Both the position numbers and the translations under genes were made by a program. This document shows, piece by piece, positions 1 to 64,000 of a DNA stretch of 64,000 nucleotides. The first letter of the stretch is position 1. Every line of letters starts with the position of its first letter. Location: the NCBI GenBank assembly GCA_032622095.1, contig CP136066.1, forward strand, positions 55,890,609-55,954,608, written 5' to 3'. The notes below the pieces were generated by a model. The model made no database searches. It worked only from the letters and a program-made list of their open reading frames with translations, and had not been told where the DNA came from. Source of the stretch: Siphonodentalium dalli (taxonomy: Eukaryota > Mollusca > Scaphopoda > Gadilida > Siphonodentaliidae).

Positions 1-1014
1 GGTAACTCAAATTATTGCATCATATATCGCAACTAAACAAGCGAGACAACTCATAAATTCTTAATAGTTCTGATGTCTATGGCAGTTCACAGAGTGTATA
101 TTTTCATTGTTGTTACCATTTTAGTGCATACATTACTGATTTCTGTGTAAGAACGCTGGTCTCCATTGTTGTTATGATTGTGCCTATAACTGTCCATATT
201 CTTAAAGCAAGTACGGTACCTCTATGTGATATGATGTATAAATTTTTCCATTTTCATAGGTAAATCACGTATAAACGCTCTTTAGTGTATAGTTAAACTG
301 AGTTTTCACATGCAGGGCTATGTCTTTGTGGACTATATACGTGGTATACTTCAGTATATACACGAAGTGAATGTGTTCTAAGTATGCGTATCTGATTTAT
401 GTATACGTCCGTGTTTCTTAAAGCAAATCCAATACACATTAGTGCGTTATATTATGATGTACATTAAGTGCCCTTTTCACTGTTAAATCAAGTAAAAAAG
501 CCCTCTACTATAGTTAACTATTCAGTTCCACATACGCTATAAGCTCTATGGTGGTCCGGTGTGTCTTATCAATATGCCATTATATGCACGAATGTAATGT
601 GTTCAAATATGTGGGTTATGATGTATACTTTAATGTTAAAGTATATAAGCACTCTTTAAGATATGCATATGCAGAATGTTGCCTCTTTACACTGACAGAA
701 AAAAAAAGGAATATATAATTTTGAGTACTACTCTTCATAAAACGTTAGAAAACCATAATCTAACAACGAATATCGAAGAACAATGTAATTACTTGATAAG
801 CATTGTAAATATTTCGTCTGTTTTAAATAAAATGGAAATATTTCGTCTATTTGAAATACAGTTGGAAGCAACAATCAAGTATTTAAATGAAATTTGGACC
901 AAAATCTTATAATTTGAGAAAACGTATATAATTTCTATCGAAGTCTTATAATAAAGGAAGGCTTTGTGCGAATCCATTCGGTCTAATGTGTGAATGTGTT
1001 CATCATCGCAAATA
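1..1014 (+). repeat. Left arm of the inverted repeat
   Basis: Reverse complement of 2985-3999; position p pairs with about 4000-p. The match ends at the hairpin beginning near 1012. The outer end is cut by the window edge or coincides with it. Confidence 0.9.
2..64 (+). pseudogene. Copy of a zinc-finger gene terminal exon (left arm)
   Basis: Read in frame from base 2, this stretch is open and contains ATKQARQLI before a stop at 62-64. The minus-strand zinc-finger gene's last exon contains AAKQARQLI in the corresponding place, and the nucleotides between agree closely. The mirrored copy lies at 3936-3998 on the minus strand. The acceptor that precedes the true exon is not preserved upstream of the right-arm copy, so these are probably non-functional exon copies. 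Confidence 0.5.
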
Positions 1015-1071
1015 AAAAATAGGCGCGCGTGCGGCCCCCTCGTCCCCACTGCCGCCGCGCCTATTTTTTAT
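1012..1071. repeat. GC-cored hairpin at the inner end of the left arm
   Basis: A perfect 16-base stem (1012-1027 with 1056-1071), with an A-run and GC-rich base, flanks a C-rich loop. It sits exactly where the long inverted repeat loses homology and has no counterpart in the right arm. Confidence 0.75.
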
Positions 1072-1199
1072 CTAAGAACAATAACTCTAAACGATAAATA
1101 GAGGTACGAGCGCGGTGAGTTGATAATACCACACCATATTCGCTCATCTTTTCGCTGGTATAAGGACGATAGTTCTTCCCATGATTCGAGATAATACAC

Positions 1200-1272
1200 G
1201 GGTGCCATTTGTTCAGAAATATATTATCGACGAACTATAATCTACAAAGGCATAAGAAAAGTAAAGACGGAG
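1200..1272 (+). pseudogene. Possible half zinc-finger exon remnant
   Basis: In one frame this reads through STNYNLQRHKKSK and ends at a GTATGT donor-like site. The spacing resembles the helix half of a C2H2 finger (Leu, then His), but the paired cysteines are not preserved and the second His is replaced by Asp. An open frame continues to 1493 without other recognisable features. It sits in the interior of the inverted repeat, so it may be a captured relic of the zinc-finger family seen at 4709-5829. A chance match is possible. Confidence 0.25.
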
Positions 1273-1489
1273 GTATGTCGGGATCACCATCGAATAATGA
1301 TATATTCAGTCGATACGAAGATACTGAGTATGATCTAGATTGCATTTCTTATATCAGGATCATTTTGGATCGTATAACACCGTGTAGATACGCTTTGTTA
1401 GCGCTTCACAAATTTCCCCGTTGTATAATGACACTATCAGATGCCTTTATGACCATAATTGAAACCCATCAGGGCTCATCGAGTGTCTT

Positions 1490-2600
1490 TTGATCAATTA
1501 TTATCACATTTCACCAGTTCCAACATGACATGTACAACTTCCCTATCAACAATGTTTTCTAAATTGCCAAAACTGAGTGCATTTATGATGTTGCTTCATA
1601 TCTGAGGATACCATGGGGTGTAATTTCATTGATTGCTACCACGCATCAAGGGTCAAAATACAACACACATTTCTCCTGACCAAGGCCTCAGAAAGTGTCT
1701 TTTCATCTATTTTTATCATATTTCATGAGTTCCAGCATGGAATGTTCACCTTCACTAGCAACACTGTTCCCTAAAATTGCATATGGACTACATATGGACT
1801 GTGGGTTGATATCTAGGGACCCAATGGCTGTAATTAAATATATTTTTTAAACACATGGAGCTTAAGACATGAAATTTACAATTTTCCTGACCAAATTATG
1901 ACCTACAATACACTATGAGGTCCCTTTATGCTCATAAGTCCGTGATAAGTACTCATGAAATGTGATAAAATGGATAAATACACATTTCATGGGTTCCAAC
2001 ATGAAATGTTTACCTTCACTACCGACATTGTGGCCTACAGTTGAAAACTTGAGAACATTTACGCTGTGTCTAGGCGACCGATGGGGTGTAATTACATTGA
2101 TTGTTAAAACACTTGTAGGATAAAATATGAAATTTACACTTTTCCTGACCAAATTATGGCTTACAATCTAGTATGAGATGCCGTTGTTGTCATAACTCAA
2201 AGTCATCAGAGCTCAGTAAGTGTCTTTTGATGCATGTTTATCACATTTGATGAGTTCCAACATGATATATACACTTTCCCTAGCAAGAATGTTGCCTAAA
2301 ATTGTAAAATTGAGTCAATATATGCTCTAGGTTAATGTGTAGGACACCACTCCCATGTCCCTTAATTCATTTTTTTACCATAGATGAAGGGTCAAATATG
2401 AAATACATATTTCTCCTGACCAAATTATGGGGTACAATGGCACTATGAGATGACTTTATGTTCATAACTCAAAGATATGAGGGCTCGTGAAGTGTCTTTA
2501 CATCTATTTTTATCATATTTCATGAGTTCCAGGATGAAATATTCACCTTTACTAGCAATATTGTTGTCTAAAATTGTAAACGTTTTCTCAAAATATGAGA
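1490..2600. repeat. Degenerate tandem repeat, period about 215-270 bp
   Basis: Five diverged units share a core of the type TGAGTTCCAACATGAAATG followed by a run resembling CTTCACTAGCAA, near 1512, 1727, 1988, 2249 and 2520. The units fill much of the interior of the inverted-repeat element. No coding sequence is visible. Confidence 0.7.
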
Positions 2601-2984
2601 TATTGCGCGAACTGTTAGTGAGCTAATTGATTTTTGTGTTAAATTTGATCCAACATAGACGAAAACATTCAATATTTTTGAAGGACTGACTCGAAAACTG
2701 AATTTTTATTGTTTTTTTTTTATAAATGTGAGGGTTATTTTCACACTAGCTCTTGGATATTCGTTCTTATGTCATCGTTTTTGTTTCAAAGTATTTGTTT
2801 TTTTTGTTGATAATTGACAACCCTGCATTATTTTGATCGAGACTGAAAAACTAAATATTATATTTTTATGCATTGGTTCGTTATGGTCCTAATATGAAAT
2901 ATTTTAACTCAAATGCTATATTATTTCGGTTAAATACAGGCTATGTTAACATTTTTCTAGGAAGTATTAATTTCTGCATCATTA
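2601..2984. other. AT-rich interior, no gene seen
   Basis: AT-rich sequence with poly-T runs between the tandem repeats and the right arm. No open frame, splice pattern or repeat was recognised. Confidence 0.5.
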
Positions 2985-3999
2985 TATTTGCGATGATGAA
3001 CACATTCACACATTAGACCGAATGGATTCGCACAAAGCCTTCCTTTATTATAAGACTTCGATAGAAATTATATACGTTTTCTCAAATTATAAGATTTTGG
3101 TCCAAATTTCATTTAAATACTTGATTGTTGCTTCCAACTGTATTTCAAATAGACGAAATATTTCCATTTTATTTAAAACAGACGAAATATTTACAATGCT
3201 TATCAAGTAATTACATTGTTCTTCGATATTCGTTGTTAGATTATGGTTTTCTAACGTTTTATGAAGAGTAGTACTCAAAATTATATATTCCTTTTTTTTT
3301 CTGTCAGTGTAAAGAGGCAACATTCTGCATATGCATATCTTAAAGAGTGCTTATATACTTTAACATTAAAGTATACATCATAACCCACATATTTGAACAC
3401 ATTACATTCGTGCATATAATGGCATATTGATAAGACACACCGGACCACCATAGAGCTTATAGCGTATGTGGAACTGAATAGTTAACTATAGTAGAGGGCT
3501 TTTTTTACTTGATTTAACAGTGAAAAGGGCACTTAATGTACATCATAATATAACGCGCTAATGTGTATTGGATTTGCTTTAAGAAACACGGACGTATACA
3601 TAAATCAGATACGCATACTTAGAACACATTCACTTCGTGTATATACTGAAGTATACCACGTATATAGTCCACAAAGACATAGCCCTGCATGTGAAAACTC
3701 AGTTTAACTATACACTAAAGAGCGTTTATACGTGATTTACCTATGAAAATGGAAAAATTTATACATCATATCACATAGAGGTACCGTACTTGCTTTAAGA
3801 ATATGGACAGTTATAGGCACAATCATAACAACAATGGAGACCAGCGTTCTTACACAGAAATCAGTAATGTATGCACTAAAATGGTAACAACAATGAAAAT
3901 ATACACTCTGTGAACTGCCATAGACATCAGAACTATTAAGAATTTATGAGTTGTCTCGCTTGTTTAGTTGCGATATATGATGCAATAATTTGAGTTACC
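2985..3999 (-). repeat. Right arm of the inverted repeat
   Basis: Reverse complement of 1-1014. It ends at 3999, after which unrelated sequence begins. A diverged copy of its last 120 bases recurs at about 4661-4785, inside the last exon and 3' flank of the zinc-finger gene. Confidence 0.9.
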
Positions 4000-4039
4000 A
4001 ACAATAAAACAGTATTGACGCTATATATTCTCCATATAC

Positions 4040-4785
4040 CGACGGTTTTAGACTATATTTCTACTAATAATGCTATTAAATGAACGATAATTAAGAGAAA
4101 TGAACTATGAATGTATATATGAAGTCAATATGTATACGCGCGTCCACATAGCAGGCCTTTTCCAGACCAATGTTTGATACCCCCGTATAAAATAAAGCGT
4201 TTTGAGAAGAACATGTGAAATTAATATGCACATGTGTTCACATAGTAGGTCTTATCGTCATATGAAACTGCCACGTAGTATATGCTTTGTTTCCTCTGTA
4301 TAACAGACTAAATGTATAGGATGTACAATACATATAATTGGTGAAACGAATACATGAAGTAAGTATTTATGTATTAGTCTACACCATATGGGCTCTTTAT
4401 TGTCTCTATGTAATGGAGATTTTAGACTAAATTTCTTCTAATAATGCTATAAATGAACGATAATAAAGAGAAATGAATGATTAAAGAATACATCAAGTAA
4501 ATATGTATACACGCATCAACATAGTAGGTCTTTTCCAGACCAATGTTTTGATGCCTCTGTATTAACAGAGAGCTTGGAGTATATATGAATGATCGGTACG
4601 GAATATGTGAAATTAATATAGACATGTGTTCGCATAGTAGCCCTATCGGGGGTATGTTTCCTTAAATGGTAGCAATAATGAAAATTTACACTGTGTATTA
4701 CAACCCACTCAAGGCTTCAGAAATATTACTAATTTTTGTGTTGTGATCAGTTGTCTCGCTTGTTTAGCTGCGGCGAATACGACCT
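4040..4785. repeat. Degenerate duplicated block beside the inverted repeat
   Basis: A block at 4045-4290 recurs imperfectly at 4415-4660 (shared run TCTTTTCCAGACCAATGTTT, diverged by one or two bases) with a partial third copy between. It is followed at 4661-4785 by a diverged copy of the end of the right arm. The second copy forms the 3' end of the zinc-finger gene, so the gene terminus itself belongs to a locally amplified unit. Confidence 0.65.
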
Positions 4786-5625
4786 CCTGAAAATAAATAA
4801 AAAATACTGATACTACGTCGTATATAGTTACATAATATCTGTCCCACCTACATCAAATGGATAATTTATTTTTATTTTTTACCATTAAACATATATCATA
4901 CATACCTTGTGATATTGGAACACACTTGCGCAGACCTTCTCGTGTTTCACGCTATCGCTTCTGTATTTGAACAGTTTACCGCATTTTGAACACGGGTATT
5001 GAATACCGTCGTGTTGTGCCCGCAGGTGGCGAGAGAGGGTTTTCTTCTGAGTATACACCTTATCACACTGACTGCAGGCGAATTCACTGGGAGTAACCTT
5101 TAAATAGAAGTAAATAAATAATTGACTTCCACAGAATTTATTTCCCCTACAATTAGAAAATTATTTAGGTATAATAAATACAACTATACATACAAAGATA
5201 ATACTCACGGAATACGTTTGGCAGATATTATCCAATGTCCTATGTAAATCTTCATGATTAAGCTTGTCGACATTTGATTGGCACATATATTCGCACTTTG
5301 GACATTTTTCTTGATATATCTTTGTGTTTGATACAATAGAAGTTGATAGTGGTGGTGGTGGTGATAGTTCATTGTTGCGGTCGATTTCCTAAAAGGTAAT
5401 ACAAGGAGTAAGAAGAAGAAGGTAAAAAAAAAAAAAAAACGAATAAAAAACCTTTTTGATATAGGGCAGTAATATAACCCCAACGTCTAGCATTTGGAAA
5501 TAGTGTTATAACATTTCTTTAATTAATTCCAAATAGGTACGTACAATTTTGATAAAAGTTGCTGCGTTGTAGTCGATACTTCGAGACGAGTAATTTGATA
5601 TATGACATGACTATATTGTTGAGGG

Positions 5626-5669
<44 letters not shown>

Positions 5670-5829
5670 AAAAAAAAAAAAACTTTTTGAAAAAAAAAAA
5701 CTTGAATTTTTTTTTTTTACAACAAATTTTTTTTTTTTTTAATTATACATACCATTGTGTTATTTCCGTTTAGAAATTCCGCCTGTTGACAATAAAGCTC
5801 GTATTTCTGTCGTCTGATTTTGCAAAACT
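4709..5829 (-). CDS. C2H2 zinc-finger protein, four exons seen, 5' end missing
   Basis: Exons in transcript order: 5753-5829, 5209-5388, 4906-5097, 4709-4786 (TGA at 4709-4711). All joins are in phase with GT-AG borders; the last intron ends in a good pyrimidine tract and CAG. Together they give 174 residues. The first exon encodes a charged stretch (KIRRQKYELY), the second a proline run then a finger beginning CPKC and ending HEDLH. The third has a canonical finger starting FACSQC and ending RHLRAQH and a C2HC finger starting YPCSKC. The short last exon ends after AAKQARQLITTQKLVIFLKP. Nucleic-acid binding is inferred from the fingers. The missing start probably lies above 5830, but no convincing exon was found there. 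The 364-base intron between the first two exons holds long A and T runs. Confidence 0.72.
5620..5740. repeat. Poly(A)/poly(T) tracts within an intron
   Basis: An A-run of over 40 bases is followed by shorter A- and T-runs. It lies between zinc-finger exons 5209-5388 and 5753-5829. It is likely to vary in length and to be error-prone in assembly. Confidence 0.9.
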
Positions 5830-5899
5830 CTGTAGTGTTAGTTTACCTGCATAGGAAAGTAGACTAAAACCGGTACAATATATATATATATATTGGCTC

Positions 5900-6180
5900 C
5901 CGACATACATGCATAAGGATAATTAAGACTAAAATAGATCAGAGCATACATACGTCGGTTACCTGGCAGTATATACGGGCAATTATCTAGGTGCTCGACT
6001 TATTGGTCGTCAGTGCCAACATTGTTTGGCATTGCGCCTCACTCTACAATATATTAGCTGGGATACGTACACAATGATAATTAAGAGTAAAATAGACTGG
6101 AGCATACATAAGATGTTGCCTGGTAATATTTCCATCGCAAGTATATAGGTGTTAGACTTATAGGTGTGTGCCAACATTTT
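5900..6180. repeat. Diverged direct duplication, about 120 bp x 2
   Basis: Segments near 5905 and 6064 share the order GATAATTAAGA, TAAAATAGA, GAGCATACATA, CCTGG and GTGCCAACATT at an offset of about 158 bp. No gene is evident. Confidence 0.6.
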
Positions 6181-6289
6181 CTCTGTTCACTATATATAAT
6201 CACAATTCATAACCTTCTACCACCCGCACTATAGAGGTATTTGTATGTATAGTAATACGCGATGAGGATTCCTCTGATCTTGCTGCCAC

Positions 6290-6475
6290 ATTCCAACACA
6301 TCTGTAGTAGCTTGTATTTCTAGTAGAGGATTTAGTGCCCTATTACTTCGGACAGCTTGCCATATACATATAGATTTACTGCACCTTCTACTTCTAGTGA
6401 GAGCTTACCGGGAACTTCTGACAGATATCTACTACTAATAAAAGCTTGCCATTAACGTCCAGCAGTTTTAATTCT
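6290..6475. repeat. Short degenerate tandem repeat
   Basis: On the minus strand, units beginning GGCAAGCT or GGTAAGCT recur about every 45 bases. One frame looks weakly protein-like but is interrupted, so repeat structure is the simpler reading. Confidence 0.4.
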
Positions 6476-6493
6476 ACTATTGATCCCTTGCCT

Positions 6494-6970
6494 ATACACA
6501 CACACTAAACGAAATTGTTTTTACTCAAAATAGAAACGTCAGCTAATTAACGGATACCTCGCGTTTTATAGTCTATCTCTATGACTACTAATTAACAATT
6601 ATTTACCAGGTGCTGTAGTACAAACCCTACCGCGTTTATCGTTCAGTTATACCCTATATACTGAGCCTTTCATATATACCCGCCCTCTTTATTGGCGTCA
6701 GACCAAACGAAACGGGCGTCAGAGATATAGCTTCAGCCGGTTACAGTATTTGTTCTCGTGAGCCGAACATCTTTATAGTCCTATACTACCCCATTAAACC
6801 GATACACACACACTAAACGAAATTGTTTTTACTCAAAATAGAAACGTCAGCTAATTAACAGATACCTCGCGTTTTATAGTCTATGTCTGTGACTATTAAT
6901 TAACAATTATTTACCAGGTGCTGTAGTACAAACCCTACCGCGTTTATCGTTCAGTTATACCCTACCCCAT
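6494..6970. repeat. Direct repeat, about 165 bp x 2, offset 308 bp
   Basis: A segment starting in a CA run at about 6496 and running to 6661 is repeated with a handful of substitutions at 6804-6966. The spacer between the copies is unrelated. No gene is visible. Confidence 0.85.
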
Positions 6971-6974
6971 TAAA

Positions 6975-7265
6975 ACCTTGGCTCCGTGCCCCGCCGATTT
7001 GTTGCGGAAATATTTTTTTACATACACGTGACGCGCTATTCTCGTGATAACCTTCGCCGAATTGTTTGCCCGGGACCTAGACGTACGCGCGTTTATGGTG
7101 ATAACCTTCGCCGATTTGTTATATATAACTTAGACATACACGCCCCTATATTCACGCGCTGTTCTCGTGATAACCTCGGCCCGCTTGTTGCGGAATTATT
7201 TTCTTCGTCCTTGACCTAGACGTACCCGCCATGATAACGCGTGATAACATTCACCGATATATACA
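6975..7265. repeat. Degenerate minisatellite, about 60 bp units
   Basis: Four or so units contain GTGATAACCTTCGCCGA followed by TTGTT, then a GACCTAGACGTAC block. A 77-codon open frame across it simply follows the repeat and shows Arg-rich repetition, so I do not treat it as a gene. Confidence 0.65.
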
Positions 7266-8252
7266 CCCACGCGTCGTGACCTATAATCCCGGCTGGCACA
7301 GGAACGGGAGGGGAGCAAAGTCAAGTCAAACGGTATACTAGAAAACGTAGACTATACTACTCATATCCCATTCAGGAAAAAACAACAATACGTTACTACG
7401 TTACGAAACTACTATTCGAGATGCCGCGAAAATATTATATATTATATCTAATGTTCTCCATCGCGCCATATAGTTTACGAGGGATTCCTATTACAAAACC
7501 CATATACCTATGTATAAGACATAATTCAGTGCAGTGGTGATATGGATGCAAGTTTGCATGCATGACATTTCAGGCGGAAAGCGAGTTCGTGTTGTTCCCC
7601 AAATAAAACTGTCCGACCAACTAATTGATTGCTTTCGGCTCATTTCGGTGATGAAAATGGCTCATTGAATCCATGAAGTACTGTACCAAGACGCATCATA
7701 TGTTACTTGAAATCATAGAATATTATATTCTTATTGAGAACAATTAAGAGCGGCTGTGATAGTGAGCTCCAAAGGATCTATGGACGGACGGACGGAATGT
7801 ATCATCAGCGAATAGAGACGACCTTAAATTGATTGGGGAAGCACTTTGTAAGGAGACATAATTCAAAATCAGTAGCAAACGTGGAGTTCATTCTTGGCGA
7901 GAGTAAATTAAATTTAAGATATTAAATGGACATGCATAGGGTTATTTGATCCGCAAAACATATCTACTTTGTACATGTACGTAATTTGCTAGAATGGACA
8001 CTATAGGGCGACAGTTACACACATTGCCGTTATACAAACATCATATTGCTAGTGTTAAAATTATCCCAAAGTTATAGATTTATCACCTGTTTTCAAAAGC
8101 TCTAAATTTATGTTCACCATATCAGGAATAAACTGACCATGAACGTTCTACATAGTTTCATTCTGAAGAAATACAAGTGCAGATTGGTTTAGATACTATG
8201 ACTTTAATATATTTCAGTGACATTAGTATGCATATCAGTATACACGTATATA
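7266..8252. other. No gene seen
   Basis: Mixed AT-rich sequence with no long frame, clear splice pattern or tandem repeat. A short GGAC tetramer run occurs near 7783. Confidence 0.5.
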
Positions 8253-8700
8253 TTTAAAGGTACTCAATCCGATTCGATGGTCCCCATATCATCAGATTCC
8301 AACAACAACAACAACAACATTGTTTGAATTGCCGCTTCAGTTATCAGAATCGATTAATTGCCCAAAAATAATGCTAACCACAGTCAACTATAGTATAAAA
8401 TTGCCCAAAACCTGTTATTTATCAACGTTCTGTTCAACGAAATTTTGCCAGTTGTCAAATATCTGACATAAAAAAGCCACTGGATTTTAGAGTTATCGAT
8501 CTTCATCCGCTATCTGGTCAGATAAGTCCTTCTCGTCGACAGTTTACTGTGCCACTTAAAAATTAAAATAATAGATGTCAAACATCGATATCTGATCACT
8601 CCTCGCTTTGATGGGTGGTGTCCTCGACTCGAATCAAATATATTTTACCCCCGAAGCCACGCAAATAGTAATTTGCGAGCGCTAATTCGGATACCTTTAA
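8253..8700. mobile_element. Fold-back MITE, family A, copy 1
   Basis: Begins TTTAAAGGTACTCAA and ends with a diverged inverse, ATACCTTTAA. The two halves are imperfect reverse complements, including TCGACTCGAATCAAATAT on the right. The copy at 19242-19720 is related along its length, including an internal AACAACAACA run. Non-coding and non-autonomous. Confidence 0.75.
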
Positions 8701-8740
8701 TGTATTTATCGACCTTTTATCGAAATCCCGAACCGGACCG

Positions 8741-8963
8741 TAACCCTTTCTATACTAAATGGATTCTCCCACTCAGATACACAAGTATACATCGGAATGG
8801 TCTATTGTTCATTGTGACGGATGCTAAGGTAATAAAAATAGACGACTGATAAATACAAGTGCAGAAGGACCCGATTTCTTGAAGGAAATGTTTAGATACT
8901 AAGTTCAACAAACGTTTATTGGGATAACTACTCACCATTGATGATTCAGTATAGAAAGGGTTA
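8741..8963. mobile_element. MITE, family B, copy 1
   Basis: Inverted termini TAACCCTTTCTATACT and AGTATAGAAAGGGTTA bound 223 bp. The second copy at 33397-33660 has the same ends and a similar interior (AGTATACAT, GGAATGG). Termini that begin and end with TA would fit insertion at TA, but this is not proven. Confidence 0.75.
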
Positions 8964-9775
8964 GAGACATATGGGGGACTTATTTATGTACATAAAAACT
9001 GATATATCAGCAATCAACCGAGAATGTAACAATCAACCGAGAATATCGATTATATAGTCTAAACACATCGGTTGTACCAGAGAACACAACGCGTGAACTA
9101 AGAACTAGAGTAAATATTTACTCTTTTATCGGGACGAAGTAGTGGGTTATATCAGTTTTTGCCATAAGACAACAAGAGACCAATGTCAGAAATGGTATCG
9201 CGCTCAAGATCATATATTATATACCCATGATTGTAATTATAGAATATATAATATATTGGTTTCGCGAATGACCAACTCAGAATTCCGTTAAAATAACAAT
9301 AACAACCAGCACCTAATTAACGAACCGGCGATCGACTCGGCCGTATCCGACCACAACCCCAGCGGGCTGCAGAACGAAAAATGTCTATAACAGTTGAAAT
9401 ATAAGACTTACAAATTATCTTTTTCATTTCTTTTATTTGTAATTGACATAGCTTGTCACAAACTCAAAATCAACATTATTGACATGATAATGTAACGGAC
9501 AATAAACGAAATTGAAATTCCCAACTACACCTTTACCGGACTCGGCCTCCTGTCTCCGGTTCGCAGTTCGACTTTTAATCCTCCCAAAAATTCCCATTGT
9601 ATAAACAAAACACCCATGGGCCCAGGCGAAACAAGAATCTCTACATTAGTATATACGCGGCGCGCGTAATGATTCCCCCAACAGTAGTAGCTGCATGTAA
9701 ATCGTTTATAACAATGGCGCGGTGTTCTGCCTATTTGGATATCAGATTTATGAAAATTTATGAAATCATAACTAA
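8964..9775. other. No gene seen
   Basis: AT-rich sequence with short TA runs near 9215-9260. Two frames overlapping the right border mostly read the terminus of the next element. Nothing supportable. Confidence 0.5.
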
Positions 9776-9894
9776 TAGTCCAGGAGATATTGGTCGACCT
9801 CTGAACCCCCCCCACCAGGACTTAGCTTCACCCCACTAATTTTCTTCCTTAAGGTCTCCTCTAATTTTTTAACAAGAAAAAAAAGTGGCCGCAG

Positions 9895-11000
9895 AGACTC
9901 CAGACAAGATGGCGTCCATCATGGCGGCCATTTTTTTTAATGCACCAGGTCTCTTTGATCGCCATTATAGTAAAGATGATAGCACATGCGGTCTTGTTTT
10001 CCGCTCGATTCGTTATGTTAATATACAACCCTTACAAATTAGCCAAAAATCCGACACCAGAATCCAATATGGCGGCCAATATGGCGGCCAAGATGGCCGC
10101 CGAAATGTGAAAATATGCTATTTTTCTGACATGTTACCACCTTTCGTTTGTCTCTGTGGGAAAATGTTAGAATGTTTGCGTCATCTTATACATTTATCAT
10201 ATAGAGGAGTCATTGGCGAACACATGGGGACCATAATATGCATTCATAGCGGGATATTTTTGTCCGATATCACGTTTTCCCAAATGCCGGTATCATAGGT
10301 CAAAGCCTAATCTCCGTTAATAACGCGATGTTATGTTTCGAATCAATGAATGTTATTGCTATTATAACAACACCCATGCATATATATTTGCAGGAGATAC
10401 TCGAGCTAGGATTCCTCTTATACCTGAGTTGAGGAATATTTACCCAAATTCCAAGATGGCGGCCAAAATGGCCACCAGAAATAAAAAATCGCCGAAAATC
10501 GCTGATTTTAACATCAGTGAGCATTATTGTCATGACAACTCCACACCTGCTTACTATTGTAAGTTGGGAACACTTAGGCGAAGAACTTTCCTTGTACCAT
10601 ATCCAAATAAAAGTCCCCCAAATCCAAAATGGCGCCCACAATGGCGGACAGATTTTGAAAAATCACCGAAATTCCCTCATATTCACATCATTGGGCATTA
10701 TTGTCGAGACAACTCCATCCATGCGTACAGTTGAGTTGGAAATACTGAGGTGAAGTAATTACCTTACATCTCATGCAAGAAATGGTTTTCCAAATCGAAG
10801 ATGGCGGCCAAAATGGCGACCGAAATTTGAAAACACGCCTACATTCCTTTACTTTCTTAGGATGGGCGTTATTGTTTCGCGATTTCTATCCACCATTACA
10901 TGTTGATATGGAATAGTGACATGAAGTATTCATTAGGGTTTGGCAATTGATACTCACAGCCAAGATCGCTGCTAAATTGGCGGCTATAAATTGAAAAGAA
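9895..11000. repeat. Tandem array of ~172-bp units inside the fold-back arm
   Basis: The motif AAGATGGCGGCC (or close variants with AAAATGGC) recurs near 9906, 10070, 10454, 10625, 10798 and 10970, at about 170 bp or a multiple. Between motifs the units share GAGCATTATTGTC-like and GAAATTTGAAAA-like blocks. Open frames of 113-137 codons here follow the repeats and contain repeat-encoded KMAAKMA-like runs, so they are not genes. Confidence 0.75.
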
Positions 11001-11188
11001 ATCGATATTTTCACATATTAATTTCAACTTTTTGTCATAATATCGGTATGTATGGACGAAACTGTACATAAACCATCTACTAGTTCAACTTAAAGGTATC
11101 AAAACGCATAACATAGCTCGTATCCTTCTGGAAAGATGAAACACCACAATTAATATCGCGATGTGGCATTTCGAAATCCAGTCTCCAC

Positions 11189-11383
11189 TTAGCGCCGATA
11201 ATGGCCGTAAGCGTAGGTGCGCCGAATAGTTATATCAGAACAATTACCTGATAACAGATTCTGATATGCCACGTCACGTCCATAATTATCTGGACCCGCT
11301 TCCATTTCTTTGTCTGATAGATCTAGGTCGCTCACACCGACAAAGTATTCACCACTTCCTGGGAGTAGGGTCCCTCTAATCAT
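11189..11383 (-). pseudogene. Protein-like fragment in fold-back left arm
   Basis: A 64-codon frame starts MIRGTLLPGSGEYFVGVSDL and continues with acidic, protein-like composition. The homologous DNA in the right arm (about 13080-13260, plus strand) aligns but has several stops in the same frame. That fits an ancestral coding stretch surviving in one arm only. A frameshift-like break lies immediately upstream, where the other frame ends in ELFETL. I do not recognise the family. Confidence 0.3.
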
Positions 11384-11509
11384 AACGTTTCAAACAATTC
11401 ATTTTCCGGTGTCTAGCTTACAGAAGGTCATCTCTATGTATGTGTCTCATACCCCATGGGATAACGACATGTACACATGGCGAACCAGTTAGCTAGTCAC
11501 TTCTCAATA

Positions 11510-11686
11510 GATGGTTCGTCAACTCACAATCTCAGCGAACACATTGGCATATGTGGACAACTTCGACAGTGTTTCGAAGGTTGCTAGCTGTCTCATTCCC
11601 TTGGACAGATGTCTGTCTGCTAAGGAGAAGACCCTAGTGTACAGACTATCCACACTTCTTGACCATTATCCGAAGAAAACTGTGTG
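11510..11686 (+). pseudogene. Protein-like fragment in fold-back left arm
   Basis: A 58-codon frame contains SANTLAYVDNFDSVSKVA and ends LLDHYPKKTV. The right arm (about 12680-12770, minus strand) preserves related residues in the matching frame (SNVESP, DGCISAKA) before a stop. Frame-preserving similarity between diverged arms suggests former coding function. Unrecognised; it may be an internal piece of the element's lost protein. Confidence 0.35.
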
Positions 11687-12201
11687 ACGCCCCGCAGTTG
11701 TCTCGTCGAATATCTCCCAGCAGAGAAGAACAATGCTCGCGGTGCTAGTTTGTGAACATGCGCCATGATAGTGGGAATGAAATGGGCCACTGTATACACC
11801 ACCCCTACACCTGGTGCATATTTAAGATATCGAATGTCATGCGTGTCGGTTTTATTTGGTGTGGTAAGATTGTATTTCCACATCCGTTTCGAAGCCTTTC
11901 TGATTCAACTACGTACACTTTTGTCTGGATAATAATTTGCTAGCCTCCCTCAAAACCGTGAGTCGGATGGACTAAAGGATAATGTCTTTATAGCATGAAT
12001 GTATGCGTGTTTTGTTATCCTCTCTCGGGGTTAGTGTCAGTATGTGGGCGGTATTATTCAAGAAAATGTCAGGAAATTTCACTATGTATTTAAAGAACAA
12101 TTTACAGTCTCGATGGCAATGGCTGTGGCCGTTGGGGAACGCGACCTTTATGATCATATAGCTTTATATATATAACTTTAGAATATTGTAGTTAATGTCT
12201 A

Positions 12202-12360
12202 ATGCAGGAAAATGGTCGCATTGGTGATGTTACCAAGAAATCACTTGGTGTACCAACGTTTGTTGAGCTGAATGCAAGAGCTCATCAACGTAACATTCCT
12301 CTGGATGTTCTTCGCGTTGAACATTTCACCCTTTTGTTGATGGCATTTGTACTTTCTTGA
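12202..12360 (+). pseudogene. Protein-like fragment near the fold-back centre
   Basis: A 52-residue frame from ATG reads MQENGRIGDVTKKSLGVP and contains FVELNARAHQRNIPLDVLRV. An acceptor-like ATGCAG lies at its start. Composition and codon spread look coding, but the frame is short and no family was recognised. It may be another piece of the same ancestral protein as the fragments at 11510 and 12445. Confidence 0.3.
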
Positions 12361-12444
12361 ACCATACCACCCAGCGTGAGTATGACATATCAACCAACTA
12401 TCAAAGGTATCGCCTTTAAAACTACACCCCAGTCTTGGTGGGGC

Positions 12445-12648
12445 TTATACAGCAGTAGCCAATGGCATACTCCTGGTCCAGTTGTTTAAAAATGGCCTCC
12501 AAACGGAAGTGAACATACAATGAGATCCTGTCTGAATCCTGTCCAATTTCATTTCCACTATCATGACACATACCCACAAACTAGCACCGTGTGTATTGTT
12601 ATCATCTGCTTGAATCTGTTCGGTGAGACGATTGCTGGACGCCAACAA
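12445..12648 (-). pseudogene. Protein-like fragment in fold-back right arm
   Basis: A 67-codon frame includes NTHGASLWVCVMIVEMKLDR. The left arm (about 11735-11790, plus strand) has the same DNA in the same frame, reading RGASL, a stop, then AMIVGMK. The right-arm copy is therefore the more intact version of a shared ancestral sequence. The product is unrecognised. Confidence 0.35.
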
Positions 12649-15600
12649 GCCAAAGGAATCTGGGTATATTATGCATTATGGTCTTCTACGCCTTAGCAGA
12701 AATGCATCCGTCAAATATCGGGCTTTCAACATTCGAAGCCATATACAGAAGTTGTCCGGGTACGTCAGTGCATTAGATGAGTATGTGAATTGATGAACCA
12801 TATATTGAGAAGTGGCTCTTTGGGAAGATCACCATGAGTACACGTTGTTATCCCCATTAGGTCACCAAAGCTGACAATACGCAGATAGATAGGTCCTTCT
12901 GAAAGCTAGTATACGCATCGACCGAATACCTTTATAGTGCATCGCAAAAGATGACGCATATACCCCATATGTAGCATCTGAATTATACCATAAGCTACAC
13001 CACGAATGAAGCTCGCTAAGAATTCCAAGCTTTCGAAACCAACACGTGAGCTGGACACCGGCATATGTATTATTTGAAACATTCCGATTAGTGGCACACT
13101 CCTACAAAGAAGAGTAGTGAACTGTTGTTGTGAGTGAGATAGATTAATCTGACGAAGAGACGGAAACGAGTCTAGATAATGCTGAATGTGGCAATTCAGA
13201 ATAAGCTCAGGTACTGTTGTTTTGATTCTTGGAAGTCATAATATGACTATACGGCGCACCTATACACGGTTACGGCCAGTATGAGCCCTTAGTGGAGAAT
13301 GGATTTTGAAATGCCACATTGTGATTGTGGGTTTTCATCCTTCCAAAAGGCTACGACTTACATTGGAACTAATATATGGCTTATATTATGTACCGTTTCG
13401 TTTATACAAATCAATATTATGACAAAAAGTTGAAATTAGTATGTGATAATATCGGCTTCTTTTCAATTTCTGCCCGCCAGTTGGCCGCCATATTGACTGT
13501 GGGTATCACTTGCCAAACCCTAATGAATAATTCATACATATCAACATGTAATGGTGGGTAGAAATCGCGAAACAATAATGCCCATCCTGAGAAAGTAAAG
13601 GAATGTAGGCGTGTTTTCAAATTTCGGTCGCCATTTTGGCCGCCATCTTCGATTTGGAAAACCATTTCTTGCATGAGATGTAAGGTAATTACTTCACCTC
13701 AGTATTTCCAACTCAACTGTACGCATGGATGGAGTTGTCTCGACAATAATGCCCAATGATGTGCATATGAAAAGTGAAAAAAATTAGAGGAGACCTTAAG
13801 GAAGAAAATTAGTGGGGTGAAGTTAAGTCCGGGGGGGGGGTGCAGAGGTCGACCAATATCTCCTGGACTATAATTAGAAAACTATTTTTGCTACTCCGTC
13901 GTGGGCACCACGGCAGATTGTTCCACACCACTTTAATGTGACAATAACATGACACTATAGTGAGATTTACTTGCTTAGGTTGAGGCTTCAAATCAATAAA
14001 AGCACCGTTCATTGCATTATCGCCCCGTGTACATGGTATCGCCAAACCCGAAGGTATCGCCAAACCAGACCATGCGGTTTTGATAAATGAACATATCTTC
14101 CCTCAGATGAATCTATATATCTCCCAGTTGAAAGGTGAAATCCACTATTTAAAACATAACTTTGTAAAGCGGACTGTTCCCTCAATGGGATAGCGACCAA
14201 AGCTTGCTCTCATCCCGATAAATTTAATGGAAATTCGCGCTCACTATTTGACGTCAGTTAGTTCGTTTGAATCATAATTATCAGCCATTTAGGGTGGATA
14301 ATGCGTATATCAATAGAAAAATATATGTTTAACTAGCCATAACATTGTCAAGCCTGCTGAGCTGTTCGCAAAAATACTATCCGCCAGGAAGTGTGGGTAC
14401 CCACCATAATTTCGTGTGTCAAAGCAACGGATCGATCCTGCGATGAGATGTCGCCAAACCAGATTTGAGATGTATAAGATGCGGATGATATATACTTCGC
14501 ATTTTGACCGTTTCTAATTGAAAATATCCCCATTCGGACAGGCTGGCACATGGACGATCATTAGATTGAGAGTGCATGTGCATCAATGTGCAAGGGCGAA
14601 AACGTGTATGTTTGTGTTTTATGTGCTTATGTCATATTAATAGTATAGGCTATTCTGTGTTATTCGATATAATAGGCCCGGAACTGTACAACGAATGGAA
14701 ACATTAAATCAGTGTAAATCATGAGTTAGCAGGGACGTGGATAGAGGGTCCCTGTAATAATAATTCTAGAACCGAACAAGCCGAAAAATAAATATGCGAA
14801 CAATACGATTTGAAAGTCATCGTGATGCTGAACACCCATAACACTTTTGATTAGAATCATATACCAAACTCTGAAATTCATGCTCAGTCGGAGTCCGCTG
14901 ATAAGGTAAGATAAGATTCATTTCGGTTAAACATACATATAAATTACAGTATATGCAACCAACATGATAACATAGTATAGTCTTATGTAAATATTATGCC
15001 CGCTGCATGTGGTCCTAGAGCTAAATTAGAACAGGTATTAAATATAGTGTAATTTACATATGTACATAACAATCATGACAATATAAACGTGTTTCACAGT
15101 GAAGTGTATATTACCAATAGCAGTAAGTATGTTGTATATATATAGTATGTATATACCCACAGGGTAAATCGATAACCAAAGGACGATTCTGGGTTCCTAC
15201 ATTTAACTGTTAATTGCTTTGTGTCATTTATTTCAATGGTGTATTGGCAAGCGCATTGTGTATACGTTACACCACTCATATCCGAATGCAAGCCACTACA
15301 CCCCATGCACGAAAACCCCACACAACCAACGCGCAATTACGAACGAATACCCCAGTCCGACGCCCCAACCAACATACACGTGCGTCCATACAGCGAAATA
15401 CACGAGGGAAAAGTCACATGCACACACCGTATACCCCACCTCGACAAACCAACCCACAACAGACCCACCCTCATGTGCACGTGTACACGATTATATATGT
15501 ATGTATTATACATGTATGTATTGTGTATTAATATATTGTCATACCGAACAGATCCGGCGATTGGAGAATAAATTCTGAGTCTGATTTTGTTTATACGTGA

Positions 15601-15805
15601 TGTTGTAGCTTGGTAAGCCCATGCTGACCACATATGTTACATAGACACAATAAAGCGGTTTTAGTCCCATCGACATCCAGATGAAAAGGCACACAAGTGT
15701 GCCACACATAATACATTGTGATGATATGTGTATGGATGTTTAGGGTTAAAACAGAATCGTCACAATATTATCTGATGACTATTAAAAAAGCCAGACATTG
15801 TATAT

Positions 15806-15972
15806 AAATAGAACCGCATGAGTGTCTGGATTTTGACGAAATTATCGCATGAGATTTGTTGGCGGAGCGATATCTCGAGAGCGGACGCAATCCCGCACGA
15901 GAGGTATCGCATTCCGCCAACAAATCGAGTGCGATAATTCGTCAAAATCCAGACACTCATGCAGTTCTATTT
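15806..15972. repeat. Long imperfect palindrome (167 bp)
   Basis: Arms beginning AAATAGAAC pair across the whole length with a short central loop. The outer stem (GAGTGTCTGGATTTTGACGA) is perfect. No coding content. Confidence 0.85.
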
Positions 15973-16468
15973 TTTTTACATATCGCCGTATCATAGTAAG
16001 TTGACTCACAATCGTACATCTCCGGTACAGAAAATGTGAATTTAATTGAGTTTTAACGGCATTTTAGAGTTAACGCAACAATCAGACAGGGAGCCCGTCT
16101 ATCCGCGAGTGACCTTGACACATCTTTAATGATGCGTTTGAAATTATAATACAATCAGCGTGCTGAGATTTCGGCATGAGGGTTGTCGCCCTTGCGTTCA
16201 AGAAGTAAAAATAGTAACGGCGAGAACCAGTCTAACAACACTAAATAAAATAGTTCCGTCGACAGATTGCACTAGTGCGATTCTGAGAATTATCACACGC
16301 CTGGAAACTCGTGCGATCATGCGAATTACGTTGATATATATGTAATACAATTTGTAGCTATACGATATCTATATATTCGATAAGATGATTTGGTTTTATT
16401 GTCGTGTAACGGTCAACTCGAGTGGGAACGAGTCATAAAGTCTGTAAAATAAACATGATTATAACAAA

Positions 16469-16685
16469 TACAGTAATGCCCTAATTAATCGACCTCTTAA
16501 CCACAGCAGAATTATGGGTAACTTTTCAGGATTTAGTCGGCAATATGGCTAGTTGCCATTCATCGGAAATCTCTCCCCGAGAGCTTTCCGATGAATGGCA
16601 ACAAGCCATAATTCCGACTAAATCCTGAAAAGTTACCCATAATTCTGCTGTGGTTAAGAGGTCGATTAATTAGGGCATTACTGTA
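16469..16685. repeat. Near-perfect palindrome (217 bp)
   Basis: Arms of about 100 bp, starting TACAGTAATGCCCTAATTAA, pair almost perfectly around a short CTCTCCCCGAGAG centre at about 16573. No coding content. It may be a recent fold-back insertion. Confidence 0.9.
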
Positions 16686-17446
16686 GTTGATACTTCGTAG
16701 CGTTTCCTCCTGCATGTGTGGTCTATATACAAACCCCAAGTATGTTAATACTAAACGAATATCCGGTTAGCACAAACGACAGCATTCACGTGCGTCTGAT
16801 CAAGGCATCGCGTTATCATCAATTCACCTTTTTGAAATCGCAAATTTGAATGCTGAGATTAATAGATATGTACACAATATTTCGAACATGTTATGGATTC
16901 ATATTTCAGATGACATTCGCAGTCCAATTAATCAGTCTCAAATACACATAAAACACGCGAAATCTCATCAGAACTCCTCAAGTGCTATATACGCATATTT
17001 ACTGCACAGAAGATCCGATTTAGTGACATCTTGGTCCGCGACTTTGACATACATCTGGACCGACATTGGTCCCTCCATATCGCGCGCATATTGAGAATAT
17101 ATGTTCAATCCTATATTTCACTAACAAATTCAGCTATATACCGGCATTTGTTTTGGCAGCATGGAAGGCCAGGTAGTATACTAATGGATGGATGTTCTCG
17201 AAAATTTGCGTGAGCAAAAGCAAAAACACTAGTTAAAAAAATTCGCAAAAAAATTATTAAATTGTTTGATCTTGGAGAACTGACTGACAGCGGGTGGGCA
17301 AATACTCCTGCTTCGTATTGACGTACACAATACGTTGTTCGTTGTCTGTTTTGCGATAAGATACAAACATATTCCCATATCATAATACGCGAAAAACTGA
17401 AAATTACTTTCCCAATCAGTCGGGTTTGGCGATACCACGTACACGG

Positions 17447-18684
17447 GGGTGATTATTATCGTTTCTTTTGTTCAATTCACGACGAGATCGAATAATAATA
17501 TAACCAAATGTGATCACAAAGACACACTAACTTTTGTATGTCCATGCAGAGATTTCTGTTCATGCCCCTTAAAAACATGGCAGAATCCCAGTAACAATTA
17601 TCGGCTAAATTCAATACCGCATTATTTAAGATAACCTGAATCAGATTTATACAGGATTAGGGAATATAATATTAAGTCGTTTTTTGATTACAATGCTATG
17701 AATAACAATGTGATTCACAATTTGTAACATTCCCGAAACAGCAGAGAAGAATGTTTGAGATACAAGGTATATATGTGAAACATCGACATTTATCTTCCAA
17801 TTCTGGTTGCCTTTTTGAAAGCTATGTCTGGTTATTTGGTCCAAAATTTCAGACAGTAACACATCTAAGGCGATTCAATACTTAAAATTCCTCTGATACC
17901 GAAGATATTGTTATTCGTTCTTGAAATAAAGGTTTTAACGCGAAAGGTGAATCTGATATATATTTTGGGACTTCTGTCTGTCTGTTTGTTAGCTATGGTC
18001 GGGAAAACTGGCGGACGGATTGAGCCCAAACTTCCTATCTAAGGGTAAAATCCCACATGAAGTGTCATCGTACCGCTTCTGAGAACGTCAGAGCACTCCT
18101 TCTCCATTTCCAGTCACCAAAATGACCGTCCTTGGCACTGTGGAGTTAATCGCGTTGATAGTTAAAGAGCGTTCGTATCTGCAGTGTCGTTGATAAAGAG
18201 CGTGTGCGTGTGGTGTGATTCTGATGTCTGGGGCCAGTCGTGAGTGTGTCTGTATCCAGACGTGAGCGTGTTGTGTGATTCTTATTTCTGTCTTCGTACT
18301 TAGGCTTCCAAGGAACGGGGGAGATTTTCATCGGGTAAGTTCTTCCGCCCGAGGTGATCTTCACCTTGAAACGGGTACCCACAAACGTACCTCTTTTAAG
18401 GACGGGTAGGGACGGGTACCATCACGGGACGGGTACTATCATTTCTCTTGATTAAAAAGGCAGAATTAACTCAAATTAAATCAAAAATCGTGACCCCGAC
18501 CTGACCTTGACCTTCAAAATGGTCAATTCAAGGTCAAAGCCCGGACGAAGTCGGGTCAACTGCTAGTGTTATATAATGTAATCAAAGGCTGTATTCATAC
18601 TTTAAGTGATACAACATCGAGAGGGGGCAGGTAAAACAGATATCAGTGTCCGGCATGATTGTGTCCGTCATCTATATCTATATT
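17447..18684. other. No gene seen; some tandem similarity at 18140-18300
   Basis: The stretch 18150-18290 repeats a GTGTGATTCTGATGTCTG-like phrase in a short degenerate duplication. A phrase pairing GACCTTGACCTTCAAAATGG with its inverse TTCAAGGTCAAAGC occurs near 18500. No gene was supportable. Confidence 0.45.
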
Positions 18685-19240
18685 TGCGAATGTCTGTCTG
18701 TCTGTCTATCTATCTGTCTGTCTGTCTGTGTTCTATAGAAATTCACAGGGGACCACCTAGATGGCCCAAAAATGGTCTAATAGGGGTAACGTTTTACGAG
18801 AAAGATAATGGCGAGAGTTATAATTTTCTAAAGTGACGCCGTTAGGGTCAGGGGCAGAAAAGGGGGAGGGTCAGAAAAAAAATTGTCGCCGATTGCCACC
18901 AAACTTATATATAATCATCCCCATAATATGAGGAATCAAATGGTGTGGTTTAAATAAGTCAAAAGTCGCGCCGTTCGCGTCAGGGATGTCCGGAAGGGGA
19001 GAGGGGCACCAAATTGATCAAAAATAATTTTAGCGCCGAATTCCACCAAATTGATGCACATTCTTCTGAGATCTTCTCCATGATACAAGGAATCTTATTG
19101 TGTGATTTAAAGACGCCAAATTGGTGTCGTTGGGATTAGAGATTTGGGGGGCGATGGGTGGGTACTAATTTTGATAAGAATTGGTTCAGTCGCCGATTAC
19201 CACATAGAAGAAAGCATTAAAAGTATATTGATATCAATAT
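18685..19240. repeat. Interspersed repeat with (TGTC)n head, copy 1
   Basis: A TGTC/TATC microsatellite at 18690-18730 leads into TGTTCTATAGAAATTCACAG and a region with phrases GATAATGGCGAGAG and TTCCACCAAATTGATGCACA. The same order occurs at 29846-30110, so this is a dispersed repeat. Non-coding. Confidence 0.7.
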
Positions 19241-19241
19241 A

Positions 19242-19720
19242 TTTAAAGGTACTCAACCCGTAAAGAGGGTCCCCATCTCAACAGATTCCAACAACAACAA
19301 TCCGATCGGAGGGTCCTATATTACTATTTCTTTGGCTTTGGGGGTAAAAAATATTTGATTCGAGTCGAGGAACCCATCAAACAAAGCTCAGAGTTATTAG
19401 ATATTGATTTTTGAAATTTGTTATAAACTCGAGATGAGTACTGCTAACTGCCGTAATCTGCTCTGGATGTGTTCTCCAAATCTATTCAAACAGACAAGGA
19501 TGGATAACTCTAAAATCAAGTGGTAATTTTAACACAATTTTGACTGAGTTCTGGGCCAGATAGTATTCCCGATAATGAAAAATAATAGATTTCTAAAATC
19601 GATATCTAACAAATCTGAGCTTTGATGGGTGACTTCCTCGACTCGAATCAAATATTTTTGACCCCCGAAGCCATTGAAATAGTAATTGAGAGGAGTTTTA
19701 TCGGGTTGAGTACCTTTAAA
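19242..19720. mobile_element. Fold-back MITE, family A, copy 2
   Basis: Perfect 19-base inverted ends (TTTAAAGGTACTCAACCCG and its inverse) enclose 479 bp, and the two halves are mutually reverse-complementary with mismatches. It sits directly after the (TGTC)n repeat. Better preserved than the copy at 8253-8700. Confidence 0.85.
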
Positions 19721-20099
19721 CTGAGGGACCTTGAATCGGCAGAGGATTGTATATTAGACTGGCTCATGTATATATTATAACACGATTGAGTATGTCCCAT
19801 TCAATATAGTTTCCACAAAAAAGTTACAATTGCCAAGATATATGGAAATGTAGAGCAGGCCTGTTCAAAAATAATGGTCACAGTGTGCAGTCTGAGATAA
19901 AGGAAAACGCAGTCCGTAGCACATGACTTTTCAGTTTCAGGATCCTCCAATAGTGACATATGACAAGGGTATATATGCCCGATACAGAGGATTTCTTTCA
20001 TTTTTTAGAACAGACTCATCGCCTAACATAAACAACTCAAAATCTCGCTGTGTTGGGCGCATGTAGCTGCTATACGTGCATAACATCATTTCTTTTAAA

Positions 20100-20465
20100 C
20101 TGAAAATGGTTAGCCAGTATATAGCACCAGAACAGAGGAGCACCTGGACATATCTTTAAAACATCTGTCCTTGTGAGGTCGGAGCGATTATCATTTGTTT
20201 ATCGCGTTTAATCCGTCCCACCAATAAAGAAGTATTTATTTATTTACAACTGCGAATACTTCAGACGTTATAGCATGAAACATGAACACCATAAACACAT
20301 TAGTTCGAAAAAATAAAAGACGACAATTGTGTTTTACATAGAGATGTATCAATCAATCAATCAATATTATCTAGTTTATCATATCTTCATGGCGATACAG
20401 ATGTTTTAAAGATATGTCCATGTGCTCCTCTGTTCTGGTGCTATATACTGGCTAATCATTTTCAT
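20100..20465. mobile_element. MITE with ~60-bp inverted ends
   Basis: The block TAGCCAGTATATAGCACCAG continuing through AGAGGAGCAC at 20111 recurs inverted up to 20454, and the match extends a few bases outward on both sides (TGAAAATG). Its inner border abuts the last codons still readable in the neighbouring broken gene, suggesting insertion or co-amplification at that gene's 3' end. Confidence 0.75.
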
Positions 20466-22799
20466 TTTTCGCTTCCACTTCAGCCTGACTAAGCTTCTCC
20501 CCTTCGAAACTGCCAGTACCAGTTGAAGTGATTCTTTCGATTGCCGATTCTTCGACATTTGATGTCGAAGGTATTTCGATATTTAACGTTGGCGGTACTT
20601 CAACATTTGATTTTGCAGATAATTCGGTATCTGTTTGACCCCGCATCATCGGCTGTCGACTTGGAAATTTCATTTGAATCCTCAGAGATCAATTCACCCA
20701 ACAGCTTGTTAGTAAGGGCTACGCCCACAAGGAAATGACCTCTGAGTGTTCGCGAGAATGCCTTCCCGGAAAGCATTGTGGCAACTACGTTTGAGCCATA
20801 AGCGTTTTCAAGAGCCTCATCTAACCCCGACCCATTCGTCATGGTACCAATGCTACCCATGAAACTCATCAGATGGAAGCCGCCGAGTCTACAAACTATT
20901 CCTAGTGACTTGGCTTCAATTATCTCAACCGCTTTGAACCAAAGTGGCTGGTCAAACGTCAAGCATGGAGTCACAATTCCCAACGCATGATTCTGAATAT
21001 ACATCAAAGTGGAAAACAAACAAGACTCATCTCATGGGTTGAGGTCTATTATCGGTAGAACAAGAACTTCTGACTTGGCTGAAGGTTCTGAGCGATTTGA
21101 AGAAAAGATGTGTTCCACGAATCGAGACCAGTTCGGTGTATGCTTCATTGCTCGATTCGAAAGCCAACGCAATGCCATAACAAATCAGTGTTCAAACCTG
21201 GAGGCAGTGTGTATGGGTTTTGTAACTCAAGCATGGGTCGGTACGTTATTGTGGATAATTCCAACTAGGTTTCAAATAGTGTATGATAGGCACACCTTTG
21301 TCTTCGATTAGTTCTTCAACCATAACACGTTTTTGACGAGTGATCACTTTTGATGTAGGTGTAAGCAGGGTCTCGTCCTTCGAAGTTGATACTGCGATTA
21401 TCCCCATACCATGAAATGAACCTTTACCATCAATAGTAGCGACGTTGTGGTCGACGTTATCTGCTACCCACTGAGTAAAGGTACCTAGAAAATAATCCAC
21501 TGGTGTACTCTCAAGACGTTCCACCTACATCACTGATTGCTTGTACCTGCTTACTTCGTCGTAAGTAGTTGAAACCCCCAATTTAGACAGTTCATCAACA
21601 AGCCACCTTGACCCGAACACGTGATCCGTTTCAACCCCAATACCAAAAAGGGTAGTGTGATAACAGACCGGGACCTCGCATATTGCTCGATACTGTGACC
21701 AATGCTATTCTGTTTGATTTCAGATGCAACAAGTATCTCCAGAAACATTTGTAAATGGCGAGGAATCCATTTATTTATGTCGTCAATATTCCCTATCTCT
21801 TCGCTGGTGGGGTAGGTTTTCTTATCATATGTCATTTCCCACAACTTTGCCCTAATCATCTTCGCGGCGGTCACAACAACTCTGTCTGCCTCCTCCTCCT
21901 CCATGTCATCTTTCTTATCCGCATACCACTTGTCATTTATCAGGTACTTGGCCATATCTTTGAAGCAAATGACGTTGCTACGCCCTCGACTTCAGCAAAA
22001 CATATATACTCCCCATACCGTTCTTCCGATTTCTGTTTAAGGCGTTTTATTGAATATGATTCTGACCCAATTCCTAGCTCTACCATTCGAGTATGTAACT
22101 CGGACAGAGTATACAGTTCTTACCTCCCCCAGACTCCAGCCATACACGCAACGAATCAAATGAGCGTTGCATTTCGACACTTGGTGTTCTGCCCTGTGGT
22201 TTTCTCTCAGATGGTTCCTCATTTATTTCTAACAATATGCATGATATACGGCTTCTGCAGCAAGATCATTGCAACTTAGAATGCGTTTCTGAACCTTCAA
22301 TGCCCACGAATCCTCTCTTATTCGGCAATGTTCTAAAACTTTATCTCTAATAGGGAGAGTTGCTACTGTTCGCACTTGCCTTCTACCGGGATGACGGGGA
22401 TCTGGTGTATGGCACCCTTTCCACATAATCTTCTTTGAAATTAAATGGTTCTTGTTTAGACCTCATTTTCTTAGATAGCGGAACCGTATCCATACACACA
22501 GGATTGACACTGAAGGTTCTTTTCCTATCAGTGAAATCACACCTACAGTCTTTATGGACCAACTAGACCTTACCAATGGGTGTGGTTATTTGTTGCCCTT
22601 TAAATATTCAGATAAATGGTTATATTCTCGCTTATCAGAGAAGTCAATCAAAGTCTCCAATCCTTTTGCCATAAGTTTTACCAATGGATTTTCCTTAGTT
22701 AAGTGTCCACATTACATTGACATATGCTATATGAAAGGATAAGACGCACAACTCCTCTTGAAAGTTGCTGGTCGCTAGATACGGGGTTGGTTCTGCCAT
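20455..22799 (-). pseudogene. Broken gene of an uncharacterised invertebrate repeat-associated family
   Basis: Collinear pieces run from a possible ATG at 22799 (MAEPTPYLATSNFQEELCVL). They pass through GLETLIDFSDKREYNHLSEYL, DCRCDFTDRKR, RQVRTVATLPIRDKVLEHC and RILSCNDLAAEAVYHAYC, then LYTLSELHTRMVEL, YGEYICFAEVEG and MAKYLINDKWY. The C-terminal half contains DNVDHNVATIDGKGSFHGMG and MSFMGSIGTMTNGSGLDEAL, then SGKAFSRTLRGHFLVGVAL. At least five frame changes or stops separate these pieces (for example near 21995, after GAAGTCGA). The order matches, from memory, a multi-copy family of about 1000 residues or more in mollusc and cnidarian genomes, function unknown and probably mobile in origin. 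A MITE lies at its 3' end. No functional protein is expected. Confidence 0.75.
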
Positions 22800-23726
22800 C
22801 GCCGAACACGTGCCAAACCAAACCAATGAGACTAGTGAGAACTAAAAAAACACAACCATGAAAAATGCAGTTTGAATGTACAATAAGCCTTCTGCGTATA
22901 TGTGGGCACCGTTAGGTTTCATCAGAAGGCGAAAAATAAACACAATGTCACACAAAAACCTATCAAAATAACTATATATACGTTTTATTTGATAGTTATA
23001 TTACATTATTACATAAATCATTGAATTTATCGTCTTGGACCATTAAGGAGCGTTCAACATGAATCATTTCCCGATATAGAATGATAAATTCGAGACTGAC
23101 TCTGTGTAGTTTAATGAAAGCTATTAAAGAGCGTTTAATTAAACGGAATTTCATCATGATATAAGAAATACGTTTTCCATTGTCCATATTTATGTAAATA
23201 TATTATCTGATGACCTTGCAATTATATAATCGTTCATTATATATAAATATATGTACTGAAAACAACTGTTATCTCGATCACTTAGCGCACATACGGAGTC
23301 CGGCGTAGTCACAATTACCTTCATAAATTACGTCAGACCACTCCCCTATTCAGGATGCTGTAGAAAATTTCCCCCAAAGCGTATTTTAGCGGATTTTGTA
23401 TATGTTATACTCAAAGGTCTCCTCTTTCCAACGATACCAAATTTAGCTTGCAGCGCAAAACAATAAAGCCTGGTAACTCCACATGCAGCACCGATATTAT
23501 CGTGGACAATAGAGTTATCGCTCTTAAACCGAGTCACTTTTAGCAGAAATGCAGATAACAATTTTAAAACCAGTTCGAGTCATTTGTATGTACAATATAA
23601 GGTGTGTTACAGAAATGCAAACCATTCAAACGTATTTGACAGTCGTTATAAATAATGTGAGTATCCGAGCTTGTTATAAACTTATGATGGATTCTCAAGT
23701 TCGCGACAACGCAGCAGTTATATTAT
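22800..23726. other. No gene; one dispersed short repeat
   Basis: AT-rich. The stretch at about 23345-23440 (CCCCAAAGCGTATTTTAGCG) recurs diverged at 52050-52150, so it is a dispersed repeat. Nothing coding was recognised. Confidence 0.5.
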
Positions 23727-23875
23727 ATTAACTGTCATGTGGACTGTTTTTATGGAGATGTAACCGTGAGGTAAGTGGTCTTAACTTGTGTAAAATCCGA
23801 AGGGTTTTACATACAAGTTAAGACCACTTACCTCACCGTTACATCTCCATAAAAACAGTCCACATGACAGTTAAT
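23727..23875. repeat. Palindrome (149 bp)
   Basis: Near-perfect arms starting ATTAACTGTCATGTGGACTG surround a small centre at about 23801. No coding content. Confidence 0.9.
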
Positions 23876-24337
23876 CCTTATATTTATATACTTTTAGCGA
23901 AAAAGCGTAAAGTGTATCGTGACAAAACCAGCCCAAAATATCCCATAGCACCCTTGGCAAAAGTTAACAGGAACAATTTCTCTTTATATTGAAACCCGAT
24001 GATTTATTAAGTCAATCCTGCGCGAGTCCAATTGCGCCCAAAACATTACGCGCTCGTCTTTCCAAAACCTATGACGCGTCGATGTAATTATGAGGCTGCA
24101 GTTATGAGCTGTTGCGCGTTCACCGAGAAATAATTGCAACTAGCCACGTGGGCGCCGACCAATCAGAATGCTGGATTTAGTGATAATCACACTTAGTATG
24201 TAAATATATGTACATAATAAGGCTGTGTAACCTGTGTGTTTAACACTGTGTTACACTAATAATTATAAATCATGTCCGGTGATTGGTCAACTAACAATTG
24301 GGTCATGCGTTTGATATTCCATTAAAATACATAGAAG

Positions 24338-24445
24338 ATCTACAAATCGTCCCCAGTTTATAGCGAAATTTACAAAACTCGTCCAGACCTAATTGACTGG
24401 AATAGTTTTGTAAATTTCGCTATAAACTGGGGCCGAGTTGTAGAT
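24338..24445. repeat. Palindrome (108 bp)
   Basis: Arms contain CCCCAGTTTATAGCGAAATT and its inverse, with a loop of about 20 bases near 24391. The outer end is less well matched. Confidence 0.85.
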
Positions 24446-24668
24446 ATATTATTAGTTGATCCAAAAACTCCATAAAACATGATAAATAAAACGTGAAAGT
24501 AACAGCAGCTACTATAAGGACTGCGATGACGTTTCACGTAACCATGCGTTGTTTACCCGCGCACATAAATAGTCCCAGATAAAATAAGAGTCTTTTTGCG
24601 TATTTAATGCCATACATTTAATGAAATAGTTGTTCAAGCTATATCAATGTCAGCCATAGATACCGATT

Positions 24669-25153
24669 ATATGTGACCCGCCATATCAAATCCAGTCGTA
24701 AGTCGGGATTTTTTTACCCTGTGCCAATGCATTCTCTTATATATGCGAGTCGACCATAGGTCGCCTCGCATATATAAGAGAATGCATTGGCCTAACAATT
24801 TTTTTTACAATTTTAATAATTTTTTCTTGTATTCTTTAACAATTTTATAATTTCACCCATACAGAGCCCCAGACAAACATGAGCAGACGACACTCTTCTA
24901 TATGCTTGTATATATGTGTGGGGCTCCCTGCAGGGTAATGGATGTTTTTTTTTATTTTATGTCCTAAAAATTGTAAGAAACATTTATTTAAAAAAAATGA
25001 TAAAAAATTGTTAGGCCAATGCATTCTCTTATATATGCGAGGCGACATATGGTCGAGGCGACCTATGGTCGACTCGCATATATAAGAGAATGCATTGGCA
25101 CAGGATAAAATAATCCCATCTTACGACTGGATTTGATATGGCGGCTCACATAT
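24669..25153. mobile_element. Nested-hairpin fold-back element, copy 1 (485 bp)
   Basis: Inverted ends ATATGTGACCCGCCATATC enclose two internal near-perfect hairpins, each with CCAATGCATTCTCTTATATA arms around a GGTCG-type loop, and an AT-rich middle. A close copy lies at 30321-30785. The hairpins face each other, so the element can fold either as one long stem or as a cruciform with side stems. Non-coding. Confidence 0.85.
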
Positions 25154-26199
25154 TGTGGATGACAAGTTTCCGCTTCTCTAAGTAATGCCAATCCTATTAA
25201 TATGACAAAATGACATCATTTTCTGAATACCCTGCGTCATTTAACCTTTAACGCAGTGACGTTTGTATACCATTTGACGTCACATTGAAATCCGTCTATT
25301 TTGAAGAAAACGGCTGATAAATTGTTGTTTGTTACTTCGATTGGGGTTTGATGTAGTTTTAGCCGCTATGACAAACACGTCTGAAAGAGACTGAACCAAG
25401 AACAAGCGAAGCGACTGTTTTTTGGATATACCTGTGAATTTTACTAAAACCAAAATGAGTACAAATAAAATCGCCTAAATAAGAAACAACGTGCTCATTT
25501 GGATCGAGACTCACTATTTAGTCCAGGCATATTAGGTTTCACTAGTGCAAAAAATCCGGGAAAGCTGAATTTTTCAGGGATTAATAAGAACATGTTTATG
25601 AACAACTTGGCAAAAGTCCCATAGAATCCGAGTTGTGCTTTTTGAGATATCATGATTTTTCGTAATGGTACAAATTCTGACGAAATTCCATTAGACCATA
25701 TGCGAATGCAGTCATATGTAGGCTAATTTATGGACTCAATCTTCACACATACCCGTCCATCATGGAGCAGGTGTCGATAGATATGCGTAATTGATGCTAC
25801 AGCTTACTAACAGTCGATATTCCATAATTGTGATGACATTTATTGGCGAAGAGAGCATATAAATCGCATGGTGATTCAAAATTTTCCTAACAAAAGAGGG
25901 CGAGTAAAGATATTCAGATGACAATGAGCTAAAATATGAACCATTATACTAGAACAGTGGTTAGTTCAGAACAGGAAAGTGATGAGATATATCGAACCAT
26001 CACCATCCTTAAGATTTTATAGGCGGAAACATAACACTACCCCCTAAAACGTACGCCATGGCTTTGAGTGTCTGAAAGGCAAAAATACCACAATAGTCCT
26101 GGCCTTTGACGTAACAATTGTGCAAATGGTGATGACACTATGAAACTTGATACATAGGTTCCTTATACACTATTAATCATTTTCAGATGTGTAGACATC

Positions 26200-26900
26200 G
26201 CGGTCCTTCCTTGGCAACGGTTGCTAGGCAACTATCCCAAATCGAAGAAATACAAATATGACTGATATTATGGCAGTTTTAACAATCTAACCTACGTGTA
26301 GCATTTTTATGGTGAAAATAATATTTGTTGTTGTTCGAGTGGATCTGGCTGGAAAATTACCATAGTTCTTACTTACAGGGGTGGTAACGGTTGCTAGGGA
26401 CATACCCGAAATCGAAAAATGCCGAGCTGACTGATATTATGGTAGTTTTGACAAACTAATATAAACTACGTCATTATCATTTTATGGTGAAACAATTGTA
26501 ATAGTTATTGTTAGTGTGGGTTCGACTTTAAAAATTACTATATATTTCTGGTAACGGTTGCTAGGGACACACCATACATCGAAAAATGCACACATGACTG
26601 ATATTATGGTAGTTTTTAACAAACTAAACTACGTCATGTAACATTTTTATATTGAAAACAATTATTATAATTGTTGTTAGTGTGAACATGGCAGTAAAGT
26701 TTCCGCATTCGTTACCTAACGGGGTGTAATGGTTGCTATGGACAAGATCACCTTTGAAAACATACCATATGTATGAGTTTCTGGTAATTTAACTGATATA
26801 ACTGTTTCATAATATGGTATGAGTTTCGGGAAATTTGCATGATATAATTGTTTCATAATATGCCATATTATGCTTATATTGACAATAATGCATAACTAAA
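26200..26900. repeat. Tandem ~170-bp units in left arm
   Basis: Four units contain GGTTGCTAGG, then ATCGAAAAATG, TGACTGATATTATGG, ACTACGTCAT and TGTTGTTAGTGTG in the same order. The right arm at 28930-29420 has inverted, diverged counterparts. Non-coding. Confidence 0.7.
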
Positions 26901-27129
26901 GGTTGTTGTGTTGTGTACTGATGCATTCTCGTGTGACTCTTCGTGTGGCAAATTGGTATTGAGGTTTCATTGTTGCTAGGTAACCACCTACCATTGACAA
27001 ATCTTCTTTAAACTGACAGACTATTCAGTTAGTTTTATCAGAATCACATACCTGTCTGGAGTTTATTATTGTTTCTTCCATCAATCGATTGTTGGAATAC
27101 ATTTTAATGAGACATGTAAAAATATTGAT

Positions 27130-28860
27130 CCACATGTATGTCGATACCACCTGAACCCCCCCCCCCATGGAATCGGACATTCGCACTACGTTTGACAATG
27201 GCATTCATGCAGAACACTCTATCGCGGTGTGGTAGCATCCGCATACCAGTTGCTATACGGTATGAACTAACTGTGTTTCCTTCCTATCCATGCCATAACT
27301 ATGTCAATACATGGTCATGAGTCATTTACAAGTCTATAGGAGCTCGTACATGAGCGTGGCCTATATATTTCAGACTGAGATACCATGAACTACCCTTTGG
27401 AACCGGTGACCAATACCCATTTACATGGGCAGCCATGGGCCCATTACCAACCCATAGTTACTAAGGAATAGCACCCAATGACGTGTCTTAACTACTGTGT
27501 CCATGTAATAGAAAGGGGCCTGGACCGATGATATACTATTTAGGGTTGGTTCTATTGATTTGCCGTATAAACCTGGGTACATGTCATGCGTTCATAACTA
27601 TAGACACCTGTGTATCTGCACTACATGTGGTGTTCATATGGGTCCATGGCGTATGCGTGGCTGTGGTTATAACCTAGATAGTCATGTAACATGTACATTC
27701 ATGGGATGGGTTCATGTCTTACATATACATGTCTGGTAATAAGGTCATAACTAAATCAGCCTGGATACATGGGCTGTCCATAGTGGCCCGTCTCAATTTC
27801 CTACCTATATGAGTCTGGGTCCATAGCCAAGCTATAGTGGTGCACACGGCCAATCGATATGGACCTCCATCCTATAGGGCGTTGGTCGAATGGCTGAAAA
27901 CGGACGTACGTATATGGTATTCATATAGAGACGTGGATCCATGCACATGCATGTTTGTCCATGACTTACCCGTAGGCATGGGGTCCATGTGTCTTCTATA
28001 CATGTGGATCAGTCCATTGCCTACCAGCATATATGTGAATCTATGAAATGATTAATAACGCCGGCGCCGTAGCTTTTATTTAGGGACCTGTGTCCATGTC
28101 CTACATATAGGCACCTGTATCCACTGCATACATCATTATAGTCACCTGTGTATTAGCACTATTTAAACTTTCCTGGGCCTTCGGTGTAGATATATCACGT
28201 ATAAGGGGTGGGTCCATATCCTACATATAGACAGACACCTGCTTATGCCTGGGTACAATGCAATATGGCATACATATATCGGTCTTGGTCCGTGGCCTAC
28301 ACGTATGGGTATGTGTCCATGGCCAACCTACAGTGCCATATGTGTATGGGCTATTTATAAGGCCCCCCCCCCCATCCTTAACTTTCGTATATGTGGCATC
28401 GGTCCAATATCTATATATATAGGTTGGTCTGTCACAAAACTGTCTCATATGTTCATACCATATGTAGGGTCCTGAATCCATGGTGCACTAATGTAGTGTG
28501 CATCGGACTTGGTATATGGTATCTTAGTACATGGTCTATCTGTTGGCACTTGGGTGTTTGCACCATGTAACAGTGTCATGGTCATGATTATGGTCATAGA
28601 TACCATACATGTATGCTTATATGAAGCGGTCTGGTTCATGGAATATACATATTCTACGTCCATAGTCTATATGTATGGACATGGGTCCTGTGACTATATA
28701 TGTGCCTCGGTTCCTAACCTAACTATTGTAGGCTAGGCCCATGGGTAACTTATTGGTGGCTGACCCTAGCTATGTTCTTCATATATAGTAGAGTGACTTA
28801 CATTATACAACTAGCTGTGTGGGTATGTCTTATATATCTATTATGGCCATGCCTCATATT
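27130..28860. repeat. Degenerate minisatellite at the element centre
   Basis: Units of roughly 30-70 bases combine GGTCCATG, CCTACATATA and ACCTG-like phrases, with considerable drift. Several 60-87 codon frames on both strands follow it; they are Tyr/Met/Cys-rich repeat readings, not genes. Short C-runs occur at about 27156 and 28365. Confidence 0.6.
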
Positions 28861-29845
28861 AAATATAAGCAACAACATTTCAACTCTAACTTTTAATTCC
28901 CGATATCTAAACTGACGGAGCATAAACGGATAATTGTACCCATATTCTGGTTAGGCTCACACTAACAACATTTATAACTGTTTTCACCATAAAAACGTTA
29001 ATACTACCATAATATCATTCATATGTGCATTTTTGTATTTCGGGTATGACCCTGGCAACAGTTACCACTCATATAAGTAAGAATTATATGGTATTTTTTT
29101 CAGCCAGCTCAACACTAACAACAACTATTCTAATTGTTTTCAACATAAAAGTGGTATTAGGTGTAGTTTAGTTTGTTAAAGCTACCATAATATCAGTCAT
29201 ATCAGTCATGCATTTTTAGATTGTGTGTGTGTCCCTAGCAACCGTCACCCCTTGTAAGAAGTAAGAAATATGGTAATTTGTCAGTCAGGTAAAAACTGAC
29301 AACAATTATTTTCACCATAAAAATGCTACACGACGTAGTTTAGTTTGCAAGAACACATATAATATCAGTCATATGCATTAATCCGATGCCGGGTAGTTGC
29401 TTAGCAACCGTTGCCAAGAAGAGCCTGTCGCAAATGTCGCCACATGTGAAAATGAACAGTAGCGTATAAGGAACATATGTGCCAAGTTTCATGCTTTTAT
29501 CGCCCTTGTCACAGTTGGTGTGTTTTCTACAACAAGCACTTGGACTAGCGGAAGAGCAAAATGTGACGAGAGCCAGTTTAGGGGGTAGGGTTATGTTTTT
29601 ACACTTATCATAGGTATAGTTGCTAATCCCGCATATTATATTGTAGGAGTGATGTCTGTGCAGTTTTTAAAACAAATTGCTTGCGCCTACGTAATGAATA
29701 GCCCGAGAAATTTGACATCGAATAGGACAGTTTGTCTGAAAAAAATCAGCTTTCCCGGATTTATTTCCTTACTTTTCCCCATTCACGCCTAATGTGCCTG
29801 GACTAATTGTGTGTATACACATGAGAGTTATATATATATATATTT

Positions 29846-30110
29846 ATTTTTCGAATGTCTGTCTGTCTGTGTTCTATAGAAATTAACGGGAAACCGTCTA
29901 GATGGCTCCAAAATGGGTCTAACATTAGTAACTTGTTACGAGGAAGATAATGGTGCAGGTTAAAATTTCCAGGCTTTTGGGAGGGGGCGAGGAGTGCCAC
30001 AAAAATTGATAACAATATTTTTACCGCCGATTTCTACCAAATTAATACACATTCTTCTCCATGATACGTTTAATCTAATTGTATTGTATAAAAACGCCAC
30101 ATTTCCATTT
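29846..30110. repeat. Interspersed repeat with (TGTC)n head, copy 2
   Basis: Shares TGTTCTATAGAAATTAACGG, GATAATGGTG and CACATTCTTCTCCATGATAC with 18685-19240 in the same order. A TA run at about 29829 precedes it. Confidence 0.7.
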
Positions 30111-30320
30111 ACAATATATACTCGTAAAAGGCCCCAAGACCCATCGAACGAGTTAGTGTGGACTGATAATTATAGTAATATAATGTTATCAACATGATGT
30201 GGTGTCACTGAATTTAAAGTAAACTAGCAGATTTTTCTTGACTGAATCATTATCAGTCATCTCCAAGAGATATAGCCACTTCAAATTGTTCCAGTCGTTT
30301 GCCGTTCTACAGAAGAAGCT

Positions 30321-30785
30321 ATATGTGTGACCCGCCATATCAAATCCAGTCGTAAGTCGAGATTTTTTTACCCTGTGCCAATGCATTCTCTTATATATGC
30401 GAGTCGACCATAGGTCGACTCGCATATATAAGAGAATGCATTGGCCTAACAATTTTTTACAATTTTAATAATATTTTCTTGTATTCTTTAACAATTTTAT
30501 AATTTCACCCATACAGAGCCCCAGACAAACATGAGCAGACGACACTCTTCTATATGCTTCTATATATGTGTGGGGCTCCCTGCAGGGTAATGGATGTTTT
30601 TTATTTTATGTCCTAAAATTTGTAAGAAACATTTATTTAAAAAAATTATAAAACATTGTTAGGCCAATGCATTCTCTTATATATGCGAGGCGACCTATTG
30701 TCGACTCGCATAGATAAGAGAATGCATTGGCACAGGGTAAAACAATCCCGACTTCCGACTGGATTTGATATGGCGGGTCACATAT
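30321..30785. mobile_element. Nested-hairpin fold-back element, copy 2 (465 bp)
   Basis: Same inverted ends, same two internal hairpins and same AT-rich middle as 24669-25153, with few substitutions and small deletions. The left hairpin loop is a perfect CGACC/GGTCG palindrome here. Confidence 0.85.
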
Positions 30786-31708
30786 GTATAACTGTCGATG
30801 TTAGGTTGTAGTGGGATTAATTTGTCAGTGTTAAATCCTCGCGTCTGTCGCTGTTGTTTTTCCAAGGAAGTTTTATTGCCACTTTGCCATGTTTGTATTT
30901 GTGGAATGTTAGAATCCTTTTTATGCGCTTTCTCGGTTGCAGCGATGAGACATCCAGCTGTATAAGTAGTCGTGTGACTGAACTGGTTCGTGGGAATATT
31001 CTCGTCATATAAAACGTTGGATACATTGGTGTCGTTTGGACGAGAGGGGCACTAACATTGGTTTGAGCTCCAAAATACACCTAATAATATTCGCTTTTGA
31101 TTTTTTTCCGGTATCGAAATAGGTCGATAAATACACCGACTTACTGATGTTTAGTTAGTAGTAAAGTTAATGGCAGGGCAGTCCTACCTGAATGAATGTT
31201 GATGCAACACCGGACTTGCCGTTTATATCGAATAGTTTTCATGTACATTTTAGGCACACTGTATATGCATGGTCATTTGACACGATGGCTGTCATTTCTA
31301 TAGCAGATGTAATCAAGATATTTAGGTTATCGAGAAAGAAATTTAATGGCTAAATGTTCGACAACCAATGGTTTTATAGTATTTTGTGGATTGACAGCTT
31401 GTGATTAAATTATTGTGAAATACGCTATATAGATCGTACAATCGTGATACAAATAAGATATTTCGCTGGCGTTTGTGTGTTAACATTTCATCTTCATAAC
31501 GATATTGGTATTCATCTCAATGTCTTGACAGACTGTTAACGAATCAGAGTATACGTGGGCAAGGCGGTCCAATGAGAGCGCGGATTGTCACTAATGGGTC
31601 GTGGGTCAATAATCAGCTGACTAACATTGCCAACAGACAACGCACACTTTCATTGCGTTTTGGAATCAGCTGCCACTCGATCTGTGCAGCGCAGCAAGAA
31701 AATCGAAG
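30786..31708. other. 5' flank of the PAN-like gene; unresolved minus frame
   Basis: A minus-strand 87-codon frame (30817-31080, starting MYFGAQTNVSAPLVQ) is Arg/Lys/Thr-rich with no recognised domain. Its upstream DNA (ACACCTAATAATATTC, then CGGTATCG and GTCGATAAATAC) is a dispersed repeat also found near 39155-39215. No clear TATA box was seen before the start codon at 31709. Confidence 0.35.
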
Positions 31709-34700
31709 ATGAACCGTTTATGCCTTCTTGTTATCTGTTGCCTTCTGGTCGGGACAGCCACTGCCAAGAAGACTAAACAGACAACATTTGAAATCATTCC
31801 TGGTTGGAAAGAAAATGGCTTCAGCATCTCCCAGGTCGTTGGGGCGGGCGCGGTTTCCGAGACATCGTGTGCGACCAGATGCCTTCGACAAAACTGGTGC
31901 AGGACAGTAACATTCTTTGCGGGACTTGACACTGACCAAAACTGTTTTCTTTCATGTGAGGCCGCGGATGAGCTAGAGGAGGATGCCGGTGCCGTTCTCA
32001 TGAGAAAGATGGTGAGTGCTTTTATCGAGTTACTAATGAATAGAGCCACAGCAGGGAAGGGGATCTACTCTTGCATTTATGTTTGTCTTTTAGCGAAATA
32101 CAGCAAATCACAGGTTTCAAAATAGTTCATTAAAAACGTCTATTTTTTCCTTGGAAATTCCACAGTGGTTGCAAATCAATCGCATATTTGAATCCATGTC
32201 GCCACAATATTCCTATATTTAACACTAATTACGAAGCGATTGCGGAGTACACAAATTACGCGTGATACCAGTTTAACCAATCAACGATCAGTATATTCAG
32301 TGCGTGCTCGCCAATATATCATTGAGCTCATTTTAAATGAAAAACCTAATTTGAAATTATTGCTGAGATATGGGAAAATAGTGGCGACTTCGATTCAAAT
32401 ATCCGTTTGATTTGGGGAGATTAACTTTAGAATATGACGAAACATGAAGATTATTTTGTTAAAAATGTTGGTTTTTTATCGATAATTATTGACTTTGAAA
32501 TGGACGATATATTTTCTCCTATGCTATCAAGGGACCCATTTGCCGGTGCTCTCTCTCTGATTTTTGTGTTTAAGGGCTGTTTTCAAATTCTTGGAACAGT
32601 TTATCCTAGTGTTCTGGGACTAGAAAATATAGCTTTTACTTGATTGTGGGCGTTCGAATTTTGAGAGTCAGTTCAGGCGTTTGTGAATTATGGCCGTTAG
32701 AAGTGAGGGGTATCTGAAAAGTAAACTCCCTTGTTAAGTATGTATTGCTTATCGATACATTTTTAATGTGGCGCTCGTTTTAAACGGATATATTTTGAAT
32801 GTATATTTTACTCGTTTTAACGACACGCCCCTGTGTTGTGAACTGGTTGAAATTGTTGTACTTGTTGATCGTACCGCCAGGCGCAACTTGAACCTGTGAT
32901 TCTCGATGTACCATCGCGTCACAACAAAGTCGTACAGTAACTTTATAATATATCCATTTTCTCCAATTTGTGAGTTATTCAAACAAGGAATACGTCCTCT
33001 GTAAATCATTAACTCATTGGATCACCAGCAATACACATTAATTAATGAGCATCAAGTGCTACCCACCAGTAAGTATCCAGTTCAAAGTATTAACACGAGT
33101 ATAACACAATTGATCCTCAATTATGGGGCATGTGGGGATTTAATAAATTAACGCTATATTCTGATACCAAGGTTTCTCACACGTGGATATGTGAATAACA
33201 TGGTGTCATTGATATCATATAGTGGTAATCTTGACATATATTATTGTGTTAACTATAGTGTAGAATGTAAAACTTCAAAGATGTATTCAATATTCCAGAC
33301 CTCCAGTCACAACAACACCAACATTCAAATGCTATTTCGACATTACTCTTCGCTTTGTTTCGCTGATAAAAAGCTGATGTGACATAAACAAGACTTTAAC
33401 TCTTTCCAAACCGAATGGATTCTACCATTCAGTTATATTAGTATACATTGGAATGGTATTTTTTCATGTGGATGGATCGATCAGGCAATACATACAGACA
33501 ACATACATGTACATGCAGAATTAAACAGATAATACAAGAGAATGATTCATATTCATTGGTGGGAAATGTTCAGACGATAACTTCGTTTGTTAAACTTATT
33601 ATCTGAATATTTCCAAAAAGGGAACTACTCGTCAGTGAGTATTTAGTATAGAAAGGGTTAAAATACCGAACATTGATAGTTATCAATTGAAAAAATTAAT
33701 GCCATAATAATTGCTATTGAAGTCTTCTGAATCATCAAAACTATGTGACATGTGTGTGGACAGCTATTGTTAACAGACCAATACTTGATTTGATCTATCA
33801 CTGTGAAATCACATATGCGTTATTCAAACCGCGGTTGTTGGGGGAAATCTTCGTTGTTGTTTTCTTAGAAATTTGGTAATTTATCCATATCCATTTGAGC
33901 ATTTTGAGCTTATACAACTGTTTAACTTGATTGTTTCCAAATTCCTGTGCGGAATATTGTGGGAAATAAGGTAACCATAAGCAAAACGTCAAACAAAAAA
34001 ATTGGCTACATATTATTTTATATGTTTTTATATGTTTTATTTTACAGACACCAGCACTAAAGAACGCTAGGGGTGAGTGTATCGTATTTTATTCCCAATT
34101 AAATTCAATTGTTTTATTCTCATATATCCGGTCAAAACATGTTTACATACATGTACGCCGGTGGTGGTGAGTGGTCTATCAGTTTTTGTTTACTTAGCTA
34201 AAACAATTTTTACTCAAATCAAGTTATCAAATTTGACATACAAAGCAATATAAAGCATTACAAAATAGGCATACATCATATATATGGTAATGTAGTAACT
34301 TGGTTTGGCATCAACACTCAATGTTGGACACTTCAAATGGAGTCCTTTTGAATGTACCACTATTTGTGATTGGCACTTTTGTATTACTCCCAGGTTTCCT
34401 TTTCTCTAAGTGAGAACTCTTAGACATGATGAAATTTATTCAATACAAGTAAACATGTACACGAGCAGTCACGGAGTTAAATACATTACAACTTATCTCG
34501 TGGAAGAGAATCCTATATTTGTTGAGAAGGTGGAATCTCTATAAGTTGAATTTCTTTGTCTGAACGATTGGTCAAGTCTGGAGACAGAGATGTTATGACT
34601 CACGTTGAGATACAGTCTTCTAATAAACTTAATGATTCTAATTTCCCCTTGTAGGAATAATTTTACCATACACGTGAAATACAGGCAAATAGTCGCAGCT

Positions 34701-37700
34701 GGTTAATCAATTTAATACTGAAATTTTATCTTCTTTTGGACACTTTAATAAGGAGGGATAATGGTTCCTGGAATTACAAACTAAATTATATTTAACGTAC
34801 TCACGGCTGACCAGCTTTATGTAATAGTGTTTCATAACTCTTATGACATTTTCAAGATTTTTGTCCTAAGACAAAAAACTTGATGATTTCGTGGAAGTGA
34901 TACAAACTGTTCCATTTAGAACATGAATCGCCGTGAATACACAAGTTCCTAAACAAAGGAATGTCATAAATCCTGGCGGGTCCAAACACGTATGATTCAA
35001 TGAGCTCAACAAAGACATGCGGTCTATCATTGACCATCATCCACTGAGACATAATCTGTTTCTTTACATCTGAATCCACTAGCACACATAATTCCAATAT
35101 TGTCCGACATTCATTAAAGTTTTGCGTGACATAGGGCGACAAGATGAACTTAATTAGCATACATGAATAATTTTGACATTATAGCGCTGTAAATTAATCA
35201 ACGGACAATTTCATTTCACAATAGATGCATCTATATGTATATGCACATACCATATGTCATGTAGGAATGCTGAGTCTCTTTCGTCAATGGGAACTGTGAC
35301 ATCATAACTTGATAATTACAAAATCAGTAATAACCAACTTGTCAACCCTGATTAACATTAGGCTTGTTCGAAACCTGACCACATTAAAACCATTAATAAT
35401 TTGGTAAACATCCTCTCAACTCATATAACTTTGACATGGTTCACATGTGTTTATGTGAGACCTTTTTAACTTGTATAACACAAACCTACAAAAGAGCGAT
35501 ATAAACTAACCATATGATATACCTGCAAAATATTGGAACTATTGTCTACAACTGAGAATTCCAGCACAAATGTTTTCAAAACTTCAAACCTCAAACGTCT
35601 ATATCTTGACCACAAATTATTTATTTTTAGATTTCGTGAACCACTTATGTCACTTGAACTGACTTATTTACTAAAACATGTATACTATTCTCTTGGCGCA
35701 ACCAGTCTCTTACCAAGCTGTCAGAAATAACTATGTTTTTCTAATAGATTATCTGAGCACAATAACACTAAATGTAATTTACTGACAGAACAACTTTATC
35801 TAATTTCCAAACAAATGATTTGTTCAAAACTGGAACACACTAAAATCATACTGATTAACTTGACAACATCCTAACATCAACCATAAATTTTACAGACCTG
35901 CAACCGGCATAATGTTGAGACCATCTAATGCCTGTTTAACCCGAATAACCAACAAACAATTTTCCAGTATTATACATTATTCAAAACAAATTGTTTAAAC
36001 CTCAACCTAGATCACCAAAAGTGTGTTAATACTATCTATAAACGAATTCAACTTGATAAGAACGAACTACTAGGACCACAAAAGATTTATTTTAAAAGCA
36101 AAACTTCTGTGTGATAAACCAGCCTACGTTTGTTGTTTGACAAACCCATAAACACTGTCAAAATTACATGTACATAACCATAACTTTGTGACAAATATTT
36201 ACTGTGAAAATTTCTAACTAAATCAAACTTGTTTGAAAACAAGTAGACAGACTGACAGACAGACAAGCAAACTAACTGTGTATTCATTGAGGAACTTTTG
36301 ATTAATCCACATATTATTCAAATCAAAACTACTATCACCATAGCACTTGCTGCGAGATTAGTAACACATCTGCATAATGTATAATTTTTCATAATTCACT
36401 GGGACTTATTATCGTGAAGATGGTAACATCAAATCTTTTCCATTTCATTGGATACAATATAGCAATGGCCACTAATTGTATGCCAGTAATTATCTACACA
36501 ATGAACCAATTACACCTGGTAATATTTGTTAAATTCAAACTATTCACACTGAGCGTACATGCAACTAATAAATACCACATGCACCCATGATCGAAATATC
36601 AAACATAACATTGTATAACCTTATTACAAAGGAATATGAAGACCTTAAAAAAACTTGCATTGATAAACTGATACAAGTTCTGTTAACTTTCTTCTCAACG
36701 GGAACAACTAAACATTATCTATTGGACCGCTTCCTTTATGTCAAAACAGATTACTTCAAAGCTAAACAAATACCACAGAACAAACGACAGTTTCCTGGAA
36801 ACATTATCTACACAAACATTTTGACCAGATATAATTTATCAACATTACTCCACAAGCAAGAACAACTAAGACAAATCGACACAACGATATTTTCATTAGT
36901 TTTCAAAACTTGACTCCCTACACATATCTAACTATGGCAAATCGATGCAGCGATATTAAACCAACAAATGCGACATAGACATCAGACAAGAGAAACTAAG
37001 ACAAATCGGCACAACGATATTTTCATTAGTTTTTAAAACTTTACTCCCTAAACATGTATAAACTGTGGCAAATCGACGCAACAATTTTAAACCAAAAAAT
37101 TCGACATAATGTCTATGAAGGGGTGTGGACCAGCCAATAAACAAATTTACTCCTACTTTTTTCTCCGTGACTGCCCGCATCCGTGTCTAAGAATCCCACA
37201 TAGTGTCTTGCTAATGACACCGAATCATGTATGTAGCACTACCAGTTTTCCTTTTCACTAAATAAGAACTCTTAGACATGATGAAATTTATTCAATACAA
37301 GTAAAACATGTGCACGAACAGTCACGGAGCTAAAAGTATCTTATATCTGTTGGGAATGTGGAATCTCTGAGTTGCAGCTCTTTGTCTCAACGTTCAGTCA
37401 TACCGATTGGTCAAGCCATGAGACAATGGACCGCCGCCCAGAGATGTTATGATTCACGTTGAGAAATAGTCTTCTAATAAACTTAAAAGATTCCAATTTC
37501 CCCTGGTAGGAATAATTTTGTCATACATGTGCAATATAGACAAAGAGTCACAGCTGGTCCACCAATTTACTACTGAAATTCAATCTCGTTTTGGACACTT
37601 TAATAAGGAGAGATAATGGTTTCCGGAATTACAACCTAAATTATATTTAACGTCCTCACGACTGGCCAGCTGTTATGAGATAGTGTTACACTTTCTCCAA

Positions 37701-39783
37701 TTACTTCTCAATATATTTTATTGTAACACGTACGTCGTGATGTCCATACTCCCTGCATATATGCATTACTGATCTACATATTGATTAGAAGGGGTGTAAA
37801 TGGGGTGGTAGAATATTTGTGTTAAATTGTGTAATCCGCTAGAAGCTACAAGAGGCCGCCGAACATTTCATAAAATTAGTATTAGAATTTCCGCTTCCAG
37901 CGTGTGTACGGATTGTAGGGTGTCTACGTGTGTATCCTACGTAGGTACTACGTAGATATTCATGTGTATCATGTGGATGACCTAGCGAGGCGAGACGTCG
38001 TGAATATTACTTTAAATTCACACGACAGACGAGACACAAGGTTCAATAAAACAGAGTGAAAGCAATATACACGTGTTGAATTATTGACACAAACCCGTGT
38101 TGTATACCTCCAGAACTGTTGGTGATAGGCATATGTGACATTGCTTTAATCCAGCGAAGGGTTTCAGTTATCAATGTGTTCTATATATCACGAAGTTAGT
38201 CAGTTAGCACAAGACACCCGATTTTTTTACATTTATAAATGCCCATTCTCCAAACAGCATTCAGTTGTTATTAACAGAGGCTTTGGCAAACATGCGATTC
38301 ACCCACAATCACAAAACGACTAATGTTGTTTATATCCGTGTCTACAACTATACATATTTATACCATAATTGCTTGTTCTATTGTATGTATAACACCTATT
38401 TTGTAAACTTCATAATTACACCCTACTGTAGGTATTGAGCTTCCTACTGTGGGTATGAATTTCTACTGTGGGTGTAAATGTTCAAGCGTAATTTCATGTG
38501 TTAAACGTGTATACCCACAGTAGAACTACGTCGTAGTTAGCAAAATAGTTCCTATGTCACATTCATTTAAAATTGGAAGTTTTCATGATATCAATTAGAT
38601 ACGAGGAAAATTGCCTGCATTTCAATCAAATGTAGCTTGCTGGTGCTATATGAACTAGGAAACATATGAATGGTAATACCAAGTGACTGATCGGTCAGAA
38701 ACAGGCTGACGTCATGACAAATCACTACGCGTGACGCACATTCCATATAGCGTCGTGTTTTGTCTGATGAGGATACACATTCAAAGTAAACAGCGCAGTA
38801 GTTGAATTCGCGGAACAAATAGACAAAAATAATAATTATGGCATAAATAAAATACACGCATAGTAGCCGAGAGTACAAAATGTTCACCACTCATGGTATT
38901 GTGGTATTAACCACTCGCCAAAAGGCTCGTGGTTAAAACCACAGTTCCACTCGTGGTGAAAATTTTGTATTCTCGGCTACATGTGCTATGTGTGTATGCT
39001 ATATATCCACACTCGCACCAGTCAATCACCTGTAATAAACAACGACTCGAGTGTGTATAGTCACGTGGTCTGGTGCTAGAAGTTACAATCACTACATTCC
39101 TTACACTCACCAGAAGCTGAATCTCTCTATTAAAGTCACATGCCAGTTTGTGCCCCAAAACACCTAATAATATTCCCTTATGAACATTTCCGGTATCGAT
39201 ATAAGTCGATAAATACTTGAACTACCTTTCTACGAGCATTATATGTCCTGACAAGACGCATTGAAGTCATACAAAATACAACATTGAACACGATGTTTGG
39301 TGCCGAACAAAAACAGCCATGTGCACGCCATGGAATAATAAAGAGCATTTTGTGTTAGTCGATTCCTGATATAGTAGAAATAAAAAGCAGTTGTTTCAGT
39401 TTGGTTAAAACAAAATGAAAATAGCTGGAACATGGCTATGACCATAGGGTATTTTTCAGAGCATATGCAGCCGGTATATCAATAGTTTGTGTATTTGTCA
39501 ACGTATATCTTAGACCACCTTCCAGGTTACGTAGACGGAACTTGGAAGCTCGAATGAGCCATGTCAGTTAGGCACATATTTGGGTTTTATTGAGTTACTT
39601 GTTTCAGATGACCTAAATAATATCAAACTTGACCTTTATAAGGGGTATGGATATAAAATTGTATCACTATATCATGTTGATATAGTTAACTCGTTATATA
39701 TAGACACCATTGATATGAAGTTGGAAGTAAACAAAAACATCGTATTGGCTGCTGACTTCGCTGTCTGTACATTTAAAACTTGA
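31709..39783 (+). CDS. Secreted PAN/apple-like protein, three exons
   Basis: Exons: 31709-32011, 34048-34072 and 39608-39783, 167 residues in all. Exon 1 ends in phase 0 at GTGAGT. The 25-base second exon follows a pyrimidine tract and TTTACAG and ends in phase 1, also at GTGAGT. Exon 3 follows TTGTTTCAG, completes the codon and is open to TGA. Residues 1-19 (MNRLCLLVICCLLVGTATA) form a signal peptide. Cys54, 58, 64, 79 and 83, with SCATRCLRQNWCRTVTFF, fit the core of a PAN/apple fold (a carbohydrate- or protein-binding module), so an extracellular binding role is inferred. Exon 3 (DDLNNIKLDLYKGYGYKIVS onward) has one Cys and no recognised domain. Intron 1 carries a MITE and intron 2 an LTR element and a hairpin. 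Exon 1 is firm; the distant third exon rests on phase and acceptor fit, so an alternative 3' end is possible. Confidence 0.65.
33397..33660. mobile_element. MITE, family B, copy 2 (in intron 1)
   Basis: The ends TAACTCTTTCC and AGTATAGAAAGGGTTA match the family at 8741-8963, with a related interior (AGTATACATTGGAATGG). It lies within the first intron of the PAN-like gene, between the 32011 donor and the 34048 acceptor. Confidence 0.75.
34380..34834 (-). repeat. LTR of element A, left copy
   Basis: 455 bp, similar along its length to 37232-37690 but with many substitutions and small indels, indicating an old insertion. It ends TTCA where the other copy ends TACA. Shares CTTAGACATGATGAAATTTA with the right copy. 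Confidence 0.85.
34852..35160 (-). pseudogene. Protein-like frame inside LTR element A
   Basis: A 102-codon frame in the element's orientation, just inside its 3' LTR, starts MLIKFILSPYVTQNFNECRT and contains HVFVELIESYVFGPARIYD. The composition is protein-like. In element B the start region (about 43285-43310) and end region (about 41740-41880) are recognisable but separated and decayed. I cannot name the family. It may be an accessory frame or captured host sequence. Confidence 0.35.
37232..37690 (-). repeat. LTR of element A, right copy
   Basis: 459 bp, in the position of the 5' LTR if the element runs on the minus strand. Ends AGTGTTACA and is followed directly by the CTTT target duplication. 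Confidence 0.85.
37695..39607. other. Rest of intron 2, no exon seen
   Basis: AT-rich sequence with a CCCACAGTAG/CTACTGTGGG inverted pair (38430-38525), a hairpin (38863-38980) and a dispersed repeat (about 39150-39500) partly repeated at 40485-40660. No exon fitting the PAN-like gene's phase was found here. Confidence 0.5.
38863..38980. repeat. Palindrome (118 bp)
   Basis: GTAGCCGAGAGTACAAAAT pairs with its near-inverse ending at 38980. The inner stem has CCACTCATGG-type mismatches around a CCAAAAGG centre. Intronic. Confidence 0.8.
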
Positions 39784-40660
39784 TGTGATATTATGATTAA
39801 CTCAGATTACATCCATGGGTATGAGCTTGGCTTCACTCGTGGTTTGTTGATTTGATGACCTGTTTTTCTGCTTTCATTCTGGTATATGTGTGATTCTTAC
39901 AAGCAATTGCCATATATTATTTTCCCCGTGGATATACGGTAAACTTTCGTATTATTTTTCGTTCAGGTTTAAATTCACGCACCAATGGTACCACTCGAAT
40001 TTAAATACTAGTAAGGTAGCTAAAATTTAGTACACAGTACTAAATCAAAATGGTATAATATAACTAGTAATTGAAGTGCGTGTCCGTTTATATGTTCAGT
40101 ATGGTCGTGATATATGGCCTAGTGGCTAAAACTCTCAATCAATAAATCAATCAATAGATGTCTAGTCTATAGTGAGGTGAAATAAGTTGTCTGCGAAGAC
40201 GACATGATACGTTCAGTCATGTCTGGATTCTGGCCCGCAGAGACAAATGAAGTTTTTTCATAGATAACAAATGAAATTGATCTGATATGAACTTATGCAG
40301 GACCTATTCATAACAACTTACTGTTTATAAATAAATAAATATTTCAGTTGTCCATTGTCACATATCGGATAATGTGAAGTAGCAAATTCGGGCTCGGTAA
40401 TAATTTGTAACGTCACAAAATCAGACATAGTCTACATACGACCAAAAAGCGACGGCTTTGTTTCGTTACTATATATATGGGATCCAAACAAAAAACAAAT
40501 TGTTCCGTGTTAGTCTACCCCTGATATTATATAAATAAAGAGCGTTTGTTTCACTTTTGTGCGAACAATTTAAAATAAATAGTTGGAAAATGGCTGTTAC
40601 CATGTAAAGAATTGTTTTAGTGTATATGGAGCCGGTATATCAGTTTGCTAGATATGTTCA
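39310..40660. repeat. Diverged duplicate flanking exon 3 of the PAN-like gene
   Basis: The block at about 39310-39500 (AATAAAGAGCATTTTGTGTT, later AGCCGGTATATCA) recurs at about 40485-40660 in the same order and strand. The two copies bracket exon 3, so the exon lies between direct repeats. Confidence 0.5.
40141..40146 (+). promoter_or_regulatory. Possible polyadenylation signal
   Basis: The hexamer AATAAA lies 358 bases after the proposed stop of the PAN-like gene. Its position is plausible, but such hexamers are common in AT-rich DNA. Confidence 0.25.
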
Positions 40661-42229
40661 TTGCAGCGAGTCATGTCCGATGTATTTAATTAACTCCATG
40701 CGCAAGAACAATTAGCTTTGATGCCAATCGCAAAGGGCATCGGTTTTTGTGTTGAGCTTGCATCCACTGGGATTTCCACAGGTGTAGCCATAAACTGATT
40801 AATTCGTATCCATATATACTTATCACATGTGGTGCACTCAGAATATCAAATAACTGATTATATTTGGTTCAAACTGAGGTACACGTGGATCCATTGCTAT
40901 GAATATAGGCCTACGTGCCACCATGTTACGTTATGGTCACTGCTAATTTATCTTTTTCCAACATTTTTATTGAATAATTGGCTAATCCCAGTGTTACTAT
41001 ATACCATATTGATAGAGTCAGCACATAGGTTCCTACATCAATGGATGCATTTACACCAGGCAAATTTGAATCCATCAACACACCCTGCAGTTCGCATTTA
41101 TTTGAGAAAATGGCCGCTGCAGTCTTCTTGGATTTTACTCTTTGCATGACTAAATCCTTTGGCACACCCTACAGATAACATCACTTGTTCGATAGTCCCA
41201 AAACTTCATATGTATCTTCGGAACGACTCTAGATTCATCATATTTTTCCGAATTTCATTAAAATTATGGCCACCGACAAACATTGGCACACTATATAGGC
41301 CACATCCATCATTGTAACACTTCCAGGTTCTTTTACACTAAGTCGGCAACTCTCAGACATGACATTATAACATTTATTTACAAGTTAACAGCAAGGCAGC
41401 CACGGAGAATAACATATAATCATAACTACAAAGAAGAAGCATTTGTCGTAAGATATCTCGACCAGCAGAGCATGCTGGACTCACCAAGTATATATATGCT
41501 TAGGGACAACGCCCATGGCTTCCAGATGTCGCGTTTTGATCGAAACACGTGTGTGCCGCTCCGATCAAAACAGGTGAACAAAATACATTGTTTATTAGAC
41601 CAACGAACCGAGAGTCAATGACCTGGATCATTCACCCTGGGTTCGTTGTCCCTACATCAAGCCAGGGCAATGACCCCATCATATAGTTTTAACCATACTC
41701 ACGTCATCTACGGTCGAAAGTGTTAGATAACTCTTATCACCTTTTTCAAGATTTTTGTCCTAAGACAAAAAACTTGATGATTTCGTGATAGAGATCCAAA
41801 CTATCCCATTTGGAATATGGATAGCTCTGAATATAACACACAAGTTCCTAACACAGGAATGTCATAATCCGAAAAATGTTCCTTGGGGCGAAATCTGTTG
41901 ATAACAGGGTATTGTTCCATAAAGTTCCAAACACAGGAATATCATAATCCGTGAATAAGTGTTTGTTCTGTTTTCTTTTGGCTTTCGTTGATCCAGATCC
42001 AGCATTGGGGAAATAATGGTGCCTTTCCCTATAATTCCGTTTGTCCTGGCTATATTCTGAATAATCGCCTTGTTTCAGAACGAAAGTTAAATATTAAAGA
42101 TGAAATTTTAACTTGACCTTGAATTCGGGCGTAATTTTGGTTAAGGGTTTATAAAATGATGTCTAGTGTAGGACTTCATATGGCCGTTGTGTAAGAAACT
42201 AAAATCAATTAAGTCTGGTTAATGATCTT

Positions 42230-42730
42230 GGCATCAGCGTATAAAACCACGCTATACGTGTAAAACACATTTCATTGCATAGAAATGCTCATAGAACCGA
42301 TAAAGACCCTATATACCAGCATGTACAAATGCTCCATAACATAAACTTTTACAAAATCATTGGCATCGACGTGTTAAACCTCGCCGTTCGTGTCATATCA
42401 CTATCCCATTGTCCTGGAACGCCAATTTCAACATAACCTGTGGGTTGGGCTTAAAGGCCCTATATATACCAGCATGTACAAATGTTCTATAACATAAAAT
42501 TTTACAAAATCATTAGCATCGACGTGTTAAACCTCGCCGTTGGTGTCATATCACTATCCCATTGTCCTGGAACGCCAAATTAAACATCCCTATATATACC
42601 AGCATGTACAAATGCCCTATAACATAACATTTTTCAAAATCATTGGCATCGACATGTTAAACTTCGCTGTTCGTGTCATATCACTACCCCATTGACTTGG
42701 AACGCCAAATTCAACATAACCTGTGGGTAT
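42230..42730. repeat. Tandem repeat, about 3 units of ~150 bp
   Basis: Units near 42308, 42461 and 42594 each contain ATACCAGCATGTACAAATG, AAATCATTGGCATCGAC and TGTCATATCACTA. A partial unit precedes them. Inside LTR element B. Confidence 0.85.
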
Positions 42731-45078
42731 CAAGTCATTTCATTGACTACACGAATCACGGGCCGTGTATTGGGCATACCCGTCGAGTTACCTATAGTTT
42801 GTCAGCCATTAATTCTAACAACTATTCTGTAACATAACAACATATATATCAAGGACATTTTATATAAAGGCCATATATTTTATATACCTATTCCTTGTGA
42901 ATTTTTCCTGGCAGGAATTCGATACAACGAATTCTTTGCGTGATATCGCATATTCTAATTCGGACTGCCATTCACAACAGACATAAAATGTACACACTCG
43001 TTTTTTTGTTCACGTAACTAAATATGGGTCAGTAATTAAAAAAATCCAATCCTGATATGTCCCTTTAAACCAAATCAACAGTTCACCATACAAACATTAT
43101 TTTCCTGACCATGGCTAACTGCCAAATGGAATGTACATATATACCACTTTAATATCACAATTGAGACAGACTCCACAAACACCCCAATTTCTCTAACCGA
43201 TCACTAGCGGCAATGATAATGTTTTGTTCGCTCTAATTTTGACATACATGAATACATTCAGTGTTAAGTTGCCTATATTCTCGAAGGCGACATAATTAAC
43301 TTAGCACGCATGAATAATTACAACGGTAACTCGAAATGTATTGCTTTTGAATTCAATAGATCTGCCGAGTGAAAGGAAACTTGGCCATGAATAGGGTTGT
43401 CCGAGTTTCTTGCTAAGAAGGCACTGTGGCTAGTGGTGTCTAATTGCTTTTCATTGTTGCCTGATTTTAGATGGGGTATCAATTTGCGTGCATCAATGAC
43501 TTGATTTCTAGTGTTATCCATTGTGGTGTAAATTGTGGCTTTGTGAGTTTTTCCTATCTCGATTCAAGATTTCTTGTATGCGAATTCCCTGTGGGAAGGA
43601 TGTATTTATTTTTCAAAGACAATGTTTTCAACATAGCTACCGTCCAACTTGACTCACTGGTTGCTATCATTCTTATGTTCTGGAAGATTACATTGTCGTG
43701 AATTACTATTGATCCAATTGTCTTTAATCAGTATATTCTTCAATGAAATTATCAGGACTATTCGGATAAAATTCATTTTCTTTTCTGTGATATTTCCTTA
43801 AAGGTAAGTGTTGTCTTTTGATACCCCTAATATCTGGGTGAACCCACTTTTAAGCATAGCAGTGTTTCACTAACTTTTTTATATTTAGTTATTTGTTCAT
43901 GATATATTCTATTCCAGATATCCTGTGCCCCCCTAGACTCTCAGACATGATATGGAATCATGTCAGCACGTCCAGTATTACCCGCAGGTACTCTAGAATC
44001 CCGTAACATATTTAATCATGGCACCATCAATTTTCTATACATTCTGTTCTTCTGGTTACATATACATCGATCTATATATTTTTAAAAATCAACATTTTAA
44101 CCTAATCCGGGCGTGTCGTAACACAAAATACCACTAACCATCCATGTAGATATTCTTGCAAAACATTTGTACTATTTGGCTAACCTGAACATTCCCAAAC
44201 AATGGTTTCGAATACTTCAAACTTCAAGTATCTATATCTTGACTACAAATTATTTAATTTGAAATTTCTGGAATCACTTCAACTAACTTCTTTCTAAAAC
44301 ATATATTTCTCTGGGCGCAATCAGTCCCTTGACAAACTCATAAATAACTAACGTTTTCCAATAGATCATCCGAGTACAGTAAAACAAAACTTAATTTACC
44401 GACAGAACAACTGTAACTAATTTCCAAACTATGATTCGTTCAAAACCAGAACTCACCAAAATCATACCGATTAACATCCTAAAATTAGCAGTAAAATTTA
44501 CATACCTATATAACCTGCATAATGGTGAGACAATTTAATACCTGTTTAACAAGAATTTCCAACAACGTTTTCGTTCAGTGATTTACATTATTCAAAAATA
44601 ATTTATTTAAACCTCAAACAAGTTTACCAAAAGTATGTTAATACTATATGTAAATGCCTACAACTTGCTCAGAACAAACTACAAAGACCACAAAAGATTT
44701 ATTTTAAAACCAAAACTTATGTGTCATAAACCAGACTACATTTGTTTTTTAACAAACTCCTACAATATATACCATAATAGGCTTCAATAAACACTGTCTA
44801 AATTACCTAACCATAACTTTGTGACAAATTGTTTTTTACTCTGAAAATTTTCAACTAAATCCAACTTGTTTGAAAACAAGCAGACAGACAAACTAACAAT
44901 GTATTCACTGAACAACTTTTGCTTTACCCACATATTTTTCAAATAAAAACTAATATAATCGACAGATTACTCGATGTGAGAACTTTCTTATTCACTACAT
45001 CTGTATAATTCATAATTTAATAATTCACTGGGACTCATTCTCGTGCAGATTGTAACATCAAATCTTTTCCAATTCTTG

Positions 45079-46333
45079 TAGTCCAGGAGATATTGGTCGA
45101 CCTCTGCACCCCACAGGACTCAACTTCACCCCACTAATTTTTTTTCTTAATGTCTCCTCTAATTTTTTTCGGTTGTTAACAAGAAACAAAAGTGGCGCAT
45201 AGACTCCAGACAAGATGGCGTCCATCATGGCGGCCATTTTTTTTATATGCACCAGGTCTCTTTGATCGCCGTTATAGTAAAGATGATACCACATGCGGTC
45301 TTGCTTTCCGATCGATTCGTTATGCTAATACACAACCCTTACAAATTAGCCAAAAATCCGACACCAGAATTCAATATGGCGGCCAAGATGGCCGCCGAAA
45401 TGTGAAAATATGCTATTTTTCTGACATTTCACCACCTTTCGTTTGTCTCTGTGGGAAAATATTGGCATTATGGCATGATATTATATATTTGTCATATAGA
45501 AGAGTCATTGGCGAAGACATGGGGACCATAATATACATTCATTGTGGGATATTTTTGTCCGATATCACGTTTTCCCAAATGCTGGTATAATAGGTCAAAG
45601 CCGAATCGACGTTAATAAAGCGATGTAATGTTTCGAATCAATGAATGTTATTGCTATCATAACAACACCCATGCATATATATGTGCAGGAGATAGTCGAT
45701 CTAGGATTCCTCATATACCTGAGTTGAGAAATATTCACCCTAATCCAAGATGGCGACCAAAATGGCCACCAGAAATAAAAAATTGCCTAAAATCGCTGAT
45801 TTTAACATCAGTGAGCATTATTGTCATGATAAATCCACACCTACTTACTATTGTGAGTTGGGAACACTTAGGTGAAGAACTTTCCTTGTACCATATCCAA
45901 ATAAAAGTCCCCCAAATCCAAAATGGCGCCCACAATGGCGGACAGATTTTGAAAAATCACCGAAATTCCCTCATATTCACATCATTGAGCATTATTGTAG
46001 AGACAACTCCACCCATGCTTACAGTTGAGTTGTAAATACTGAGGTGAAGGAATTACCTTACATCTCATGCAACAATTGGTTTTCCAAATCAAAGATGGCG
46101 GCCAAAATGGCGACCGAAATTTGAAAACACGCCTGCATTCCTTTACTTTCTTACGATGGGCATTATTGTTTCGCGATTTCTACCCACCATTGTATGTTGA
46201 TGTGGAATAGTGATATGAAGTATTCATTAGGGTTTGGCAATTGATACTCACAGTCAAGATGGCGGCCAAACTGGCGGTCAGGGTGAAGTTGAGTCCTGGG
46301 GGGTGCAGAGGTCGACCAATATCTCCTGGACTA
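45079..46333. mobile_element. TAGTCCAGG fold-back element, copy 3 (1.26 kb), inside LTR element B
   Basis: Same ends as 9776-13870 and the same ~172-bp AAGATGGCGGCC units, so it is a short relative of that element that keeps little beyond one arm's array. TTG flanks it on both sides. LTR element A has the uninterrupted sequence around 36440-36460 (TTTCATTGGATAC), which gives an empty-site comparison supporting insertion with a 3-bp duplication. Open frames of 130-135 codons here are repeat readings. Confidence 0.85.
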
Positions 46334-47357
46334 TTGGATACCATAACGATGGACACTAATTTTATACCAGTGATTATTTATTATACAGGTATGGTAACAT
46401 TTGTCAAATTTAATAACGACGGCCAATTTACACAAAAATTTCGACCAGATATCATTTATTTCAATTTTAAAACAACAACTCGATCTAGACGGAACACAAT
46501 AATGCATACTTTCATAATTCACTGGGACTCATTTTGGTGCAGATTGTAACATCAATCTTATCCATTTTATTGAATACCATATAGCGATGGACACTAATTT
46601 TATACCAGTGATTATTTATTATACCTGGTAACATTTGTCAAATGTGATAACTATGGCCAATTTACACAACAATTTAGACCAGATATCATTTATTTTAAAT
46701 CGACGCAACGATTTCAAAACAACAACTTGACATAGACGCAACACAAGAGAAGCTTAGACAACTTCCGCGCAACGACAGTTTCAAAGCATACCTTATATGT
46801 ACAATTGACGCAACAATTGTAAACCAAAGATAAATCGACCTTAATGTCTATGAGGGGTTGTGAACCAGCCAATATGCAAATTATCTCATAACTCTTTCCT
46901 TCCCCGTGACTGCCCGCGTCCATTTCCAAGAATTCCAAGAAGTGTCTCGCTCACGGCACCAAGTCGGGGATTTAATACTCCCAGGTTCTTCCACACTAAG
47001 TCGGCAACTCTCAGACATGACATTATAACTTTATTTATACAAGTATTTACAAGTTAACAGCGGCAGCCACGGAGAATAACATATAATCATAACTACTAAG
47101 AAGAAGCATTCGTCGTAAGATATCTCGACCAGCAGAGCATGCTTGGACTTTCGCCAAGTATATATATGCTTAGGGACAACGCCCATGGCTTCCAGATGTC
47201 GCGTTTTGATTGGAACACATGTGTGTCGCTCCCATCAAAACAGGTGATCAAAATACATTGTTTATGAGAGTAACGAACCGAGAGTCAAGCCAGGGCAATG
47301 ATCCCATGATAGTTTGAACCATACTCACGCCATCTAGGGTCGAAAGTGTTACATCAT

Positions 47358-48988
47358 CCGATCGTCACCAAACTTCATATTTTTAAATTTCGTTGGAAAA
47401 CATGGCCACCAGAAGCCATCTTGGATTTTACTTTAAATATGTTTCTTTTCATGTTGACATCTATTCTTAGACATTTTAACATTTCCGAATTCCTAATCCA
47501 CGCCCGATAACCCTATATGCTGGTGGCTGTGGGTAGGCATATTGCTGTAGTGATATTGCGTGGCGGGTTTCTCAACCAAGGTATGTTTTAGATTAAAATT
47601 GATCAAATACGCTGTAAAAGGTCAGATTTTTTTATCACGTCAGATGCAGTAATGTCTGATTTATCAGTTGAACCTATTGGTAACAATTTGGCATTGTAGA
47701 ATACGTTGTTTGAAGACAAAATATCTCGGATTTTGTCGACTTTTTCAAACTTTCAAAGTAAACACACTCCCAAATTTGCTCAGCATGTCGATTTGTAAGT
47801 TATTTTCGTGGATACATGCGATATAGTATCTCAGTGACAAGACAAACATGACTGCGAACTCAAATAATGCATTTTTCAGTTAAAAAAAGCTATTTGACAT
47901 ACTGTCCCGTCAATATTTTGTGGTAGGCATATTGAATAGCCAAACACCGAGAGGATAGACATATGGCAAACACATATACGCATGTATCACAATGATCAAT
48001 AGTAGGCTGATAAAAACGCTTTTGTGATGCTATATTATTCACAGTGTTGTAAATTCACATCGTCCATGAGTCAGGAAACATACACTACTTATTTCCAAGA
48101 ACTAAATACTGGCAGTTGTAATGTAAAACGTTTTAACTGTGAACTAAATACTGTGACAAACTTGCAAAATGGGGTTTTAATTGAAAATGGGGAAAGTATA
48201 GCCCAAACTATTCAGCATATTGTAATGTAAAAAAATGAGCCATGCCAGCTTTGTGCAGTTTTCAGGCTGAATGGTCATGGTCCACTACATATAGATAATA
48301 TAGCTACCATTTATAGCCGGTTTAATTTTTGGCGTTCTGCGAAAGAATGGCGTTCATATATATTTTTTTTCTCTTCGACCAGAACGATTCATGTCTACGC
48401 CGGTTTATGGAATATAACCGCACACAAATAAATAACAGTATACGATGCTATTAACAATAATTCAATGTCCCGCCAATGTTAAATGTAGCTAATAGTTATA
48501 CATAACTTTATGTGGTATCAATATAGGTAAAGACATTGGGCTCAGAGAAATATCAGGTGCGAAAATTAGGGTACGCTAGAACCTGTATAGCTAGAGCATA
48601 CATATAGTGGACCTGAACCATGACCCAGTTATGCCGCATATATACATAAACAGGAGCACCGAGCAATAATACAACTGTGTGTGGGGCGTTAACTTAATTG
48701 TGTGGGCGCTGTTCTCTCATGGGCTATATATAGGAGGAATCGCCGTGAGATTTCGTGTGCATTTATAGTGGTAAATGTTTTTGTCAAGACCGTGGGGCAG
48801 GTTTTTGGGTGCGTCTAAAATTCACCGAGTACGATATCATATCGGAGAAATGATCACCTCAGAAAAAAAACATCGAGTTGTCATCGCGGGATGATTTCAG
48901 ATTTTCTGACATTTAAATCTAGGATTCTGCTTCTAAATGCAGAAATTAGTCAATAAATCTGATAAAATGTATTAAAACTTAGAAATAA
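47358..48988. other. No gene seen
   Basis: AT-rich. 47499-47532 (CGCCCGATAACCCTATA, then CTGGTGGCTGTGG) matches 51531-51565 in reverse complement. A 68-codon plus frame at 48024-48230 is unremarkable and was not called. Confidence 0.5.
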
Positions 48989-50498
48989 TTAGTATTTATT
49001 CAGTTTATTATGAAATAATAGCACAAATTTGAGCGGGTTTTGCAACTTCCGTTTAAACTGTAATGCATATCTCAGAAATTTCATGCTCTGTCCCGTATTC
49101 GAATCGCCTCTTTGTTTCCTCGTCTGGGCTTGGTTTATCGTGCCATTCCAGCATTCTGATATTTCATGTTGGGATTTTAACAAACCGGCTCCAACGGCAT
49201 TGAAAGCGGTACTACCCGTAACTTTTGCTGTCTTCCTCAGTGCAAACCATTCGTCAGTTCGTTGTTTCATATGCTCACTTTCCGACCCTGTATAATGTTC
49301 ATTGAGTTCATGAAGGTTCAGTTGCTCAGACACCACAACATAATTGGAAGGACAACAAGATTCCTGCTTCCCATTGTATTGAGTACACTTCCAATATGTG
49401 ACAGTTCTGTTGCGATTTCCAAACTGTCGTCAAAATGTTGGATGAATTCGCTTCGTTTCGTCCGCATCAAACATATTACAGGCTGAAACCTGGACTTGAT
49501 CCAATTACTGCCAGCCAGCTTCTAGAACTTGTCTTCTGTCAGTCGAGCTGATTCAGCACCGTCCTTTAGATTATGGTTGATATCGGCCATTCTTGTCACC
49601 AACGCTTGCAAGAGGTTAAGTAGTTCAACTGCCGATGAGTTTGGTATCATATTCAACAGTTTAATATCGTCCACTTCCATTCGTTCGGCTCATGCATTTG
49701 ATCACCATCGCTCTATCGTCCAACAGTGCTGTCTTATTTTGCTTTAACGTCGGTTCAGTTTCGTGGCCCCAGCAATCGACATCTCCCATAATCTTCCCCT
49801 TACCTCTGCATATTTTTTTCCCATCAACCGCTATTTTTATTACTTTTCGATCCACATTTTCTGCAATATTCTGAATTGCTTCGTCACAAATTCCAGGATA
49901 AGCAACTCTTGTTGCTTCCGGATATCTCATGAACGATGTATTCGATGTGGAAAACCAATTTACCACATCCAGGAAAAGGAGATAGCAAATGTTATCAAGA
50001 GGTAACTCGTCCTGTGCAACAAAACGATTAAACTTCATAAACATGTCGACCTGGCCCTCGAGTTCTAGATTTCGTAACACATCGGGTAGCATCCTGGAGA
50101 GTTGAGATAATTCTACGGGCATCATCATTAAAGTTCATGGTGTCGCTGTCAAGTTCATCGAGATCATCGTCATCAATCATCGAAACTATCATGGTCTCGG
50201 AACCAAAGTCGAGCGTCCTTTTAACTGGTGTGTTTAACCTTTTCACCTTCGAATGAATATTGAGAATAAATGTGTTTTCATTATTCACAACAATACGTTT
50301 CCCCTCCCGTTCTAAGTCCACCGGAGCTATTCCCGAATGAACCTTTTTGGCATATTTTTCTGTCCCACTTTTTGTGTCGAAAATACTTTCCAGATACCGG
50401 AGTTCTTCGTCTTTGTGTAAATCAACAATATGATCAACGATATTCTCGAGGTCAGCAAATTTTGTCCCGCAGTTAAAACATTTATATTTGAGTGCCAT
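48989..50498 (-). pseudogene. Broken gene: C2H2 finger plus YqaJ-like nuclease
   Basis: The start at 50498 gives MALKYKCFNCGTKFADL, a finger completed by HIVDLH, then an acidic region. A splice acceptor (CGTTCTCGTTTCAG) ends 9 bases upstream, implying an upstream non-coding exon. Near 50100-50150 the frame shifts into LSRMLPDVLRNLELEGQVDM, YLLFLDVVNWFSTSNT and IAVDGKKICRGKGKIMGDVD. It breaks again before NLLQALVTRMADINHNLKDG, has a stop after LTEDKF and ends with RTDEWFALRKTAKVTGSTAF. The last motif resembles the start of YqaJ/lambda-exonuclease-type nucleases; the rest of that domain is missing. The order matches, from memory, a multi-copy invertebrate family, probably mobile in origin. Frameshifts and truncation make it non-functional. 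Confidence 0.7.
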
Positions 50499-50507
50499 GC
50501 TTGCAAC

Positions 50508-51443
50508 TGAAACGAGAACGAAAAATATATTAGTTCCAAATAAATATAGTGTTATTGTCGGTTGCCAAACACGCAAGTCAAATTATATATTTATTACACA
50601 CCTATTGTGTTAATTTTCTTATATTGAGCAGTGTAGCCCATACAATATCTTTACCAGCGTATTCAACACGTATACAATACGGAAAACGTCGACGTCACGA
50701 GTCACAAATTACGTCAACTTTATCTTTTGAACAAGAACTACAAACTTTATTAATAAAGTCGCCTATCAGTTTGATAAAAATGGCTATAAATTACGACAGA
50801 AACGAATCAATAAACGCTAAATCTCGATGTTGAATAGTTCTAGTGGGTGTGTAATAAAACACAACCACACATTATGTGTGCGTGGTGAGAAAATTAAATT
50901 ATGCTGCAAGTTACAACTCGCGCCCCATCGTTGTAACGTTGTAACATTCCGCGTAACAAACTCGTGCGTTAATTTTCACGTCATGCACACATATGTGTGG
51001 TTCTGTCTATTTTATATGAATGAATAATCATTCCAGAGTGTATTTATAAAATAATATATGCCAGAAGTTGCATATTGTTGGCTTTAAAGTGCTAAATTGG
51101 AGCTTGGTCAATATTTACCACATGCCTATCAACAATGCCACTTGCCTATCATAACATGTTTGTGCTTTGCCATGATCCTATCTGCGGAGGCAATATGCCT
51201 GTCATAAATTTGTGATATGACACTCAGGAAAATCGATATTTTTCCACGAAAAATATGTCTTTTATGGTGGATTTTGGTTTCATTGTATCAATGGAATGTG
51301 CATCTAGTGACATGTGTACATGAAGCCTACATATCGAGATTTCTACCATTTATATTAGGTAGTTTTCTTTGATAAACGACAAAAACCGGTTGTAAAATTC
51401 GACAAATTAAGTAATAAAAAATATATCTAAAGGCACACGGCTA
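50508..51443. other. 5' flank of the broken gene, no gene seen
   Basis: AT-rich. Phrases of the type ATGCCTATCA recur near 51122, 51144 and 51188, resembling a short dispersed motif. No supportable gene. Confidence 0.45.
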
Positions 51444-51659
51444 TCACAAATGGTCTATGAATACACCAGTCATGGTCCTATCTAATACCATAAGCGTTCT
51501 CGCCGGGTGGATTCCAGAATTTATGATTTTCCACAGCCACCAGCCTATAGGGTTATCGGGCGTGCCGACTATCCACGAATTGTGATAAATGAGTACATGA
51601 TCACCAGGATTGGCATCTGCGGAAAGTTTCTGCATGAAAAAAATCATATAGTCTAGCAT
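51444..51659 (-). CDS. Unidentified 71-codon frame
   Basis: Reads MLDYMIFFMQKLSADANPGD, then HVLIYHNSWIVGTPDNPIGW and HPARTLMVLDRT. The composition and absence of repeats look coding. A short piece (encoding PDNPI.WWLW) recurs inverted at 47499-47532, on the far side of the broken YqaJ-like gene, which suggests an element end or a duplicated gene piece. No splice sites were confirmed and no family recognised. Confidence 0.3.
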   Translation of the reverse strand: MLDYMIFFMQKLSADANPGDHVLIYHNSWIVGTPDNPIGWWLWKIINSGIHPARTLMVLDRTMTGVFIDHL

Positions 51660-54307
51660 GGAATATACCTTTAAATTTGGAATTTATAATCTAGAGTCAG
51701 AATTGCATGAAAAAAATATTGACATTTTTTACCTCACACCAAAAAAATTCAATCTCGGAACCACGTGCTTTGCAATGTGCGAATGTTTTGTTTGGAGTCT
51801 GAAATTACAAGAGGAGTGATTGCATGTATTTTATATGTTTAAATATCGAACCTACTATTAACCAACCAGAGCCCAGAATCTTTTTAATTCTCTCCTGTAT
51901 CCAAAATCCGTTGGAGGGCGCTACCAATCGAATTACTTCACTGTAACCTAAAGTATTGCCGTTAGACCCGGAATAAATTGGTAAAGAAGCAGTTTTTTCG
52001 TATCGTATAATAACTTATTTCGAGAACTGATCCGCCATCTTGAATAACAAAGTTTCCCCAAAGCGGATTTTAGCGGAATTTATATATGTTACAGTGAGGA
52101 CTCTGCAGCGTCTTTTGACACAAACATCGCTTCAATTTATTTCGGGTTAACCCATTATTTCGCGTACCAATCTATTACACGACCATGTCACATTATGTGT
52201 GTTTACCATTTAAAATTATTGCATTAGTTGTTCCATCTGGGGAAATATGGGCATATGCCCCCAGACTGTGCGCCAGACAGTGGCGTTTTATTTGTGTAAG
52301 TCATACCAGGGCCAGAACTCTAGTATGAAAGTGTGGATAAAACCAGAGATAAGTGAGGATAAAACCAGAGATATGTAGATATCCCCCATGCTGGTTTATC
52401 AAAATTACATCAAAACCCCGAAAACTGATGAGTTATAATGCAAAACGTTCATTGTATGATGTTTTCTAAGTCCAATAAGGGCCATAACTATGATAGGTAT
52501 GCGTGGACGAAACCCACAATATGCAGATGTCTGTTCTCCCATGTTGTTGGTCTATATCACCATACCAAAGGACATCAAAATCCGATAACTGATGCTTGAG
52601 TTATAATGCAAAATGTTTGTATGGACGGACGTCGGAGACATCGCGACTATATATACCGACAGAACTACGTACGGGTGCATAATAATACCCAGTCTGTGTA
52701 AACATACACCCAGATTCATACTGATACTGTTTTGTGTAGTATATGTGGGTACATGTAGTTTACTCCATACTGAATAATACCATATAATATATTTGGCGTA
52801 TAGACCTACGGTACATACCATTATGAATGTGTTTTGGGATCTTAAACTCCGTGGGAAGAATTGTATAGTAAGTAATGGAATTATGCACTAAAATAAAATA
52901 AAATAAAATAAAATCCAAGAACGATTCAAACCTTTGTTTTTATCGTGAGGTAAGCATGTCCGAGACGGACTGGACACTAACATGGGTGATATGTGCTTCG
53001 CGTAACGCATGAAGAAACGTACAATAAATTAAACAATGTGGCTGTTGTACTGTCGAAAGTCGTAGAAACATTGACAAATTCAAGCTAGAAACTGACATTT
53101 ACATGGAGTAGGTATTTTCCGCAAAACATTTGGACTACTGGTACGTGGTTTAAAGCTGAGTACTAGTATATATAACGGATGTAATCTGTATAAATTGGGG
53201 CGTTAATAAATGTATATAAACAAAAGCGAGAGATAAACACACACCTTAAAATAACGTGTCACAAAACTCCTCGCCTCGGTTATTCTAAAAATAGTAACAA
53301 TCGCCACCGTTGTTTGCCGTTAAACGTTGTTGTAACTCGATCACCGCCGTTGGACAATCGATCCGCGCCGACGTAATTGCCTCCCCGACGTTACTTGATT
53401 ACATAGTGTGTAACCTGTGAGTGGGTATCACAAGGGGTGAAAGTAAATGGCATATGGACCATTTGCGAGAACGGTTCGGATTTACTGAATTTGGCCCTGT
53501 GTTGAATGGGTGTTTCGCCCCATGCAAAATAACCCAAATGGAAGCATTGCATATCTGAGCTCTATCCTAGCTGGGTGTCAACTCCCGAGGTATATCAAAA
53601 TTGCTTAATGATGGACCATGCATTTCAGATAACGTTTGCGATATCGACCAGTTTGAATATATGACTGTGCGCTCCGAAAACCGCCTAGACATACCCCCAT
53701 CTTGACTCTGGAGGGTGTAAACACTTCATATGGACTATTTTAGAGAACGGTTGAGATTTCATCCTATAAACGGCAACACCACCCCGAGAACGGTTCGTAT
53801 TTCGACCAATTTGAAGCTAGTCATGCGTGTGTGCTCCGCTCGAATATAAAACCTCCTGGAGGGGTGAACACGGCCTATGGAATATTTTAGAGAACGGTTA
53901 AGATGTTCGTACAAGTTGACCCCATGTGTGTGTGGCTCACCCCAAATACACCACGTGCGCATATAAAGCAGGGATGCGGCCATAAAGCTCCCTCCAATTT
54001 TTTAAAAGTAAAATTATGCTGCATGAAGTCGTGCACGGGGGGGGGGGGGGGCAAAAATCATTCCGTGTCGCAAAATCGGCACTGTGGACAGGACCAGTGC
54101 ATATAGCACCAGCAATAACTTGCTAAATATGCTATGCTACATAAGAATCGCTGCTTAAACGCTCTGTTGCCATGGTAGCCAACTCAGATGTCACCGTATA
54201 GCGGGTGAAAATGACATACATGTACGAGTAATCCGTATACCCCGTGTGCGGACAGTAATTTCGAAGCAACGAGGCACTCCGAGTTTTTGAGTCATTTCTG
54301 GAGACAA
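51660..54307. other. No gene seen; degenerate repeats
   Basis: 52050-52150 repeats the motif at 23345-23440. An (AAAAT)n run lies at about 52892-52913. 53400-53900 holds about three diverged units with GAGAACGGTTCG and ATTTCGACCAATTTGAA phrases. A G-run of about 13 lies near 54039. Frames crossing these are repeat-derived. Confidence 0.45.
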
Positions 54308-54353
54308 TGAATTTAGAACTCCGCACTAAACCAATGATTCCGGACAAATGGAG
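54308..54353 (+). CDS. Candidate first coding exon
   Basis: ATG opens MNLELRTKPMIPDKWR and the exon would end in phase 1 at GTATGT. An in-frame stop precedes the ATG, as expected of a leader. It lies upstream of the candidate terminal exon at 55075, but phases do not match directly (phase 1 out, phase 0 in), so an unseen exon would be needed or the two are unrelated. Only 15 codons, so weak alone. Confidence 0.25.
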
Positions 54354-55074
54354 AGGTATGTATTATCTGTTTTATGTTTGCCCAGTAATGTGATTATTGT
54401 CCTTCACGCAGTGAATGGTGTGACGCCAGAGAAAACGATATATAATGCTGTAGGTGTGTCAGCTAATGGTCACCCATGACGAAAATACCGGCACTGTTGA
54501 CAAAACATCCAGCATTTTGCACGGAAAATACACTACTCGCTATTTACGATTGAATATACTTGAAGCAAAATATCATCCCAAGCCGCCCCAGAAAATTTAG
54601 CCCAAAATTCCTCAGAATAAGCATCCGACGGAGATAAACGTGAAGGGTGGTGTAGCGATGATGTGCCAACGGGGCTTAACGGTGATAGTCGAGGACCCTC
54701 CGAACTACATGTACTTAGGAGTACGATTACATTTTACGTTTTGGTACATAAAATGGCACGGCATTAGCCCGAGTTGCTCTGACTCGCAAATACTATACTT
54801 CTTGTTGATGGCATAAGAAGGCACAATTCACATAAAATAAGTTGGCTGTTGATTTATTGTTGGATAAGACTTAAGGGTTATCCTGAATGCTATATATCAC
54901 CCCAACTGCACTGTGCTGACTCTAAATAGGCACGGACGTAGCACTCATCCTTAACAAATCCACGTATAATGACAATAGACTATGTTGTTAACGCCACCGG
55001 TGTATACTGTTCTACAAATTTTAGAAATCTGTGGTTCTATGGACATTTTATAAATATATAATTGGTTTTTCCAG

Positions 55075-55236
55075 TTATTTTGGGACGCGTTAAAGTTTTA
55101 CTGCGACCCCGAGTCCGGTAAAAGCTGTAGTTGGAATGACCAAGTTCGTGAAAGTTCTATTGACTATGCCGATGATTTGAGAAGCTTTATTGTTTTAGGA
55201 TATTGTAGAAAGGCTAATCTGGCCGTGTCAAATTGA
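55075..55236 (+). CDS. Candidate terminal exon without its own ATG
   Basis: Directly after TTGGTTTTTCCAG the frame is open for 53 codons, LFWDALKFYCDPESGKSC onward through RESSIDYADDLRSFIVLGYC, to TGA. It has no methionine, so scanning for ATG starts misses it. Composition, three cysteines and a good acceptor support a real exon. No domain was recognised and the upstream exons are unresolved (a candidate at 54308 has the wrong phase). Confidence 0.4.
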   Translation, partial: LFWDALKFYCDPESGKSCSWNDQVRESSIDYADDLRSFIVLGYCRKANLAVSN

Positions 55237-56538
55237 GCTATAGTGATGGGATATCTCGCAGGACAACACATTTCGGATTTTCGTGGGTTGTGTATTTGCT
55301 GGATCTCTTATAGTTGCAGTATGTAACTATTATGACCGCGTTAATTGCGTTCGATGCTTAGGTATGAACAATGGCTGGGCCATGCACACTTGAAGATTTT
55401 ATGGCGGGAACACAATTTTTTATCCGCATTTAGAAGCTTTCTGGTTTGCTGAATGAAAAACCTGCAGTAATAAGCCGTAGTTGTTTTTAATAATTTGAAG
55501 GATTAGTTGTTTTAACGGAATTCTGAGGCGGTGCATTCATGTAACCAATATATTTTATATTATAATTTATATTTATGGCTAATAATATGATCTTGGGGGC
55601 GTTACCATTTCTGACTACATGGTTTTCTTGTTGTATATGTGGGTTAGTTTACAGTGATGAGTTAACACACGAACATTTTGGTGCATTTCCGTAATGTCTT
55701 CTGTGAAAGAATAATCGACGTATACGGAAATCACGTTTATAACTTCTTGGATATGCTGGCAATGAAGACTGTCTCTCGTTCCTTTTTGGGAGTTCAACCT
55801 ACTGCAGGGAGCGGCGAATCCGGGACTCTATTCTGATTGACTTTACAATATTTATATTCCACACATGCATCTCATTCGGGGTTCTCGCTTGTGAGAATTT
55901 GAAGGCCCACTTAATTTTCGAGTCGCCGATTATTGTTTTTATATTGACTTGATATAAGGTTATAATAACAATCAATGCCATAAAATATGATTAAAATACT
56001 ATAATTCATCACTATCATGAAGATGCCCACAGAGAAATAGAAAACTGCTGAAATCATAGAATGACTTCCCCCCTTTGGATCCCAGAATGCAACAAAATTC
56101 AAACTTGTTCAATGGAAGAGGAAGAACTCTCTTTAATATTTAGAGCTATTCCTCCTGTATTGAAAATAATACTGCTTTTTACTGCAATCTAGATGAAAAA
56201 ACGCGTTGACAACTCAACAAAAACAATATGTCCACAGTTTATTACACCAGATAAGTTGATACTGCTATGTTTTGGAGCTTCCTCTTTCAAATGGTATATA
56301 ATATGGCATATATTTATATAATGTAATCTGGGGGTTCGAAAATTAAGTGGGCCTTTAACAATACAACTTGTAAACTCACATTTCAGCCAGCAACAATTGA
56401 TCACACACTTGTGGTCGATCACCAAATGTACAAGCTCAAATCAGTGATAAAGTTTAAGTAATGCGACGGCCACGCTCTGATCCCGTTAGCATATTCGTTG
56501 TCGGTATACATAACATCATGATGGTTGTGAAAACTTAC
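55237..56538. other. No gene resolved
   Basis: AT-rich sequence. A phrase AAGGCCCACTTAATTTTCGA occurs at about 55901 and inverted near 56335, a small dispersed repeat. Frames of 60-78 codons are present but unremarkable. Confidence 0.45.
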
Positions 56539-56856
56539 ATTTTCTGGGTTATTTTGTGGAAGAAATCGTCTCGCGGCGATGATTGAAAGGCATGTTTTTG
56601 GACATGGCAATCTGCGGGATGGGATTGAATGTGGAATAGAATGACAATCTGCGGAACAGAATTTGAAATTGCGTGGAACGGCCGATAGAGTAATAGAGTG
56701 ATTCCAACATATTCTATAACTGATAATATTAGTGACGAAATATTCACTTACCTTAACATGTTTCGAAGTGGTGTCTGCAAACTTTGACAAAAGCATTCCT
56801 CGCCTCGGACTCGGACATAATACTTCCTGTTTTCGTTTTGGTCCGTTGATCCACAT
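56539..56856 (-). CDS. Candidate 5' exons of an unidentified minus-strand gene
   Basis: Exon 56752-56856 begins MWINGPKRKQEVLCPSPRRG, encodes 35 residues and ends in phase 0 at GTAAGTG. A second exon at 56539-56648, after CTGTTCCGCAG, continues in phase with IVILFHIQSHPADCHVQKHA and HKITQK and ends at GTAAGT. An alternative acceptor 37 bases further in would give a short ORF ending in a stop. No further exon was identified below 56539. Basic N-terminus and two Cys; no domain recognised. Confidence 0.35.
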
Positions 56857-57108
56857 TAGATTACATGTGTCTATCTGACCACGGTCTTTACCGATTCAGT
56901 TCATCGTCGAATTTGAAATCTCGTGAAGTGAATTTTCACACAACACAGAAATCTTAATTTGCATGCATGCTTTCACAAATTACAGATGGTTATTAATTTT
57001 CATAATTACAACACGTTCGTTTCCTGTGTCAGTCGGGTTCGTCCTTCCGCCAGGTGCGATGCGCATTAACCGTGGTTATTCCCTTTGCTATTTCCGTATA
57101 TTTGCCTG

Positions 57109-57116
57109 TATAAATA
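57109..57116 (+). promoter_or_regulatory. TATA box of the repeat-protein gene
   Basis: TATAAATA lies 49 bases before the proposed start codon, predicting transcription from about 57138-57145 and a leader of about 20-27 bases. The distance and context fit a core promoter. Confidence 0.6.
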
Positions 57117-57164
57117 TTACTACACGCTGAGGGAGCAAACAACAAACACTGTTCACCAAGAAAG

Positions 57165-60100
57165 ATGAGGATCTACTTGATTGCCGTGCTCATAGCCTTA
57201 GCAGGTGAGTTATACTAGCAATATCATAATTATATATACATTATAGCAGCTTGGACACAAAATAATTTAATAACGTGAAAATAATTTGCTGGGCAATGCT
57301 TAAACTAAGTGAAGTTTTATATATATGCCCGTTTTTTTTTAAACGGGACGTATTATGTTATTGGTCCGTCCGTCGAGACGTCTGTTCGTACGTCCGTTCA
57401 CTATTTGTTTCCGGATAATAAGTTTAGATAGTTTCCTGCAACTGAATAGAATCAAATTTAGTATGTGAGTTTACTAGCACAAAATACAGGTCAATTTCGA
57501 ATTCGGGTTCCGCCCGCCAATTTTAACCAGACTCGTGGCCCTCAATTTTCGTTTTCGGATGATAACATTAATAACTCTGAACTGAATCGAATGACATTTG
57601 GTATACGTGTGTATATTAGCCCAAAATACAGGTCAAGTTCGAATTTGGATTCCGACCGCCAACGTTCAACATAGTTATGGCATTTGTTGTAATTACCACG
57701 GGCGTAATTTTCCACACCCTATAACGATGCGGTTGATCATTGGTATACTGCGAATTAACTTTCATTCCAAAGCCGAGAACCCTGTAAAACTCCTGCACAA
57801 ACTCCAAGCGTGAATATTCGGCCAATGACATATATACCACAGCAGTTTTCCAAAGGGTACAATCCACGACTAATTCTAATCTTGATTCTGGCAAGTGTGA
57901 CCTAAATGCATTTATCACACAATTAGCCGCTAAATCCGGCCTAATGTCTTTTAGTAAGACGCATGTATTATCGGCACGCACATCCACAGGTCCCTGGCAC
58001 AATAGACTCCCACCACCCAAAGACATATGTCTTTGGGAGGTGGGGGTCTATTGTGCCAGGGACCTGTGGAACTACCGACACGGACAAGATGTCCATGATA
58101 GCAACAGTTACTGACAAACCTGGCCAGATAAACACATTTGGTGACCGTCCCTTGGAGGCACATGTCTTTTGTTTTTTCCCGGCATCGAAATAGGTGGATA
58201 AATACATGAAATACCTTTCCACAAACATTATATGTTCCAGAAAGATGCATTGAAGTCTGTTCTAGTTATAAAATATCCCCACTTGGAACACAATCTTCGG
58301 ACGAGAGCAGCCATTACGCTATATGTATAAGCGAGACAACTGGGTCGCTACCATATTAGATCTATCCAGCCCCGTTCCGCACATTCATGAATATTCGAAA
58401 CTCCATATATGGAATGCTAATCCAGAACTTTGACCTGTAGCACTTAAACCGCGAAATGGGTTGGATGGATACCATATTTGGTAGCGACTAAGTGATCTCG
58501 CTTATTTCTTAATTTCCCGATTCAGAAACGGAATAATGCGCGATTGTTTGGAAAACGTATATTGTGTTGTCTTAAATGGGAACATCGCTCTCTTGTTTCT
58601 TTTTTATTATTATTAAACATGAAACATATGTAATACCACATAGCAAGTTCATTATCGCTGCCAGCTCTAAATTATCCTCACATGCAGGCATGGTCTACTA
58701 CGTCGCGGCCATAGTGGATGCATCCATGCAGACACCGTTCCGCGTTTTAAGTGCCGCAGGTCAAAGTTCTGGAGGTGCATTCCCTATATGGAATTCATGA
58801 ATATTCATGAATTCCATATATGGTCTACTCATACACCTGGCACATGACCATATAGTCACCCCCTGTTTACATATTTACCACATTCGCATGATCATGCAGT
58901 CACTCCTTGTACACACATTCACCTCACCATTAACCATACAGTCACTCCCTGTATACCTATTCGCCACACCCATGGTCATTTGGCCACTCGATATATACAT
59001 ATGCACCCCACCCATGACCACAGTCACTCCATGTATACATATACGCATCACCAATGGCCATACAGTCCTTCCAGATATACCAATACACCGCACACATGAG
59101 CACTCATATCTTCCATACGTGCATATACACCTCACAATTAAGCAACTCGCTATATACTCATACACGCCATCCATGAACATATAGCTACTCCCTGTATACC
59201 TATACACCCACCAATGATAATACACCCACGACATATATAAATATACACCACACCCATTACCGCAAGGGCACTCCCTATATAGCCACACGCTATCCCAATG
59301 ACCATCCATTATACTCCATGTATACATATAGACTTCAATATTGGCCGTACAGTCATTCCATGTACACATATACACATTACATATGATGTAGCCATACAAC
59401 AACTCCATATTTATACATACACCCCACCCATGATCATAGGGACAACACATGTATACATATACACCCATCTGTTCCAGTACAACCACCAAGGTACACTTGT
59501 TCATCTCACCCATCAACACACGGTCACTCCATATATACAAGAACAACATATATATGACTATGTAGCTACTCTCGTTATATCCATACTGCAACTTGTAAAT
59601 GACAACCAGAATAGAACATTTAGTTGTCAGTTGATTAACTAACATATCTAATAACCAAGTGACTCACAAATTGCCACCTTTTAGGAACAGCAGATAATAA
59701 AGTTCGGGATATATGTAAAAATAAAAATAAACTTTCTACCAAATTTGGTTGACATTTTGGAAGTCATCTTGACTAATTTGGTCTACAAACACCGTAGTAT
59801 GACACATTTAAGATATATCAAAACAATAAGCACCTTTCATACCAACGATAGTTACATTTTACTTGAACAAATGGTCCAAACTTGAAAAGTGAATTTTTGC
59901 CGTTAATTATGTCACGTTTGTGAGAGAAAAATCCAACGTTCTGCTGACATTTGTGACAATTAACCAAGGTGCATCAGACATGTTAGTATTCAATGTATGA
60001 AAGGCAGAATAGTCAATTTTATACACCAACCCCAACTTGTAAGCGATTGCAGGGCACGTTGGGGCAATGTCTACCATGTTCCATATTTTGGCGGCCATTT

Positions 60101-63100
60101 TGAGCCAAAGTAACACTTTTGGTTCCAATGAGTTGGAATATATATTCATGGGTAATGGATTGCCTCACTTACATTACACATTTCTGCTCATTCCTTGGTA
60201 AAATATGACTATAGAATCCTAATTGCAATTTTTTGGTGAAATTTTTTATCGCGTTCTGTAAAATCGATTTTTTGAGGGATCGGAAGGGCTAGTACCCAAA
60301 TAATTGCATACATCTTTGCTCCAATGATCAGTCAACATAAAAAATACAAAATAAAGTTACAATAATTCTCAACCATTTCCAAACTGCAGAAACTGCTCTA
60401 GAAGATATTAGTGAAAAAACGTCCTATTATCCACTTCGGGTGGCCATATTGGATGGGGAGTTCCTCTTTCGCCCTATAAAGGTGGCATTATGACTTAGCT
60501 AAACAATTTGCATCAAACTGACTGAGTGCCTATCTGAAAACGGCGGCCATGGTGGACGCCATCTTTTTCTTTGCCACTTTTTTTGAGTTGACATTGCTTA
60601 AAAATTGAAGGACATAATACGAAACAAAATGAGTGGGATGAAATTAAATCCCGAGGGCCTGCAGGGGAACACTATCAACTCCCGGACAAAAGCGCTTTAA
60701 ATGTTTCGTCGTCAAAATTTGTTTGGACCTGTATAGCCTAATCCACGTGACACGTCATGTGGATGAAGCTTGTAATATATGTGCACACATCTACGTGTCT
60801 ACGTATTTCACAGTTACCAAGGACACATAATACGCACAATCCCTACACTGCGTATAGAAACGATAGAAGAACAATAGCTCTGGTGCCGCGCTAGTACACG
60901 TTACCTTTTACTTGTAACTGACCCCGGCGTTGATGGAAATATGAAAACAGTATATATGGTACAATAACAAGTGACAATCTTAGAAAGACACACATGAACG
61001 AACAGACGACGAACTAAAAAAATTAATTCGGCGGTCGACAGTCAAATTATGTTGCTTTAAGAAGCAAAACAAGAAACACTACACTGATAATTTTCTTTGC
61101 AGTTTGCGCTTCGGGAAACCCTCTAAGAGGAGACCTGAGCAAGAAGAATGGGGGACACAGTGACTTGGAACGTGACGTAAGAAGCAAGAAGGGATCCGGT
61201 CATGATGACCACAGCGGGAAACACAGCGACTTGGAACGTGAGGTCCGAAGCAAGAAGGGATCCGGTCATGATGACCACAGCGGAAAACACAGCGATTTGG
61301 AACGTGAGGTCCGAAGCAAGAAGGGATCCGGTCATGATGACCACAGCGGAAAACACAGCGACTTGGAACGTGAGGTTCGAAGCAAGAAGGGATCCGGTCA
61401 TGATGACCACAGCGGAAAACACAGCGACTTGGAACGTGAGGTCCGAAGCAAGAAGGGATCCGGTCATGATGACCACAGCGGAAAACACAGCGACTTGGAA
61501 CGTGAGGTCCGAAGCAAGAAGGGATCCGGTCATGATGACCACAGCGGAAAACACAGCGACTTGGAACGTGAGGTCCGAAGCAAGAACGGATCCGGTCATG
61601 ATGACCACAGCGGAAAACACAGCGACTTGGAACGTGAGGTCCGAAGCAAGAAGGGATCCGGTCATGATGACCACAGCGGAAAACACAGCGACTTGGAACG
61701 TGAGGTCCGAAGCAAGAAGGGATCCGGTCATGATGACCACAGCGGAAAACACAGCGACTTGGAACGTGAGGTCCGAAGCAAGAAGGGATCCGGTCATGAT
61801 GACCACAGCGGAAAACACAGCGACTTGGAACGTGAGGTCCGAAGCAAGAAGGGATCCGGTCATGATGACCACAGCGGAAAACACAGCGACTTGGAACGTG
61901 AGGTCCGAAGCAAGAAGGGATCCGGTCATGATGACCACAGCGGAAAACACAGCGACTTGGAACGTGAGGTCCGAAGCAAGAAGGGATCCGGTCATGATGA
62001 CCACAGCGGAAAACACAGCGACTTGGAACGTGAGGTCCGAAGCAAGAAGGGGTCCGGTCATGATGACCACAGCGGAAAACACAGCGACTTGGAACGTGAG
62101 GTCCGAAGCAAGAAGGGATCCGGTCATGATGACCACAGCGGAAAACACAGCGACTTGGAACGTGAGGTCCGAAGCAAGAAGGGATCCGGTCATGATGACC
62201 ACACCGGAAAACACAGCGACTTGGAACGTGAGGTCCGAAGCAAGAAGGGATCCGGTCATGATGACCACAGCGGAAAACACAGCGACTTGAAACGTGAGGT
62301 CCGAAGCAAGAAGGGATCCGGTCATGATGACCACAGCGGAAAACACAGCGACTTGGAACGTGAGGTCCGAAGCAAGAAGGGATCCGGTCATGATGACCAC
62401 AGCGGAAAACACAGCGACTTGGAACGTGAGGTCCGAAGTAAGAAGGGATCCGGTCATGATGACCACAGCGGAAAACACAGCGACTTGGAACGTGAGGTCC
62501 GAAGCAAGAAGGGATCCGGTCATGATGACCACAGCGGAAAACACAGCGACTTGGAACGTGAGGTCCGAAGCAAGAAGGGATCCGGTCATGATGACAACAG
62601 CGGAAAACACAGCGACTTGGAACGTGAGGTCCGAAGCAAGAAGGGATCCGGTCATGATGACCACAGCGGAAAACACAGCGACTTGGAACGTGAGGTCCGA
62701 AGCAAGAAGGGATCCGGTCATGATGACCACAGCGGAAAACACAGCGACTTGGAACGTGCGGTCCGAAGCAAGAAGGGGTCCGGTCATGATGACCACAGCG
62801 GAAAACACAGCGACTTGGAACGTGAGGTCCGAAGCAAGAAGGGATCTGGTCATGATGACCACAGCGGAAAACACAGCGACTTGGAACGTGAGGTCCGAAG
62901 CAAGAAGGGATCCGGTCATGATGACCACAGCGGAAAACACAGCGACTTGGAACGTGAGGTCCGAAGCAAGAAGGGATCCGGTCATGATGACCACAGCGGA
63001 AAACACAGCGATTTGGAACGTGAGGTCCGAAGCAAGAAGGGATCCGGTCATGATGACCACAGCGGAAAACACAGCGACTTGGAACGTGAGGTTCGAAGCA

Positions 63101-64000
63101 AGAAGGGATCCGGTCATGATGACCACAGCGGAAAACACAGCGACTTGGAACGTGAGGTCCGAAGCAAGAAGGGATCCGGTCATGATGACCACAGCGGAAA
63201 ACACAGCGACTTGGAACGTGAGGTCCGAAGCAAGAAGGGATCCGGTCATGATGACCACAGCGGAAAACACAGCGACTTGGAACGTGAGGTCCGAAGCAAG
63301 AAGGGATCCGGTCATGATGACCACAGCGGAAAACACAGCGACTTGGAACGTGAGGTCCGAAGCAAGAAGGGATCCGGTCATGATGACCACAGCGGAAAAC
63401 ACAGCGACTTGGAACGTGAGGTCCGAAGCAAGAAGGGATCCGGTCATGATGACCACAGCGGAAAACACAGCGACTTGGAACGTGAGGTCCGAAGCAAGAA
63501 GGGATCCGGTCATGATGACCACAGCGGAAAACACAGCGACTTGGAACGTGAGGTCCGAAGCAAGAAGGGATCCGGTCATGATGACCACAGCGGAAAACAC
63601 AGCGACTTGGAACGTGAGGTCCGAAGCAAGAAGGGGTCCGGTCATGATGACCACAGCGGAAAACACAGCGACTTGGAACGTGAGGTTCGAAGCAAGAAGG
63701 GATCCGGTCATGATGACCACAGCGGAAAACACAGCGACTTGGAACGTGAGGTCCGAAGCAAGAAGGGATCCGGTCATGATGACCACAGCGGAAAACACAG
63801 CGACTTGGAACGTGAGGTCCGAAGCAAGAAGGGATCCGGTCATGATGACCACAGCGGAAAACACAGCGACTTGGAACGTGAGGTCCGAAGCAAGAAGGGA
63901 TCCGGTCATGATGACCACAGCGGAAAACACAGCGACTTGGAACGTGAGGTCCGAAGCAAGAAGGGATCCGGTCATGATGACCACAGCGGAAAACACAGCG
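57165..64000 (+). CDS. Secreted protein of ~42 or more 22-residue repeats (3' end beyond window)
   Basis: Exon 1 (57165-57204) encodes the start of a signal peptide and ends in phase 1 at GTGAGT. A 3.9 kb intron ends at TTTTCTTTGCAG and exon 2 (from 61103) completes MRIYLIAVLIALAVCASG. After a linker NPLRGDLSKKNGG comes one diverged half-unit and then about 42 units, each with HDDHSGKH, then SDLEREVRSKK and GSG, open to the window end (about 979 residues so far). Each unit uses only H, D, S, G, K, L, E, R and V: five acidic, five basic and three His residues, no aromatic, Cys or Pro. Expected to be secreted, disordered or helical in the LEREVRSKK part, and able to bind metal through HDDH and HSGKH. 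Each unit ends RSKK, a possible but non-ideal convertase site, so it could be a peptide precursor, an adhesive or matrix protein, or a mucus component. Differences between units are mostly silent. Confidence 0.8.
57410..57690. repeat. Direct repeat, ~140 bp x 2
   Basis: Phrases CAAAATACAGGTCAATTTCGA, shortened by substitution in the second unit, GGATTCCGACCGCCAA-like and TTCGGATGATAACATTAATA-like recur twice at about 130-140 bp spacing. Non-coding. Confidence 0.6.
57616..58026 (-). CDS. Unidentified 136-codon frame inside the intron
   Basis: The central part, RADNTCVLLKDIRPDLAANC then SHLPESRLELVVDCTLWKTA and EYSRLEFVQEFYRVLGF, looks coding. Its first 15 or so codons read the arm of a palindrome and its last 25 read the ~140-bp repeat, so both ends are doubtful. 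Possibly a relic of a mobile element or host gene piece. No family recognised. Confidence 0.25.
   Translation of the reverse strand: MSLGGGSLLCQGPVDVRADNTCVLLKDIRPDLAANCVINAFRSHLPESRLELVVDCTLWKTAVVYMSLAEYSRLEFVQEFYRVLGFGMKVNSQYTNDQPHRYRVWKITPVVITTNAITMLNVGGRNPNSNLTCILG
57983..58070. repeat. Near-perfect palindrome (88 bp)
   Basis: TCCACAGGTCCCTGGCACAA pairs with its inverse ending at 58070 around an AAAGACATATGTCTTT centre. It overlaps the 5' end of the minus frame at 57616-58026. Confidence 0.9.
58170..58330. repeat. Dispersed repeat shared with 39170-39310
   Basis: Shares GGCATCGAAATAGG or CGGTATCG then GATAAATAC, ACCTTTC, ATTATATGT and GCATTGAAGTC in order with 39180-39290, and partly with 31110-31130. 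Non-coding. Confidence 0.55.
58327..58505. repeat. Imperfect palindrome (179 bp)
   Basis: TAAGCGAGACAACTGGGTCG pairs with its inverse at the right end, with mismatches. An inner arm (58386-58455) also pairs with 58739-58803, so the region holds overlapping inverted repeats. Confidence 0.6.
58840..59560. repeat. Degenerate minisatellite, ~60 bp units, ~12 copies
   Basis: Units combine CAGTCACTCC, TGTATACATATACAC and CCACCCATGACCA with drift. A 256-codon minus frame and 114-125 codon plus frames follow it; the translated sequence is itself a degenerate Tyr/Cys/Met-rich repeat, so I do not consider them genes. Confidence 0.7.
60530..60694. mobile_element. Decayed right end of a TAGTCCAGG-type element
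   Basis: AAAACGGCGGCCATGGTGGA near 60538, then GAGTGGGATGAAATTAAATC, GGGCCTGCAGGGG and ATCAACTCCCGGAC follow the same order as the right end of 9776-13870 (AGTGGGGTGAAGTTAAGTCC, TGCAGAGG, ATCTCCTGGAC), with substitutions. The left end was not found. An old member of the family inside this intron. Confidence 0.45.
61201..64000 (+). repeat. 66-bp coding tandem array, ~42 copies in the window
   Basis: Every unit is exactly 66 bp (22 codons), with no indel seen. Most contain GGATCC. Variants include silent changes (GAT, GTT, GGG, AGT, TCT) and a few replacements (K to N near 61587, S to T near 62205, E to K near 62290, H to N near 62596, E to A near 62759). The array runs off the right edge, so the true copy number is unknown. 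Confidence 0.95.

Follow-up and report, generated by a model that had tools for sequence, protein, structure and literature searches.

The window analysed here, a stretch of 64,000 nucleotides (G000:C6:55890609-55954608) from a source genome of 2.23 Gb in nine contigs, ends in a predicted gene whose promoter, signal-peptide exon, intron and repeat exon are listed in Table 1, together with the repeat units of its relatives. Exon 1 comprises 40 bases, begins with an ATG and ends in phase 1, and its phase-1 join to the repeat exon at 57204/61103, as claimed by the earlier note, is borne out by the sequence: the joined product is MRIYLIAVLIALA-VCASGNPLRGDLSKKNGG-(HSDLEREVRSKKGSGHDDHSGK)n, with no stop within the window, and the reading across the two exons is MRIYLIAVLIALAVCASGNPLRGDLSKKNGG, followed by HSDLEREVRSKKGSGHDDHSGK repeats. 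Inspection of MRIYLIAVLIALA and its conservation predict a functional signal peptide.

Table 1. Features of the gene in the window (window positions) and repeat units of the other subfamilies (contigs)
Feature	Position	Strand	Remarks
TATA-type core promoter TATAAATATTAC	57109..57120	+	TATAAA in all 17 aligned copies
Exon 1, coding part: signal peptide MRIYLIAVLIALA and first base of the next codon	57165..57204	+	21 genomic copies
Intron, GTGAGT donor (GT at 57205) to TTTGCAG acceptor (ending at 61102)	57205..61102	+	splice sites kept, intron body diverged
Exon 2 start: end of signal peptide and linker VCASGNPLRGDLSKKNGG	61103..61155	+	conserved in subfamilies A-D
Array of 66-bp units coding HSDLEREVRSKKGSGHDDHSGK	61156..64000, on to a stop at window-equivalent 65739	+	
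Subfamily B unit GDLEREVRSKKGSGHDDLGKKKG	C3		23 aa
Subfamily C unit HSDLERDVRSKKGSGHDDHDDHHGK	C4		22/25 aa
Subfamily D unit HSDLEREVRSKKGSGHDDHHGGHKGSGHGG	C5 and C2		30 aa

Tandem repeat analysis (TRF) returned a period of 66 (22 aa) with 43.1 copies and 98% matches at 61155-64000, in agreement with the strict 22-residue periodicity described previously, and the count of nine amino-acid types per unit was likewise confirmed, the consensus of this unit (subfamily A) containing neither Thr nor Ala. Within the window the 43 complete units differ from their consensus by 14 silent and 6 amino-acid-changing differences. The array continues beyond the window to about position 55956347 of the same contig (G000:C6), giving about 69 units and a precursor of 1,558 residues, or about 171 kDa minus the signal peptide. 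The repeat frame had been described as free of methionine, which holds inside the window but not for the complete frame: this ends in HSDLERSRM-stop, and that final residue is the sole Met after the start codon. No AATAAA was found within 1 kb past the stop, and the gene may have a third exon. Two unit pairs (61288-61419 and 63004-63135) share two identical silent changes at a distance of 1,716 bp (26 units) and are the trace of a block duplication within the array.

The intron contains a 44-base palindrome without a spacer (57983-58070, 95% perfect) and a 61-base inverted pair (58399-58459/58735-58795), both of which look like small mobile-element remains, as well as degenerate repeats at 58818-59560 (CACTCC.TGTATACATATACACC-like; TRF period 82 at 58938-59103). 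Elsewhere in the window we observed an exon-like frame, MNRLCLLVICCLLVGTATAKK..., on the plus strand at 31625-32125, which starts like a signal peptide and matches the PAN_1 domain above the Pfam cut-off (E 5e-5), two similar dispersed repeat copies with related open frames on the plus strand (9873-10734 and 45180-46035), and neighbouring minus-strand frames at 48989-50582 whose sole family match is a weak one to a zinc finger and which look like transposon or host-gene parts. A search against Rfam returned no family within the window.

A family of signal exons and repeat arrays

Searching the whole 2.23 Gb with a signal-exon pattern allowing up to 3 mismatches returned exactly 21 signal exons, and the reversed pattern used as a control returned 0. 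Twenty of the 21 are intact, and each of these is followed, 4-41 kb downstream, by an array on its own strand (20/20; the pairing was derived by comparing the coordinates of separate searches), the paired arrays being 8 of subfamily A, 3 of B, 2 of C and 7 of D. Because exon 1 recurs 21 times against none for the reversed pattern, with the arrays on the same strand, the structure of the gene in the window is not due to chance; this gene belongs to a set of about 20, spread over five chromosomes and using four types of unit, a context that could not be visible to a reader of the window. Of the eight arrays of subfamily A, with the 22-aa unit, six lie at 88.56-88.97 Mb of C3 and the other two on C6. 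The largest members of the family have open frames of up to 2,825 aa and arrays of up to about 126 units, and the unit has a 16-residue core, DLEREVRSKKGSGHDD. Search hits are the only source for three of the D arrays, one of the B arrays and several decayed ones. The twenty-first signal exon (C4:89481105) has two extra bases inserted in its signal sequence, and the 10 kb read there contain no array.

Exon 1 is 96.5% identical across the four subfamilies and the 60 bases preceding it 81%, while identity in the intron falls from 84% in its first 12 bases to 49% and 32% in the next two stretches. Both the donor GTGAGT and TATAAA, the latter 45-56 bases ahead of the ATG region, are kept in 17/17 copies read. 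At the other end of the intron, the acceptor TTTGCAG and the downstream TTTGCGCTT are identical in 14/14 aligned copies, in which bases -100 to -31 from the acceptor are 30% identical. Just upstream of the acceptor, an ATG (MFFAVCASG...) occurs in subfamilies C and D and, within subfamily A, in the copies on C3; it is missing from the gene in the window, its C6 sister and subfamily B, and so unspliced initiation there is no general explanation.

Several observations were made alongside these searches. Decayed arrays of another unit type (DLEREVRYKKGSGHDDLSKKKGGHS), in which Tyr or His replaces Ser8, lie at C2:119817500-119820499 and C5:152858000-152860499 and contain stops and frame shifts. 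Inside the 41-kb intron of a subfamily D gene, the minus strand of C5:196583300-196593299 has open frames of 525 and 344 aa, which probably belong to a mobile element whose insertion made the intron longer. At C1:108127492-108128832, in a chromosome-scale contig and adjoining a 100-N gap, a mitochondrial-type cox1 is followed by nad2, with an open frame when translated by the invertebrate mitochondrial code; this stretch either was inserted there or stems from a join made in scaffolding. Searches for the beta-sandwich of molluscan haemocyanin and for haemerythrin gave no match, both being weak negatives because exons are searched one at a time.

Constraint on the encoded protein

In most arrays, synonymous variants in frame +0 reach up to about twice the expected number (for example 18/32 against 8.7 expected, 22/43 against 12.1 and 9/16 against 4.5), with little or no excess in arrays C3b and C3d. 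When the array variants were compared in the other forward frames and in minus frames 0 and 2, no synonymous excess was seen; frame -1 shows part of it, because its wobble positions are shared with frame +0. Coding on the opposite strand or in another frame was considered and rejected, since the frames lacking the excess also gain stops, the stop-free state of frame +0 being itself partly built into the definition of arrays as open stretches. Differences between the consensus cores of the subfamilies are almost all silent, including serine AGC versus TCC, a switch requiring two base changes. Open arrays make up 18/20 of those with a signal exon and 1/8 of those without (Fisher p=2e-4), the latter having been tallied from best-hit lists and their tally thus possibly incomplete; because the copies share a common descent, their counts are not independent of one another and such figures serve as guides, not as exact probabilities. 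The pairing of signal exons with arrays, the conservation of exon 1, splice sites and promoter as against the intron, the open arrays, the synonymous bias and the decay where exon 1 was lost together uphold the earlier reading of a spliced gene and, as evidence drawn from sequence, argue that this is a coding, spliced gene family of about 20 members on five chromosomes.

Residue conservation was determined over 969 units, without the motif being imposed, and over their 232 distinct DNA cores. Arg7 is unchanged in 969/969 units, even though 35/232 distinct cores use another Arg codon, and the distinct cores retain Lys9 in 99.1%, Arg4 and His14 in 98.7% each, and Asp1 and Lys10 in 97.0% each, with Glu5, Val6, Ser8, Asp15 and Asp16 kept in 76-89%. 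In a decayed array on C2, Arg7 is down to 65% and Lys10 to 82%. Both His of H-x-x-H are near 99% in subfamily A, where the DD of HDDH is often GG, and in subfamily B position 17 is Leu instead of the second His, so that H-x-x-H is lost. The fixed elements are therefore the R4-x-x-R7-x-K9-K10 cassette and, outside B, the H-x-x-H pair. The His-Asp cluster (HDDH) singled out in the earlier note is not, by these alignments, the most constrained part of the unit; the arginine/lysine cassette is. The constraint on His14, Asp1 and Leu2 comes close to that on the basic residues, and constraint by itself is therefore no proof of cleavage. R-x-x-R-x-K-K, found in every unit and highly constrained, is not an optimal furin motif, R-E-V-R and R-S-K-K being weak furin/PC sites.

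The A unit, a polyampholyte, has as many basic as acidic residues (5 each), 3 His and a GRAVY of about -2. AlphaFold2, run on four units with 12 family rows, gave a mean pLDDT of 54, a pTM of 0.12 and no secondary structure; on this prediction the repeat protein is likely disordered, although it may fold upon binding metal or mineral. The mature protein contains 0.1% Pro and 0.1% Thr, and a mucin-type reading was rejected because both residues are nearly absent. No family match was found in Pfam (best E 0.42, under the cut-off), no relative among PDB chains (best E 6.7), no relatives of the repeat in the bacterial/archaeal and viral collections, and no occurrence of the letters of the unit in the literature searched. 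The sequence family thus appears undescribed, as had been supposed, and its architecture of a known kind; homologues in related species may sit among unnamed predicted animal proteins, since animal protein databases lay outside these searches.

Processing of the product and its alternatives

The reading we prefer, with a probability of about 0.5, is that these genes form a lineage-specific family and encode tandemly repetitive secreted precursors which are cut by proprotein convertases into His-rich peptides of about 20 residues. In the gene structure, which sequence comparison shows, the core promoter and the signal peptide belong to exon 1, and the near-identical units of 22-30 residues, dozens of them and at most about 126, are all encoded by a single exon beyond a long intron. 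The product, a giant polyampholyte predicted to be disordered, would enter the secretory pathway, where proprotein convertases may cleave each unit at RxxR and/or KK; a single messenger could therefore yield dozens of His-rich peptides of about 20 residues, in bulk, and the H-x-x-H pairs may give the released peptides metal or pH-dependent binding. We propose more tentatively, as possible rather than probable, that the family represents an undescribed, lineage-specific class of giant polyproteins which floods a secretion with H-x-x-H peptides cut at R-x-x-R-x-K-K, the 22/23/25/30-residue variants tuning histidine content.

A serious competitor, to which we give somewhat less than even odds, is that the giant protein acts whole, as a disordered, polyampholytic, His-rich matrix, mucus or glue protein in which H-x-x-H binds metal or mineral and the balanced charges associate. 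Subfamily A keeps H-x-x-H at about 99% even as the two Asp between the His give way to Gly. This, the balance of basic and acidic residues in each unit and the lack of a predicted fold are all consistent with an uncut protein, as is the sponge protein glassin, whose His/Asp-rich tandem domains deposit mineral (PMC10772126). However, the most strongly constrained part of the unit is the R-x-x-R-x-K-K cassette, and subfamily B has lost H-x-x-H altogether.

Precursors of signalling or antimicrobial peptides, released from a prepropeptide at KK sites, would likewise combine a signal peptide with regularly spaced basic sites, and LGKKK in the B units is a possible amidation-plus-cleavage site. We nevertheless consider this improbable: in A, C and D units KK is not preceded by Gly, and neuropeptide precursors are not known to approach a family of about 20 genes and arrays of up to 126 units. 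Membrane-active peptides typically have an amphipathic or hydrophobic part, which the peptide released here, being strongly hydrophilic, would lack.

That the arrays are a non-genic minisatellite, open by chance as 66 is a multiple of 3, might be suggested by their strong homogenisation and by the several frames, on both strands, that are long and open in the window, but it is very unlikely given the synonymous bias in a single frame, the one-to-one pairing with signal exons, the conserved splice sites and promoter, and the decay once exon 1 is lost. An unspliced gene initiated at the ATG just upstream of the acceptor, which the subfamily A C3 copies and subfamilies C and D do have, can be practically dismissed, as that ATG is missing from the gene in the window, its C6 sister and subfamily B and as it would leave 21 conserved signal exons unexplained.

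Genes of this kind are easily missed or mis-framed in annotation, because the sole start codon lies in a 40-base exon kilobases away and because the repeat frame is Met-free while other frames are not. As the arrays on several chromosomes homogenise separately with the protein core unchanged, the residues that are needed can be read directly.

Comparison with known systems

The closest parallel that we can name is provided by the notothenioid AFGP genes, a two-exon multigene family in which exon 1 encodes the signal peptide and exon 2 a tandem-repeat polyprotein, and in which some copies are pseudogenes without exon 1, a decayed chimeric copy being one such (PMC10256766). The architecture is shared but there is no sequence kinship: AFGPs consist of Thr-Ala-Ala with cleavable Leu-X-Phe spacers, which do not occur here, and belong to fish with about 14 copies at one locus, whereas the present family has a charged unit of 22-30 residues in about 20 genes on five chromosomes.

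Multi-copy neuropeptide precursors also combine a signal peptide with dibasic (KK) sites at regular intervals; the present genes differ from them in having far more units and gene copies and, in A, C and D, in lacking the amidation Gly before KK. Hexactinellid glassin is likewise secreted and includes disordered, His/Asp-rich segments arranged in tandem (PMC10772126), and may be regarded as an analogue in composition, although its tandem combination of HD with Pro-rich and His/Thr-rich domains has no counterpart in a protein in which Thr and Pro are nearly absent.

Tandemly repetitive polyproteins have been described as rare; their repeat region has few introns or none, and furin-like basic motifs separate the units (PMC3079579). 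The genes described here have the signal peptide and the head-to-tail, near-identical units in one uninterrupted exon that place them beside this class. In nematode polyprotein allergens and profilaggrin, secreted or processed repeats are similarly separated by furin-like motifs, with few or no introns (PMC3079579), but their units are much longer, those of the allergens being folded and lipid-binding, whereas here they have 22-30 residues, are predicted to be disordered and would be cleaved only on the reading preferred above. If the units are cleaved, these genes would constitute a new family among the tandemly repetitive polyproteins; if they are not, their products would be a new giant, charged, histidine-rich secreted material.
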